From the NCBI GenBank assembly GCA_020343655.1, contig CP070805.1:1640280-1690018 (forward strand): a stretch of DNA of 49,739 nucleotides, in the 5' to 3' direction. The stretch is from Promethearchaeota archaeon. GTDB taxonomy: Archaea; Asgardarchaeota; Lokiarchaeia; Sigyniarchaeales; SOKP01. A model generated the notes under the pieces. That model was not told where the DNA came from, searched no databases, and saw nothing but the letters and a program-made list of their open reading frames with translations. Positions 1-49,739 of the stretch are shown here, piece by piece (the first letter of the stretch is position 1; every line of letters starts with the position of its first letter). The position numbers and the translations under genes are program-made.

Positions 1-2
1 AA

Positions 3-638
3 AAATTAAATAAATTAATTTCTGGAGATCAAGAAACAGAGATGATGCTCTCTATTGAAGAATCCGAAATAGAGAAAATTGAAAAGCAAAAGGAAGAAGA
101 AGCAGCTAAACCAATAGTAAAACCTTCACTTGATCAAGATAAAGCAGCTTTAGATGATTTATTAGGATTTTTAGATGATTGGGAAAAAGAGGATGTTAAA
201 TTCGAAGAACTCGAAGCATCAATTGAAAGCGGTATTGTTTCGATTCCAAAATCAGTAGGATTAGGGATTGATAAAGAAATGAAAGAGGTTGCTGAATTTG
301 AGACATCTCAGATCTCTGAAAGCATAATAAAAGAAACTCAAACAGGATTTAAAGTATATGGGGATGAAGTTCCACCAGTTCCCCTTGATGATTATACTCC
401 AATGGAAATTGAAGAAGAAGTTGTTTCAGAAGAACCAACACCTATTTCAGAAGAACCTATAGTAACCGAGGAATTGCCCCCTCTTGATGAATTACCTGCA
501 TTTGAAGAGTTAGCTCCACCAGATTTCGAATCAGAAATATCTGCTTCTGAATATGATACTGAATTTGTATTAGAGGAAGAATCTGAAGCGCTAGGCTCTG
601 TTTTAAAAGATCTTGGATGGGATCAGGAAGAAGATTAA
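3..638 (+). CDS. acidic protein of unknown function, C-terminal part (5' truncated by window)
   Basis: The reading frame is already open at the left edge and stays open through the first in-frame ATG at 42, so this is probably the C-terminal part of a larger protein. The visible ~210 residues are dominated by Glu, Asp, Pro and Ser, with runs of acidic residues and proline-rich spacers. No globular domain, membrane segment or catalytic motif is recognisable. The last residues (LGSVLKDLGWDQEED) form a short amphipathic acidic tail. The composition suggests a disordered linker or interaction tail. I do not recognise the family, and the N-terminal domain that would identify it lies outside the window. 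If translation really starts at ATG 42 or 45, the product is 197-198 residues. Confidence 0.6.
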   Translation, partial: KLNKLISGDQETEMMLSIEESEIEKIEKQKEEEAAKPIVKPSLDQDKAALDDLLGFLDDWEKEDVKFEELEASIESGIVSIPKSVGLGIDKEMKEVAEFETSQISESIIKETQTGFKVYGDEVPPVPLDDYTPMEIEEEVVSEEPTPISEEPIVTEELPPLDELPAFEELAPPDFESEISASEYDTEFVLEEESEALGSVLKDLGWDQEED

Positions 639-792
639 AAAATCATTATAGTTTCCAGTTCCCTTCTTTAATGAGGCTGATTATAATTATTATATTTCAG
701 TATAATTAAATCTTTAAATATATTAATCTCCAATCTATATTAAAATAATTTTTATTAATAAAAAAAAAGTATTTATATTACTGTGAATCAAA

Positions 793-2160
793 ATGAGCGA
801 ATCAACTGAGATAAATAGAGTGAAAGCGAGTAATAGCAGAAAAATAACCTATGCCATGCCGAGACTTGGAAGCTCATTAGTCCTAGGAATTGAAGGATTT
901 GCTTTTTTTAATCTTTATTATTCAGGATATGGCGTTCCTGCTACTCTGGTTACTTTAGCTCAAGCTATAGGATTTATTGTCATAGGATTATCTCAATTTT
1001 TTATACCTTGGATTAGCGATGCCAAATATACTCGATTGGGTAGGAGAAAACCATATATAATTGCGTTAACTCCACTATTAGGAATTTCATTTATTTTTCT
1101 ATTCTTACCCTCCTTTATGGTGCCTGATCTTAATGATAAAATTGCTATTTTTATATGGTTTTTAGTTTGGGACATACTCTTTAAGATAAGTTATTCAATG
1201 ACAACAATATACCAAGCATGGTTAGCTGAACAATTTGAAATTTCTGAACGTCCTGCTGTTTCTCAATTTCAGAATATCTTTCTATGGATTGGAAATGGGG
1301 CAATGGGAATTGCTTCTCTCCTCATTATACCAAATTATGTAGATCAATTAAAAATAGATATATATACTTCACCCCCAATCGATTATTTGCTTCTTATCAT
1401 AATATTTGGAATAATAGCAATAGTTCTATTCTTTTTAGTAGCATTATTAATGCCAACAGAACCACATTATAAGATTGAATCAAAACCATGGGAAACTTTT
1501 AGAAATGTGTTGAAAAATAGAAATTATTTATATGTCATAATAATGATTGGTATCTCAAGTCTAGCCTGGTCAATTGTAACTGATGTAATGTTGACATATT
1601 CTAGCGATGTATTAGATTTAGGTGGTACTGATTATTATATAGTTGCTGCGTTTCTTATCATAGGGATCCTAGTTTTTTTATATATTTGGAGGAAGTTAAT
1701 ATCGGAAAAAGGGAAAAAACAAACACTCCTATATATATTCCTATTTGGAGCAGTTTTTCTTCTTTTTACATTTATGGGATTAATCCCTCTTGGCTCAGGT
1801 TTAGTTTTTGGAATAATTTTTGTCATTGGTATAGCGGGAATGCTAGGAGGATGGTATCTCTTCCCATATATTATTTATGCTGATGTTGCGGAAGATGATG
1901 AGAAATCCACCGGAGAATTAAAAGCAGGAACTTATGCAGGCTATCCAGCGATAATTCTTAATATCTTTCAAGCATTTGGAGTATTTGTTCTTGGTGTAGC
2001 TATTGATGCTTTACCATTATTAAAGGTCGGCTCTTTAGAATATTCTTTAGGATTAATCGTATGGGGGCCGATATGTTCTTTAATTTTGCTTATTTCCTAC
2101 TATTTTGCTAAAGATAAAATTACTATAGATTTTGAGTGGGAGAAAAAATCGGGAAATTAG
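793..2160 (+). CDS. MFS transporter, GPH (sugar:cation symporter) type
   Basis: A 455-residue polytopic membrane protein with about twelve hydrophobic segments. Residues about 75-88 carry the loop 2-3 signature SDAKYTRLGRRKPY, typical of the glycoside-pentoside-hexuronide:cation symporters and the related SUC/SLC45 transporters. The likely role is secondary uptake of a sugar or glycoside with a cation. A second half starts near residue 230 after a cytoplasmic loop. The ATG at 793 follows an AT-rich region with TATA-like sequence, and a run of ten T follows the stop. The gene looks monocistronic. Family-level assignment is firm; the substrate cannot be read from the sequence. Confidence 0.85.
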   Translation: MSESTEINRVKASNSRKITYAMPRLGSSLVLGIEGFAFFNLYYSGYGVPATLVTLAQAIGFIVIGLSQFFIPWISDAKYTRLGRRKPYIIALTPLLGISFIFLFLPSFMVPDLNDKIAIFIWFLVWDILFKISYSMTTIYQAWLAEQFEISERPAVSQFQNIFLWIGNGAMGIASLLIIPNYVDQLKIDIYTSPPIDYLLLIIIFGIIAIVLFFLVALLMPTEPHYKIESKPWETFRNVLKNRNYLYVIIMIGISSLAWSIVTDVMLTYSSDVLDLGGTDYYIVAAFLIIGILVFLYIWRKLISEKGKKQTLLYIFLFGAVFLLFTFMGLIPLGSGLVFGIIFVIGIAGMLGGWYLFPYIIYADVAEDDEKSTGELKAGTYAGYPAIILNIFQAFGVFVLGVAIDALPLLKVGSLEYSLGLIVWGPICSLILLISYYFAKDKITIDFEWEKKSGN

Positions 2161-2171
2161 AAAAATTATAC

Positions 2172-2187
2172 TTTTTTTTTTATTTTT
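2172..2187 (+). terminator. oligo-T terminator after the MFS gene
   Basis: Ten consecutive T followed by a second T5 tract begin about 11 bases after the transporter stop codon. Archaeal RNA polymerase terminates on such T tracts without needing a hairpin. No strong stem precedes it. Confidence 0.5.
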
Positions 2188-2200
2188 GGTTATTAATTAT

Positions 2201-2373
2201 ACAGAGGGTAAATTCTTCGAAATTATAAAAAACAGACTGCCATTAAACGATATGGCTGATATCGCCAATATTGGGAAAGTATTTTAAAAAAACCTGCAAA
2301 AATTAAAACAATTAAATCTCTTGTGAAAGATGATGATGAGTTTATTAATAAATTTCCAAAAAAATTTACTTAA
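2201..2373 (+). pseudogene. possible short coding remnant
   Basis: Two adjacent reading segments look protein-like, NRLPLNDMADIANIGKVF followed in the -1 frame by KKPAKIKTIKSLVKDDDEF and a stop at 2371-2373. One frameshift at the A-rich tract near 2287 would join them into one C-terminal fragment of about 55 residues. No start codon with a plausible signal precedes it and I recognise no family. It may be a decayed gene end or chance. Confidence 0.25.
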
Positions 2374-2425
2374 TTATAAATTAAAAGGAAATAGAAAAAT
2401 AATACAGTCTTTTTAAATCAACGAT

Positions 2426-2659
2426 TTAATATCTTCTGTCCTTTGAAATGATCTTAACGTTTAATGCTTCGGGACCTTTTCCTTCTTTAGATTCTTTTAG
2501 TTCAAATTCTACTTCATCGCCTACATCAAGTTTTTTAAACCCATCCATATCAATATTTGAGAAATGGACAAATACATCATCCATATCATCAATACTAATG
2601 AATCCATATCCCTTTTTCGCATCAAACCATTTAACGAATCCGTTTTTCTTTTCTGACAT
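2426..2659 (-). CDS. cold-shock domain protein (CspA family)
   Basis: A 77-residue single-domain protein that matches the usual length of bacterial-type cold-shock proteins. RNP1 (KGYGFI, residues 16-21) and RNP2 (VFVHF, residues 29-33) are both intact, as is the N-terminal GFVKWFDAKKG strand. The family binds single-stranded RNA or DNA through a five-stranded OB-fold and acts as an RNA chaperone. CspA-type proteins are patchy in archaea, so acquisition from bacteria is plausible, but base composition here does not differ visibly from the neighbours. It is transcribed alone, away from pus10. Confidence 0.93.
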   Translation of the reverse strand: MSEKKNGFVKWFDAKKGYGFISIDDMDDVFVHFSNIDMDGFKKLDVGDEVEFELKESKEGKGPEALNVKIISKDRRY

Positions 2660-2846
2660 TTAAAACTCTCTTATTTGTAGTTTCTATTAAAAAATAAAAT
2701 ATATTACAAATACTCTAGTTCATTTTATTAACTGTAATATTTATAGAAATTATATAGAAAAATAAATTTTAATTTTAAAACCTTTTTAATACACTTTCTT
2801 GTCTTAATAAAATCAATAAACAATCATTTACTTAATTTAAGTAGAT

Positions 2847-4205
2847 ATGATTTTCGATAAAGTTTTCGAGATATATAAGAAATATTATATATGTATTCAT
2901 TGCCTAGGTAGAATGTTTTCTCTCCTTGGTACAAATACAACTAACTTTGATAGAGGTAATTCTCTATTACTTTCAATAACTATGGAAAATCATAAAAATT
3001 ATTTATCTGGAAACGATTTTCTAAAAAAAGAAGCAGTTACTAATTTGAAATTATTAGCTGAAAATGCCAATTATTTACCCGCTCAAAAAGTTTTAGATAA
3101 TGAAGGACTTGATTACACAAAGAACCATTCAATTCAACTCTGTTATTTATGCCATGATATTTTTTCAAATATTCATAATTATATTATTAAGGCAGGACAA
3201 TCTCTTGATAAAATCGAATTCGATAGCTTTTTAATAGGTTCGAGTCCTGAATCTCTAATTATAAATCAAGAAGATAAATTTAAGACAGAATTTAATCTGC
3301 TAGAAGGAGAATCTTTCAAAAGTCATTTTAATCGCGTAGTAGGAAAAGATTTAATGATAACGCTAAATAAAACGCCAGAATTTAACAATCCAGATGTCTT
3401 AATTATATATACTTTTGGTTTTGAAGCAAATGAAGTTGAAATAGTAATAAAATCTCTTTTTATTTATGGAAGATATAATAAACTAATCAGAGGAATCCCT
3501 CAAACCCATTGGTTTTGTAAGAATTGTATGGGGAGAGGTTGTGAATTATGTAATTTTACTGGAAAACAATATTCAACCAGTGTAGAAGATCTAATAAATC
3601 CAGAGTTTATTAAAGAATCAAAAGCAACTGATTCAAAATTTCATGGTGCTGGAAGAGAAGATATTGATGTGAGAATGTTGGGACAAGGAAGACCGTTCAT
3701 CCTTGAATTAAGAAATCCAAAAATTAGAAATTTGGATTTAACGAAAATTGAAAGAAAAGTTAATAAAATTAATAGAAAAAGAATAAAAATTCAAAATTTA
3801 AGATACAGTAATAAGAAAGAAGTAATCAAACTTAAAACTGAAGCAAAAAATACAAAAAAAGTATATAAAGCAATTGTAAAAACAGAAAACAAAATATCTA
3901 AAGAATTTTTTAAGCAAAAATTAATTGAGTTAAAAAAAGTTTTTGAAAATCAAGAAATCCATCAACAGACTCCTTATAGAGTATCACATCGTCGCGCCGA
4001 TAAAATAAGAGAAAAACGTATTTATAAAATAGATGGGAAATTAATTAAACCAAACTTACTTGAATTTAAAATAGAGACACAAGGGGGAACCTACATAAAA
4101 GAACTCATCAACGGCGATGAAGGGCGTACATATCCTTCTTTTTCAGAACTTTTTGAAATGCCCCTACTTTGTAAAGAATTAGATGTGCTAGAAATCTCAA
4201 CATAG
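2847..4205 (+). CDS. pus10: tRNA pseudouridine synthase Pus10 (Psi54/Psi55)
   Basis: A 452-residue protein with the archaeal Pus10 layout. The N-terminal THUMP-containing region carries a zinc site built from CIHC (residues 16-19) and a second pair in LCYLCHDIF near residue 99. The catalytic domain contains GAGREDIDVRMLGQGRPF (from about residue 267), which includes the catalytic Asp. A further cysteine-rich segment, CKNCMGRGCELC, precedes it. Pus10 makes pseudouridine at positions 54 and 55 of archaeal tRNAs. It stands just upstream of L21e and rpo4, a frequent archaeal arrangement. Confidence 0.93.
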   Translation: MIFDKVFEIYKKYYICIHCLGRMFSLLGTNTTNFDRGNSLLLSITMENHKNYLSGNDFLKKEAVTNLKLLAENANYLPAQKVLDNEGLDYTKNHSIQLCYLCHDIFSNIHNYIIKAGQSLDKIEFDSFLIGSSPESLIINQEDKFKTEFNLLEGESFKSHFNRVVGKDLMITLNKTPEFNNPDVLIIYTFGFEANEVEIVIKSLFIYGRYNKLIRGIPQTHWFCKNCMGRGCELCNFTGKQYSTSVEDLINPEFIKESKATDSKFHGAGREDIDVRMLGQGRPFILELRNPKIRNLDLTKIERKVNKINRKRIKIQNLRYSNKKEVIKLKTEAKNTKKVYKAIVKTENKISKEFFKQKLIELKKVFENQEIHQQTPYRVSHRRADKIREKRIYKIDGKLIKPNLLEFKIETQGGTYIKELINGDEGRTYPSFSELFEMPLLCKELDVLEIST

Positions 4206-4304
4206 TATTTATTATAAACAGTTCCGTATTTCCAAAATCAAAAAATAAATAAACAATCATTCATATTTCTACTAAATTTATTAATTAGTTTTATAACAAC
4301 TAAA

Positions 4305-4309
4305 AGGTG
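4305..4309 (+). promoter_or_regulatory. ribosome binding site AGGTG before L21e
   Basis: AGGTG matches part of the archaeal anti-Shine-Dalgarno complement (GGAGGUGAUC). It sits seven bases before ATA 4317, which supports that codon as the start of L21e. Confidence 0.5.
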
Positions 4310-4316
4310 TGTAGCA

Positions 4317-4622
4317 ATAGTAAAGCACCGTGGATTCCGTACGAAAACGAGACATAAACACAGAAAAAATGTTCGTAAGAGAGGTTTAGGCTCTGTTGAA
4401 AAGTATTTAATAGATTATAATGTGAATGATAAAGTTGATATCATTACAGATCCTTCTCAACATAAGCGAGGAATGCCTCATTCAAGGTATCATGGACGTA
4501 CAGGAACAATAATTGGTCAACGAGGACGCTGCTATTTGGTTGATGTAAAGTTAGGTAACTCTAAAAAAACATTAATAATTGGAAAAGAACACCTTAGATT
4601 GAATTCTGTTTCTGTAAAGTAA
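4317..4622 (+). CDS. rpl21e: large ribosomal subunit protein L21e (eL21), apparent AUA start
   Basis: The protein reads (M)VKHRGFRTKTRHKHRKNV and continues to HKRGMPHSRYHGRTG and GRCYLVDV, the eL21 signature, with about 101 residues. The first in-frame ATG/GTG/TTG is the GTG at 4422, which would remove the conserved basic N-terminal third. Upstream in frame there is no ATG, GTG or TTG. An ATA at 4317-4319 occupies exactly the position of Met in the family's usual MV-K start, and AGGTG lies at 4305-4309, seven bases before it. I therefore annotate an AUA start. A sequencing error (ATG read as ATA) is the main alternative. The gene leads a block with rpo4. Confidence 0.85.
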   Translation: MVKHRGFRTKTRHKHRKNVRKRGLGSVEKYLIDYNVNDKVDIITDPSQHKRGMPHSRYHGRTGTIIGQRGRCYLVDVKLGNSKKTLIIGKEHLRLNSVSVK

Positions 4623-4647
4623 AATTTCGATAACCATAGGAATTATC

Positions 4648-5013
4648 ATGTCTGGAAGAAAAAAAGACGAAAAAACAGTCTCTATTCCTGAAGTAAAGGA
4701 AATAATGGAATATGTTAAGGATAGATTAGAAAAGATTGACAATGAGGAGGGAATGTCCCACTTTCAAGAAATAACATATAATTATGTTAATAAATTTGCG
4801 AAATATGATGCCAAAACTGCAAAAAAAATAATTAAATTTTTAATGGAAAAGTATGATATTGAAGAAATTTATGCTATTAATATCGCAAACATAGATCCAA
4901 ATACAGTTATGGAATTGAGAATGGTATTAGAAAAAAGTTTTACTGGTAAAACTCTAACAGATGATCAACTAGAAGTAATAATAGAAGAAATAGAAGAACT
5001 TAAATCATCTTAA
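4648..5013 (+). CDS. rpo4: DNA-directed RNA polymerase subunit Rpo4 (RpoF)
   Basis: A 121-residue protein of the archaeal Rpo4/Rpb4 family. Rpo4 pairs with Rpo7 to form the polymerase stalk that contacts emerging RNA and aids open-complex formation. The helical C-terminal HRDC-like part (KTAKKIIKFLMEKYDI, then a second helix pair ending EELKSS) is visible. It follows L21e by 25 bases and precedes a DUF655 gene, the order L21e-rpo4-DUF655-ksgA-hemK known across many archaea. The synteny makes the assignment more secure than the weakly conserved sequence alone. Confidence 0.9.
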   Translation: MSGRKKDEKTVSIPEVKEIMEYVKDRLEKIDNEEGMSHFQEITYNYVNKFAKYDAKTAKKIIKFLMEKYDIEEIYAINIANIDPNTVMELRMVLEKSFTGKTLTDDQLEVIIEEIEELKSS

Positions 5014-5087
5014 AATGAAATTTCTATCCTAATTATAAAATTTTGATTCTTTGTTATAAAATCCGAAGAATTTATAAGTCTGTTTTG

Positions 5088-5130
5088 TTTTAAATTCTAA
5101 TGAACAAGCCCAACTAATCTAGTAGTTCAT
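5088..5130 (+). other. imperfect nested inverted repeat upstream of DUF655
   Basis: AACTA and TAGTT flank a six-base centre, and an outer ATGAAC/GTTCAT pair surrounds them, in the region between rpo4 and the DUF655 gene. It could form a short RNA hairpin in the leader. No function can be assigned from sequence. Confidence 0.25.
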
Positions 5131-5184
5131 AAAAAATTAATTTTGAAATGGTAAACATAAAAGTAAAAAACAAGTTAATTTGTA

Positions 5185-5829
5185 ATGATGGAAAGAAGAG
5201 AGCGATACAGAGGTCCTCCACGAAGAAGAAGTTATCGAAGTGGACCGAGAACGAAAAAGCAATTTATCAAAAAATTTCGGGAAGTCGTTATCTTAGATCT
5301 ATTAATACATGGCCATCCCGAAGAAGATAAACCTAGTTGGGCAAAAACACCAATAGCACAAGTCCTTACTTTTCCTGATTTTGTTATATACGAAGTAAAA
5401 GTAAATAAGAATTCTGATATTCAAGTTCAAGAACAAAAAACATATGAAGAATTCTTAAATGAAGAAAAATTAAAAGAAGTTTTAAAAAAAATAGATTATA
5501 ACGATTTAACTAGTACATCCAAAGCATTAATTCAACCAATTTTAGAAAAAGAAATTATGAAATATGAAGAAGAATTTATTAATTTCTTTAATAACTCTAC
5601 ATCTATTACTCCAAGAATGCATGCTTTAAAGTTATTACCTGGGATTGGACAAAAACACATGTGGGAAATACTTGAAGCAAGAGAAAGGCAAAAATTCGGA
5701 ACATTTCAAGACATTGCTGATAGAACAAGTATTTCAAATCCAGCAAAATTAATCGCACAGAGAATTATCAAAGAACTTCAAAGAGATGTAAAGTACTACC
5801 TTTTTAGCAAGACTCAAAAATATGAATAA
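5185..5829 (+). CDS. DUF655 family protein (OB-fold/HhH RNA- or DNA-binding)
   Basis: A 214-residue protein with an Arg-rich N-terminus (RRERYRGPPRRRSYRSGPR), a central beta-rich region, and a helix-hairpin-helix motif around LKLLPGIGQKHMWEILEARE (residues about 150-170). DUF655 is a conserved archaeal family of unknown exact role that is nearly always encoded beside rpo4 and ksgA. The HhH motif and basic tail suggest nucleic-acid binding. The start is ATG 5185, or 5188 as an adjacent ATG. The stop lies five bases before the ksgA start, so the two are co-transcribed. Confidence 0.88.
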   Translation: MMERRERYRGPPRRRSYRSGPRTKKQFIKKFREVVILDLLIHGHPEEDKPSWAKTPIAQVLTFPDFVIYEVKVNKNSDIQVQEQKTYEEFLNEEKLKEVLKKIDYNDLTSTSKALIQPILEKEIMKYEEEFINFFNNSTSITPRMHALKLLPGIGQKHMWEILEARERQKFGTFQDIADRTSISNPAKLIAQRIIKELQRDVKYYLFSKTQKYE

Positions 5830-5834
5830 GTCTT

Positions 5835-6686
5835 ATGAAATTAAGAGATGTAAAACTCATTTTAAATAAGTTAGGAGTGAGTCCGGATAGGCGCTTAGGT
5901 CAAAATTTTTTAATTGATAATAATATTATCAAAAAAATTATTACTAAATCAGAGCTCCTAAAAGATGATATAATTTTAGAAATAGGACCAGGTTTAGGTG
6001 CTTTAACAGAAAAATTAGTAGAAAAAGTTAAGAAAGTATACGCTATCGAAATAGATCCTCGGCTCTGTTCATACCTTGAGAAAAAATTTTTAGAATATGA
6101 TAATATTGATATAATAAACGCTGATATATTAAACCTTGATCTCCCTATCCATAATAAGGTTGTTTCCAACATACCCTATAGTATAACTGGCCCGATTTTT
6201 GAAAAAATATTTTATAATTCAAATCCTCCTGAAGGAATTATGATTATTGAGAAAAAAATCGTCGATAGAATCTTTTATAATGGAAATTACGAGAATTTCT
6301 CAAGAATTACAGTAAGTTTTAATGCTTTTATGAAACTAAAAAATAACTTTTTTGTATCTCGAAATTGTTTCTTTCCTATACCAAATATTGATCTATCATT
6401 AATAAAAATAAGTCCAAGAGAGGAAATTAACCAATTTTTATTAAACGATGATAATAAAAATTTTTTTCTAAAATTTATTGCGGGCATTATGCCGTATAAG
6501 AATAAAAATCTATTAAATGCTCTGGAATTATTTTTAAAAAATAATAAAATAATAAAGTTTAATAAATTACGAATAAATCAAATTTTACAAACAAATAAGT
6601 ATAATAATATAAAGGTTTTTAGGTTAAAAATTGAAGAATTTATAGAATTAAGTAAACTGTTTTCTAATTTAAACGAAAAAATATGA
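5835..6686 (+). CDS. ksgA: 16S rRNA adenine N6,N6-dimethyltransferase (KsgA/Dim1)
   Basis: A 283-residue class I SAM methyltransferase. The family N-terminus RRLGQNFLIDNN is followed by the SAM-binding motif EIGPGLGALTEKL (from about residue 50) and the adenine-binding NIPY motif near residue 112. KsgA/Dim1 dimethylates two adjacent adenines in the 3' hairpin of small-subunit rRNA as a late assembly check. It sits in the conserved cluster between DUF655 and the HemK-type gene, with five- and seven-base gaps that indicate one operon. Confidence 0.95.
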   Translation: MKLRDVKLILNKLGVSPDRRLGQNFLIDNNIIKKIITKSELLKDDIILEIGPGLGALTEKLVEKVKKVYAIEIDPRLCSYLEKKFLEYDNIDIINADILNLDLPIHNKVVSNIPYSITGPIFEKIFYNSNPPEGIMIIEKKIVDRIFYNGNYENFSRITVSFNAFMKLKNNFFVSRNCFFPIPNIDLSLIKISPREEINQFLLNDDNKNFFLKFIAGIMPYKNKNLLNALELFLKNNKIIKFNKLRINQILQTNKYNNIKVFRLKIEEFIELSKLFSNLNEKI

Positions 6687-6693
6687 GAAAATT

Positions 6694-7380
6694 GTGAGTA
6701 CTATTAAATCTTTACCGGATCCGATAATAAACTGCAATAATAAAGATGTTTATCATCCATCCGATGATTCTTATTTAATTATTGATTATTTGAAGAATCA
6801 CGTTAATGAAAAATATTTTGATGATATTGATATAAAAAATATTAATAAAATCCTCGATTTAGGTACTGGAACAGGAATTATTGCAATTTTTTTACATTTA
6901 TTACAAAAGGTTAATCTAAATTTTAAAGCTGAAATTTATGGGTCAGATATCTCAAAAGAAGCGATAGAATGTGCTAAGCACAACGCAAAAGCGAATAATC
7001 TTGGAGATAAGATCAAATTTTTTATTTCCAATCTTTTTCAATCTTTTCCAAATTCTCTAAAACACTCTTTTGATATCATAATTTTTAATCCCCCTTATTT
7101 ACCATCCTTAGGAGAAAACAAATCCAAAGAATTAATTGACTTAAGTTGGAACGGGGGTAAAGAGGGATATGAAATAATTATTCAATTCCTTGATACTGCC
7201 AAAAATTTCCTTAATACTAATCATAATTGTTACATATATTTTATTAGTTCAAGTAAAACTGATTTAGGAAAATTAAATGAATTATTAAAGCAAAGAGGTT
7301 TAAATCAACAAATTTTAAAAAAAAAACATCTCTTCTTTGAAGATATTCTATTAAACAGAATAAATTTTACTAAATTTTAA
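6694..7380 (+). CDS. HemK/Mtq2-type protein-glutamine methyltransferase
   Basis: A 228-residue class I methyltransferase starting at GTG 6694. It has DLGTGTGI (from residue 55) and the NPPY motif (from residue 132) that marks N-methylation of Gln. Archaeal and eukaryotic members (Mtq2) methylate the GGQ glutamine of aRF1/eRF1; that substrate is inferred from family and from the cluster with ksgA. An early segment, VYHPSDDSYLIIDYL, matches the usual HemK N-terminus of the short archaeal form. The gene overlaps the 3' end of the convergent NurA gene by four bases. Confidence 0.9.
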   Translation: MSTIKSLPDPIINCNNKDVYHPSDDSYLIIDYLKNHVNEKYFDDIDIKNINKILDLGTGTGIIAIFLHLLQKVNLNFKAEIYGSDISKEAIECAKHNAKANNLGDKIKFFISNLFQSFPNSLKHSFDIIIFNPPYLPSLGENKSKELIDLSWNGGKEGYEIIIQFLDTAKNFLNTNHNCYIYFISSSKTDLGKLNELLKQRGLNQQILKKKHLFFEDILLNRINFTKF

Positions 7381-8681
7381 AAAGGTCTTCTGTTTCTTCT
7401 TTTTTCTAATAAATATATCCCATGTGTGCTTAAAATCCTAATTAAATTATTAAGTAATAAGTCTACTTCTTTTGGTTTAAAAATTGCTCTCCTATGAGCT
7501 TCAATTTGAGGGATTGGTAAGCCGTAACGCTCGTTCAAGCTTGATATTGGCAATAAGATTGAAGTGATTAAGTCAGCTTTCTCTGAAGCTTTTTTAAAAG
7601 AGTGCCTTTCATCCATAAAAAACTCTATTCTGCAAGGGGTATCATAATGAGCAGTTTTTAGATAAAATGCATAAAACGATAGAGGAAAGTAATATGGAAT
7701 TTCTTTTTTTATTCCAGTATCTCTTATTTTATCAATTTCTCTTTTACAATTAAAGATACATGTTCTTTCAGATTTATTAAGTAATCGGTTAAATAAATCT
7801 GTATCTGAAAAGAACTTTATTATTTGTCGATACTTGATTCTAACAAAATCAGCCAATCTTGAATGATTAGGTTTTAATAGCTGTATAGAATCAGTTAAAA
7901 GATGTGATAATGCAGAAGTTCTCGTATCTTTAATTGAACCTATTAATAATATTCCATTATCTTTACAATTCGAATATAACTTATGATATTCTCTTAAAAG
8001 TTTATCATACTTTCTAGATATTTCAGGATCTTTGGAAAACAATAGATTTATAGGCATAACTACAATTGATCCATCAATTATTATCATGTCGATGTCTGAA
8101 AATTTCCTAATCATCTTATTCAAGAGATTGATCTCCATAAATGTCATATCAATAGAATTTTTAGTATCTACTGCAGTTTCATCTTGGTTGATGAAATTCC
8201 CTTGTACAAAATAATTATTAAAACCACTTAAATCGGGATAATAGACAATTTTTGCCGCATGGTTTTTGTGAAAATTATATTTTACAGCAATGGCTTTTAA
8301 AAATGAAAAATCAACATCCATAAATTTTTTAGTCACCGAACTCCCATCAACACTAACAACATTTAATCCTCTTATATTGGCGGAGGATACATCTTTTTTC
8401 AAAAATTCTTCTTTAATATAAAATCGAGGAAAATCAACGAATTTGGAAAAATTTAATTCATCAATATTTTTTAAGACAATTTTAACAAAAGATCTTTTTA
8501 ATTTTTCAAGCGATAAATATTCATTCACAATGATTTGAAGATTTTTCAATAGAAGTTGCTCTTTAGTAAGCCCTAAATTATTAATATTTACATTATCATT
8601 AGAAAGAGTTTGAAAATTTTGCTCTTCTGAATTTAGATATTTATTCCTAATTGTCATTAAAGTACAAATAATAGAATTCAT
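7377..8681 (-). CDS. nurA: NurA-domain 5'-3' nuclease
   Basis: A 434-residue protein with the two acidic DGS motifs of NurA nucleases: VVSVDGSS (Asp112) and MIIIDGSIV (Asp203). A third region, SIKDTRTSALSHLL, and the late segment PIPQIEAHRRAIF agree with the family. NurA works with the HerA ATPase in end resection with Mre11-Rad50. No herA, mre11 or rad50 lies in this window, so the partnership would be with genes elsewhere. It is longer than the typical ~340-residue NurA because of an N-terminal helical region of about 100 residues. Confidence 0.8.
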   Translation of the reverse strand: MNSIICTLMTIRNKYLNSEEQNFQTLSNDNVNINNLGLTKEQLLLKNLQIIVNEYLSLEKLKRSFVKIVLKNIDELNFSKFVDFPRFYIKEEFLKKDVSSANIRGLNVVSVDGSSVTKKFMDVDFSFLKAIAVKYNFHKNHAAKIVYYPDLSGFNNYFVQGNFINQDETAVDTKNSIDMTFMEINLLNKMIRKFSDIDMIIIDGSIVVMPINLLFSKDPEISRKYDKLLREYHKLYSNCKDNGILLIGSIKDTRTSALSHLLTDSIQLLKPNHSRLADFVRIKYRQIIKFFSDTDLFNRLLNKSERTCIFNCKREIDKIRDTGIKKEIPYYFPLSFYAFYLKTAHYDTPCRIEFFMDERHSFKKASEKADLITSILLPISSLNERYGLPIPQIEAHRRAIFKPKEVDLLLNNLIRILSTHGIYLLEKRRNRRPF

Positions 8682-8755
8682 AATAATAATAATGAGATGC
8701 TTAATTTTTTGATTTACACGGATTAATCGAATACAATACTAAAAGAAAAACGGCT

Positions 8756-9391
8756 ATGCAGTTAGGAGAAAATCCATGGCTTTTAATAGGTTTAACATTT
8801 TTGGAATTATTGTTTGTTATAGTCCCTGCGTTAATCTCCAGCAGATTGGAGAAAAAGTCTTTTATAGATATAATGAAAGATATGGGATTTCAAAAAAATG
8901 AAGATCTTTTTCTAAAAATATTATCTGGATTAAGTCTTGGAATCTTATTTTTTTTTTTCGGTAATTATATCATTATTTTTTTCAGAGATTTTATTATAGG
9001 AAACCTATTTGGTGCCGAATTTGTCGAACAAGCTCAAGAAGGAGCTATTAGCACAGCACCTATCCAACCCACTATTATTCAATTAATTATTTTTGTAATT
9101 TTACAGATAATTGTAGTTGGGCCTTGTGAAGAAGCTTTTTTCAGAGGATTCCTTATTAAAAAGTTTAACACAAAAATAAAATTAATCTATTCAATTATTA
9201 TCTCATCTATCTGTTTTACTATTTATCATGTTCCTCCGTTTTTGGTACCTATAACAACGATTATTACTTTTTCTGGATATTATTTTACTTTCGGATTTCT
9301 ATTATCTCTCATTTTTGTATATTTCAATTATTCAATAATTCCATGTGCAGTTGCTCATTCTTGTTTTAATCTTTTACTATTTGTTTTATGA
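8756..9391 (+). CDS. CPBP family intramembrane metalloprotease
   Basis: A 211-residue membrane protein with about six to seven hydrophobic segments. All three signature motifs of the CPBP/Abi (CAAX protease-like) family are present: EExxxR at Glu125-Glu126-Arg130 (CEEAFFRGF), FxxxH ending at His158 (FTIYH) and HxxxN at His201-Asn205 (HSCFN). These residues bind the catalytic metal in the Rce1-like fold. The substrate is unknown. Prenyl-protein processing is possible in principle, since small GTPase genes are close by, but neither nearby GTPase ends in a CAAX motif. Confidence 0.88.
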   Translation: MQLGENPWLLIGLTFLELLFVIVPALISSRLEKKSFIDIMKDMGFQKNEDLFLKILSGLSLGILFFFFGNYIIIFFRDFIIGNLFGAEFVEQAQEGAISTAPIQPTIIQLIIFVILQIIVVGPCEEAFFRGFLIKKFNTKIKLIYSIIISSICFTIYHVPPFLVPITTIITFSGYYFTFGFLLSLIFVYFNYSIIPCAVAHSCFNLLLFVL

Positions 9392-9524
9392 AATTTTAAA
9401 TTAGACAAAAATTAATTAATATTAGGTATATTAATATTATAAACAAAAATTATATCTATTTTAATATTAAGGTTTAACCCTTCTAATTACTCATTCAGAG
9501 AAAACACCAAAATACTAAAAAATA

Positions 9525-10061
9525 TTGATTAGGTTGACACAATACGATTATACATTTAAAATGCTAATGTTGGGAGATGCTTCTGTAGGGAAAACATCCC
9601 TAACAATAAGATATATTTCGGGTTATTTTCAGGAGGACCTTAAATTAACTATAGGTGTTGATTTTTATTCCAAGACAACAACCTTTAAAGATAAAAAAGT
9701 AAAATTACAAATATGGGATTTTGGAGGAGAAGAAAGATTTCGATTCCTACTCTCACAATATTGTAAAGGTGCTAATGGTGCTTTTTTTTTGTATGATATT
9801 ACTAATCAAGTCTCATTAGATCATCTTCCCGATTGGACGCAAATAATTAGAGAACACGCAGGAGACATTCCTATAATGTTAATTGGATCAAAATTGGATT
9901 TAGATGAATTTAGAGCAGTTCCTCGTGATGATGGAATATTAGCTGCAAAAAAATATAATCTTGCTTCTTTTGTAGAATTATCTTCTAAAACGGGAGAGAA
10001 CGTGGAAGAAGCTTTTGATGTTATAACAGAGATTCTTTTTGAGAAATTTTCAAGTGAGTAG
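9525..10061 (+). CDS. Rab/Ras-like small GTPase
   Basis: A 178-residue small GTPase read from TTG 9525; TTG 9534 is an alternative. G1 is GDASVGKT (17-24), the switch I Thr is in LTIGVDF, G3 is WDFGGEERF (Asp65-Gly68), G4 is GSKLD (Ser122-Asp125) and G5 is SSK (153-155). The fold is the eukaryote-type Ras superfamily seen in Asgard genomes. The catalytic Gln of the usual DxxGQ is Glu here, and Asn of NKxD is Ser, which may change nucleotide turnover or affinity. No C-terminal cysteine for prenylation is present. Confidence 0.93.
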   Translation: MIRLTQYDYTFKMLMLGDASVGKTSLTIRYISGYFQEDLKLTIGVDFYSKTTTFKDKKVKLQIWDFGGEERFRFLLSQYCKGANGAFFLYDITNQVSLDHLPDWTQIIREHAGDIPIMLIGSKLDLDEFRAVPRDDGILAAKKYNLASFVELSSKTGENVEEAFDVITEILFEKFSSE

Positions 10062-10145
10062 ATAAAGAACCCTTGTTAATAGCTTTTTGAAGAGGATTTA
10101 TTAAAAATAAATATACATATTTAAAATGTTTAGTTCCATTACCAT

Positions 10146-10155
10146 ACTATAAAAG
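10146..10155 (+). promoter_or_regulatory. TATA box of the selenoprotein gene
   Basis: ACTATAAAAG is centred about 24 bases before ATG 10173, so transcription should start at or within a few bases of that ATG. This suggests a leaderless mRNA and supports ATG 10173 over GTG 10164. Confidence 0.5.
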
Positions 10156-10172
10156 ATTTTATCGTGGTTACA

Positions 10173-10706
10173 ATGGCAGATTCAAACGAGGAAGAACCTC
10201 CAAGACCTAAAGGATTACAATTAAATACAAAAGCACCCATAATAGATACTGTAGATATATACGATAATCCAATAAATTTTACTGATCTTCTCAAAGTTTA
10301 TGATGGGGTGTTAATAGACTTCTTTCGTGGAAATTGGTGAAACCATTGCAAAAAACACTTAAAGTTGTTGACTGATAACATCCAAGAGTTTGAAAGTCGA
10401 AAAATTAAATTAATCTCAATTGCAAGCGATAGTGTTAGACTCTTGAGGAAGTTTAAAGAAGAAAATAATTTTGTTGTTGACATGATATCTGATAGAGGTG
10501 CTATAATAGCGAAGGAATATGATGTTTACTGGTTTGCGCCCGGTGGAGGAAAAAATTATAAAATAAAACAAGCAGTACCCAGTAAATTTCTCATCAATAA
10601 GCAAAACCAAATTATTTGGAAATATATAGGAAAGGACAAAACAGATAGACCTTCAATAGAAATGATGACAAACATAATTGATAAAAATATAAAAAATCCC
10701 AAGTAA
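10173..10706 (+). CDS. selenocysteine-containing peroxiredoxin-like protein (AhpC/TSA family)
   Basis: The reading frame from ATG 10173 runs to TAA 10704-10706 and is interrupted only by TGA at 10338-10340. The context is FFRGNW-TGA-NHCKKHL, aligning the TGA with the catalytic Cys of the peroxiredoxin/thioredoxin-like FxRGxWCxxC motif. Reading it as Sec gives a 177-residue protein with U56-x-x-C59, and coding continues with clear family features (LISIASDS, DRGAIIAKEYDV, PSKFLINKQNQIIW). It would reduce peroxides with an electron donor such as thioredoxin. A nonsense mutation is the alternative, but frame and motif conservation on both sides argues for Sec. A structured 3' element follows the stop. 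Confidence 0.85.
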
Positions 10707-10768
10707 GAATGAATTGAGTGTAAAAAAAATGAGATACTCAAGGACAACCTTGTGTGGGTTTTGGGATT
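10695..10768 (+). promoter_or_regulatory. candidate SECIS element in the 3' end/3'UTR
   Basis: AATCCCAA at 10695-10702 is perfectly complementary to TTGGGATT at 10761-10768. Inside lies a hairpin CAAGG-ACAA-CCTTG (10739-10752) that extends with mismatches, preceded by ATGA at 10729-10732. An ATGA core plus adenines in the apical loop are hallmarks of eukaryote-like SECIS elements, which have been reported in Lokiarchaeota. The opposing GA of the core would have to be in GGGATT, which leaves an asymmetric stem, so the exact fold is uncertain. A T-rich terminator follows. Confidence 0.45.
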
Positions 10769-10770
10769 AC

Positions 10771-10787
10771 ATTTCTTTTTTCTTTTT
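10771..10787 (+). terminator. T-rich terminator after the selenoprotein gene
   Basis: Two T tracts (T6 and T5) separated by a C follow directly on the proposed 3' element, matching the archaeal terminator pattern. Confidence 0.4.
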
Positions 10788-10839
10788 ACCAATAAATAAA
10801 AATTGAAAATAATTCTTCTATCTAATTACTAAATCAAAA

Positions 10840-10986
10840 TTGAATAGGAAATGGTGGTTTTTGAATATACCACCGTCTGAACGTAGAGATTTGTTCCTTA
10901 ATAGATTATTTCCACATTTTTCGCAATTATACTTAGATAACATAAATTTAATTGGGACTTTTAGAGTATATAAAATAAAGAAGTAA
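10840..10986 (+). other. 48-codon ORF and hairpin of uncertain status between selenoprotein and histone genes
   Basis: A TTG-initiated frame of 48 codons ends at TAA 10984-10986 and reads like a protein end (PPSERRDLFLNRLFPHF, then LIGTFRVYKIKK). It resembles the last strands of a class I methyltransferase only loosely. An inverted repeat, ATGGTGGT and ACCACCGT (10851-10858 and 10869-10876), lies inside it. It may be a small gene, a gene fragment or chance; the rest of 10707-11072 shows nothing else. Confidence 0.25.
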
Positions 10987-11072
10987 AAGGATTTAATAAA
11001 AAATAGAAAAAAAAATATTTGGATAATGCTGGAAATATAAAAATCGCATAAAATTAAATCGTAATTAACGAT

Positions 11073-11279
11073 CTACACTAAATTAATAGCGATTTTCATA
11101 TCAGCAGCAGTAACTTTCTTTCTGCCGGAGTGTTTGGCAATATCAAGCGCACAGCCAGTTAAACTTTTTGCGTATTCTTCTAAATAATCCATTAATTTAT
11201 CAACTGCGGCTCGACTTACAATTTCAGCTCCAGCTTTCTTCATTAGAGCCCGTAAAGGACTCCATGCAAATGCGGCCAT
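11073..11279 (-). CDS. archaeal histone
   Basis: A 68-residue single histone-fold protein. The three helices and loops are clear: a short alpha1 (SPLRALMKKAG), the long alpha2 (SRAAVDKLMDYLEEYAKSLTGCALDIAKHSG) and alpha3 after RKKVTAADMKIAI. The DNA-contacting RKKVTAAD loop is conserved. Such proteins dimerise and wrap DNA as extended multimers. There are no long N- or C-terminal tails. The gene has its own promoter and a GGAGG ribosome-binding site nine bases before ATG 11279. Confidence 0.96.
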   Translation of the reverse strand: MAAFAWSPLRALMKKAGAEIVSRAAVDKLMDYLEEYAKSLTGCALDIAKHSGRKKVTAADMKIAINLV

Positions 11280-11288
11280 TTTTTTATT

Positions 11289-11330
11289 CCTCCACTAGTT
11301 TTTTAACTTTATTTTAATCTTTTTTATAAA
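11289..11330 (-). promoter_or_regulatory. histone gene promoter and ribosome binding site
   Basis: On the minus strand a TTTATAAA TATA box (11330-11323) lies about 45-50 bases before the ATG, and GGAGG (11293-11289) lies nine bases before it. The predicted transcript has a leader of about 20 bases containing the Shine-Dalgarno sequence. Confidence 0.55.
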
Positions 11331-11339
11331 TTGTATTTA

Positions 11340-11790
11340 AATTTAATTTAGTAATTCTTATATTTAAATGTGTTGTTTGATCTTCAATAATCCGATAAAT
11401 CTGATCAATCAAATATGGTCGACAAAAAAAAATAATGAAAAAAATCGATTAATTTTTTATTAGTTAATTCAGTTAATAAGAAATGATCAATGTTTGATTT
11501 CGAATGATGCTGTTGTAAAAAGAAGTTTGTGAACTTTGTTATACTTGGGGGTAATTTATTGCCCATTTTATAGAGAATCTCATAGAAGATAAATTATCGA
11601 AGTATCAATCATTAAAGATTTTTACAGAATAACAATTTTGATGCAAATTTTAAAACTTTTCTCAAATAACAATACTATATAAATATATTCTATTTACACT
11701 AATTTAAAAGTTAGGGAATCTCCTTAATAATTCTCTTACATTTTACTTTATTTAGATTTAAATGTTTATCTAAAATTGGAGAATTAAAAA
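11340..11790 (+). other. intergenic region between histone and phosphoesterase genes
   Basis: About 450 AT-rich bases without a convincing gene. It contains a hairpin GGGTAA-TTTA-TTGCCC at 11549-11564 with one G-T pair and a TATATAAATAT promoter element near 11677, roughly 115 bases before the ATG at 11791. No tRNA T-arm or other RNA signature was seen. The distance between promoter and start would allow a long leader. Confidence 0.35.
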
Positions 11791-12855
11791 ATGGGTGTAA
11801 CTAATCCTAAAATTTTAGTAGTTTCAGACAACCACTTAGGTTCCTTGGATAGTGAGAAGGATTTATTTATTCAATTTTTAAGAAAAATTAATAATGGAGA
11901 GTTCGGAAATGAATTACAAGCTCTTATAATATTAGGAGATTTTATTGATTTATGTACAGATATTCCTGAAACTCTCTTAAAAAGAGAAAAAATCCAAGAA
12001 ATTCTCACACTATTAATTCAAATTAAAAACAAATTGAGCATAATTTTACTTCTTGGAAATCATGAAGTTCCTGTTACCGGAGATTATGACGAGAAATTTC
12101 AACGGCGAAAAGAAAAATTTTTAATCAAGTTTGAAAACAGCAATATTAGTGAATTGTTTGATAATGGTTCTATTGGTCAATACATAATATTAAAAAAGTG
12201 GAACAACGAGGACATGCTCTTATTATACGATTCACGCAATCAAATTGAAAAAAATCCGATTAATAAAGTAAGAATTGAGGGGCTTGATTTAGATAGCAAT
12301 TATATGTGTTTAATGACACATGGATATCAGTTTGAAAGTGATATTTATCGATTTTTCGTAGGGCAAGTATGGAAATCTATGATTTCTTCTAATAATTTTG
12401 AAATAAAAGAAACTTTCGATTATTTCTGGAATGAGATAATTAAGAATGGTAGAAAAATCAAACCCATTACATTTGGACAAATGAAACAAGAATTAGCAAC
12501 ACTAAAAAATATGCCTATAGAATCAATAGATGCACTTTTTTCAGAATTAACTAATTTGGAATTTAAATTAATTAAAGCGAACGCGCGAATAATGAAGAAA
12601 TGGGAACGTGCAAAAAAACTAGATTATTATTTAGAGGAAATACAAGAGTTCTTAGAGGATGATATTTTCTCAAAAGTTAATCATTTAATATATGGTCATT
12701 CACATAATAAGGGAGTGTACAATGGAACGATAAATGGACATCCAATAGAAATTGTAAACGATGGTTCTTGGCAGCACATCAAGCCATCTTATGTAGAGAT
12801 TCATTATAAAGGAATATTAAATTTAAGAACTGTTCTTAGTAATGTGAATTCTTAA
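11791..12855 (+). CDS. calcineurin-like metallophosphoesterase
   Basis: A 354-residue protein carrying the metallophosphoesterase motifs in order: VSDNHLG (DxH), LGDFIDL (GDxxD), LGNHEVP (GNHE), LMTHGYQ and YGHSHNKG (GHxH). These bind two metal ions and act on phosphomono- or diesters. A helical insertion of about 120 residues between the last two motifs (from VGQVWKSMISSN to EFLEDDIFSK) is unusual and may define substrate choice. The substrate is not known. No operon partner is evident; a decayed gene on the other strand follows. Confidence 0.9.
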   Translation: MGVTNPKILVVSDNHLGSLDSEKDLFIQFLRKINNGEFGNELQALIILGDFIDLCTDIPETLLKREKIQEILTLLIQIKNKLSIILLLGNHEVPVTGDYDEKFQRRKEKFLIKFENSNISELFDNGSIGQYIILKKWNNEDMLLLYDSRNQIEKNPINKVRIEGLDLDSNYMCLMTHGYQFESDIYRFFVGQVWKSMISSNNFEIKETFDYFWNEIIKNGRKIKPITFGQMKQELATLKNMPIESIDALFSELTNLEFKLIKANARIMKKWERAKKLDYYLEEIQEFLEDDIFSKVNHLIYGHSHNKGVYNGTINGHPIEIVNDGSWQHIKPSYVEIHYKGILNLRTVLSNVNS

Positions 12856-12897
12856 TAACTTTGTTAAAAGGAAATAAAATTCTCTATATTATCAAAT

Positions 12898-13074
12898 CTA
12901 TTTTCGGTTCTTTTTTCTCCCCATAGAAAAACTTGGTTGGCCAATTTCTTCAATAATCTTAAAAACAAATGAATCTGGTTTTATCCAAATAGTCATAAAC
13001 TGAATCTGGAGTTATTTTCGGTTCATAATCAGGATATAATTCTTTATCGTTCAAAGTATATTCAACATCGAATT
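12898..13074 (-). pseudogene. decayed gene remnant
   Basis: The minus strand encodes NDKELYPDYEPKITPDSVYDYLDK and then, in another frame, PDSFVFKIIEEIGQPSFSM ending at a stop at 12900-12898. A single frameshift near 12988 joins them. A stop immediately upstream and the lack of any start codon with a signal argue that only the end of a gene survives. The protein family is not recognisable. This accounts for most of the 310-base space between the phosphoesterase and the second GTPase. Confidence 0.4.
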
Positions 13075-13165
13075 ATATTAAAATGTTCAAAATTTATAAA
13101 TCCAAACTTTTATTTTTAATTATTAAGTTTAAATTTTTTTAACAATACAATAAACTATTATTCTC

Positions 13166-13774
13166 ATGGCTGAAAAAATAACTCGTCTTTCTAACATGGA
13201 AGAAAAAGGTAGACCGGTTTACATCTTCAAAATATGCATTTTAGGGCAAGAGAGAGTTGGGAAAACGTGTATCGCGAAAAGATTATGTTTTAACACATTC
13301 GATGTACACACAAAAGAAACATTAGGAATCGAATTCTATACAAAAGATATTCCTATCATCGTTGATGGACAAGACAAATTTGTTAGAATTAGTATTTGGG
13401 ATTTTGGTGGACGAGAACAATTCAAAAAATTGTTTCCATATTACATAAATGGTGCTAATGGGATTTTCATGGTATTTAATCTTGTAGATCTTCAAACTTT
13501 ATTAAGATTAGACTGGTGGTATGAGAAATTAATGGAGTATGGACAATCAAATACGCCGCGTATGATAATAGGCGCAAAAAACGATCTTGTTAAAATTGCT
13601 GATGAAAAGGCTAGAGTTGATGATTTAGTTATTAAAAGGTTTAAGGAAAGACATAATGAAACTGATTTTCATAGGACTTCTTCCAAGGAGAATTATAATA
13701 TTGAACTAATTTTTCAAGAACTTGTTGATAAAATATTGAAGAAGAATACATTGGATTACGATCGATTGCCATAA
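13166..13774 (+). CDS. Rab/Ras-like small GTPase
   Basis: A 202-residue small GTPase. G1 is GQERVGKT (27-34), switch I is KETLGIEFY, G3 is WDFGGREQF (Asp79-Gly82), and G4 is GAKND (Ala137-Asp140). A TSSKEN segment serves as G5. The Gln that normally follows DxxG is Arg here and the Asn of NKxD is Ala, deviations that go further than in the GTPase at 9.5 kb. A TATA-like TTTATAAA at 13094-13101 lies about 65 bases upstream. The two GTPases are similar enough to be paralogues of one Asgard subfamily. Confidence 0.92.
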   Translation: MAEKITRLSNMEEKGRPVYIFKICILGQERVGKTCIAKRLCFNTFDVHTKETLGIEFYTKDIPIIVDGQDKFVRISIWDFGGREQFKKLFPYYINGANGIFMVFNLVDLQTLLRLDWWYEKLMEYGQSNTPRMIIGAKNDLVKIADEKARVDDLVIKRFKERHNETDFHRTSSKENYNIELIFQELVDKILKKNTLDYDRLP

Positions 13775-13847
13775 AGAAGATTATCGACCAATTTTTAAAA
13801 GATCTCTTTTTTATATCATATATAGCATCAATCTGGAGATTTTAAGC

Positions 13848-14930
13848 ATGGTTAATATTTTTCATGAAATAGATGGAGATCTCTCAATTTTAAATAAAAA
13901 AACAATTGGCATAATTGGTTACGGAAATCAAGGGAGAGCTCAAGCTCTTAACTTAAGAGATTCAGGTGTAAATGTAATTGTAGGAAATATTGAAGATGAT
14001 TATAGGAAGATTGCTTTAAAAGATAACTTTCCCGTTTATTCAATTAAAGAAGCTACTAAAAAATCAGATATTATATTTATATTAATCCCAGATGAGATAA
14101 TGAATAAGACTTTTAAGAAAGAAATTAGTCCTTATCTGAACCATAAATCCGTTCTTGTTTTTGCCAGTGGCTATAATATTGGTTTTAACCTATTGAAACC
14201 CCCCGAAAATGCAGATGTAATATTGATCGCACCTAGAATGATAGGCGTTGGAGTGCGAGAGAATTTTCTTAAAGATGAAGGATTTTTTAGTTTTATTGCA
14301 ATTGAACAAGATGTTTCTGGGCAGGCAAAAGAGATCCTACTCGCCCTAGCTAAAGGGATAGGAACCTTAAAAAAAGGAGCTATAATGATAACTTTCAAGC
14401 AAGAAGCCGAATTAGATTTATTTAATGAACAAGCATTTGGACCCGCGTTTGGAAGAGTATTATTATCAAGTATTTATACTTTAATCGATGCGGGATACCC
14501 TCCGGAGGCAGTGCTTATTGAAATGTATCTGAGTAATGAAATGTCCTATACCTACAAAAAAATGGCAGATGTTGGTTTAATTAAACAATTAGATTTTCAT
14601 TCTCAAACAAGCCAATATGGGGCTATGAGTCGAGGTATAAGATTTAGGAAACTCCCTCTTAAGGATAAGATGATGGAAATCTTAAAAGAAATTCAAAATG
14701 GTGAATTTACTAAAGAGTGGGAAAAGAAAATAACAAAAATGAAATTTAAGATGATAAAGTATTTCGCAACTAAACAAAAGATTAATAAATTAGAAAAGCA
14801 AGTAAGAAAAAATCTCAAATTAAAATTTTATGATATTTATGAAGAAGAATCCCTAACTGAAGCAGAACTTACCGAGTTTAAAAAAAAAAATTCAGATGAA
14901 TTTAAATTGTTTGAAGAATATTTTGAATAA
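13848..14930 (+). CDS. ketol-acid reductoisomerase-like protein (divergent IlvC)
   Basis: A 360-residue protein with the Rossmann motif GIIGYGNQGRAQALNLRDSG (residues 21-40) and the knotted C-terminal domain of class I IlvC. DLFNEQ provides Asp190 and Glu194, and EMYLSNEM and HSQTSQYG give the other acidic residues and the Ser near 252. The highly conserved PKGPGHxVR loop is replaced by APRMIGVGVRENF, losing Lys and the catalytic His. The reaction of true KARI, alkyl migration plus NADPH reduction in branched-chain amino acid synthesis, may thus be altered. No other ilv or leu gene is nearby. Confidence 0.82.
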   Translation: MVNIFHEIDGDLSILNKKTIGIIGYGNQGRAQALNLRDSGVNVIVGNIEDDYRKIALKDNFPVYSIKEATKKSDIIFILIPDEIMNKTFKKEISPYLNHKSVLVFASGYNIGFNLLKPPENADVILIAPRMIGVGVRENFLKDEGFFSFIAIEQDVSGQAKEILLALAKGIGTLKKGAIMITFKQEAELDLFNEQAFGPAFGRVLLSSIYTLIDAGYPPEAVLIEMYLSNEMSYTYKKMADVGLIKQLDFHSQTSQYGAMSRGIRFRKLPLKDKMMEILKEIQNGEFTKEWEKKITKMKFKMIKYFATKQKINKLEKQVRKNLKLKFYDIYEEESLTEAELTEFKKKNSDEFKLFEEYFE

Positions 14931-14940
14931 TCTCTGTTTT

Positions 14941-15918
14941 TTATATAAGGATAATAACTACTCCAAAAATAGTCAAAACTACACCAACAACCCCAAACTT
15001 AGAAATTTTTTCCTTATTTACAAAGTAAGTCAAGGGAAGAGCAAATAGAGGACTGGCACTGGCAATTAATGAAACAACATTTGCTCCTGCGATATGTACA
15101 GATTCAGTATATAGATATGCACCTAATGAAGTGCCGATTATTGAAGCAATTAATAATATAATCAATGAACGCAGGGATTTCTTTTGACTCGGGGGATTTT
15201 CTTTTCTTTTCATCAAATGATTTTCTCTCAACACCATTGAACCCAAAATCAAAAAAGCAAAGGGAAACCTAATTACATTTCCTATTATGGAACTTAATTC
15301 TTTCGTATGAATTATCTGATCTATTTGAATAGTAGCAAATTCAATTATTACTGCACCAATAGCCCATCCTAGAGATGCAGTAATACAAAAACCTATTGCT
15401 TTTATAATATCTTTGTTAAAAATTTCTTGAATTCTGAATTTTATAGAGCGTTTTAAGACAGAATTTCTTTCAAGTTTCGAATTCTCAGAATTTATTTTAG
15501 ATTTTCCAATTGTAGTTATTCCAATGCTAATTAGAATTAAAGAAAAAACTAAATTAAGTTTAAATGGTCGGTTTAGAAAAATTAGAGACAACATGAATGT
15601 AAAAAGAGGAAATGTCATCGAAATCGCCAGAGCGATGGTAGTTCCTAGCTCTTTTTGAGCAGAAAAATAAGCAGTATCCCCTATCACTTGACCAAAGATA
15701 AAACTTATAATTAAAATTAACCATAATTCCCAAGGGATGATCAGGACAAGATTTAATTGATTTAAAATTAGAGCTATAAATATGAATGTTAAAGTGCCTA
15801 TTCCTGTTCTAAAGAAATTGATAAAAGTTGGACTCACTTCGTGCTCTGTTTTACGAAAAATAACATTAGATCCAACAAATGTCAGCACAGCAAAAATTGC
15901 GATAAGTTCTCCTAGCAT
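14941..15918 (-). CDS. EamA/DMT family transporter
   Basis: A 325-residue inner-membrane protein with ten predicted membrane segments arranged as two EamA repeats (about 1-140 and 170-325). The central hydrophilic linker is around residues 140-165 with a second at 225-245. EamA proteins export or exchange metabolites such as amino acids or sugars; the substrate here is not predictable. It converges with the KARI-like gene with a ten-base gap. It is probably transcribed alone. Confidence 0.88.
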   Translation of the reverse strand: MLGELIAIFAVLTFVGSNVIFRKTEHEVSPTFINFFRTGIGTLTFIFIALILNQLNLVLIIPWELWLILIISFIFGQVIGDTAYFSAQKELGTTIALAISMTFPLFTFMLSLIFLNRPFKLNLVFSLILISIGITTIGKSKINSENSKLERNSVLKRSIKFRIQEIFNKDIIKAIGFCITASLGWAIGAVIIEFATIQIDQIIHTKELSSIIGNVIRFPFAFLILGSMVLRENHLMKRKENPPSQKKSLRSLIILLIASIIGTSLGAYLYTESVHIAGANVVSLIASASPLFALPLTYFVNKEKISKFGVVGVVLTIFGVVIILI

Positions 15919-15996
15919 TGAATAAGTAAATTAAAGAATGCATTTATTGTTTTTTATTATAATTCCCTTAAGTGTGAAAATTAATAAAGATAAGAA

Positions 15997-17448
15997 TTAG
16001 TTATCTTCTTGATTGATTCTTGTTAATTTTTTACCAAATTCATATAATTTCAAAAATGATTTAGCAGCAGCTTCAATCGTAGGATAAACAATGAACTTAT
16101 CACTGAGTAGTAACTGGTTAAATTTGGCTTGAGATTCACTGGGATATTGATGTAAGATAATAATAAAAATCTTATTTAATGATTCAACATACTCTCTCAA
16201 TTCTAACAAATTATTATAATATCCTTTGAAACGTTCTCCCTCCATATCTTTCCAAGCATCGGTTTCAACTATAATTAAATCAAATTTTCCGTTAATAGCG
16301 GATTTACAAACTTCTACAAATATTTTTTGATGAGTTAACCAAGGTAAATCAAAAGGATTTGATAAACTGCCAACCCTTATCGGATATATTTCTTTTAATT
16401 TCTCCAAAGCATCACCTTCAAAATAAGGTAATTCTAATCCTAGTTCTATCAATGTATCTGTTGCTAAGATGCCAAAACCACCAGACCAAAGAATCACTAA
16501 AGCTCGTTTGTTTGTGGGGTAAACTATATTCTTCTTTAATTCACGATACCGAGATATATAACTAGAAAAAAGAAAATTATAATCAATTAGTTCATCTATA
16601 GAAGGAGGTACTTCAATAATGGGAGTTTGTTTATAAATGGCACCCCAAATATCATTTCTTGTTGCTATGGCTCCTGTATGAGTCAATACAGCAATTTGAC
16701 CTCTTATTGTTCTTCCACCTCTCATAAATAAAACTGGTTTTTTCATTTTTTTCAGAACATTGAATAATTTTTTTCCCTCATTTCTGTGGAATGGCGAAAT
16801 TCCTTCAAAATAAATAGATATTACATCAGTTTCAAAATCTTTATTGAGATATTCTAAAATTTCTGAAATTTGAATATCTATGCAATTACCTATACTTATC
16901 CCTATTGAAAACCTAAGATTATATCTTCGTGAACCAAACTTTATCATTTTAGAGTGCAAATCTCCTGATTGAAAAATAAGACCTATATTTCCCCTTTCTA
17001 CAGGAAATGATGAATAATACGCTGTTTTTCCACGTGGACTATATAAACCCATACAGTTTGGGCCTATACCTCTTGTATGCTTGAACTTATCTAATAATTC
17101 TTTTAATTTGCGCTCAATTTCTATACCTAAATCATCAAATTCCCCTGTTCCCGCTGTAAATATATGAACAAAATTCACTTTCTTTTTCGATAGAATATCT
17201 TCTAATGATTGAATAAGTAATTCTCTCCTTACAGATAAAATTAATAAATCTATTATATCCTCTGGAATTTCATCTATAGAATTATAGCATTTTAAGCCGA
17301 AAAATTCTTTTTCTCTTTTTGATATTAAATATAATTTTCCTATATCAAAACCTTGTCTTCTAAAACCCTCAATGAAAAATGAAATACCCCGGCTTACTTT
17401 AAAAATTACTACATTCTTCGGCTTAAATAATCTCTCTAGTGAATGCAT
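15997..17448 (-). CDS. NDP-forming acyl-CoA synthetase, alpha-subunit type
   Basis: Annotated from ATG 17448, one base past the upstream stop, giving 483 residues; a longer frame to 17478 overlaps the upstream gene and is less likely. A CoA-binding Rossmann domain (LFKPKNVVIFKVSRG onward) is followed by the succinyl-CoA ligase-like domains, with IGPNCMGLYSP and LIFQSGDL conserved. The phosphorylated His lies in LTHTGA at about residue 257, matching the numbering of the archaeal ACD alpha subunit. No ATP-grasp (beta) domain is fused or adjacent. The family converts acyl-CoA and ADP to acid and ATP; the beta partner must be elsewhere. Confidence 0.82.
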   Translation of the reverse strand: MHSLERLFKPKNVVIFKVSRGISFFIEGFRRQGFDIGKLYLISKREKEFFGLKCYNSIDEIPEDIIDLLILSVRRELLIQSLEDILSKKKVNFVHIFTAGTGEFDDLGIEIERKLKELLDKFKHTRGIGPNCMGLYSPRGKTAYYSSFPVERGNIGLIFQSGDLHSKMIKFGSRRYNLRFSIGISIGNCIDIQISEILEYLNKDFETDVISIYFEGISPFHRNEGKKLFNVLKKMKKPVLFMRGGRTIRGQIAVLTHTGAIATRNDIWGAIYKQTPIIEVPPSIDELIDYNFLFSSYISRYRELKKNIVYPTNKRALVILWSGGFGILATDTLIELGLELPYFEGDALEKLKEIYPIRVGSLSNPFDLPWLTHQKIFVEVCKSAINGKFDLIIVETDAWKDMEGERFKGYYNNLLELREYVESLNKIFIIILHQYPSESQAKFNQLLLSDKFIVYPTIEAAAKSFLKLYEFGKKLTRINQEDN

Positions 17449-17449
17449 A

Positions 17450-18058
17450 TTATTCTTCTTTTCTAATTTTATCCTCAATTGGTATTGTTAAATCTGTATT
17501 ACACTTGTAGCAAAATTTTGGGCTAGATTCGTATTCAGTACCACAAATTGGACATATTTTTTTACTCTTACTAGCAATAGCATGTAAATCTTCGATTGGG
17601 GTCTCACTTATAAATTTCTTAATTTTTCTTAGTATTAATGGAATACCAATCGAAATCAAAACAATCACTATACATAGTAAGATTGTATGTAAAAAATGAA
17701 ATTGAAAATTAGAATTAAAATATATGGGTGAATACCTTGATAAAAATATGTAAAGAAAAAAATTTGGGAAGAAAAATACCATTAAATTCATTGAATACGA
17801 TTTTTTGAAATCATTATAGATGAATATTGGAATTAATGATACTATTATCCAAACAAAATATATAAAATATAAACCAGATAATTTATCAAACAAAACGTAA
17901 TTTGCTAAGAACTGTATTATAGCTTTTTGTTCTTCTAAAATGCCTCCATCAAAATTAATATCAATCCTATAATCCATAAATAATATAAATAGTGTTAGAA
18001 TTAGAATCTGAAAGATAAATATAACAATTCTACTTCTAAAAACTTCTTCTACTTTCAT
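17450..18058 (-). CDS. membrane protein with C-terminal zinc ribbon
   Basis: A 202-residue protein with about four hydrophobic segments (near residues 12-30, 60-78, 92-108 and 122-145) followed by a soluble zinc ribbon CPICGTEYESSPKFCYKC (about residues 170-187). Its stop is immediately upstream of the ATG of the acyl-CoA synthetase gene, so the two are probably co-transcribed. The family is unknown. A similar architecture occurs in the protein at 25.3-26.0 kb. Confidence 0.65.
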   Translation of the reverse strand: MKVEEVFRSRIVIFIFQILILTLFILFMDYRIDINFDGGILEEQKAIIQFLANYVLFDKLSGLYFIYFVWIIVSLIPIFIYNDFKKSYSMNLMVFFFPNFFLYIFLSRYSPIYFNSNFQFHFLHTILLCIVIVLISIGIPLILRKIKKFISETPIEDLHAIASKSKKICPICGTEYESSPKFCYKCNTDLTIPIEDKIRKEE

Positions 18059-18220
18059 TATTTAATAATTAAATATATTAAAAAATTAAACTCTTCTAAA
18101 AAGAATCTGATTTAAAATCTATTTGAAACTTAAAGTTGCCTAAAACAGTAAAATTTTTAATATTTGCTATCTTTATTTACGTACAGTGGAAGACTCGTAT
18201 TCTTGTTTTTTAAAGTTAAC

Positions 18221-18230
18221 ATTATATAAT
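18221..18230 (+). promoter_or_regulatory. TATA element of the rpoA1 operon
   Basis: ATTATATAAT is centred about 26 bases before position 18251. Transcription should thus start only a few bases before ATG 18254 of a short leader ORF. Confidence 0.45.
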
Positions 18231-18253
18231 TGTTATAGAGGATGTTTTCTCCC

Positions 18254-18310
18254 ATGAGTCACACTTCTTCTTCAATACTATTAAATGAGGTATTATTTTG
18301 GAGGTTTTAA
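18254..18310 (+). CDS. 18-residue leader ORF upstream of rpoA1
   Basis: ATG 18254 opens an 18-codon frame (MSHTSSSILLNEVLFWRF) that stops at TAA 18308-18310. The stop falls between the rpoA1 GGAGGT site (18300-18305), which is inside the leader ORF, and the rpoA1 ATG at 18315. Together with the TATA position this suggests a nearly leaderless short ORF whose translation ends at the rpoA1 ribosome-binding site. It may affect re-initiation or regulation. It could also be chance, as no homology can be assessed at this length. Confidence 0.35.
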   Translation: MSHTSSSILLNEVLFWRF

Positions 18311-18314
18311 TTTT

Positions 18315-21290
18315 ATGAGCTATAGCTTCAGTAGGACCAAAATGATTGAAAAGATCAAATTTGGTCTCCTAAGCCCTGATGAGATACGTAAAATGTCATC
18401 TGCCCGTATTATAACAGCAGACACCTATGATGAGGATGGTCTCCCGATTCCGAGTGGGCTTATGGACCAGAGACTTGGAACAATCGAACCTGGACAAAGA
18501 TGTCAAACTTGTGGTAATCTTGTAAGCAATTGTATGGGACACTTTGGCCATATTGAACTTGCAAGACCAGTCATTCATGTAGGGTATGCGAAGAAAGTTT
18601 TAAAAGTTCTTCGTTCAATCTGTCCCGATTGTTCTAGATTAATGCTCACTGAAGAGGAAAAAGAAAGATTTAGACATGAGCAGTTAAAGCATCGAAAGAT
18701 TTTTTTTGAAGGTGATGAGGATGCCGCTAAAATTGTATTTAAAAGAGCCAGAAAAGTAAAAACATGTCCGTACTGTGGGGGTAATAAAAAAAAAATAATT
18801 ATCGAGAAACCAACTACATTCTATGAAGAAGAAGAAGGAAAAGGATCACGGAGAATAACACCTATTGAGATTTTAGAACGACTAAAAAAAATGAGCGATG
18901 TCGATCTGAGGATACTTGGTATATCACCTGAAAATGCTCGACTTGAATGGGTGATATTTACAGTCTTACCAATACCTCCTGTATGTGCAAGACCATCAAT
19001 TACTTTAGATAGTGGAATTCGTTCTGAAGATGATTTAACACATAAATTGGTTGATGTCATTCGAATTAATCAAAGATTAAGGGAAAATATTGATGCTGGA
19101 GCGCCACACTTAATTGTTGAAGACCTATGGGAACTATTACAATATCATATTACGACTTATTTAGATAATCAAGTATCTGGGATACCTCCTGCTAGACATC
19201 GTTCTGGGAGAGCACTAAGAACATTAACTCAAAGACTGAAAGGGAAAGAGGGAAGATTTAGAAGTAATTTAAGTGGTAAAAGAGTTGATTTTTCTGCTCG
19301 AAGTGTCATATCTCCAAATCCTTATATTAGTATTAATGAAGTAGGAGTCCCAATAGAAATTGCTAAAATTTTGACTATCCCTACTAATGTTAATGATTGG
19401 AATATTGAAGAGATGAAACAAATGGTCTTAAATGGACCATTTAATCACCCGGGTGCCAATTATATTATACGAAATGATCGTAGGAGGATTGATCTTCGAT
19501 ATGTTAAAAATCGAAAAATAATCGCTGATATGCTTGCTCCAGGCTTTACTGTTGAGCGTCATCTAAACGATGGGGATTTAGTATTATTCAACCGTCAGCC
19601 CTCACTTCATAGAATGTCAATAATGGCTCATGAAGTAAAAATTATGGATGGAAGGACTTTTAGGCTTAATTTAACTGTATGTCCTCCATATAATGCTGAT
19701 TTTGATGGAGATGAGATGAATTTACATGTACCACAAAGCGAAGAAGCACGAACTGAGGCAGAATTACTTCTTAAAGTTCAAGAACATATACTATCTCCAC
19801 GATTTGGTGGACCAATCTTAGGTGGAATTCAAGATTTTATTTCAAGTGTATTTCAATTCACTAGCAAAGATTCAATTTACAATAAAAAGGACACCTTAAA
19901 ATTATTATATATTGGAGATATTTATAAAAATAATCCTAATTTTAGTTTGGATCAACTCACTCCTGTAAATAATGAACCTGAACCAATGTATTCTGGAAAA
20001 GAAATTTTCAGTACATTATTTCCAGATGATCTAAATATTAAAGTCAAATCTAAATTTTGCAAAAAATGTGAAATCTGTGAAGAGGAAAATTGCACCTATG
20101 ATGCGTATGTTGTAATTAAAAATGGTAAATTGATAACTGGTACTATCGATGAGAATTCTTTTGGTGCCATGCAATCAAACAGTATATTACAACGTATTAT
20201 TAAGGATCACGGTAATGCACTTGGAAGACAATTTTTAGATAGCGCTACTAAAATGCTCCTATATGTTATTAGACAAAATGGAATGACTATGGGATTGGAT
20301 GAAGTATACGTGCATGGGCATGCATATGATGAAATCCAAGCGATTTTAGAAGAGGCAAACAAAGAATCTCAGAAACTAATTAAAGCTTTTTATGATAATG
20401 ATACTAAAATACTTAGAAGAGCTCCTGGTCGTTCAATGAGAGAAACTTTAGAATTAAGAATTAGGCAGGTATTAGCAGAAGCCCGTAAAAAAGCGGAGGA
20501 AACTGCTGCAGAATTCATTGGTGACGAAGCTCATTCAGTTATAATGACCAAATCTGGTGCACGTGGGAATATATTAAATCTAGGACAGATGTCTGCTGTT
20601 GTTGGACAACAAGCCATTAGAGGAGAGAGAATTAATCGGGGGTATAGTATGAGAACTTTACCTCATTTTAAAGTAAATGATCTAAGTCCTAGAGCTCGTG
20701 GTTTTGTTGCCTCTTCATACCGAAATGGATTAAAACCAGAAGAATTCTTTTATCATGCTATGGGTGGTAGAGAAGGTCTTGTCGATACAGCAGTGCGAAC
20801 AAGTACTTCTGGATACATGCAACGGAGGTTAGTAAATGCCTTACAAGATATGGTTGTTGAAAATGATGGGACCGTAAGAAACTCAGATAAAAATATTATC
20901 CAATTTTGCTTCGGTGATGATGGTATTGATGCAATGCACACAGATCATGGCGCTGCTGTAAATTTAGATGTTTTATTATTAAAAGCTAAAGCTCTGGACG
21001 TTGAAAAGGTGCGTGAGGAAATAAAAAAATATTCTGAAGTTAAAAAAGCTACCCCTAAGAAGAAAACGATTACAGAGGAAAAACCCACTAAAAAACCCAC
21101 TAAAAAACCCACTAAAAAACCCACTAAAAAACCTACTAAAAAACCTACTCCTACAACAAAACCTACAAAAAAGGAAGTTGATGAAAATACCCTACAGAAA
21201 CAATTTGAGGAAGAAACAGGAAAAAAAGCCATTTGGAGGGGGAAAGAAACTAAAGCTTATTTAGAATGGAAAGAACAAAAACAAGGTTAG
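18315..21290 (+). CDS. rpoA1: DNA-directed RNA polymerase subunit A' (Rpo1N)
   Basis: Start ATG 18315 was chosen because GGAGGT at 18300-18305 precedes it by nine bases and because the family begins with a short leader before KIKFGLLSPDEIRKMS; an upstream in-frame ATG at 18285 lacks a site. The clamp zinc motifs CQTCGNLVSNCMGHFGH and CPDC/CPYCGG are present, and the catalytic NADFDGD holds Asp462, Asp464 and Asp466. The product is 991 residues, about 100 longer than typical. The excess is a C-terminal tail with a Lys-Pro-Thr repeat and a small module. It forms the active centre with A'', encoded next. rpoB is not upstream here. Confidence 0.97.
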   Translation: MSYSFSRTKMIEKIKFGLLSPDEIRKMSSARIITADTYDEDGLPIPSGLMDQRLGTIEPGQRCQTCGNLVSNCMGHFGHIELARPVIHVGYAKKVLKVLRSICPDCSRLMLTEEEKERFRHEQLKHRKIFFEGDEDAAKIVFKRARKVKTCPYCGGNKKKIIIEKPTTFYEEEEGKGSRRITPIEILERLKKMSDVDLRILGISPENARLEWVIFTVLPIPPVCARPSITLDSGIRSEDDLTHKLVDVIRINQRLRENIDAGAPHLIVEDLWELLQYHITTYLDNQVSGIPPARHRSGRALRTLTQRLKGKEGRFRSNLSGKRVDFSARSVISPNPYISINEVGVPIEIAKILTIPTNVNDWNIEEMKQMVLNGPFNHPGANYIIRNDRRRIDLRYVKNRKIIADMLAPGFTVERHLNDGDLVLFNRQPSLHRMSIMAHEVKIMDGRTFRLNLTVCPPYNADFDGDEMNLHVPQSEEARTEAELLLKVQEHILSPRFGGPILGGIQDFISSVFQFTSKDSIYNKKDTLKLLYIGDIYKNNPNFSLDQLTPVNNEPEPMYSGKEIFSTLFPDDLNIKVKSKFCKKCEICEEENCTYDAYVVIKNGKLITGTIDENSFGAMQSNSILQRIIKDHGNALGRQFLDSATKMLLYVIRQNGMTMGLDEVYVHGHAYDEIQAILEEANKESQKLIKAFYDNDTKILRRAPGRSMRETLELRIRQVLAEARKKAEETAAEFIGDEAHSVIMTKSGARGNILNLGQMSAVVGQQAIRGERINRGYSMRTLPHFKVNDLSPRARGFVASSYRNGLKPEEFFYHAMGGREGLVDTAVRTSTSGYMQRRLVNALQDMVVENDGTVRNSDKNIIQFCFGDDGIDAMHTDHGAAVNLDVLLLKAKALDVEKVREEIKKYSEVKKATPKKKTITEEKPTKKPTKKPTKKPTKKPTKKPTPTTKPTKKEVDENTLQKQFEEETGKKAIWRGKETKAYLEWKEQKQG
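21081..21150 (+). repeat. 12-bp tandem repeat encoding KPTK units in rpoA1
   Basis: About six copies of a 12-base unit (AAACCCACTAAA, with ccc/cct variation) encode consecutive KPTK tetrapeptides. The near-identical units at DNA level suggest recent slippage expansion within the linker. Confidence 0.85.
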
Positions 21291-21297
21291 AATTTAA

Positions 21298-22530
<1,233 letters not shown>

Positions 22531-22636
22531 AAAACTTTTAATTATGACGAAAAAACATAATTTTGCTTAAAAAAGATCAAAAATTAAAAAAGTATTATTC
22601 TTATTACTTATTATAAAAATACCGATTGAATATATC

Positions 22637-23008
22637 ATGGCAAAGAGAAAGAGTAAAACTGCTGCTGATAAAGTTGATCTAAGTAGGAAAAAAACAAAAG
22701 AATTTGATGTTGACACCAATATCAAAGTCGCCTACAAAACTGGCAAAATTATATATGGAAAAAATCAAATTCTTAAGAATTTAAGAGAAAATCCCTTTAA
22801 AATGCTCATTGTAAGTAATAATTGTCCAACAGAATTAATGAGTCAATTAAATTATTATAATTCTCTTTTAAAAGATAAACTTTTTATTTATAAATATAAA
22901 GGCTCAAGCTGGGATTTGGGTTTAGCTTGTGCTAAGCCATATATGATTTCTGTTATAGGAGTGATTGATTTTGGAGATTCAGAATTGCTCTCATTAAAAA
23001 CTAAATAA
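22637..23008 (+). CDS. rpl30e: large ribosomal subunit protein L30e (eL30)
   Basis: A 123-residue member of the L7Ae/L30e fold. Conserved segments are YKTGKIIYGKNQILKNLR, MLIVSNNCP and the CAKPYMISVIGVIDFGDS end. An N-terminal Lys-rich extension of about 25 residues precedes the fold and is longer than usual (family near 100 residues). Its place between rpoA2 and nusA is the standard archaeal order. It binds rRNA kinked turns. Confidence 0.92.
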   Translation: MAKRKSKTAADKVDLSRKKTKEFDVDTNIKVAYKTGKIIYGKNQILKNLRENPFKMLIVSNNCPTELMSQLNYYNSLLKDKLFIYKYKGSSWDLGLACAKPYMISVIGVIDFGDSELLSLKTK

Positions 23009-23038
23009 TATTAACTAAACTTTTAGCTAGATTTTTAC

Positions 23039-23515
23039 ATGTTAAAAAAGAATATTAAAATTGATCGGGAAGCAATGGAGCTCATTTCGTTATTTAATAA
23101 CATTTCAGGTGCTATTATAAAAGATTGTTTAATATTTAAATCACCTGAAAACGGTTCCGAAATCATTATATTTTTGGTAAAAGAGGAAGATGTTGGAAAA
23201 GCAATTGGGAAAGCTGGTGAACACGTTAAAGATTTGAAATCAAAACTCCAAAAAAAGATTGACGTCATTGCATTCTCTGAAAACCTTAACCAGTTCATTC
23301 AAAATATATTGCAAACTACTAAAAATTCTATTATGGTTCAAAATATCGAAATAAAAGAAAGTAGAAATCTAAAGAAAACTGTAATAATAACAGTACGTCC
23401 TCAAGATCGAGGAAAAGCTATTGGAAAAGATGGTTCCATGATAAGAAAAATTAAAGAATTGGTTCTAAGGTATTTTGAAGTTGATAATGTAATCATTAAT
23501 ACAAAAAATATATGA
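23039..23515 (+). CDS. nusA: NusA-like KH-domain transcription factor
   Basis: A 158-residue protein of two KH domains, the short archaeal NusA form without S1. The KH signature loops are GKAIGKAGEHVKDLKSKL and GKAIGKDGSMIRKIKELV. It binds nascent RNA during transcription and lies in the conserved rpoA2-L30e-nusA-S12-S7 block. The gap of 30 bases after L30e indicates co-transcription. The later 194-base gap to S12 contains a hairpin. Confidence 0.94.
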   Translation: MLKKNIKIDREAMELISLFNNISGAIIKDCLIFKSPENGSEIIIFLVKEEDVGKAIGKAGEHVKDLKSKLQKKIDVIAFSENLNQFIQNILQTTKNSIMVQNIEIKESRNLKKTVIITVRPQDRGKAIGKDGSMIRKIKELVLRYFEVDNVIINTKNI

Positions 23516-23575
23516 TTTGTTCTTTCAGATATCTCATTATATAATAATACTTGATTTAATTACAAAATTATCTTT

Positions 23576-23595
23576 AGTAGATGATCAAATCTACT
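23576..23595 (+). promoter_or_regulatory. hairpin between nusA and S12
   Basis: AGTAGAT and ATCTACT form a perfect 7-bp stem around a six-base loop (GATCAA). It lies 60 bases after the nusA stop. It is not followed by a strong T run, so a terminator role is unproven; processing or attenuation is possible. Confidence 0.35.
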
Positions 23596-23718
23596 TTAAT
23601 ATTCAAAATAAGATAATCTAAATTTAATAATAATTCATTTTTAGCATAAATTTTAAGTTTAAAGAAACATTTTTTCTTCTACTAAAGTTCTATTAATTAA
23701 TTATATTAGGTGTTGTCA

Positions 23719-24150
23719 ATAGCTCCGAAAGGATTATACGCTGCTAGAAAGCTAAAAGCTAATAGAAAGAAGTTTAAATGGTCTAAAACAAAATATAAAA
23801 GAAGAAAACTTAAATTAAAACAGAAAGTTGATCCTCTCGAAGGGTCATGTCAAGCCTTAGGAATTGTTCTTCAGAAGGTTGGTCGTGAAAGTAAACAACC
23901 AAACTCCGCAATAAGAAAGTGTGTAAGGGTTCAATTGAAAAAGAATGGAAAAGGTGTAACCGCTTTTCTTCCAGGAGATGGGGCACTTAACTTCATAGAA
24001 GAGCATGATAGGGTTATTATTGAAGGAATTGGAGGCGCAAAAGGTAGAAGTATTGGTGACTTGCCAGGTGTAAGATATAAAGTTGTCAAAGTAAATGGTG
24101 TAGCACTTGAGGCTTTATTGGCGGGAAAGAAAGAGAAACCACTTCGTTAA
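23719..24150 (+). CDS. rps12: small ribosomal subunit protein S12 (uS12)
   Basis: The archaeal S12 is complete: [40 protein letters not shown] and [15 protein letters not shown]. The start is ambiguous among GTG 23710, TTG 23713 and ATA 23719. AGGTG at 23708-23712 overlaps the GTG and abuts the TTG, but lies six bases before the ATA, the right spacing for a ribosome-binding site. By analogy with L21e I favour the ATA. The ATA start gives about 143 residues, GTG 146. S12 forms part of the decoding centre. S7 follows by 14 bases. Confidence 0.9.
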
Positions 24151-24164
24151 AGAGGGTATCAGTT

Positions 24165-24782
24165 ATGAGTAAGGCAAAGAAAGAAATACAACTTTATAAT
24201 AAATGGCCTTTTAAGGACATAAAGGTTAAAGATAGAACACTAGAAGATTACATAAATTTAAAACCTATCATAGTTCCACATTCAGCAGGTAGACATGAAC
24301 ATAAAAGATTTTGGAAATCCTCTAAAGTCTCAATAATAGAGCGATTTTCTAATAGGTTGTTATCTCCAGGATTTATTGGCAGTAAAATAAAAGGTCATAA
24401 GAGCTCTTATAATTCTGGTAAGAAAAGTAAACTTCTAAAGAATTTAGAAAATGCTTTCACATTAATTGAATTGCTAACTGAACAAAACCCTATTCAAGTT
24501 TTAGTAGATGCGATCTGTAATTCTGCACCAAGAGAAGAAACAACTAAGATTGCTATGGGTGGGATAAGTTATGCTTCAGCAGTAGATATCGCCCCACAGC
24601 GCCGAGTTGATTTGGCTATAAAATATATTGTTCAAGCAATAGGCGCTAGATCTCATTTAAATGTAAAACAATTTGAAGAAAATTTAGCTCAAGAACTAAT
24701 ATTAGCAGCAGATAACAGTCAAGATTCTAGAGCTGTTAAACGAAAAGATGAAATTGAGAGAATTGCTGTTTCTGCACGATAA
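24165..24782 (+). CDS. rps7: small ribosomal subunit protein S7 (uS7)
   Basis: A 205-residue archaeal S7. The segment NPIQVLVDAICNSAPREETTKI and the later AVDIAPQRRVDLAIKYI are diagnostic. S7 nucleates assembly of the 30S head and contacts the E-site. GAGGG precedes the ATG by about eight bases. It ends the conserved operon; EF-1A, often next, is 14 kb away here. Confidence 0.96.
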   Translation: MSKAKKEIQLYNKWPFKDIKVKDRTLEDYINLKPIIVPHSAGRHEHKRFWKSSKVSIIERFSNRLLSPGFIGSKIKGHKSSYNSGKKSKLLKNLENAFTLIELLTEQNPIQVLVDAICNSAPREETTKIAMGGISYASAVDIAPQRRVDLAIKYIVQAIGARSHLNVKQFEENLAQELILAADNSQDSRAVKRKDEIERIAVSAR

Positions 24783-25100
24783 TTATTTCTATAGATTTTC
24801 ACAAATCATTTTTTATTAAAGATTTATCTTCAATGTTATTTATTATAGGAGATTTAATTCTATATATGTTGAAGGAGTTTCTATTTTTTATGTAAATCAT
24901 ATTTGAAAAACTTATTACTTCAAAAATTTACCATTTTCTTTTTTATAGTTCTCAAAAATTATGAATATATAGGGACATTAGTGACATTTCGATTTATATG
25001 TTATTCAAATTTGTCTCTAATCCCTTATCTAAGGAGTTGGCGAAGAATTAAAGCGATTAAAATGAGAATTTGGCCAATTGAAGATGAAAAAATGCAATAA
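24783..25100 (+). other. region after S7 without a convincing gene
   Basis: AT-rich DNA with a possible TTG-initiated 65-codon frame at 24903-25100 that begins with a hydrophobic stretch and ends basic (LRSWRRIKAIKMRIWP). It lacks family resemblance and a good start signal. I see no RNA gene. Confidence 0.2.
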
Positions 25101-25264
25101 ATGAGTCCAAAAGAATATTATAAAGGAGCTTTTAAAGATAATGTACAAGAGATTAAACAAAATGAAAAAAGCATTAGAACAGTTATTAAATTCCTATTTT
25201 TAATGCTAAAAATTTAAGTTTCAATAAGTTTTGTTATAAGTGTGGGAAAAAATTACCTCTTTAA
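25101..25264 (+). pseudogene. frameshifted small zinc-ribbon protein
   Basis: ATG 25101 opens a frame MSPKEYYKGAFKDNVQEIK that runs to residue 38, while a second frame gives FNAKNLSFNKFCYKCGKKLPL and a stop at 25262-25264. A frameshift near 25195 would join them into one protein of about 54 residues ending in a half zinc ribbon (CxxC). It resembles single ribbons in the membrane protein gene just downstream, on the other strand. Confidence 0.35.
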
Positions 25265-25338
25265 AGAAAAATATCTTTCAATTTGTTTATAAAAATGAGT
25301 TTAAAGATAGATATTAAATAAATATAAAAAAAGAATAA

Positions 25339-26025
25339 TTATTGAGGTGTACCACAATACACACAATATTTCGCTCCAGATTCAGATGGCGCTCCACATT
25401 GCTGACAGAAATTATTATGTCCCTCAACTTTATATTTTACATGAGTTCGAGAAGTCTGAATAAGTTTAATTTCACTTAAATTTATTCCACATATATGACA
25501 GAATTTAGGATTTCCTTTTACTTTTGTACCACAAGATGGGCAAATTATAAGAACTCTTGTACCACACTCTTGACAAAATTCCCACTTACCATCAATTTGT
25601 TTTCCACATTTTGAGCAGAATTTTACTTCGTTTGCTGTATACTCTAGAATAGTAAAAAATATAGCCAAAATAAGTGTAGATCCAATGGGTATTAGAGGGA
25701 TCCAATACTCATAAGGTGGGAAAACTGCGATTTGGAGAATAAACATCACCAAAGTTGTTATAGCAAATAATGTCCAAAACCCAATCATCCCAAATCTAAC
25801 TTTTCTTTTACTATAAAAATCTATAATTGTCCCTATGATAGCGAATATGAGAACTACTCCAATTGGAATTGGCATCCAAAACTCAAAACTATAAAAAACT
25901 CCTGCCGCGAGAATAATCATTACAAATGTAGTTATTATAAATAATACCCACAAACCAATAGTACCCATACTAATTTTTTTTTTTATTTCATTCCAAATCA
26001 TAAAAAAACCACTTCTATTAATCAA
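25339..26025 (-). CDS. membrane protein with duplicated transmembrane hairpins and three zinc ribbons
   Basis: A 228-residue protein. Residues about 15-65 and 75-125 are a tandem duplication, each with two membrane segments and the shared pattern GxIGxWxLFxITTxVMxIL followed by a Trp-Ile/Met-Pro turn. Three ribbons follow: CSKCGKQIDGKWEFCQEC, CPSCGTKVKGNPKFCHIC and CQQCGAPSESGAKYCVYC. Start may be ATG 26025 or the internal Met at residue 9. This is a membrane-anchored zinc-ribbon protein of unknown function, similar in layout to the gene at 17.5-18.1 kb. Confidence 0.7.
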   Translation of the reverse strand: MINRSGFFMIWNEIKKKISMGTIGLWVLFIITTFVMIILAAGVFYSFEFWMPIPIGVVLIFAIIGTIIDFYSKRKVRFGMIGFWTLFAITTLVMFILQIAVFPPYEYWIPLIPIGSTLILAIFFTILEYTANEVKFCSKCGKQIDGKWEFCQECGTRVLIICPSCGTKVKGNPKFCHICGINLSEIKLIQTSRTHVKYKVEGHNNFCQQCGAPSESGAKYCVYCGTPQ

Positions 26026-26213
26026 AGTTTAAAATAATTTGTATTACTTATGATGTTTATTTTTTTTATATAAAAAAATTGGAGTCCAATATTTTAATTA
26101 TAAAAATCTTGTAAATAAAAAGAGTTTAATTCTAAGATTATTTCTTAAAAAAATAACTTTCATATCACCTACGTATTATTCATATTCATTGGTTGCTGAG
26201 AAAATTCCTAAAT

Positions 26214-26243
26214 TTTTATATAATTGCTAAATATATTATTTAG
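26214..26243 (+). promoter_or_regulatory. promoter with a 17-bp palindrome before the wHTH/NrdD-like gene
   Basis: A TATA-like TTTTTATATAATT is followed directly by CTAAATATATTATTTAG (26227-26243), a perfect inverted repeat of CTAAATA and TATTTAG around TAT. It lies 41 bases before the TTG start of a gene whose product begins with a winged helix. The position between TATA box and start suits repression. The AT-rich composition raises the chance of accidental palindromes. Confidence 0.45.
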
Positions 26244-26284
26244 TCAAGCAGAATAAAAGAAAATTAACAGGGACAATAAGTAAA

Positions 26285-28270
26285 TTGGATGCCGACAAAA
26301 ACCAAAATATTTTGGAAAAACAACTCAAGACTTTAGGTCAGAAGATTAGAATTGATATTTTGAAAAAGTTAAAAAAAACTCAAATCCCATTATCTTTTTC
26401 AAAGCTTCAAAAAGAAGTTTTAGAAAATGATTCTTCTTCAGGAAACTTATCTTTCCATTTAAATATATTAAAAAAGAGTGGGTTAGTCAGATCCTCAGAA
26501 GAAGGGTATTCAATTACATATCTAGGCGAACAAATAATAGACAAGATCTTATCTATTGAACAAATTTTAAATAAGCAAAAAAAGTCAAGGATGATCCGAA
26601 CCTCAAAATATTCTAAGGAACTATTTGATATTAATAAAATAGAGGAATATTTAGTGATAGAGGGGGAATTGGAACGTCATTTAGCTAAACAGATTGCTCA
26701 TGAAGTAGAAGAGCGTCTTTCTAAGACACATATAGAGTATATGACTGCTCCATTAATGCGGGAATATATTAATGCTGTTTTATTAGAAAATGGTTTAGAA
26801 GAAGTGCGACATAAATTGACTCGATTAGGAACTCCTCCATTTGAAGTGTTTCAAATTTTTAATTCCAAGAACGGTGAGATTACACCTGAAATCTTTATTA
26901 AAAGATTAGGTTCTGATGTATCTGAGCAGTTTTTACTTTTAAACCTTTTACCAAAAAATCTTGCTGATTTATATTTATCTGGAGAAATTGCTCTATTACA
27001 TTTGAATTATTGGAGTTTAAGACCATTAAGTTTGTATATAAACACGAAGTCGTTGATTGATCATATTTTCAAAAAACATTCAGACATTCCCCAATTAATT
27101 AAAAATGCTACAGATTTTTCTGATTTAATTATTCATTTTTTAGATCTTTTATACGAATTAAGCCAATTTTATTCTGAAGACATACTTTTGGGAGATTTTA
27201 ATACTCAATTTCTCTCTTTTTTTCAATTACCCAAAATAAAATCATTCAATTTCAATCTATTGACTTCTAAAATTTTTTGGCTAAATTCTCTTTTCAAAGA
27301 TGGTAAATCACATTTTTCATTGGAGTTTAGTTATAATGAAGGATTAATCAAAGAATGTTCAATTCAAACCCAAATTGATAAAAGTTTTATTAATTCTTTG
27401 AATATGCAAAGTAGAGGACGCATAAAACCATTACTTTTTTTTGAGATACCATCGCCTTTTTCATCAGAATTAGAGTTTTGTATATTAAAAAATTATATAT
27501 CTGATTCTAATAAAAATAATCTAATATTATATGATAAGAATTATTCAAATTTATTGAATTCAACAATAGTTCAAATTTCAAATCCTAATGAGGATATAAT
27601 TATTTTAGATAAGATTCTTACCAATTTACATATGATATCAGTAGAAGCAAAGCAAAATGATGATTTCTTTTTAGATCTATTGCAAGATAAATTAAATTCC
27701 ATATTTGAATTGTTTAAATATAAAGAGAGATTAGTACAGAAAAAATTAAATTCACTAAAACAATGGAATTTTGTAGTTACTAGGATTCTAAATAAAAATA
27801 CAGAAGAATTTTTCAAAAAATCTTTAAAATCTATTAGTTTTTTCGGTTTAAATGAAGCTATTTTAAATCACTGTGGAATCGAACTTGATAGAACAGAAAA
27901 AAGTGAAGTTTTTGCACTAAAAATCCTATCATTAATGAAAAAAATTATTGAGGAAAGAAATGAAGTTGATAACAATAATTTCATATTATCTCAGCCTCAT
28001 TATGGTTCTTATCTAATAGATTCTTTTCATAATGGGATGGCACAGTATAATCAAAAAGTAAATGGATATACCTCAAGAATGATTAGAACTGAATCAAATC
28101 TCTCTCTTGATAAAAGAATCAAATTGTTTAAAAAATTTCAGAAATTTATCAATGGAGGAACTTTATTTATAGAAAAAATTAATACAGATGAATTATCCTC
28201 AGAAATTCTTTTGAAAACTCTATTTGAATCAAAAATTGGTGCGATTTCTTTAAAGGATTGCGTATTCTAA
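26285..28270 (+). CDS. winged-helix / ATP-cone / NrdD-like fusion lacking the glycyl-radical region
   Basis: A 661-residue protein from TTG 26285. Residues 10-90 form an ArsR-type winged helix (LGQKIRIDILKKL, then NLSFHLNILKKSGLV). Residues 103-183 are an ATP-cone (RMIRTSKYSKELFDINKI to VRHKLTRLG). The remainder follows class III ribonucleotide reductase: LPKNLADLYLSGEI, FGLNEAILNHCGIEL (near 520) and FINGGTLF (near 623). The protein ends about 35 residues after GGT, before the zinc site and the glycyl-radical loop of NrdD. It is thus unlikely to reduce ribonucleotides, and probably senses nucleotides and controls transcription. A palindrome lies in its promoter. Confidence 0.8.
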   Translation: MDADKNQNILEKQLKTLGQKIRIDILKKLKKTQIPLSFSKLQKEVLENDSSSGNLSFHLNILKKSGLVRSSEEGYSITYLGEQIIDKILSIEQILNKQKKSRMIRTSKYSKELFDINKIEEYLVIEGELERHLAKQIAHEVEERLSKTHIEYMTAPLMREYINAVLLENGLEEVRHKLTRLGTPPFEVFQIFNSKNGEITPEIFIKRLGSDVSEQFLLLNLLPKNLADLYLSGEIALLHLNYWSLRPLSLYINTKSLIDHIFKKHSDIPQLIKNATDFSDLIIHFLDLLYELSQFYSEDILLGDFNTQFLSFFQLPKIKSFNFNLLTSKIFWLNSLFKDGKSHFSLEFSYNEGLIKECSIQTQIDKSFINSLNMQSRGRIKPLLFFEIPSPFSSELEFCILKNYISDSNKNNLILYDKNYSNLLNSTIVQISNPNEDIIILDKILTNLHMISVEAKQNDDFFLDLLQDKLNSIFELFKYKERLVQKKLNSLKQWNFVVTRILNKNTEEFFKKSLKSISFFGLNEAILNHCGIELDRTEKSEVFALKILSLMKKIIEERNEVDNNNFILSQPHYGSYLIDSFHNGMAQYNQKVNGYTSRMIRTESNLSLDKRIKLFKKFQKFINGGTLFIEKINTDELSSEILLKTLFESKIGAISLKDCVF

Positions 28271-28305
28271 GAATTGGAATATAAAATAAGAAAATTGATT
28301 TAATA

Positions 28306-29235
<930 letters not shown>

Positions 29236-29336
29236 TCACTATGTTTTTATTAACATTATGTAAATAAGATTTAAATTATTTTTTATTATATGATGGTTAT
29301 TCAAAAAGAACTAACCAGAACTAATAAAATTTAAAA

Positions 29337-29376
29337 TTTATAAACAATTACTTTAGGTAATTAGATAATAGTGGTG
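29337..29376 (+). promoter_or_regulatory. L44e promoter and GGTG ribosome binding site
   Basis: TTTATAAAC at 29337-29345 predicts a start of transcription near 29367. GGTG at 29373-29376 then precedes TTG 29385 by eight bases. This shows GGTG in the role of ribosome-binding site in this genome. Confidence 0.45.
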
Positions 29377-29384
29377 TCTCAAAA

Positions 29385-29666
29385 TTGAAGTATCCACGAA
29401 CAACGCGAAGATATTGTCCCAACTGCCATAGTCATCAAGTTCATAACGTCTCGTTATATAAAAAGGGAAAGGAACGCATGCTAAATCATGGACGTAGAAG
29501 ACTTGAACGAAAAAAAAGCGGATATGGCAGTTTCCCGAAAGAGATTTTCCATAAAAACGCAAAAATTAATAAGAAATCAACTCCATTATTAGAATGTACT
29601 GAATGTGGTAAAAAGCAGTATGCTAAGTCTTACCGAGTAAAACGGCTTGAACTACAAGAAGTATAA
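29385..29666 (+). CDS. rpl44e: large ribosomal subunit protein L44e (eL42)
   Basis: A 93-residue zinc-ribbon ribosomal protein starting at TTG 29385. The opening KYPRTTRRYCPNCHSHQVH and the closing ECTECGKKQYAKSYRVKRLEL supply the four zinc cysteines. TTG is chosen because no ATG precedes the conserved N-terminus and GGTG lies eight bases before. It sits at the ribosomal E-site. S27e follows after 15 bases, the standard archaeal pair. Confidence 0.96.
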   Translation: MKYPRTTRRYCPNCHSHQVHNVSLYKKGKERMLNHGRRRLERKKSGYGSFPKEIFHKNAKINKKSTPLLECTECGKKQYAKSYRVKRLELQEV

Positions 29667-29681
29667 AAAATGTGATTAAAT

Positions 29682-29885
29682 ATGGCTAATAAAAAAGAAA
29701 AAGAACTCATTCCATACCCAAAAAGTAGATTCTTACGTGTAAAATGTCTAAATTGTGGTAATCAACAAATAATTTTTGGATGTTCTGCAACTGATGTGGA
29801 ATGTTTAGTTTGTGGAAAAACTTTACTCCAATCTACAGGTGGGAAAGCTAGAATTCTCACTAAAATTTTAGAAGTCCTTTCTTAA
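29682..29885 (+). CDS. rps27e: small ribosomal subunit protein S27e (eS27)
   Basis: A 67-residue zinc-ribbon ribosomal protein. [24 protein letters not shown] carries the CxxC pairs, split here by the family spacer of 15 residues, and the end [16 protein letters not shown] is typical. It forms an operon with L44e. In other archaea aIF2-alpha and Nop10 follow directly; here they are 5 kb away on the minus strand. Confidence 0.95.
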
Positions 29886-29966
29886 ACATAATTCTTCGTG
29901 AAACTGTTCTTTCACGTAATTTCTTCTTTATCTCAGTAATATAAAATAGACTAAGTAATTTATTTG

Positions 29967-30302
29967 TTATTCACGCCAAGTATATTTACATTTAGTACAT
30001 TTAAAAAAATGAGTGCTTGGCTCATCAGAGCTTCTTATTTGAACTTGCCAAGTTTCTGCTTCTGAATTACCACATTTAGGGCAATCTTTTTTAATTTTTA
30101 GGTGCACAGAAATTTTATCTTCTTCACTAAGAATTAATAAATTCTTTTCTAAAGCTTTCTTTTTTTTATGAATGCTTTTCTGAATTTCATCAGGATTATT
30201 GTATAATTCTTTTTGAAATCCACATTTACAAACTAGAAATAATTTATCTTTTATTTTTCTTTTCCGGAGAAGATTATCACAATCAGGGCAAAAATCTGGC
30301 AT
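29967..30302 (-). CDS. tfs: transcription factor S (TFS, RNA polymerase subunit M/TFIIS-like)
   Basis: A 111-residue protein with an N-terminal zinc ribbon (CPDCDNLL ... CKCG) and a C-terminal TFIIS-type ribbon (CPKCGNSEAETWQVQIRSSDEPSTHFFKC). The acidic pair in RSSDEP is the catalytic DE that enters the polymerase funnel to stimulate RNA cleavage in stalled complexes, so this copy should be active. It lies nine bases downstream of an OB-fold gene on the same strand. Confidence 0.95.
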   Translation of the reverse strand: MPDFCPDCDNLLRKRKIKDKLFLVCKCGFQKELYNNPDEIQKSIHKKKKALEKNLLILSEEDKISVHLKIKKDCPKCGNSEAETWQVQIRSSDEPSTHFFKCTKCKYTWRE

Positions 30303-30311
30303 TATTATTAC

Positions 30312-30635
30312 TTATTTTTCAAGTTCTTTTTTCAATTCGTACAATTTTCGATAATATTCGAAGTTTAGTTTATTCATATCTTGAATTATATCAGCATTAA
30401 TTAATTTCTCTCCAGAAGATTGTAATTCAAGATCTCCTATTACATTGATTAAATCGTTCTCTTTAAAATTAAAATCATCAATTCCAATGATATTAACGCT
30501 TATCTCACCAGTTTTATCATCTAAAACAATATGATTATCATTTATTTTGCTCTTTATATATCCTGTTACCTGAATTCGGTCATCATCAATAGCTATATCC
30601 TTTATTATTCTTTGTTTTGCGGACGGTAAAGACAT
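30312..30635 (-). CDS. OB-fold nucleic-acid-binding protein
   Basis: A 107-residue protein with the strand pattern of an OB-fold: IQVTGYIKSKINDNHIVLDD, then TGEISVNIIGIDD and NDLINVIGDLEL, ending in a Lys/Glu-rich helix. Small proteins of this type recur next to tfs or replication genes in archaea and resemble RPA-like or Rmi2/Stn1-like domains. A single-stranded nucleic-acid role is inferred. It is co-transcribed with tfs and divergent from the PCNA gene. Confidence 0.65.
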   Translation of the reverse strand: MSLPSAKQRIIKDIAIDDDRIQVTGYIKSKINDNHIVLDDKTGEISVNIIGIDDFNFKENDLINVIGDLELQSSGEKLINADIIQDMNKLNFEYYRKLYELKKELEK

Positions 30636-30784
30636 TTTTTTTTAAATAAGAATCATTTATTTAATTAATACAAATTTGAAAATTTAAGATAAGTATAAAT
30701 AATTAATTTAAAACCTAAAATTGGTATTATTAAAAGACTAATATCAAATATTATTAATAATGCGAATTACACAATATTATCTTA

Positions 30785-30792
30785 TTTATAAT
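30785..30792 (+). promoter_or_regulatory. TATA box of the PCNA operon
   Basis: TTTATAAT is centred 26 bases before ATG 30815, predicting a leaderless PCNA transcript that begins at the start codon. Confidence 0.5.
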
Positions 30793-30814
30793 TGAATAAA
30801 TTTGCTGAAAGAAT

Positions 30815-31618
30815 ATGAGCTTTACATTAAAATTAGAAAATAGTCGGATCTTGAAAGGAATTGTCGAAACTCTCGCGAGTATTATAGATGAAACTGAGTT
30901 TCGAGTCACTCCAAAAGAGTTTATGATATCCGCAATGGATCCAAGCAGAATATGTTTACTTAAACTATCGATTAAAAAGGAGAATTTTGATGGTTATAAA
31001 TGTGAAAAAGAGTCAAAAGTTGGATTAAATTTAGATGATTTGGATAAAATTTTAAAGAGAAGTGCTGCGAATGATTCAGTTGAAATTGATTTCAATGAAG
31101 CTGATCAAAAAATTAAAATAAAGATGCAACGTGAAGGTATTTCCCGCACAAGAACATTTAGCTTAGCATTATTGGATATTGATATTGAAGAAATCCCTAT
31201 GGATAACCTACTAAGGATTGAATATCCATCAAAGTGGGTAATTGAACCAGAGTTCCTAGTTGAAGCGATAAAAGACGCTGAAATATATTCCGAAATTCTT
31301 AATATGACTGCTGTAGAAGATCAAGGATTAGTTTTTAGTTCAACAGGACAAATCGGTGAAATGGAGTATGATCTTAGCGAGGATGATTTAATAGAACATG
31401 CTCTTAGTGGAACCAGTAGCGGAGCATATTCCCTGACCTTTTTGAAAGCTATACTAAAAATTGCTTCGATCACCGAAAAGTTGGAAATCTCATTAAAAAC
31501 AGATCATCCTTTAAAAATGATTTTTAACCTTCTTGAAGGAGGAGAATTAAGCTACTTCTTAGCGCCTCGAGTGGAAGAAGCTGAATTCGAAGACGAAGAT
31601 GATATGGATGAATTTTAG
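30815..31618 (+). CDS. pcn: DNA polymerase sliding clamp PCNA
   Basis: A 267-residue sliding clamp, somewhat longer than the usual ~245-250. The two clamp domains are visible with VTPKEFMISAMDPSRICLLKLSIK early, and GAYSLTFLKAILKIA and LKMIFNLLEGGELSYFLAPRVE late. It ends in an acidic tail (EEAEFEDEDDMDEF) after the last strand. It encircles DNA and holds polymerase, ligase and nucleases. It heads a replication cluster with PriL, PriS and Gins51. Confidence 0.96.
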   Translation: MSFTLKLENSRILKGIVETLASIIDETEFRVTPKEFMISAMDPSRICLLKLSIKKENFDGYKCEKESKVGLNLDDLDKILKRSAANDSVEIDFNEADQKIKIKMQREGISRTRTFSLALLDIDIEEIPMDNLLRIEYPSKWVIEPEFLVEAIKDAEIYSEILNMTAVEDQGLVFSSTGQIGEMEYDLSEDDLIEHALSGTSSGAYSLTFLKAILKIASITEKLEISLKTDHPLKMIFNLLEGGELSYFLAPRVEEAEFEDEDDMDEF

Positions 31619-31779
31619 TGAATCCAACCTCAATTTGTTGTTTATTATTTTATTAATAGAATCATTAAAATTATCAGTAAATTAATTTACTCTTAATCTA
31701 TTAAAGTTTAGTCTCATCATGTCTGTTAGATTCTAAATATATAGGTTTAAAATTAGAGAATTTTCCGGTCGTTTTTAAA

Positions 31780-32967
31780 ATGTTTGACTTAATCAAGCGA
31801 TATCCTTGGCTTCCTTCCTTAGAGGAATATTATTCTGATATATCATCGAAAGATCCCCTAGAATTTATACATGAAGTCTTTAAATCAGACAAAGTTGGTT
31901 TTTTAAAGAAAAGAATATTAAGTATTTTCAATGCTGCTTTCGAAAATATTGAATTAATTCAGGATTATGCAGCAGATAATCTTAATATTTATCTGTATAT
32001 AATTTTAAGAATTCTCTTATATGTTTTAGATAATAAATCAATTTCAAATAGGATTGCAAATCTTTATTCTAAAAATACTTATAATGAATTGAATGAAGAT
32101 CGAGACTATAATTTATTTAAAATATACCAAGATTTAAATTTAGAAGTAAAGTATGAAGAAGAACCAATTATTTATAAAAAGAGAGTAATAAAAGACCAAG
32201 AGGAAATTTTTAAAACTAAATTCAAAATATTTTTTATTGATTATTTAAAATTGGCATCAAATTTAAAAGATCCATATAGAAAGTTAGTTAATAATGCTCT
32301 ATTTGAAGGTTATGTGTATGTAAAACCTAAAAACCTTAATAGACTTATTCAAGAATATGTAAGGATAAAATTATTAACTCAAAAAAAAATTAATCTCGAA
32401 AGATTGAAAGAACTTAGAGAACAATTATTTAAGAACCCAGAGTTTAAAGATTTATTTAACGAAATTAAAAATCTTTGGGAGAAAAAGAAAGAAGATTTTG
32501 AATATGCATTAGATACAAAATATAAGAGAGGAAAAGATATGTTAAAAACATTTCCTCCTTGTATAGAAGAAATACTCTCTAAAGCAGAAGAAGGTCAGAA
32601 TTTAATACATATAGAGAGACTTTATATTTTGTGGTTTTTAAATGCACTTGAATATCCTGAGGATGAAATAATTAATGTATTTTCAAAACTACCTGATTTT
32701 GATAGAGAAAAAACTGAATATCAAGTAAAATATGCGATTAAAAAAGGATATACACCCTATTCCTGCAAATCTTTAAAATCTTATAATTTATGTAGGGCAA
32801 TTGAAAAGAATGATGAGTTATGTTTAAAAGGCTATTATTCAAAAACAAAGGAAAAACAACAAGAGATATATCATCCTCTAAGATATGTAGATGTAATGGA
32901 GTATCGTAATTCCAGAAAATTAAAGAATTCTAAAAAAAATTTAGAGAAACAAAATGAAGGATCTTGA
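31780..32967 (+). CDS. priL: DNA primase large subunit PriL
   Basis: A 395-residue PriL. The C-terminal domain has the four cysteines of the iron-sulfur cluster: FPPCIEEIL, then YSCKSLKSYNLC and NDELC. The sequence GQNLIHIERLYILWFLNALE fits the conserved helical core. PriL supports primer initiation and hands over to the polymerase with PriS, whose gene starts 13 bases before the PriL stop, so translation is probably coupled. Confidence 0.93.
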   Translation: MFDLIKRYPWLPSLEEYYSDISSKDPLEFIHEVFKSDKVGFLKKRILSIFNAAFENIELIQDYAADNLNIYLYIILRILLYVLDNKSISNRIANLYSKNTYNELNEDRDYNLFKIYQDLNLEVKYEEEPIIYKKRVIKDQEEIFKTKFKIFFIDYLKLASNLKDPYRKLVNNALFEGYVYVKPKNLNRLIQEYVRIKLLTQKKINLERLKELREQLFKNPEFKDLFNEIKNLWEKKKEDFEYALDTKYKRGKDMLKTFPPCIEEILSKAEEGQNLIHIERLYILWFLNALEYPEDEIINVFSKLPDFDREKTEYQVKYAIKKGYTPYSCKSLKSYNLCRAIEKNDELCLKGYYSKTKEKQQEIYHPLRYVDVMEYRNSRKLKNSKKNLEKQNEGS

Positions 32968-34237
32968 CTATCTTAAGCGTTTATTTAAAGCTTATTATAA
33001 GGAGAAGCCCTCTGAAATACCAATTATCACCGATTTTGAACACAGAGAATTTGGATTCATTCCATGGGATACAAAAATACTAATGAATAGACACATGAGT
33101 TTTATAAATAAAGATAGTTTAGTAAAATTCTTGATAAACAATGGGCCTAGACATGTATATTCAAGCGGAGCGCTTTATTTAAAACCGGAAAATCAGGAAA
33201 TGAAGAGTAAAGAGTATTATGGGTGTGACTTTATAATAGACATTGATGTAGATCATTTCTATACACCATGTAAGGATGACCACGATATTTGGTATTGTAA
33301 AGAATGTGGAAATAACGGAAGAGGTATGCCAGAAAAATGTCCGAAATGTGGTAAATCTAAATTTAAAACATTAAATTGGATTTGTAAGGCATGCTTAAAC
33401 CTAGCTAAAAATGAAATAATTAAGTTAATTTATGATTTTTTATTGCCCGATTTTGGTATTAGTATTAAAGACATAAAGATTACTTTTTCAGGGCATAGGG
33501 GTTACCATTTAAAAATTGAGAATGAAAAATTAAGGACATTATCTAGTGATGAACGCAGAGAAATCGTTGATTATATTACTGGAGAAAATCTATCTTTTGA
33601 GAATTTTGGTTTGCAAAGAATTGGGGAAAACATTTTTGGTTTCTCAAGAGAAACGCTCGGATGGTCTCAAAAAATTCTTCGGAAAATTGAAGAGATATTA
33701 AGAAAACCTAATCCAGAAATTGAGATAATATTATCAAATAAAAAAAGATTTAACTTTAGTGGAAAAAAAATAGAGAATTTTCTAAACTTTAAAGAAGACT
33801 TCCTTATTACAATTAAAAATTCTCACAGGAATAATTGGACATTATTTGGGTTTAACTTAAATGATTGGAATAAATTTTTAGTACCCATAGTTAAAGAAAT
33901 CGGAATAGAAATTGACACTCCTGTTACAATTGACATTCATCGACTTATTAGATATCCAGGATCTTTACATGGGCAAACAGGATTCAAAGTTCAAGAGTTA
34001 TTACCAGATGAGATTGAGGTTTTCAATCCTTTAGACGAGTTAAATGAAAAATTAGATCCAATTGTATTTGAAAGTGATAAATTTATTACTCAAAAATTAG
34101 AAATAATTGAATCTAATATACCAGCAACAGAAATGAAAGGTGAAACTCATGGACCCTATTCTCAAGGAGAAATAATAGAAGTCCCTCACCATATAGCGGT
34201 CTTTTTATTATGTAAAGGAGTTGCTAAAACCATTTAG
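32954..34237 (+). CDS. priS: DNA primase small (catalytic) subunit PriS
   Basis: A 427-residue catalytic primase. The active-site aspartates are in YGCDFIIDIDVDHFY. A cysteine-rich insertion (CKDD, CKECG, CPKCG and CKAC) forms the zinc knuckle. The nucleotide-binding segment FSGHRGYHLKI is conserved, as is HRLIRYPGSLHGQTGFKVQ. It makes primers for both strands. The overlap with PriL by 14 bases indicates a tight operon. Confidence 0.95.
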   Translation: MKDLDYLKRLFKAYYKEKPSEIPIITDFEHREFGFIPWDTKILMNRHMSFINKDSLVKFLINNGPRHVYSSGALYLKPENQEMKSKEYYGCDFIIDIDVDHFYTPCKDDHDIWYCKECGNNGRGMPEKCPKCGKSKFKTLNWICKACLNLAKNEIIKLIYDFLLPDFGISIKDIKITFSGHRGYHLKIENEKLRTLSSDERREIVDYITGENLSFENFGLQRIGENIFGFSRETLGWSQKILRKIEEILRKPNPEIEIILSNKKRFNFSGKKIENFLNFKEDFLITIKNSHRNNWTLFGFNLNDWNKFLVPIVKEIGIEIDTPVTIDIHRLIRYPGSLHGQTGFKVQELLPDEIEVFNPLDELNEKLDPIVFESDKFITQKLEIIESNIPATEMKGETHGPYSQGEIIEVPHHIAVFLLCKGVAKTI

Positions 34238-34297
34238 TTAAAAATTTTAAATTCACGAATACTTGTTTATTATGTTAAACTAAAAAAATCGGTTTCT

Positions 34298-34966
34298 ATG
34301 AATTTACGAAGAGATTATGAAAGATTATATCAGCATTGGTTTACTGAATTCCAGCAAACAGATTTAACGGAGCTAACCCAAGAACTATTTAGTGATTATA
34401 AAAGAAACTTAGATTATATAATTGATTATAAAGAAGAAGGTATGGATGATCTAAAGGATCGTATATTACAGTCATATAAAGACAATTTTAAGTTTTTATT
34501 TAACGATTTTTTGAAGATTCGGGAAATTAAAATAATTAATTCTGCCCTAGCATTAAAAGAAATTAATTTAAATGATGTTATTGAAGCCGAAAAATTGTTA
34601 TATCAAAATTTAGTAAGTTCTATTAAGGGATATAAGAAGGTAAAAGCCATTTCTCTATACGAAGGTAAAGAGAAATTTAAGCCTGAAGAAGTTATTGAAT
34701 CAAAATTAGAAATGAAAGGTACCCCTGCAGAATCTACAATTTCGATTGATGAAAAAAGTTCAATAATTTCTAAATCCACCATTATATCTGACCGAGAAAA
34801 ATTTAATTATACACTCATAAGATTTTTAAAAAAAACTCCTCCATTAGTAGGTGTTGATCTTATAAACTATGGTCCCTTTGAAAAAGAAGACATTGCAAAT
34901 CTGCCACAAAAGAATGCAAAAATTCTTATTTATGAAAAATTCGCAGAAAAAATCGAACTTTTTTAA
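34298..34966 (+). CDS. gins51: GINS complex subunit Gins51 (Sld5/Psf1-like)
   Basis: A 222-residue protein with an all-helical A domain (residues about 1-115), a linker, and a small C-terminal beta-rich B domain whose sequence PPLVGVDLINYGPFEKEDIANLP near the end is diagnostic of archaeal Gins51. GINS joins MCM and Cdc45/GAN in the replicative helicase. It follows PriS by 60 bases, an association seen in many archaea. Sequence conservation is low outside the B domain. Confidence 0.85.
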   Translation: MNLRRDYERLYQHWFTEFQQTDLTELTQELFSDYKRNLDYIIDYKEEGMDDLKDRILQSYKDNFKFLFNDFLKIREIKIINSALALKEINLNDVIEAEKLLYQNLVSSIKGYKKVKAISLYEGKEKFKPEEVIESKLEMKGTPAESTISIDEKSSIISKSTIISDREKFNYTLIRFLKKTPPLVGVDLINYGPFEKEDIANLPQKNAKILIYEKFAEKIELF

Positions 34967-34968
34967 TC

Positions 34969-35154
34969 CTATTTAAACTTCTTATCAAATTCTTCTTTAA
35001 AATATTTTAATCGATATTTTGCATATTTATCTGTTAAAGAGAATTTCGGAGGTTTTGGATTTATTAATTGACCACCACAATAACGACATTTTGATTCAGG
35101 ATTCTGTAATCCGTACCTGTTGCACTCTTTACACTTTTGAAGGTATTTGGTCAT
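34969..35154 (-). CDS. nop10: H/ACA RNP protein Nop10
   Basis: A zinc-ribbon protein of 61 residues from ATG 35154; upstream ATGs at 35163 and 35166 are possible. The pairs CKECNRYGL and CRYCGGQL bind zinc and PKPPKFSLTDKYAKYRLKY is the family tail that contacts Cbf5. Nop10 is a core subunit of H/ACA pseudouridylation RNPs. It is encoded 24 bases after aIF2-alpha, the usual archaeal pair. It abuts Gins51 tail to tail with a two-base gap. Confidence 0.95.
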   Translation of the reverse strand: MTKYLQKCKECNRYGLQNPESKCRYCGGQLINPKPPKFSLTDKYAKYRLKYFKEEFDKKFK

Positions 35155-35178
35155 TTTTAACATCATATAATATATCTA

Positions 35179-36000
35179 TTAATCGCGTTCAAAAGAAAAA
35201 CTCCCATTGTATTTTTCAGCATTGCGTTCAATAACATCTAAAGCATCTGATAAAATATTTTCCGCATCCAAATAATCCTTTGAAATAACTTCCAATCGAT
35301 AAAAAGGGGCTGCTATATAATTAATATTAATATTCCTTGTTTGTTTTCTCTCAATTATTTTTAAAGCCTCTAGTAATGATTCTCTAATTAAGTCTATCCC
35401 ATTTTCTGTAGTAAAAGAGAGTTTCACCTTACCAGATATACTCACCGTTGAGATTTTTACATTTTCATCAATTATTTTTAATAACACACTTTTAACTTCC
35501 TCAGATATATTATCTAATTCAGATAGTAATTCTTCTCCATTTTCTTTAAGTCCTTCAATTGCTTCTTGATAAGTATTAAAATAATCTAGTATTGGAAATC
35601 CGATTAATTCATAAGCCTTATCAAGTGTCATATCAATACCTTCTGTTTCTGTAAGAAATTGTAATAAAATTTCAAATTTTACCGCATATTTCCATTCCTT
35701 TAATCTATTTTCTCTCTGAGCAGAATTAACCCTTCTTAATGATAAATCAACATGTCCTTTATTTGTATCTACTCTCAGTACCCGTAAAATTACTCGTTGA
35801 CCAATTCGAACATAATTACGAATATTCTTAATCCACCGAGAGCTTATCTCTGATACATGGATCATACCTCTGGCACACTCCTCAGAATCCAAACCTTCAA
35901 AGTCAATTAAATCTACATACACATATTGGTTTTGTATCTCTGTTACTTTGGCTATAACAAACTCTCCATCTTTTGGGAATTTTGTTTTACTCTTCACCAT
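35179..36000 (-). CDS. aif2a: translation initiation factor 2 subunit alpha
   Basis: A 273-residue aIF2-alpha. The S1-type N-terminal domain starts FPKDGEFVIAKVTEIQNQYV and includes the loop RGMIHVSEISSRWI, where eukaryotes have the regulated Ser51 region. GHVDLSLRRVN follows, then the helical domain and the C-terminal ferredoxin-like domain that binds aIF2-gamma. It delivers initiator tRNA with beta and gamma subunits. Nop10 is downstream in the same operon. Confidence 0.96.
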   Translation of the reverse strand: MVKSKTKFPKDGEFVIAKVTEIQNQYVYVDLIDFEGLDSEECARGMIHVSEISSRWIKNIRNYVRIGQRVILRVLRVDTNKGHVDLSLRRVNSAQRENRLKEWKYAVKFEILLQFLTETEGIDMTLDKAYELIGFPILDYFNTYQEAIEGLKENGEELLSELDNISEEVKSVLLKIIDENVKISTVSISGKVKLSFTTENGIDLIRESLLEALKIIERKQTRNININYIAAPFYRLEVISKDYLDAENILSDALDVIERNAEKYNGSFSFERD

Positions 36001-36117
36001 GGTATTGACAAGTTTATTTTTTATTAATTAATTTTTTTAAATTCTTAATTTAATTTAACGATCTATAATTTTTTATTTTTTTTATCTTTCAAATACAAAA
36101 GACATATGAAAAGTGAA

Positions 36118-36553
36118 ATGAAAAATTCCTAATTGGTTTATTCATAATAAATGGGCTAAAAAAGCCGGAATTAAAAAAAATATTGCCAACATGATAAATA
36201 GGGCATTAGATTATGGTTTTAATTGGGCTTTATACCAAAAAGATGATGTAGAATTTGAAAATAGTAATGAGAGTATAATTTTTCAACAGTTAAAATATTT
36301 TAATGAAAAAGATGAAAATAAAAAAGGATATATCAAAGCTCTTTATTTACATCATCTATTGGACTTTTTTAAAGAAACTCATGTTAATATTCACGATCTT
36401 AAATTGGTTTTTAAAAAATTTTTACAAGAAAAGGTTATAGTTGAAATCTATGATTCTGTAGGAAAAATTACAAATTTCCAAGAAGAATTAAATGAGATCT
36501 TTGATTTAATAAAAGAAAATAGAGAAGAATTATTTGAAGATTTAAAATCTTAA
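36118..36553 (+). CDS. conserved-looking small helical protein, apparent start-proximal frameshift
   Basis: From ATG 36191 the protein has 120 residues. In-frame sequence upstream is clearly protein-like (IPNWFIHNKWAKKAGIKKN) but has no start codon before a TGA. ATG 36118 is followed by five A; one A fewer would give MKIPNWFIHNKW in frame. I infer a one-base insertion, either error or real. The protein is helical, with YIKALYLHHLLDFFKET and an acidic C-terminus. I do not recognise the family. It diverges from aIF2-alpha. Confidence 0.5.
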
Positions 36554-36613
36554 ATCTAGGAATATTGATAAAATACAATAAAGTAATTAAATAATAACTC
36601 TTTCTTCAAAAGC

Positions 36614-38470
36614 TTAAACAACCCACTCTAATTCTAATTCTTCAAGTTTTGCTTGGGTAGGCATTCCATTCTCATTCCAGCCCATAATTTTGTAATATGT
36701 TTGGATTGCACTCTTTAACTTATTGGGATCAATAGCTGTTTCAGAAAGAGCTCCTGAAGTATGTGGTTCGAAAAACCTATCAGGTAACCAATCATCATCT
36801 TTGGTAAGACCTTCTCTAATATTAAAAACTCTTGCCATAGTTGATATTCTTTCTCCTGCTTTCATTAATTCCCATATAGAAGTATTCCAACCAGTTACCG
36901 CTTGTACAATCTCAGTAAGATGATTATAACGCCAAGAGACAAAATAGCACATCAATAGGGCGTTAAATAAATAACGCCAATTAGTATAATATGCTAAAGC
37001 CCTTACTTTCCTTGGACTTAAATCATCCATCTCTAAAGGTTCTAAAATTCCTATAGGGCCATGATAGGTCATAACTCTACTATGAGCAATTGTATCGTCA
37101 TGTAAATTAGTCATATGTTCTGCTCCAGTTGGAGAAATTGCATAACCAAGTCCTAAACCCTGTTTAAGACGAGGCTCATGCATTGGAATCTCAGCTCCCT
37201 TTACATGCATAGCAAATTTATCTGATCCATTTTTTATCTTATCAGCAGCGCGTTTAACACCTTCTGCTAGTATGTCACCTAAACCATCACGTTCACTAAT
37301 CATTTTCACCATTTGAACCATTGCTTCAGAGTTGCCAAAATTTAATTTAATACCATCAGTATCTTTATCTGTCAAAATTCCTCTTTCATAACACTCCATC
37401 GCAAAACCAATAGAAATCCCCGTTGAGATTGTGTCTAATGAATATTTGTTACAAATTTCATTTGCTTTACATACTGCTGCCACATCATCAATTCCACAAT
37501 TAGAGCCTAAAGCACCTAAAGTTTCATATTCCGGTCCCCCATAAATGGCATCAACATTCCATGGATCCCCAATTTTAATAATTTTTTTACAACGAATAGA
37601 ACAAGCAAAACATCCGTCCTTCTCAAGTCCTAGTGTTTCTTTGATAGTTCTAGGATCTAATGCTTTCGCATTAGTAAATCCACCATCCCTGAAATTTCGA
37701 AATGATAGATTACCAGATGATGCAGCTTCTTCCATATAATCTCCTCCCGTACCAAATTCAAAATAACCTGCATTTCTTATCTGAATCTCCTCATTAAATA
37801 ACTTTAATAATTCCCTTAATTTCTCTTTATCTGCTACTTCCTGTTTCCGATTACCCCTTACAGCTATGGCTTTTAATTTTTTAGATCCCATTACAGCACC
37901 CATTCCAGTACGTCCAGCAGCATTTCTTAAGTCATTAATAATACAAGCATATCGTACTAACTTTTCTCCTCCAGGACCAATTTGTGCTATACGGATATAT
38001 TTATCACTCAATTCTTCATGAATTTTTTCTTGAACTTCACCAGTTATTTTACCCCAAAGATGAGATGCATCTCTTAATTCTGCCTCACCATCATGTACCC
38101 ATAGATAAACAGGATCTTTTGCCTTACCTTCAAAAATGATCGCATCAAATCCAGCATGTTTCAATTCTGCGCCCCAATAACCCCCCACTTCTGCTTCTCC
38201 AAAACCTCCTGTTAAAGGTGATTTTGCTCCTACACTGTTTCTACCTGCTCCAGGAATGGCAAACCCAGTTAAAGGGCCAGTAGCAAAAATTAATTTATTT
38301 TCAGGACTTAAGGAGTCTATACCTACTTTTAATTCCTTTAAAAGATAATAAGCTACAAAACCTTCTCCACCGATATATCTTCTATTGAAAATATCATCAG
38401 AGTTTTCAATTGAGATTTTCTCTGATGTTAAATCCACCCTAAGAATATTATTAGTATATCCATTTACCAT
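36614..38470 (-). CDS. aor: aldehyde:ferredoxin oxidoreductase family (tungsten enzyme)
   Basis: Start ATG 38470 (MVNGYTNNILRVDLTS) matches the family; a 50-residue longer frame to 38620 looks spurious. The product has 618 residues. The tungsten-pterin region includes GFGEAEVGGYWGAELKHAGFD, and the [4Fe-4S] cluster cysteines are in CFACSIRC and, later, LGSNCGI. AOR enzymes oxidise aldehydes to acids with ferredoxin, fitting fermentation of amino acids or sugars in an anaerobe. No cofactor genes are adjacent. The subfamily substrate is unknown. Confidence 0.93.
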   Translation of the reverse strand: MVNGYTNNILRVDLTSEKISIENSDDIFNRRYIGGEGFVAYYLLKELKVGIDSLSPENKLIFATGPLTGFAIPGAGRNSVGAKSPLTGGFGEAEVGGYWGAELKHAGFDAIIFEGKAKDPVYLWVHDGEAELRDASHLWGKITGEVQEKIHEELSDKYIRIAQIGPGGEKLVRYACIINDLRNAAGRTGMGAVMGSKKLKAIAVRGNRKQEVADKEKLRELLKLFNEEIQIRNAGYFEFGTGGDYMEEAASSGNLSFRNFRDGGFTNAKALDPRTIKETLGLEKDGCFACSIRCKKIIKIGDPWNVDAIYGGPEYETLGALGSNCGIDDVAAVCKANEICNKYSLDTISTGISIGFAMECYERGILTDKDTDGIKLNFGNSEAMVQMVKMISERDGLGDILAEGVKRAADKIKNGSDKFAMHVKGAEIPMHEPRLKQGLGLGYAISPTGAEHMTNLHDDTIAHSRVMTYHGPIGILEPLEMDDLSPRKVRALAYYTNWRYLFNALLMCYFVSWRYNHLTEIVQAVTGWNTSIWELMKAGERISTMARVFNIREGLTKDDDWLPDRFFEPHTSGALSETAIDPNKLKSAIQTYYKIMGWNENGMPTQAKLEELELEWVV

Positions 38471-38809
38471 ATTAAAACCTATATTGTATGTTTTTTCAAT
38501 TAATGTTAAATAGAATTGAAACTCATTTATATTTCTTATTTGAGTCAAATTTATGTTTCCAAATATCTCTTTATTCTTTTTTTTGTTAAAAATTAGATGA
38601 TTATTTTCAATATTTTTCAAGTGTACAGTTTTACCTAAATTTTCTCTAATTCTTCTAAAACATCCCCTTAAACCTAAACAATAAGATTAAATATAGTAAA
38701 AATTATAAACTCATCAACATTTAAAATTACATCTATTAAAAAATATATTTTATTGAATTAGTAAAATAATAAACATTAAATAACAAAAATAAAAGGTAAT
38801 TGATGAAAT

Positions 38810-40111
38810 ATGCCAACTGAAAAACCACATTTGAATTTAGTAATTATTGGGCACATAGATCACGGTAAATCAACAATGATGGGTGCTCTCCTCATCGAGA
38901 CAGGAGCAGTTACAGATAGAGAAGCCCGTGAGTTGGAAAAAATTGCAAAGGAATATGATAGAGATTCTTGGTCTTATGCTTTTGTTTTTGATCGTCTTAA
39001 AGAAGAAAGACAGAGGGGTATCACTATTGATCTCGCGTTTAGAAAATTTGAAACCCCAAATAGATATTTTACCATTATCGATGCCCCAGGCCACGCTGAT
39101 TTTGTTAAAAACATGATTACTGGTGCAAGTCAAGCTGACGCTGCTATCTTAGTTGTTTCTGGAAAGAAGGGTGAAATGGAAGTTGGAATCGCTGCAAATG
39201 GACAAACTCGTGAACACGCATATTTAGCACAAACTCTAGGCGTAAAACAAATCGTTGTGGCTGTGAATAAAGCTGATATTTATGATTATTCTGAAAAACG
39301 CTTTAATGAATGTAAAGATGCCGTCGGAGATCTTCTAAGCAGTATAGGTTTTAAGTTGAAGGATGTACCCTTCGTACCAACGAGTGGAATGGCAATGGAG
39401 AACCTATCAAAGAAGAGCGATAAAATGGCTTGGTATGATGGTCCAACTTTGATTGATGCGATTGATCAATTCGTCCTTCCTGAAAAACCAACTGGTAAGC
39501 CTTTAAGACTTCCCATACAAGATTCTTATAAAATTAAGGGAACAGGTGTTGTTCCTGTTGGTAGAGTAGAAACTGGAATTTTAAAGAAAGGGGATAAAAT
39601 AATAATCATGCCAACTGGTTTTCAAGGGGAAATTCGAAGTATTGAAATGCATCATGAAGAGATTCCACAAGCCATACCAGGAGATAATGTTGGTTTTAGT
39701 ATCAGAGGTATTACAATGGCAGATGCGAGTAGAGGAGATTGTTTAGGTCATCCAAAGGATCCACCAACTGTGATTACCCCTAAAGGAAAATGGACGGGTC
39801 AAATTATAGTTATTTGGCACCCCACAGCAATTGCTCAAGGCTATACTCCAGTAATTCACGCACACACGGCACAAATAGCTGCTAAATTTTCCAGCTTGCT
39901 TAAAAAGATGGATCAAAAAACTGGTGCTGTGATTGAAGATTCACCTAAGTTTCTTAAGAAAAATGAATCTGCCCTCGTTGAGCTCTCACCGATAAAGAAA
40001 ATGTGTCTCGAAAAGTATGAAGCTTTTCCAGAAATGGGCCGATTTGCTGTACGTGATATGGGAAGAACAGTTGCCGTTGGAATTGTCAAGGAAATTGACA
40101 CGGGAGCATAA
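38810..40111 (+). CDS. tuf: translation elongation factor EF-1 alpha
   Basis: A 433-residue aEF1A. G1 is GHIDHGKST (from residue 14), the switch I/II segment reads RGITIDLAF and DAPGHADFVKNMITGASQADAA, and G4 is NKAD. Domains II and III follow with VGRVETGILKKGDK and SPIKKMCLEKYEAFPEMGRFAVRDMG. It brings aminoacyl-tRNA to the ribosome. AAGGT lies 14-18 bases before the ATG. S10, frequently downstream in archaea, is absent here; T-rich terminators follow. Confidence 0.97.
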   Translation: MPTEKPHLNLVIIGHIDHGKSTMMGALLIETGAVTDREARELEKIAKEYDRDSWSYAFVFDRLKEERQRGITIDLAFRKFETPNRYFTIIDAPGHADFVKNMITGASQADAAILVVSGKKGEMEVGIAANGQTREHAYLAQTLGVKQIVVAVNKADIYDYSEKRFNECKDAVGDLLSSIGFKLKDVPFVPTSGMAMENLSKKSDKMAWYDGPTLIDAIDQFVLPEKPTGKPLRLPIQDSYKIKGTGVVPVGRVETGILKKGDKIIIMPTGFQGEIRSIEMHHEEIPQAIPGDNVGFSIRGITMADASRGDCLGHPKDPPTVITPKGKWTGQIIVIWHPTAIAQGYTPVIHAHTAQIAAKFSSLLKKMDQKTGAVIEDSPKFLKKNESALVELSPIKKMCLEKYEAFPEMGRFAVRDMGRTVAVGIVKEIDTGA

Positions 40112-40121
40112 AAAACCTACA

Positions 40122-40176
40122 TTTTGATTTTTTTATTCTATTTTAACTTATTAATTGTTTTTTTGAAATTTTATTT
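40122..40176 (+). terminator. T-rich terminator region after EF-1A
   Basis: Several T tracts, including two of seven T (40128-40134 and 40158-40164), follow the EF-1A stop, consistent with efficient archaeal termination of a highly expressed gene. Confidence 0.5.
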
Positions 40177-40277
40177 TTAATTAGCTTCAATTTTTTAAAA
40201 CTCTCATTTGAGAACCAGAATAGTTAAATGTATTCTCACAAACATATTTAGATATTATACAAATATTATTTTCTTTT

Positions 40278-40811
40278 TTGAAGCTTTATTTGCCTTTTCT
40301 ACTTAAGAAGTTTCTAATTAGAAAAGGTTGATATAAGGTTCTTTCTACTAAAACAAAGATTTGTTTTTTAGGATTGAGTAGTGTAGGAAAATCATCATTA
40401 TTAAGTTTACTTCAAGGGCGCGAAATATCGAAAGAGAGAATTCCTACTGTAGGATTAGAGATTGAAAATTCAATATTGGATGGAAAAAAGGTCAATATCT
40501 GGGATTTTGGTGGTCAAGAAAGATATCATTTCATGTGGCAGGATTTTTTAAGAGGAGCAGGTTTAGCTGTTCTGGTATGTGATTCTACAGAAGAAAATAT
40601 TAAAAAAACTAAAGATATTTACGATAAATTCTCACGTTATTTAAACTCCAAAGTTATAGCAATAGCTAATAAACAAGATCTTCCAGATGCCTTAAGTGCT
40701 AAAAAAGTTCAAAAAAAATTAGGTATGCGCACATATGGAATGTCTGCAATAAGATTGGACTTACGAGATAGAATGCGTGAAATTTTAGAATACGAGATAA
40801 ACACTAATTAG
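40278..40811 (+). CDS. Arf-like small GTPase with an in-frame TGA near the N-terminus
   Basis: The core is a small GTPase: KICFLGLSSVGKSS (G1), PTVGLEIE (switch I), IWDFGGQERYHF (G3, with Gln) and ANKQDLPDA (G4), all Arf-like. No ATG, GTG or TTG lies in frame between TGA 40329-40331 and the TTG at 40374, which would cut into the P-loop. Reading through the TGA gives MKLYLPFLLKKFLIRKG-x-YKVLSTKTKICFLGL from TTG 40278, an amphipathic helix then the beta1 strand as in Arf proteins. The TGA may be a nonsense mutation, a sequencing error (TGG) or a recoded codon. Confidence 0.65.
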
Positions 40812-40829
40812 GAATTAATTTAAAATTCT

Positions 40830-41390
40830 TCAAAACAATCTTCCAATTAGATGGGCTAAACGTAAACACTCAGGTAATTTAGAATCTACACAGATCTTTT
40901 GTAAGAGTGAATCTACTTTATTATTTTCAATTCCTTTTGAGTGGAAATAAATAATTGATATTCCTCCTGCAGTTTCAATTTGAGTTTGATATAAGTTTCC
41001 AGCATCAACAATGTTTTGTATTTTTTCTTTATATGTATTTGGAAACTTATAAATAATCGCTTTTCTTACAGAATCGAGATCAACCCTACGATCATTAACA
41101 GCAATAACAGGTTTTCTTATTTCACTATAAATTTTGTTTAAATTAATGAGATTAAATCCTCCGAAAGTAATGGTATGTGTTAATATAAATTGAATGTGTT
41201 TTTGATTTTGTTTAACCAATTCTATTAATCTTTCAGTTGCATTATTACCATCTACTATAATTTCTGTACTTACAACATTTACCATCCTAATACCTTGACA
41301 AATAACTCCAATTAATTGAGTTGTTTTAGATTTAGCTTTTAAATTGAAAGTAGCATCATCGAATCCAATTATTATAGGATTTTCTTTCAT
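40830..41390 (-). CDS. DUF99 family protein (endonuclease V-like fold)
   Basis: A 186-residue DUF99 protein. Hallmarks are IIGFDDATF at the start, EIIVDGNNATERLI and ITFGGFNLINLNKI in the middle, and PVIAVNDRR. DUF99 is archaeal and distantly related to endonuclease V; its biochemical role is not established. It starts four bases after the stop of the RNase III-like gene, so it belongs to the Csl4-Rpo11 operon. Confidence 0.85.
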   Translation of the reverse strand: MKENPIIIGFDDATFNLKAKSKTTQLIGVICQGIRMVNVVSTEIIVDGNNATERLIELVKQNQKHIQFILTHTITFGGFNLINLNKIYSEIRKPVIAVNDRRVDLDSVRKAIIYKFPNTYKEKIQNIVDAGNLYQTQIETAGGISIIYFHSKGIENNKVDSLLQKICVDSKLPECLRLAHLIGRLF

Positions 41391-41394
41391 TTTT

Positions 41395-41847
41395 TTATTT
41401 CTCAGGTAAAAATTTTTTCATAAAATTCAAGAGATTAGTAAAAGCGACAGTAGCATTTTTTGTTTCTTCATTTCTAATATAAAGATTGCCCGTAAGATTA
41501 TCAGCTAAAACATCTATTATCTCTTTTAAAGTCATTTTATTATTAAGCCATACGTAAGCTACTAATGATTCCACAGTATCAGCAAGATCATGCGCATTAG
41601 CTCTACTTTTTGCAAAATTCTTCATATTTGCATTTTTTAGTGCTGCTTCTAAAATATTTTTACCAACTTTTTTTCCTGTACGAATAATATTGTTATTTGG
41701 ATTATTATTGGTCAGATAAATAGATTTAGCAATAGAATAAGCTACGTTTACAATTCCATCTCCAATCTTAGCTAATCCTTTGTCAGTACCGATAATCTTT
41801 TGAGATTTATTAAGGTTTAAATCTTTAATTAAAAACTCGTAATCCAT
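41395..41847 (-). CDS. RNase III-domain-like small protein
   Basis: A 150-residue helical protein. GLAKIGDGIVNVAYSIAKS resembles the first signature helix of RNase III domains (LxFxGDAV), and the later ANAHDLADTVESLVAYVWL resembles the second (ADxxEAxxGA), with Asp and Glu in place. It is as short as bacterial mini-III (MrnC) and lacks a double-strand RNA-binding domain. Archaeal proteins of this kind are annotated as RNase III family; activity is unproven. It is encoded between Rpo11 and DUF99 genes in an RNA-related operon. Confidence 0.6.
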   Translation of the reverse strand: MDYEFLIKDLNLNKSQKIIGTDKGLAKIGDGIVNVAYSIAKSIYLTNNNPNNNIIRTGKKVGKNILEAALKNANMKNFAKSRANAHDLADTVESLVAYVWLNNKMTLKEIIDVLADNLTGNLYIRNEETKNATVAFTNLLNFMKKFLPEK

Positions 41848-41904
41848 TAAGATAAGTAGAATTAGGGCATCTTATAAAGTTTTCATAATGAAGAGTCTAT
41901 TACT

Positions 41905-42405
41905 TTAAATTAATTTTTTAAATAAATTTTGAACATCTACTACTTCTTCTCTTAGAGATTCGATACCTTTATTCAAAATATCTTTAATTTTAAATTTTTT
42001 TGAATTATCAAGACGTATAAAGATTTTTGGTGGTTCTATACCTGTTACTTTATATGCAGCAATATTTACACCTTCTATTTCTAATAGGTGTTTGACAAGA
42101 ATATTACAGAATCCATGTGATTGACCCTCAACCATTAATTCATAATCATTTTCTCCCTGACCTTTACTTAATCTTAGATTAAGATACTTATAATCAGGAA
42201 ACATAGCTTCTTCTTCTATTTCAAATTCTAATTCTTCCTCCTCTACAGATTCTTCTGCTGATGGAGTTTTTAATTCAGTTTCCTCTTTTTCCTCTAACTT
42301 AGGGTAAACATTCTCGATGTCCTCATCGTTTAATAATTCATCCACTAATTCATCAAGTTCCTCTTCGTCTTTATCCTCTGTTTTGACTGGTTTCTTTTTT
42401 GCCAT
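41905..42405 (-). CDS. rpo11: DNA-directed RNA polymerase subunit Rpo11 (RpoL) with acidic N-terminal extension
   Basis: The C-terminal ~97 residues are Rpo11: LMVEGQSHGFCNILVKHLL matches the conserved GExHTLxNLL segment, and GVNIAAYKVTGIEPPKIFI follows. Rpo11 dimerises with Rpo3 in polymerase assembly. Residues 1-67 are an added segment of Lys-rich start and then Glu/Asp-rich sequence (EEELDELVDELLNDEDIE and more) absent from usual ~95-residue Rpo11. The His of the normal GExHT is retained, but Thr is Gly. It lies in the Csl4 operon. Confidence 0.85.
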   Translation of the reverse strand: MAKKKPVKTEDKDEEELDELVDELLNDEDIENVYPKLEEKEETELKTPSAEESVEEEELEFEIEEEAMFPDYKYLNLRLSKGQGENDYELMVEGQSHGFCNILVKHLLEIEGVNIAAYKVTGIEPPKIFIRLDNSKKFKIKDILNKGIESLREEVVDVQNLFKKLI

Positions 42406-42500
42406 TGCGAAAACTCCTATAGATTGGGATTTGATAATCTTAATAAAAAATATGTAAAATCAAATAAATTTTTTTTGGTTTTACTAAAAAAACTGATTTC

Positions 42501-42719
42501 TCACAAATAACGATTCGCTAAATCTTTTAATCGTTCTGTTGCTAATTGTTGAAGATCTCTTGAACCAAAAAGAGTGACTTTTATGCTATTTCCCTCTACA
42601 GAAACATTTAAATTAAGGTAATTAACTTTTTTCTGAATATTTTCAAGAAATTTAATTATATTATCCAATGAACCGCTATTATTATAGAAATGAATTACTT
42701 TTTTTCCAACTTTTCTCAA
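42501..42719 (-). CDS. small conserved-looking protein in the Csl4-Rpo11 operon
   Basis: A 72-residue alpha/beta protein: a short basic N-terminus, a helix (DNIIKFLENIQKKV), two strands (LNLNVSVEGNSIKVTLFG) and a final helix (LQQLATERLKDLANRYL). I do not recognise the family. Its place between the exosome subunit Csl4 and Rpo11 suggests a role in RNA or transcription. The KEOPS subunit Pcc1 has a similar size and order of elements, but the diagnostic sequence is missing. Confidence 0.55.
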   Translation of the reverse strand: MRKVGKKVIHFYNNSGSLDNIIKFLENIQKKVNYLNLNVSVEGNSIKVTLFGSRDLQQLATERLKDLANRYL

Positions 42720-42757
42720 TAATGGACACTTTTTTTGTCTCTAATTAAAAAATAAAC

Positions 42758-43369
42758 TTAAAATCGTAAATTATTAGTTACATTTCCGAAATCACTGGCT
42801 AGCTTTCTAGATTCAATGTTTCCACATCGATTACATTTTAGTTTGTTATAACCAATTTTGGTGAGTGAATTCCCGCAGATTACACAATCAGCATAAATAA
42901 CTCCAAGTTCTTTACCCGCAGTACTTAATTTGTACTCATTATAATCCTGTGCTACTACTCGAGCTCTTAGAATATCCGTTATTTGAAAAGCGTCATTGAT
43001 TTTATCAACATATCTATCTGAAATCTGAGATACATGAATATTACCAAAATAACTTGAATTAAAATGAATTTTTTTATTAATTGTATAAAAGTTGATTCCA
43101 ACAGAATATTGGCGTAAGAAAAGAATGGTGCCAATAACAATATCTCCAATTTTAACAATCTTACGATCTTTCTCTTGATGTGTACTGATCTCAATTTTTC
43201 TTTCTTTCTTATTAATCGTAATAAAACCTGTTTTACTCGCAAAAATTTGACCATCTTTTATGAATGTGGATTGTTTATCAGGGAGGAATTCCTCAACTAC
43301 TCCCAGATAGTCGCCAGTTAGAACAATATCATTACCATTTAGAGACTTCTTATCCAAAAATATCAACAA
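42758..43369 (-). CDS. csl4: exosome RNA-binding subunit Csl4
   Basis: A 203-residue Csl4. The N-terminal domain starts VLTGDYLGVVEEFLPDKQ, matching the family's PGDxLGxxEEF. An S1 domain follows (residues about 68-150, VKIGDIVIGTILFLRQYSVGI to HVSQISDRYVDKI) and a zinc ribbon CVICGNSL ... CNRCG closes it. Csl4 sits on the Rrp41-Rrp42 ring as an RNA-binding cap. It leads the operon with the small protein, Rpo11, RNase III-like and DUF99 genes. Confidence 0.94.
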   Translation of the reverse strand: MLIFLDKKSLNGNDIVLTGDYLGVVEEFLPDKQSTFIKDGQIFASKTGFITINKKERKIEISTHQEKDRKIVKIGDIVIGTILFLRQYSVGINFYTINKKIHFNSSYFGNIHVSQISDRYVDKINDAFQITDILRARVVAQDYNEYKLSTAGKELGVIYADCVICGNSLTKIGYNKLKCNRCGNIESRKLASDFGNVTNNLRF

Positions 43370-43471
43370 TAGTTTTTTAATTTCTTAAACTCTTTCTAAT
43401 TTAAGTAAGTATTATTAAATAAGATAAATAAATTTGATGTATTAATTTTAAAAGAGTGAACATTTTTTCGG

Positions 43472-44116
43472 ATGAAAATTAGCAAAAAGGAATTAATTTC
43501 TATTATTCAAAAAACAGAAACGTTTACTAACCCTAAAATTGAATTGGAACAATATTGTATTGATGCAAACTGCGCTGTAGATATTATATATTATGCAGGT
43601 TTTGAATTTAAAGATATTAATAAAGCTTTTATAATTGATTTGGGTGCTGGAACAGGAAGATTATCCATCGCAAGTGCACTTTTTAATGCGAACTATGTTT
43701 TAAGTGTTGATATTGATATGAATGCTTTAAATATTTTAAGAAAAAATATTCTTACTCTTGAATTGGAACAAATTATTTTTCCAATATGTGCTGATATCGA
43801 ATATTTCCAAATTTCAAAAAGATTAATACATAAAAATATGAAAGTGACAACAATTATGAATCCTCCATTTGGAGTACAAACCAGATTTGCTGATAGAGCT
43901 TTTTTAAAAAAAGCAATTTCTTTTTCAGATATAATTTATTCTATTCATCTGGCGAATAAGAAGATCTATAAATTTATTTCGAATTATGTTAAAAAATTAA
44001 AATGGAAAATCGACAATGTCCTTCCATTTACTATGATTCTAGAACGTGCATTTCCATTTCATACTCAAAATACTAAAAAAATTGATGTTCATGTATATAG
44101 ATTCATAAAAGAATAA
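43472..44116 (+). CDS. METTL5-like rRNA adenine N6-methyltransferase
   Basis: A 214-residue class I methyltransferase whose whole layout matches eukaryotic METTL5: LEQYCIDANCAVDIIYYAG at the start, motif I DLGAGTGRLSIASALF (Asp56), NPPFGVQTRFADRAFLKKA (Asn130) with the NPPF motif for N6-adenine, and YSIHLANKKI. METTL5 makes m6A in the small-subunit rRNA decoding region in eukaryotes; archaeal homologues exist. It diverges from the Csl4 operon. Confidence 0.85.
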   Translation: MKISKKELISIIQKTETFTNPKIELEQYCIDANCAVDIIYYAGFEFKDINKAFIIDLGAGTGRLSIASALFNANYVLSVDIDMNALNILRKNILTLELEQIIFPICADIEYFQISKRLIHKNMKVTTIMNPPFGVQTRFADRAFLKKAISFSDIIYSIHLANKKIYKFISNYVKKLKWKIDNVLPFTMILERAFPFHTQNTKKIDVHVYRFIKE

Positions 44117-44148
44117 TAAAAAAAATTAACTCATAAGAAAAGTTAGTG

Positions 44149-45450
44149 TTATTGAAAATCTTTCCAAGAATCTAATCTTTGTGGATATTTTGCTTTGTCG
44201 CCCAGAATTTCTTCTATTCTTAACAACTGATTATATTTGCAATTACGATCCGATCTACATGTAGCCCCTGTTTTAATTTGACCAGTACACAATCCTACAG
44301 CTAAATCGGCGATGAATGTATCTTCAGTTTCACCAGAACGATGTGAAACCATCACATTAAATCCATTATCAAAAGACATTTTTGCGGCTTCTATAGCTTC
44401 AGTTAAAGAACCAATCTGATTTACTTTGAGTAGTAATGCATTTCCCGCTTTTTCTTTTATCGCTTTCTCAAGAATATTTATATTGGTTACTGTAAGATCA
44501 TCATCTACCACCTGTATATTACTACTTTTAGCAGTTAAGTTTGAAAAGTTTCTAAAGTCTTTCTCATCAAATGGATCTTCAATAGATTTGAAAGGATATT
44601 CGTGTATAAGATCCATATAATATTCTAATAATTCATCTTCAGCAAGTTTTTTTCCATCTATATTATATAAACCATCTTCAAAAAATTCACTCGCAGCTGC
44701 ATCCATTCCAAGAACAAAATCGGTACCTATTAGAAAACCAGCAGTTTCAATTGCTTCAATAATTATTTCCACAGCCTCAGATGTAAAAGATAAATTCGGA
44801 GCAAATCCGCCTTCATCACCTACATTAATCGCAGAAGGCCCATATCTCTTCGCTAATAACTTTTTCAATGTTTGATATACTTCAGTAACGTTCTGTATTG
44901 CTTGGGAAAAAGATTTAGCACCCACAGGTAAAACCATAAATTCTTGTATTGATAAGTTATTACCCGCGTGTTCGCCTCCATTTATAATATTACAACATGG
45001 AAGGGGGAGCAAGTAATTATTTCTCGTTTTATTATATGCTAAATTATAAAGATAGGCAAACAAAGGGACTTCAGATAGTTTAGAAGCTAATTTTGCTACT
45101 GCTAATGAAACAGATAAAATTGCATTGGCTCCTAAATTACTCTTGTTTTCTGTACCATCTATAGATATCATTTCTTTATCTATTGTACTTTGTTCTCTAA
45201 TATCAAATCCTATTAATTTTTTTCCTAATATTTCATTCACATTAGTTACAGCTTTTAATACATGTTTTCCCATAAAAGCTTTTCCGTTATCTCGCAGTTC
45301 AAGTGCCTCTAAAACTCCTGTTGATGCTCCTGAAGGAACAGCCGCTCTGGAAAAATGTTTTCCCGCAAAAATATCAGTTTCAACAGTAGGGTTTCCACGT
45401 GAATCCAAAATCCATCGAGATTTAATTTTAGTAATTTTAAAATCAGTCAT
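44149..45450 (-). CDS. eno: enolase
   Basis: A 433-residue phosphopyruvate hydratase. Signatures are [46 protein letters not shown], the metal-ligand segments GMDAAASEF and [24 protein letters not shown] (catalytic Lys) and [12 protein letters not shown]. It converts 2-phosphoglycerate to phosphoenolpyruvate in glycolysis and gluconeogenesis. Monocistronic, with a divergent RFC gene upstream. Confidence 0.97.
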
Positions 45451-45553
45451 ACAAATCTTAATCTTTTTTTATAGATATGAATATTAATAAAGAATTAAGA
45501 AAATTTAATTCTTAATATTAATAATAAAAAAATTTGAATCACTCTCAGATGTC

Positions 45554-46525
45554 ATGTCTTTTGAAAATAGACCTTGGGTTGAAAAATATCGACCAAGAGT
45601 TCTTGATGAAATTGTAAATCAGAAAGGAATAATAAAACGTTTAAAACAATTTGTTAAAGATAAATCCATGCCCCATCTCATTTTTGCTGGGCCTGCTGGA
45701 ACAGGAAAAACAACGTCCGGTTTAGCAATGGTAAGAGAATTGTATGGTAGAAAAATGGCAACCAATAGAACATATTTAGAATTAAATGCCAGTGATGCGC
45801 GTGGTATTGATGTGATCAGAACTTATATTAAAGATTTTGCAAAAGCACGTCCTCCAGCAGATATACCATTTAAAATATTAATTCTAGATGAGGCGGATAA
45901 TATGACTGCTCCTGCTCAACAAGCATTAAGGAGAACTATGGAGAGATACACAAAGAATTGTCGTATGATTTTAATATGTAATTATTCTAATAAAATTATC
46001 CCTCCAATTCAATCAAGGTGCGTTGTATTTAGGTTTGCTTCATTAAATAATGTTGATATTAAAGGCAGAGTAAAAGATGTTGCTAACCAAGAAAACATTA
46101 TTCTCACTTCTGGTGGCCTAAATGCCATTGTAGATGTTTCTCGGGGTGATTGTAGACGAGCAATAAATTATTTGCAATCATGCGGCACAATTTCTAAAAA
46201 AATCGACCAGGAGATTGTATTTCGTGTGGCAGGAGAGCTTCCTCCAGCAAAGATAAAAGAACTTTTGAACACAGCCTTACAAGGCCAATTACAATTATCT
46301 ATAAAGCTTTTAAATGATTTAATTAAAGAGTATGGTCTTTCGGGACAAAATATTATTAAAAATTTACATAAGGAGATTTATGATTTGGAAGTTCAAGAAA
46401 ATATCAAAATTGAATTATCAAAACTTTTGGCAGAATTTGAATATCGATTAAGTCAAGGCGGTACAGAAGAAATTCAACTTCAAGCATTATTAGCTAAAAT
46501 CGTGTTGTTGGAGAGTTCTGAATAG
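45554..46525 (+). CDS. rfcS: replication factor C small subunit
   Basis: A 323-residue AAA+ clamp loader subunit. Walker A is GPAGTGKTT (46-54), Walker B LILDEADN, sensor 1 ICNYSNKII and the arginine finger motif PIQSRC. RFC small subunits plus the large subunit load PCNA, encoded at 30.8 kb. The large subunit gene often follows in archaea but not here. The 3' end overlaps TruA, on the other strand, by 36 bases. Confidence 0.96.
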   Translation: MSFENRPWVEKYRPRVLDEIVNQKGIIKRLKQFVKDKSMPHLIFAGPAGTGKTTSGLAMVRELYGRKMATNRTYLELNASDARGIDVIRTYIKDFAKARPPADIPFKILILDEADNMTAPAQQALRRTMERYTKNCRMILICNYSNKIIPPIQSRCVVFRFASLNNVDIKGRVKDVANQENIILTSGGLNAIVDVSRGDCRRAINYLQSCGTISKKIDQEIVFRVAGELPPAKIKELLNTALQGQLQLSIKLLNDLIKEYGLSGQNIIKNLHKEIYDLEVQENIKIELSKLLAEFEYRLSQGGTEEIQLQALLAKIVLLESSE

Positions 46526-47335
46526 CTGATGCTTAAAATTAAAATAGATTTCTTTTTTTAAAAAAAAATTATTCATTCTCTCCTTTGATTTTGGATCTAT
46601 TTCTAATTCAATTGTATCATCATATTTAATATCCCATAAAATTAACCCATTCGCATCCACAGGTTGATAGGAATGTTCTTTTGAACTATCAAACAAATCT
46701 AGAAAATCTTTATAAATAATCTCACCTTTTCCTAATTCCAAAACTTTTTTAACTATTCGTCGGATTTGTTGTCTTAAAAATGATTTACTTTTAAAATCGA
46801 AAACTAAGAAATTGTTTTGTTTTGACAACTTTACAGAATACATATCTCTTATTGTATTTATTTTATCTTTTTCCTTTTTTGAAAAATTAGCAAAATCATG
46901 TTGACCTTCTAATTTCTTACAAGCTTGTTGCATTATCTTAAAATTTAAAGTACTTATATTTTGAAAATAAGTTAGCGACCTTGGCACTATATATATATAA
47001 TGGCGCATCAAAGCATCGTATCTTGAAGAGAAATCGAATGGCACTTTTGTATATGCCCAAATACCTATATCTTTTGGCAAAGCAGCATTAATTTCCATTA
47101 ATATTGGCTTCTTTTCTGTTATACAAGTGAAATATGCACCTCGAGCAGATACATATCGATCAGTCCTACTTGCGAATTCAAAATCTGAATTATTTACTTC
47201 ATTGATATAGTTCTTTTCAATTAAAGTATTTAATAGACACTCTTCAATTGTTAAAAAATCACGTTGTCTTTGCGATCCATAATATTTTTTCTTTCCAATA
47301 TAATAAATTTTAAAGAGAAATTTTGATTTCACCAT
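46490..47335 (-). CDS. truA: tRNA pseudouridine synthase TruA
   Basis: A 281-residue TruA. The catalytic Asp59 lies in FASRTDRYVSARGAYF, the family motif, and DFSSRYDALMRHYIYIV and SFLRQQIRRIVKKVLE follow. It forms pseudouridine at positions 38-40 of tRNAs. It converges on the RFC gene with overlapping coding ends, and diverges from the STT3 gene. Confidence 0.94.
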   Translation of the reverse strand: MVKSKFLFKIYYIGKKKYYGSQRQRDFLTIEECLLNTLIEKNYINEVNNSDFEFASRTDRYVSARGAYFTCITEKKPILMEINAALPKDIGIWAYTKVPFDFSSRYDALMRHYIYIVPRSLTYFQNISTLNFKIMQQACKKLEGQHDFANFSKKEKDKINTIRDMYSVKLSKQNNFLVFDFKSKSFLRQQIRRIVKKVLELGKGEIIYKDFLDLFDSSKEHSYQPVDANGLILWDIKYDDTIELEIDPKSKERMNNFFLKKEIYFNFKHQLFRTLQQHDFS

Positions 47336-47536
47336 TGATATACAATCCTTTCTATTTTTTATAATTAATTTTTAAGTTATAGAAAATCTAAAATGTTCAG
47401 AATCTTTCTACATTATTTTGAATTTTACAAAATGTTAGATTAAAGAAAAACATTTTAATCTTAAGGATTTTTTTTATATTCTAAATTAAATTATGGTTAT
47501 TAAATTATCTACATATTAAACTTCGAATGAAAAATA

Positions 47537-49739
47537 ATGGTTAAGATTTTCGCTTCATTGAGAAACTTTCGTGATCGTGTCAGAACATCGATATCCATAA
47601 AAACTAGCAATATCTTATTTTTTGTGGCATTATTTTTAGTCGTAGTTTTAGCTATTGTTATTAGATGTAGCCCTATCATAAGAGGAAATCTTCTAATTAA
47701 AGCATTCGACCCTTGGATCCAATGGTATAACGCAGAATACCTGAGTGAGCACACATTATATGAATATTTTACTTGGGTTGATTATAAAAGCTGGTATCCT
47801 ACTGGTTTTTACCGAGGAGGTTTACGACCAGGACTTACTTTTACTGTAGTAGCAATCTATCATATATTTAACTTTTTAGGATTGCCAATTTCATTATATC
47901 AAATTTGCTTTTTCTTTCCTGCATTTATGGGTGGAATAACTGTATTAGTTATGTATTTTTTAGGAAAAGAAATTTTAAATCGTTCGACAGGTTTATTTGC
48001 TGCATTTTTTCTAGCTTTCAATCCAGGATATTTACAACGTACAACTGCAGGTTTTTTTGATAATGAAACAATAGGAGTATTTGCTACTTTACTAACGTTC
48101 TTATTTTTCTTGAAAGCAATAAGGACAGGAAAAGTATTTTATTCAATTCTAGGTGGGATTTCATTAGGTTATTTATCTCTAAGTTGGGGGGGATATCAAT
48201 TTGTTTTTTTAATAATTCCTATTATAAGTGTAATATTAGTTTTAATGAATAAATACAGTGAAAATGTATTAATTTCTTATGCGGGAGTTCAAGGAACTGG
48301 ATTATTAATGTTTTCGTTATTTACAAGATTCAACTACGACGACTTATTCTCGGATTTAGAAATAGGAGGAATATTCCTTTTTACAATTATTCTTTTAATT
48401 TTTCACATCATTCATACAAAAAAAAGTGATTATCCTGCTCTATATAATGGTTTAATAAAAATGGTAAAATGGTTTCTTATACCTGGAATACTAATTATTG
48501 CGATAATAATTTGGATTGCTCCTGAGATTATCCCTTTCGGTTTTGGCTCAAGATTTTTTACTATCCTAAGTCCTCTATTTCGTGAACAAGTAAGTCTTGT
48601 AGCTTCAGTTGCAGAGCAAATGCCCAGTGCATGGAGTGTTTTCTATTATGATACCTTGATTCCTCTATTATTAATACCTTTAGGAATATATTTTTGCTTT
48701 AGGAGATTAAATGCTGCAGATATTTTTTTAATAGCTTTTATAGTATTAATGTACTATTTTACTGGGAGTATGATCCGTATTATCTTAATATTTGCTCCTG
48801 CTGCGGCATTGATAGGAGCATATGGTTTAGTCAATGTTTTAAAAATTTTCGGTAGCTTCTTAGGAGAAAGAAGAATAGGGGTAAGTAGAAAGAGGAGAAG
48901 ACAGCTAAAAGGAACTCTAGGCAACTCAGAAGTTTTCGCTGTCTTTATAGTTGTAGGATTTCTATGCATCGCTCAGGTTGTTCATACAACTGATATTGCT
49001 ATCGAACAAATGTCGTACGGACAAATGTCTCCTGCTGGGCTTGTTCACGATTGGGAAGAAACTCTAACTTGGATTAAAGCTAATTTAAAAGGAACAGACG
49101 TTGTAGTTTCGTGGTGGGATTATGGGTATTGGCTTACTCCGGTGGGAAATGTAACAACAGTTAACGATAATGCTACTTTGAATCAGACTAGAATAGGTTT
49201 AACAGGAATGGCGTTGATGCAGACTAATGAAATTTATAGTGCGAAAGCATTTCGCAGGTTAGGTGCAGATTATGTCTTAGTATATTTTGGATTTTTATAT
49301 ACCGGATTAGGTGGTGATGAGGGAAAGTGGACATGGATGCTACAAATTTGCAATGATAATTATGCCCGCTATAAGAAGAATGGATGGGAGGAGGATAATT
49401 GGGCAGAAAATGCTGTTTTTGATGAGAGTAAATATTATAATGATACAAATGGAAGAATGAAAGATGCTTGGTTTCAAAGCCAATTGGTTAAATTAATGTT
49501 TTTTAATGAACCCACTTCAACAGATCAAGCTACACACCAATTCAACCAGAATTATGCAACAGAGATAAACAGAAGGGTAGATGATGAGGGAAATACATGG
49601 AAATCTCATATTCCAGATGCAGGTTTGTATAATACTTGGATTTTTATTCCAGAATATTTCTCTAAGTTTGGGATGGTAAAATTATTTAGAATAGACTACA
49701 CTGCTTTAGACTCAAGTTTTATTATAGCAGATTCTGAAG
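47537..49739 (+). CDS. aglB: oligosaccharyltransferase STT3/AglB (3' truncated by window)
   Basis: Reading from ATG 47537 the frame stays open to the window end, giving 734 residues of a larger protein. The first half has about a dozen membrane segments. Catalytic residues are AFDPWIQWYNAEY (Asp58, first DxD-type site) and FFDNETIGVFA (second, with Glu). The soluble part starts with VVSWWDYGYWLTP, where WWDYG (from 526) recognises the N-X-S/T sequon. It transfers lipid-linked glycan to Asn on the outer face of the membrane. A TGA just upstream in frame limits the start. Confidence 0.95.
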   Translation, partial: MVKIFASLRNFRDRVRTSISIKTSNILFFVALFLVVVLAIVIRCSPIIRGNLLIKAFDPWIQWYNAEYLSEHTLYEYFTWVDYKSWYPTGFYRGGLRPGLTFTVVAIYHIFNFLGLPISLYQICFFFPAFMGGITVLVMYFLGKEILNRSTGLFAAFFLAFNPGYLQRTTAGFFDNETIGVFATLLTFLFFLKAIRTGKVFYSILGGISLGYLSLSWGGYQFVFLIIPIISVILVLMNKYSENVLISYAGVQGTGLLMFSLFTRFNYDDLFSDLEIGGIFLFTIILLIFHIIHTKKSDYPALYNGLIKMVKWFLIPGILIIAIIIWIAPEIIPFGFGSRFFTILSPLFREQVSLVASVAEQMPSAWSVFYYDTLIPLLLIPLGIYFCFRRLNAADIFLIAFIVLMYYFTGSMIRIILIFAPAAALIGAYGLVNVLKIFGSFLGERRIGVSRKRRRQLKGTLGNSEVFAVFIVVGFLCIAQVVHTTDIAIEQMSYGQMSPAGLVHDWEETLTWIKANLKGTDVVVSWWDYGYWLTPVGNVTTVNDNATLNQTRIGLTGMALMQTNEIYSAKAFRRLGADYVLVYFGFLYTGLGGDEGKWTWMLQICNDNYARYKKNGWEEDNWAENAVFDESKYYNDTNGRMKDAWFQSQLVKLMFFNEPTSTDQATHQFNQNYATEINRRVDDEGNTWKSHIPDAGLYNTWIFIPEYFSKFGMVKLFRIDYTALDSSFIIADSE

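Follow-up and report, generated by a model that had tools for sequence, protein, structure and literature searches.

In bacteria, the genes of ribonucleotide reductases (RNRs) are repressed by NrdR, in which a zinc ribbon is joined to an ATP-cone and which is rare in archaea (PMC9110341, PMC12176259). The window studied here, i.e. the whole 49.7 kb stretch of lokiarchaeal DNA that was analyzed, contains a gene for a protein consisting of a winged helix-turn-helix (HTH), an ATP-cone and an NrdD-like core (HTH-NrdD protein, Table 1). Like NrdR, it joins an ATP-cone to a DNA-binding domain and is expected to read ATP/dATP, and candidate sites lie before more than one RNR class and at its own gene. 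Unlike NrdR, it possesses a winged helix, no zinc ribbon (PF22811) and a whole dead RNR core, it is archaeal and occurs in genomes without detected NrdR, and its candidate site is a single asymmetric 9-mer instead of paired palindromic boxes.

ROK-family repressors carry a winged helix added to a sugar kinase. RokB is an example (PMC4856308). There, as proposed here, an enzyme fold became the sensor of a winged-helix regulator; enzyme and pathway are different, and the HTH-NrdD protein descends from the very enzyme in front of whose genes the candidate site lies. With the class III enzyme NrdD itself (PF13597/TIGR02487; P. copri NrdD, PMC11226230) the protein shares a clearly homologous core fold and ATP-cone, whereas it lacks the thiyl cysteine, the strand-1 cysteine and the glycyl-radical domain and has gained the winged helix. 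No described RNR-derived regulator was found in the open-access literature searched.

Domains, fold and integrity of the HTH-NrdD protein

Table 1 Features of the HTH-NrdD locus (positions in the window)
Feature	Position	Strand	Basis or remark
Conserved upstream element TATCACCTACGTATTAT	26163..26179	+	Upstream alignment
BRE/TATA-like block CCTAAATTTTTATATAA	26207..26223	+	Conserved in orthologues
HTH-ATP-cone-NrdD-like protein (HTH-NrdD protein), 661 aa, TTG start	26285..28270	+	ORF, orthologues, dN/dS
Candidate operator CCGACAAAA	26292-26300	+	Codons 3-5 of the HTH-NrdD gene; upstream alignment
Winged helix-turn-helix, residues 14-88, DUF7347/ArsR-like	26324..26548	+	Pfam, model
Predicted recognition helix, residues 55-64	26447-26476	+	Within the winged helix
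ATP-cone, residues 103-174, predicted ATP/dATP sensor	26591..26806	+	Pfam, alignment
Class III RNR core, residues 200-661	26882..28267	+	Pfam, alignment, structure matches
pyrB (aspartate carbamoyltransferase), convergent neighbour	28306..29235	-	35 bp downstream of the HTH-NrdD ORF

In Pfam searches the N-terminal domain matched DUF7347 above the cut-off (E 1.4e-12) and, weakly, HTH_20, HTH_5 and HTH_metalloreg; a winged helix with a recognition helix, as in ArsR-like regulators, is thus present. The ATP-cone match (E 7.5e-4) remained below the curated cut-off, and the best NRDD stretch (residues 447-629, E 8.8e-18) was above it; relatives from other phyla pass all three cut-offs. Cone residues kept both family-wide and in the active NrdD of the source genome are I119, P156 and G182 together with R105-T106, F114, R159-E160, R175 and T179-R180. 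Because the latter five blocks are common to the protein and its own NrdD, nucleotide binding by the cone appears likely.

An AF2 model based on an alignment that included NrdDs reached a mean pLDDT of 81, and a control model from an alignment without them reached 75. The top 35-36 PDB matches of both models were class III RNRs only (E 4e-17 and 1e-16), and the protein shares both core fold and sequence family with NrdD. Bias of the fold through NrdDs in the modelling alignment was considered and rejected, as the NrdD-free model gave identical top matches. Pfam, the AF2 models and the PDB matches thereby uphold the architecture of winged helix, ATP-cone and NrdD-like body given in the original prediction, which had also suggested the structural comparison with NrdD.

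The chain stops at the boundary between the RNR core and the zinc-glycyl-radical domain; the canonical NrdD of the source genome (L004:5902-8037, 711 aa) continues into CPSC...CPRC...RVTGYY. All Loki orthologues likewise lack the zinc site and the glycyl-radical loop, and they stop at the same place, with convergent pyrB next. A 3' frameshift concealing a glycyl-radical loop, which had been named as a possible refutation, is excluded because the orthologues end alike and pyrB follows after 35 bp on the other strand. A pseudogene is equally contradicted by these observations and by the dN/dS of 0.16-0.20 against three orthologues, a ratio that is approximate since dS is near saturation. In the same comparison the fewest amino-acid changes were found in the HTH and ATP-cone, so that the gene is under purifying selection, strongest in these two domains.

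Family distribution and loss of catalytic residues

In the same family group, each of the 24 other genomes searched had an orthologue (some partial at contig ends), and families of the order that are less closely related yielded further ones. When relatives were sought in 84,980 genomes with a profile of HTH and cone, 296 were confirmed; the best 80 of these 296 belong to Loki-, Hel-, Jord-, Sigyn-, Frey-, Baldr- and Bathyarchaeota, Culexmicrobium and one Thermoprotei MAG. A search for virus-encoded relatives found none. In a maximum-likelihood tree of 45 sequences, in which some branches are long and for which neither root nor inner order is claimed, the family forms one branch (100/100) apart from canonical NrdDs. 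The gene lies directly upstream of nrdD on the same strand in one bathyarchaeon and adjoins nrdD in Baldrarchaeum. Since a bathyarchaeal member (L206) just passes the NCBI NrdD model (326.4 vs a cut-off of 326.35), members are probably misnamed as NrdD, which flags this protein group as likely misannotated.

The strand-1 and thiyl cysteines (Cys171 and Cys416 in P. copri NrdD, PMC11226230) are replaced in the HTH-NrdD protein, with T and S at the thiyl and strand-1 positions, respectively, while Asn447 of the sixth barrel strand is kept. A position-by-position comparison of the best 80 of the 296 relatives revealed neither cysteine in any full-length member, and the Asn of the sixth strand was missing from a single one of these. 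The four zinc cysteines are retained in Sigyn-, Frey-, Culexmicrobium and Thermoprotei members, in most Jord- and bathyarchaeal ones and in one Hel member, and are gone from the Loki and Baldr members and the other Hel member examined. The radical glycine is kept only in Jord, Sigyn and Frey members and one Hel member.

Loss of the catalytic cysteines is common to the whole family while zinc site and glycine persist outside Loki, and thus the loss of the C-terminus is a late, lineage-specific step in the Loki line. The older loss of the two cysteines, and not the truncation, is the change that defines the family. The original prediction had correctly reported the missing zinc site and glycyl-radical loop, as comparison with canonical NrdD confirmed; loss of both radical cysteines is added here. 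Its emphasis on the truncation holds in part: the truncation is genuine and, in the proposed check of other Asgard genomes, all Loki orthologues were alike, but many non-Loki members keep the zinc site. Its other refuting case, homologues that all retain the loop, does not apply, since most homologues are without it.

The tree also contains two further sets of dead NrdDs, each of separate origin within the Loki NrdDs. A second dead paralogue without HTH (L005:5242-7041, at about 906.7-908.5 kb of the source genome G000, 599 aa) has neither the two catalytic cysteines nor the glycyl domain, is found genus-wide and falls inside Loki NrdD. In a family labelled f2 (L078, L080, L082), the radical glycine of a full-length NrdD is replaced, with KITDYY or KITNYY for RITGYY, and these genomes also have a class II RNR. 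The nrdD genes of L072, L073 and L074 and some long class II RNR frames encode 1187-1687 aa with in-frame insertions, which may be inteins; in L072 the insertion begins at the strand-1 catalytic cysteine (LRPFC|IDGS).

The B12-dependent class II RNR of the RTPR type is present in most relatives. It was not found in the source genome, where PF02867 (class I/II RNR) also gave no match. The NrdR zinc ribbon was undetected in 39/39 genomes of the order, in a search that was positive in 9 of 14 well-known genomes used as control.

A conserved word at the HTH-NrdD and RNR genes

A palindrome at 26227-26243 had been put forward as operator in the original prediction. Its left arm differs in almost every orthologue, and CCGACAAAA is the better candidate: in the upstream alignment of orthologues these nine bases are invariant at codons 3-5 of the HTH-NrdD gene. 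In the source genome, canonical nrdD also has this word, 86 bp ahead of its start (L004:5816-5824), with a nearly equal distance in relatives, and CCGAYAAAA is found 36 bp upstream of the B12-dependent class II RNR gene in nearly all genus members. CCGAYAAAA was present in 21 of 25 nrdD-side upstream regions (true nrdDs, an NrdD2 and three f2 NrdDs that lack the glycine), in 18/29 class II RNR regions and in 55/78 regions of HTH-NrdD genes; the initial 1.5 kb of each coding sequence, used as control, gave 0-2 matches per 37-113 kb. At nrdD, the word is kept amid unrelated flanking DNA in L077, L075 and L081. Position and orientation vary in some lineages: in L021/L022 the word precedes a later start codon, in L185-L191 it is reversed and about 119 bp upstream, and at some f2 class II RNR genes it is reverse-complemented at about -173 to -189.

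Codon 3 varies in meaning (S/A/P/T) and is yet always NCC in 51/51 orthologues with an in-frame word, while 13% of comparable codons in other parts of these genes end in C; codon 4 is always GAC in these 51, against 19% elsewhere. The orthologues are related and the counts therefore not independent, although the surrounding protein sequence varies widely between them. Because residue 3 changes while its codon ending and GAC stay fixed, it is the DNA and not the protein that is conserved here. Conservation of a start peptide (xxSDKN) was rejected on the same ground, the residue changing and the DNA word staying.

Genome-wide counts rest on pattern searches in two genomes only. The source genome shows no enrichment of the word, with 13 copies vs 16 of the reversed word in 2.27 Mb, and 10 of the 11 copies beyond those at nrdD and the HTH-NrdD gene are inside ORFs. 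The eleventh is intergenic, flanked by a ribbon-helix-helix (RHH) gene and an unknown gene. In another closed genome, copies of GCCGAYAAAA outside ORFs precede the class II RNR gene and the same RHH/unknown pair; one more copy (L247) is away from ORF starts and one is at the HTH-NrdD gene start. The intergenic copy beside the RHH gene (L046:1501 and L255:1501) is kept in two genus genomes, and the neighbour of the RHH gene encodes a protein of 216-242 aa without Pfam match. It is possible that this gene pair represents a further member of the regulon or a rival regulator.

Presence of the word follows the predicted recognition helix: it is mostly present with NLSFHL/ISYHL and mostly absent in lineages with GKFAYHL/GRFAYHL. 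In L083 and L084, the two genomes with canonical nrdD examined that have no HTH-NrdD gene, nrdD is without the word. G036, a genome 80% complete, has the word at nrdD, and no HTH-NrdD gene was detected.

The TATA-like box precedes the word by about 70-78 bp at the HTH-NrdD gene and at nrdD, which has a similar block, and by about 50 bp or more at class II RNR genes. About 110-125 bp before the HTH-NrdD gene, the element TATCACCTACGTATTAT is strongly conserved in the genus; it occurs nowhere else among the loci compared, and TATCACCYACATATTAT is likewise conserved only at the HTH-NrdD gene. In class II RNR promoters (upstream regions of L105-L118), a conserved stretch TATAGGACGGTTAAGGCA precedes the word.

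Proposed role and competing explanations

The HTH-NrdD protein is probably a nucleotide-sensing transcription regulator derived from RNR, acting on RNR genes and on itself in place of NrdR. We infer its DNA binding, its ligand and the sign of its control. A regulator derived from an enzyme, as foreseen in the original prediction, is what the domains, the lost catalysis and the conserved word argue for. In the proposed mechanism the protein, dimerized via its RNR core, would bind CCGACAAAA; the dATP/ATP state would be reported by the ATP-cone and perhaps by the dNTP specificity site of the core as well. Ample dNTPs would then lead to shutdown of nrdD, of the B12-dependent RNR gene where present, and of the HTH-NrdD gene. 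Repression seems likelier than activation because the word lies downstream of the TATA-like box (about 50-78 bp), a position from which a bound protein would obstruct RNA polymerase. The job of bacterial NrdR would thus be done in Lokiarchaea by the HTH-NrdD protein. A link between protein and word is suggested by the autogenous site, the recognition-helix pattern, the absence of the word in L083/L084 and the linkage to nrdD outside Loki. What counts against the proposed role is that CCGACAAAA is asymmetric and single, which is unusual for a dimeric winged helix, and that the protein itself matches the ATP-cone weakly.

Alternatively, CCGACAAAA could be the operator of another factor, e.g. the RHH protein, the HTH-NrdD protein being only a co-regulated member of the regulon. 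The RHH gene itself carries the word about 12 bp upstream, kept in two genus genomes, and G036 has the word without a detected HTH-NrdD gene; nevertheless we consider this explanation unlikely, since it is the HTH-NrdD protein that owns both a winged helix and an RNR-sensor domain, whose recognition helix is tracked by the word across families and whose gene is directly linked to nrdD outside Loki. It is less probable still that the dead NrdD acts mainly as a regulatory subunit paired with active NrdD, DNA binding being secondary. Persistence of L005, which is also truncated (599 aa) and has neither HTH nor catalytic cysteines, does demonstrate that dead NrdDs are retained for some reason, but the winged helix is kept throughout the family and changes slowest together with the cone, and pairing with NrdD leaves the common promoter word unexplained.

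An action of the word in RNA (5' leader or start region, e.g. in translation) rather than as DNA operator would fit the genus, where it is always on the sense strand and downstream of the presumed transcription start. The reversed copies in L185-L191 and at f2 class II RNR genes, together with the DNA-binding fold of the protein, make this a very improbable reading. The least probable explanation is that the protein controls pyrimidine synthesis and not RNR: pyrB adjoins the HTH-NrdD gene from Loki to Bathyarchaeia, and in Baldrarchaeum and the f2 family it is the gene immediately upstream, in the same direction, yet its orientation varies, the sole CCGACAAAA of the window is at the HTH-NrdD gene with none at pyrB, and RNR genes are what the word marks.

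If control of RNR genes by the HTH-NrdD protein is true, it would be a clear example of an enzyme that came to regulate the genes of its own family. Somewhat more guardedly, we think it rather likely that in several archaeal phyla RNR-derived transcription factors, which lost catalysis, kept allostery and gained a winged helix, repress class II and III genes via the nucleotides of the enzyme. Eukaryotes are thought to descend from the Asgard group of archaea, and for this group the analysis identifies a candidate protein, a candidate 9-bp site and candidate target genes, all of them testable with purified parts. In Jord-, Baldr- and Bathyarchaea, a word common to the HTH-NrdD gene and nrdD was sought and none convincing was found. 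Because no such word is seen in Jord- and Bathyarchaea, and an NrdR-like gene appears to lie before several bathyarchaeal nrdDs, the role of the members there may differ. In the bathyarchaea L217 and L218 the frame just before nrdD resembles the C-terminus of NrdR, so that NrdR and the HTH-NrdD protein may coexist in some bathyarchaea. Several relatives encode separate ATP-cone-like proteins of 146-187 aa that have no zinc ribbon (L103:1532-1990, L104:1316-1756 and L102:1435-1998).
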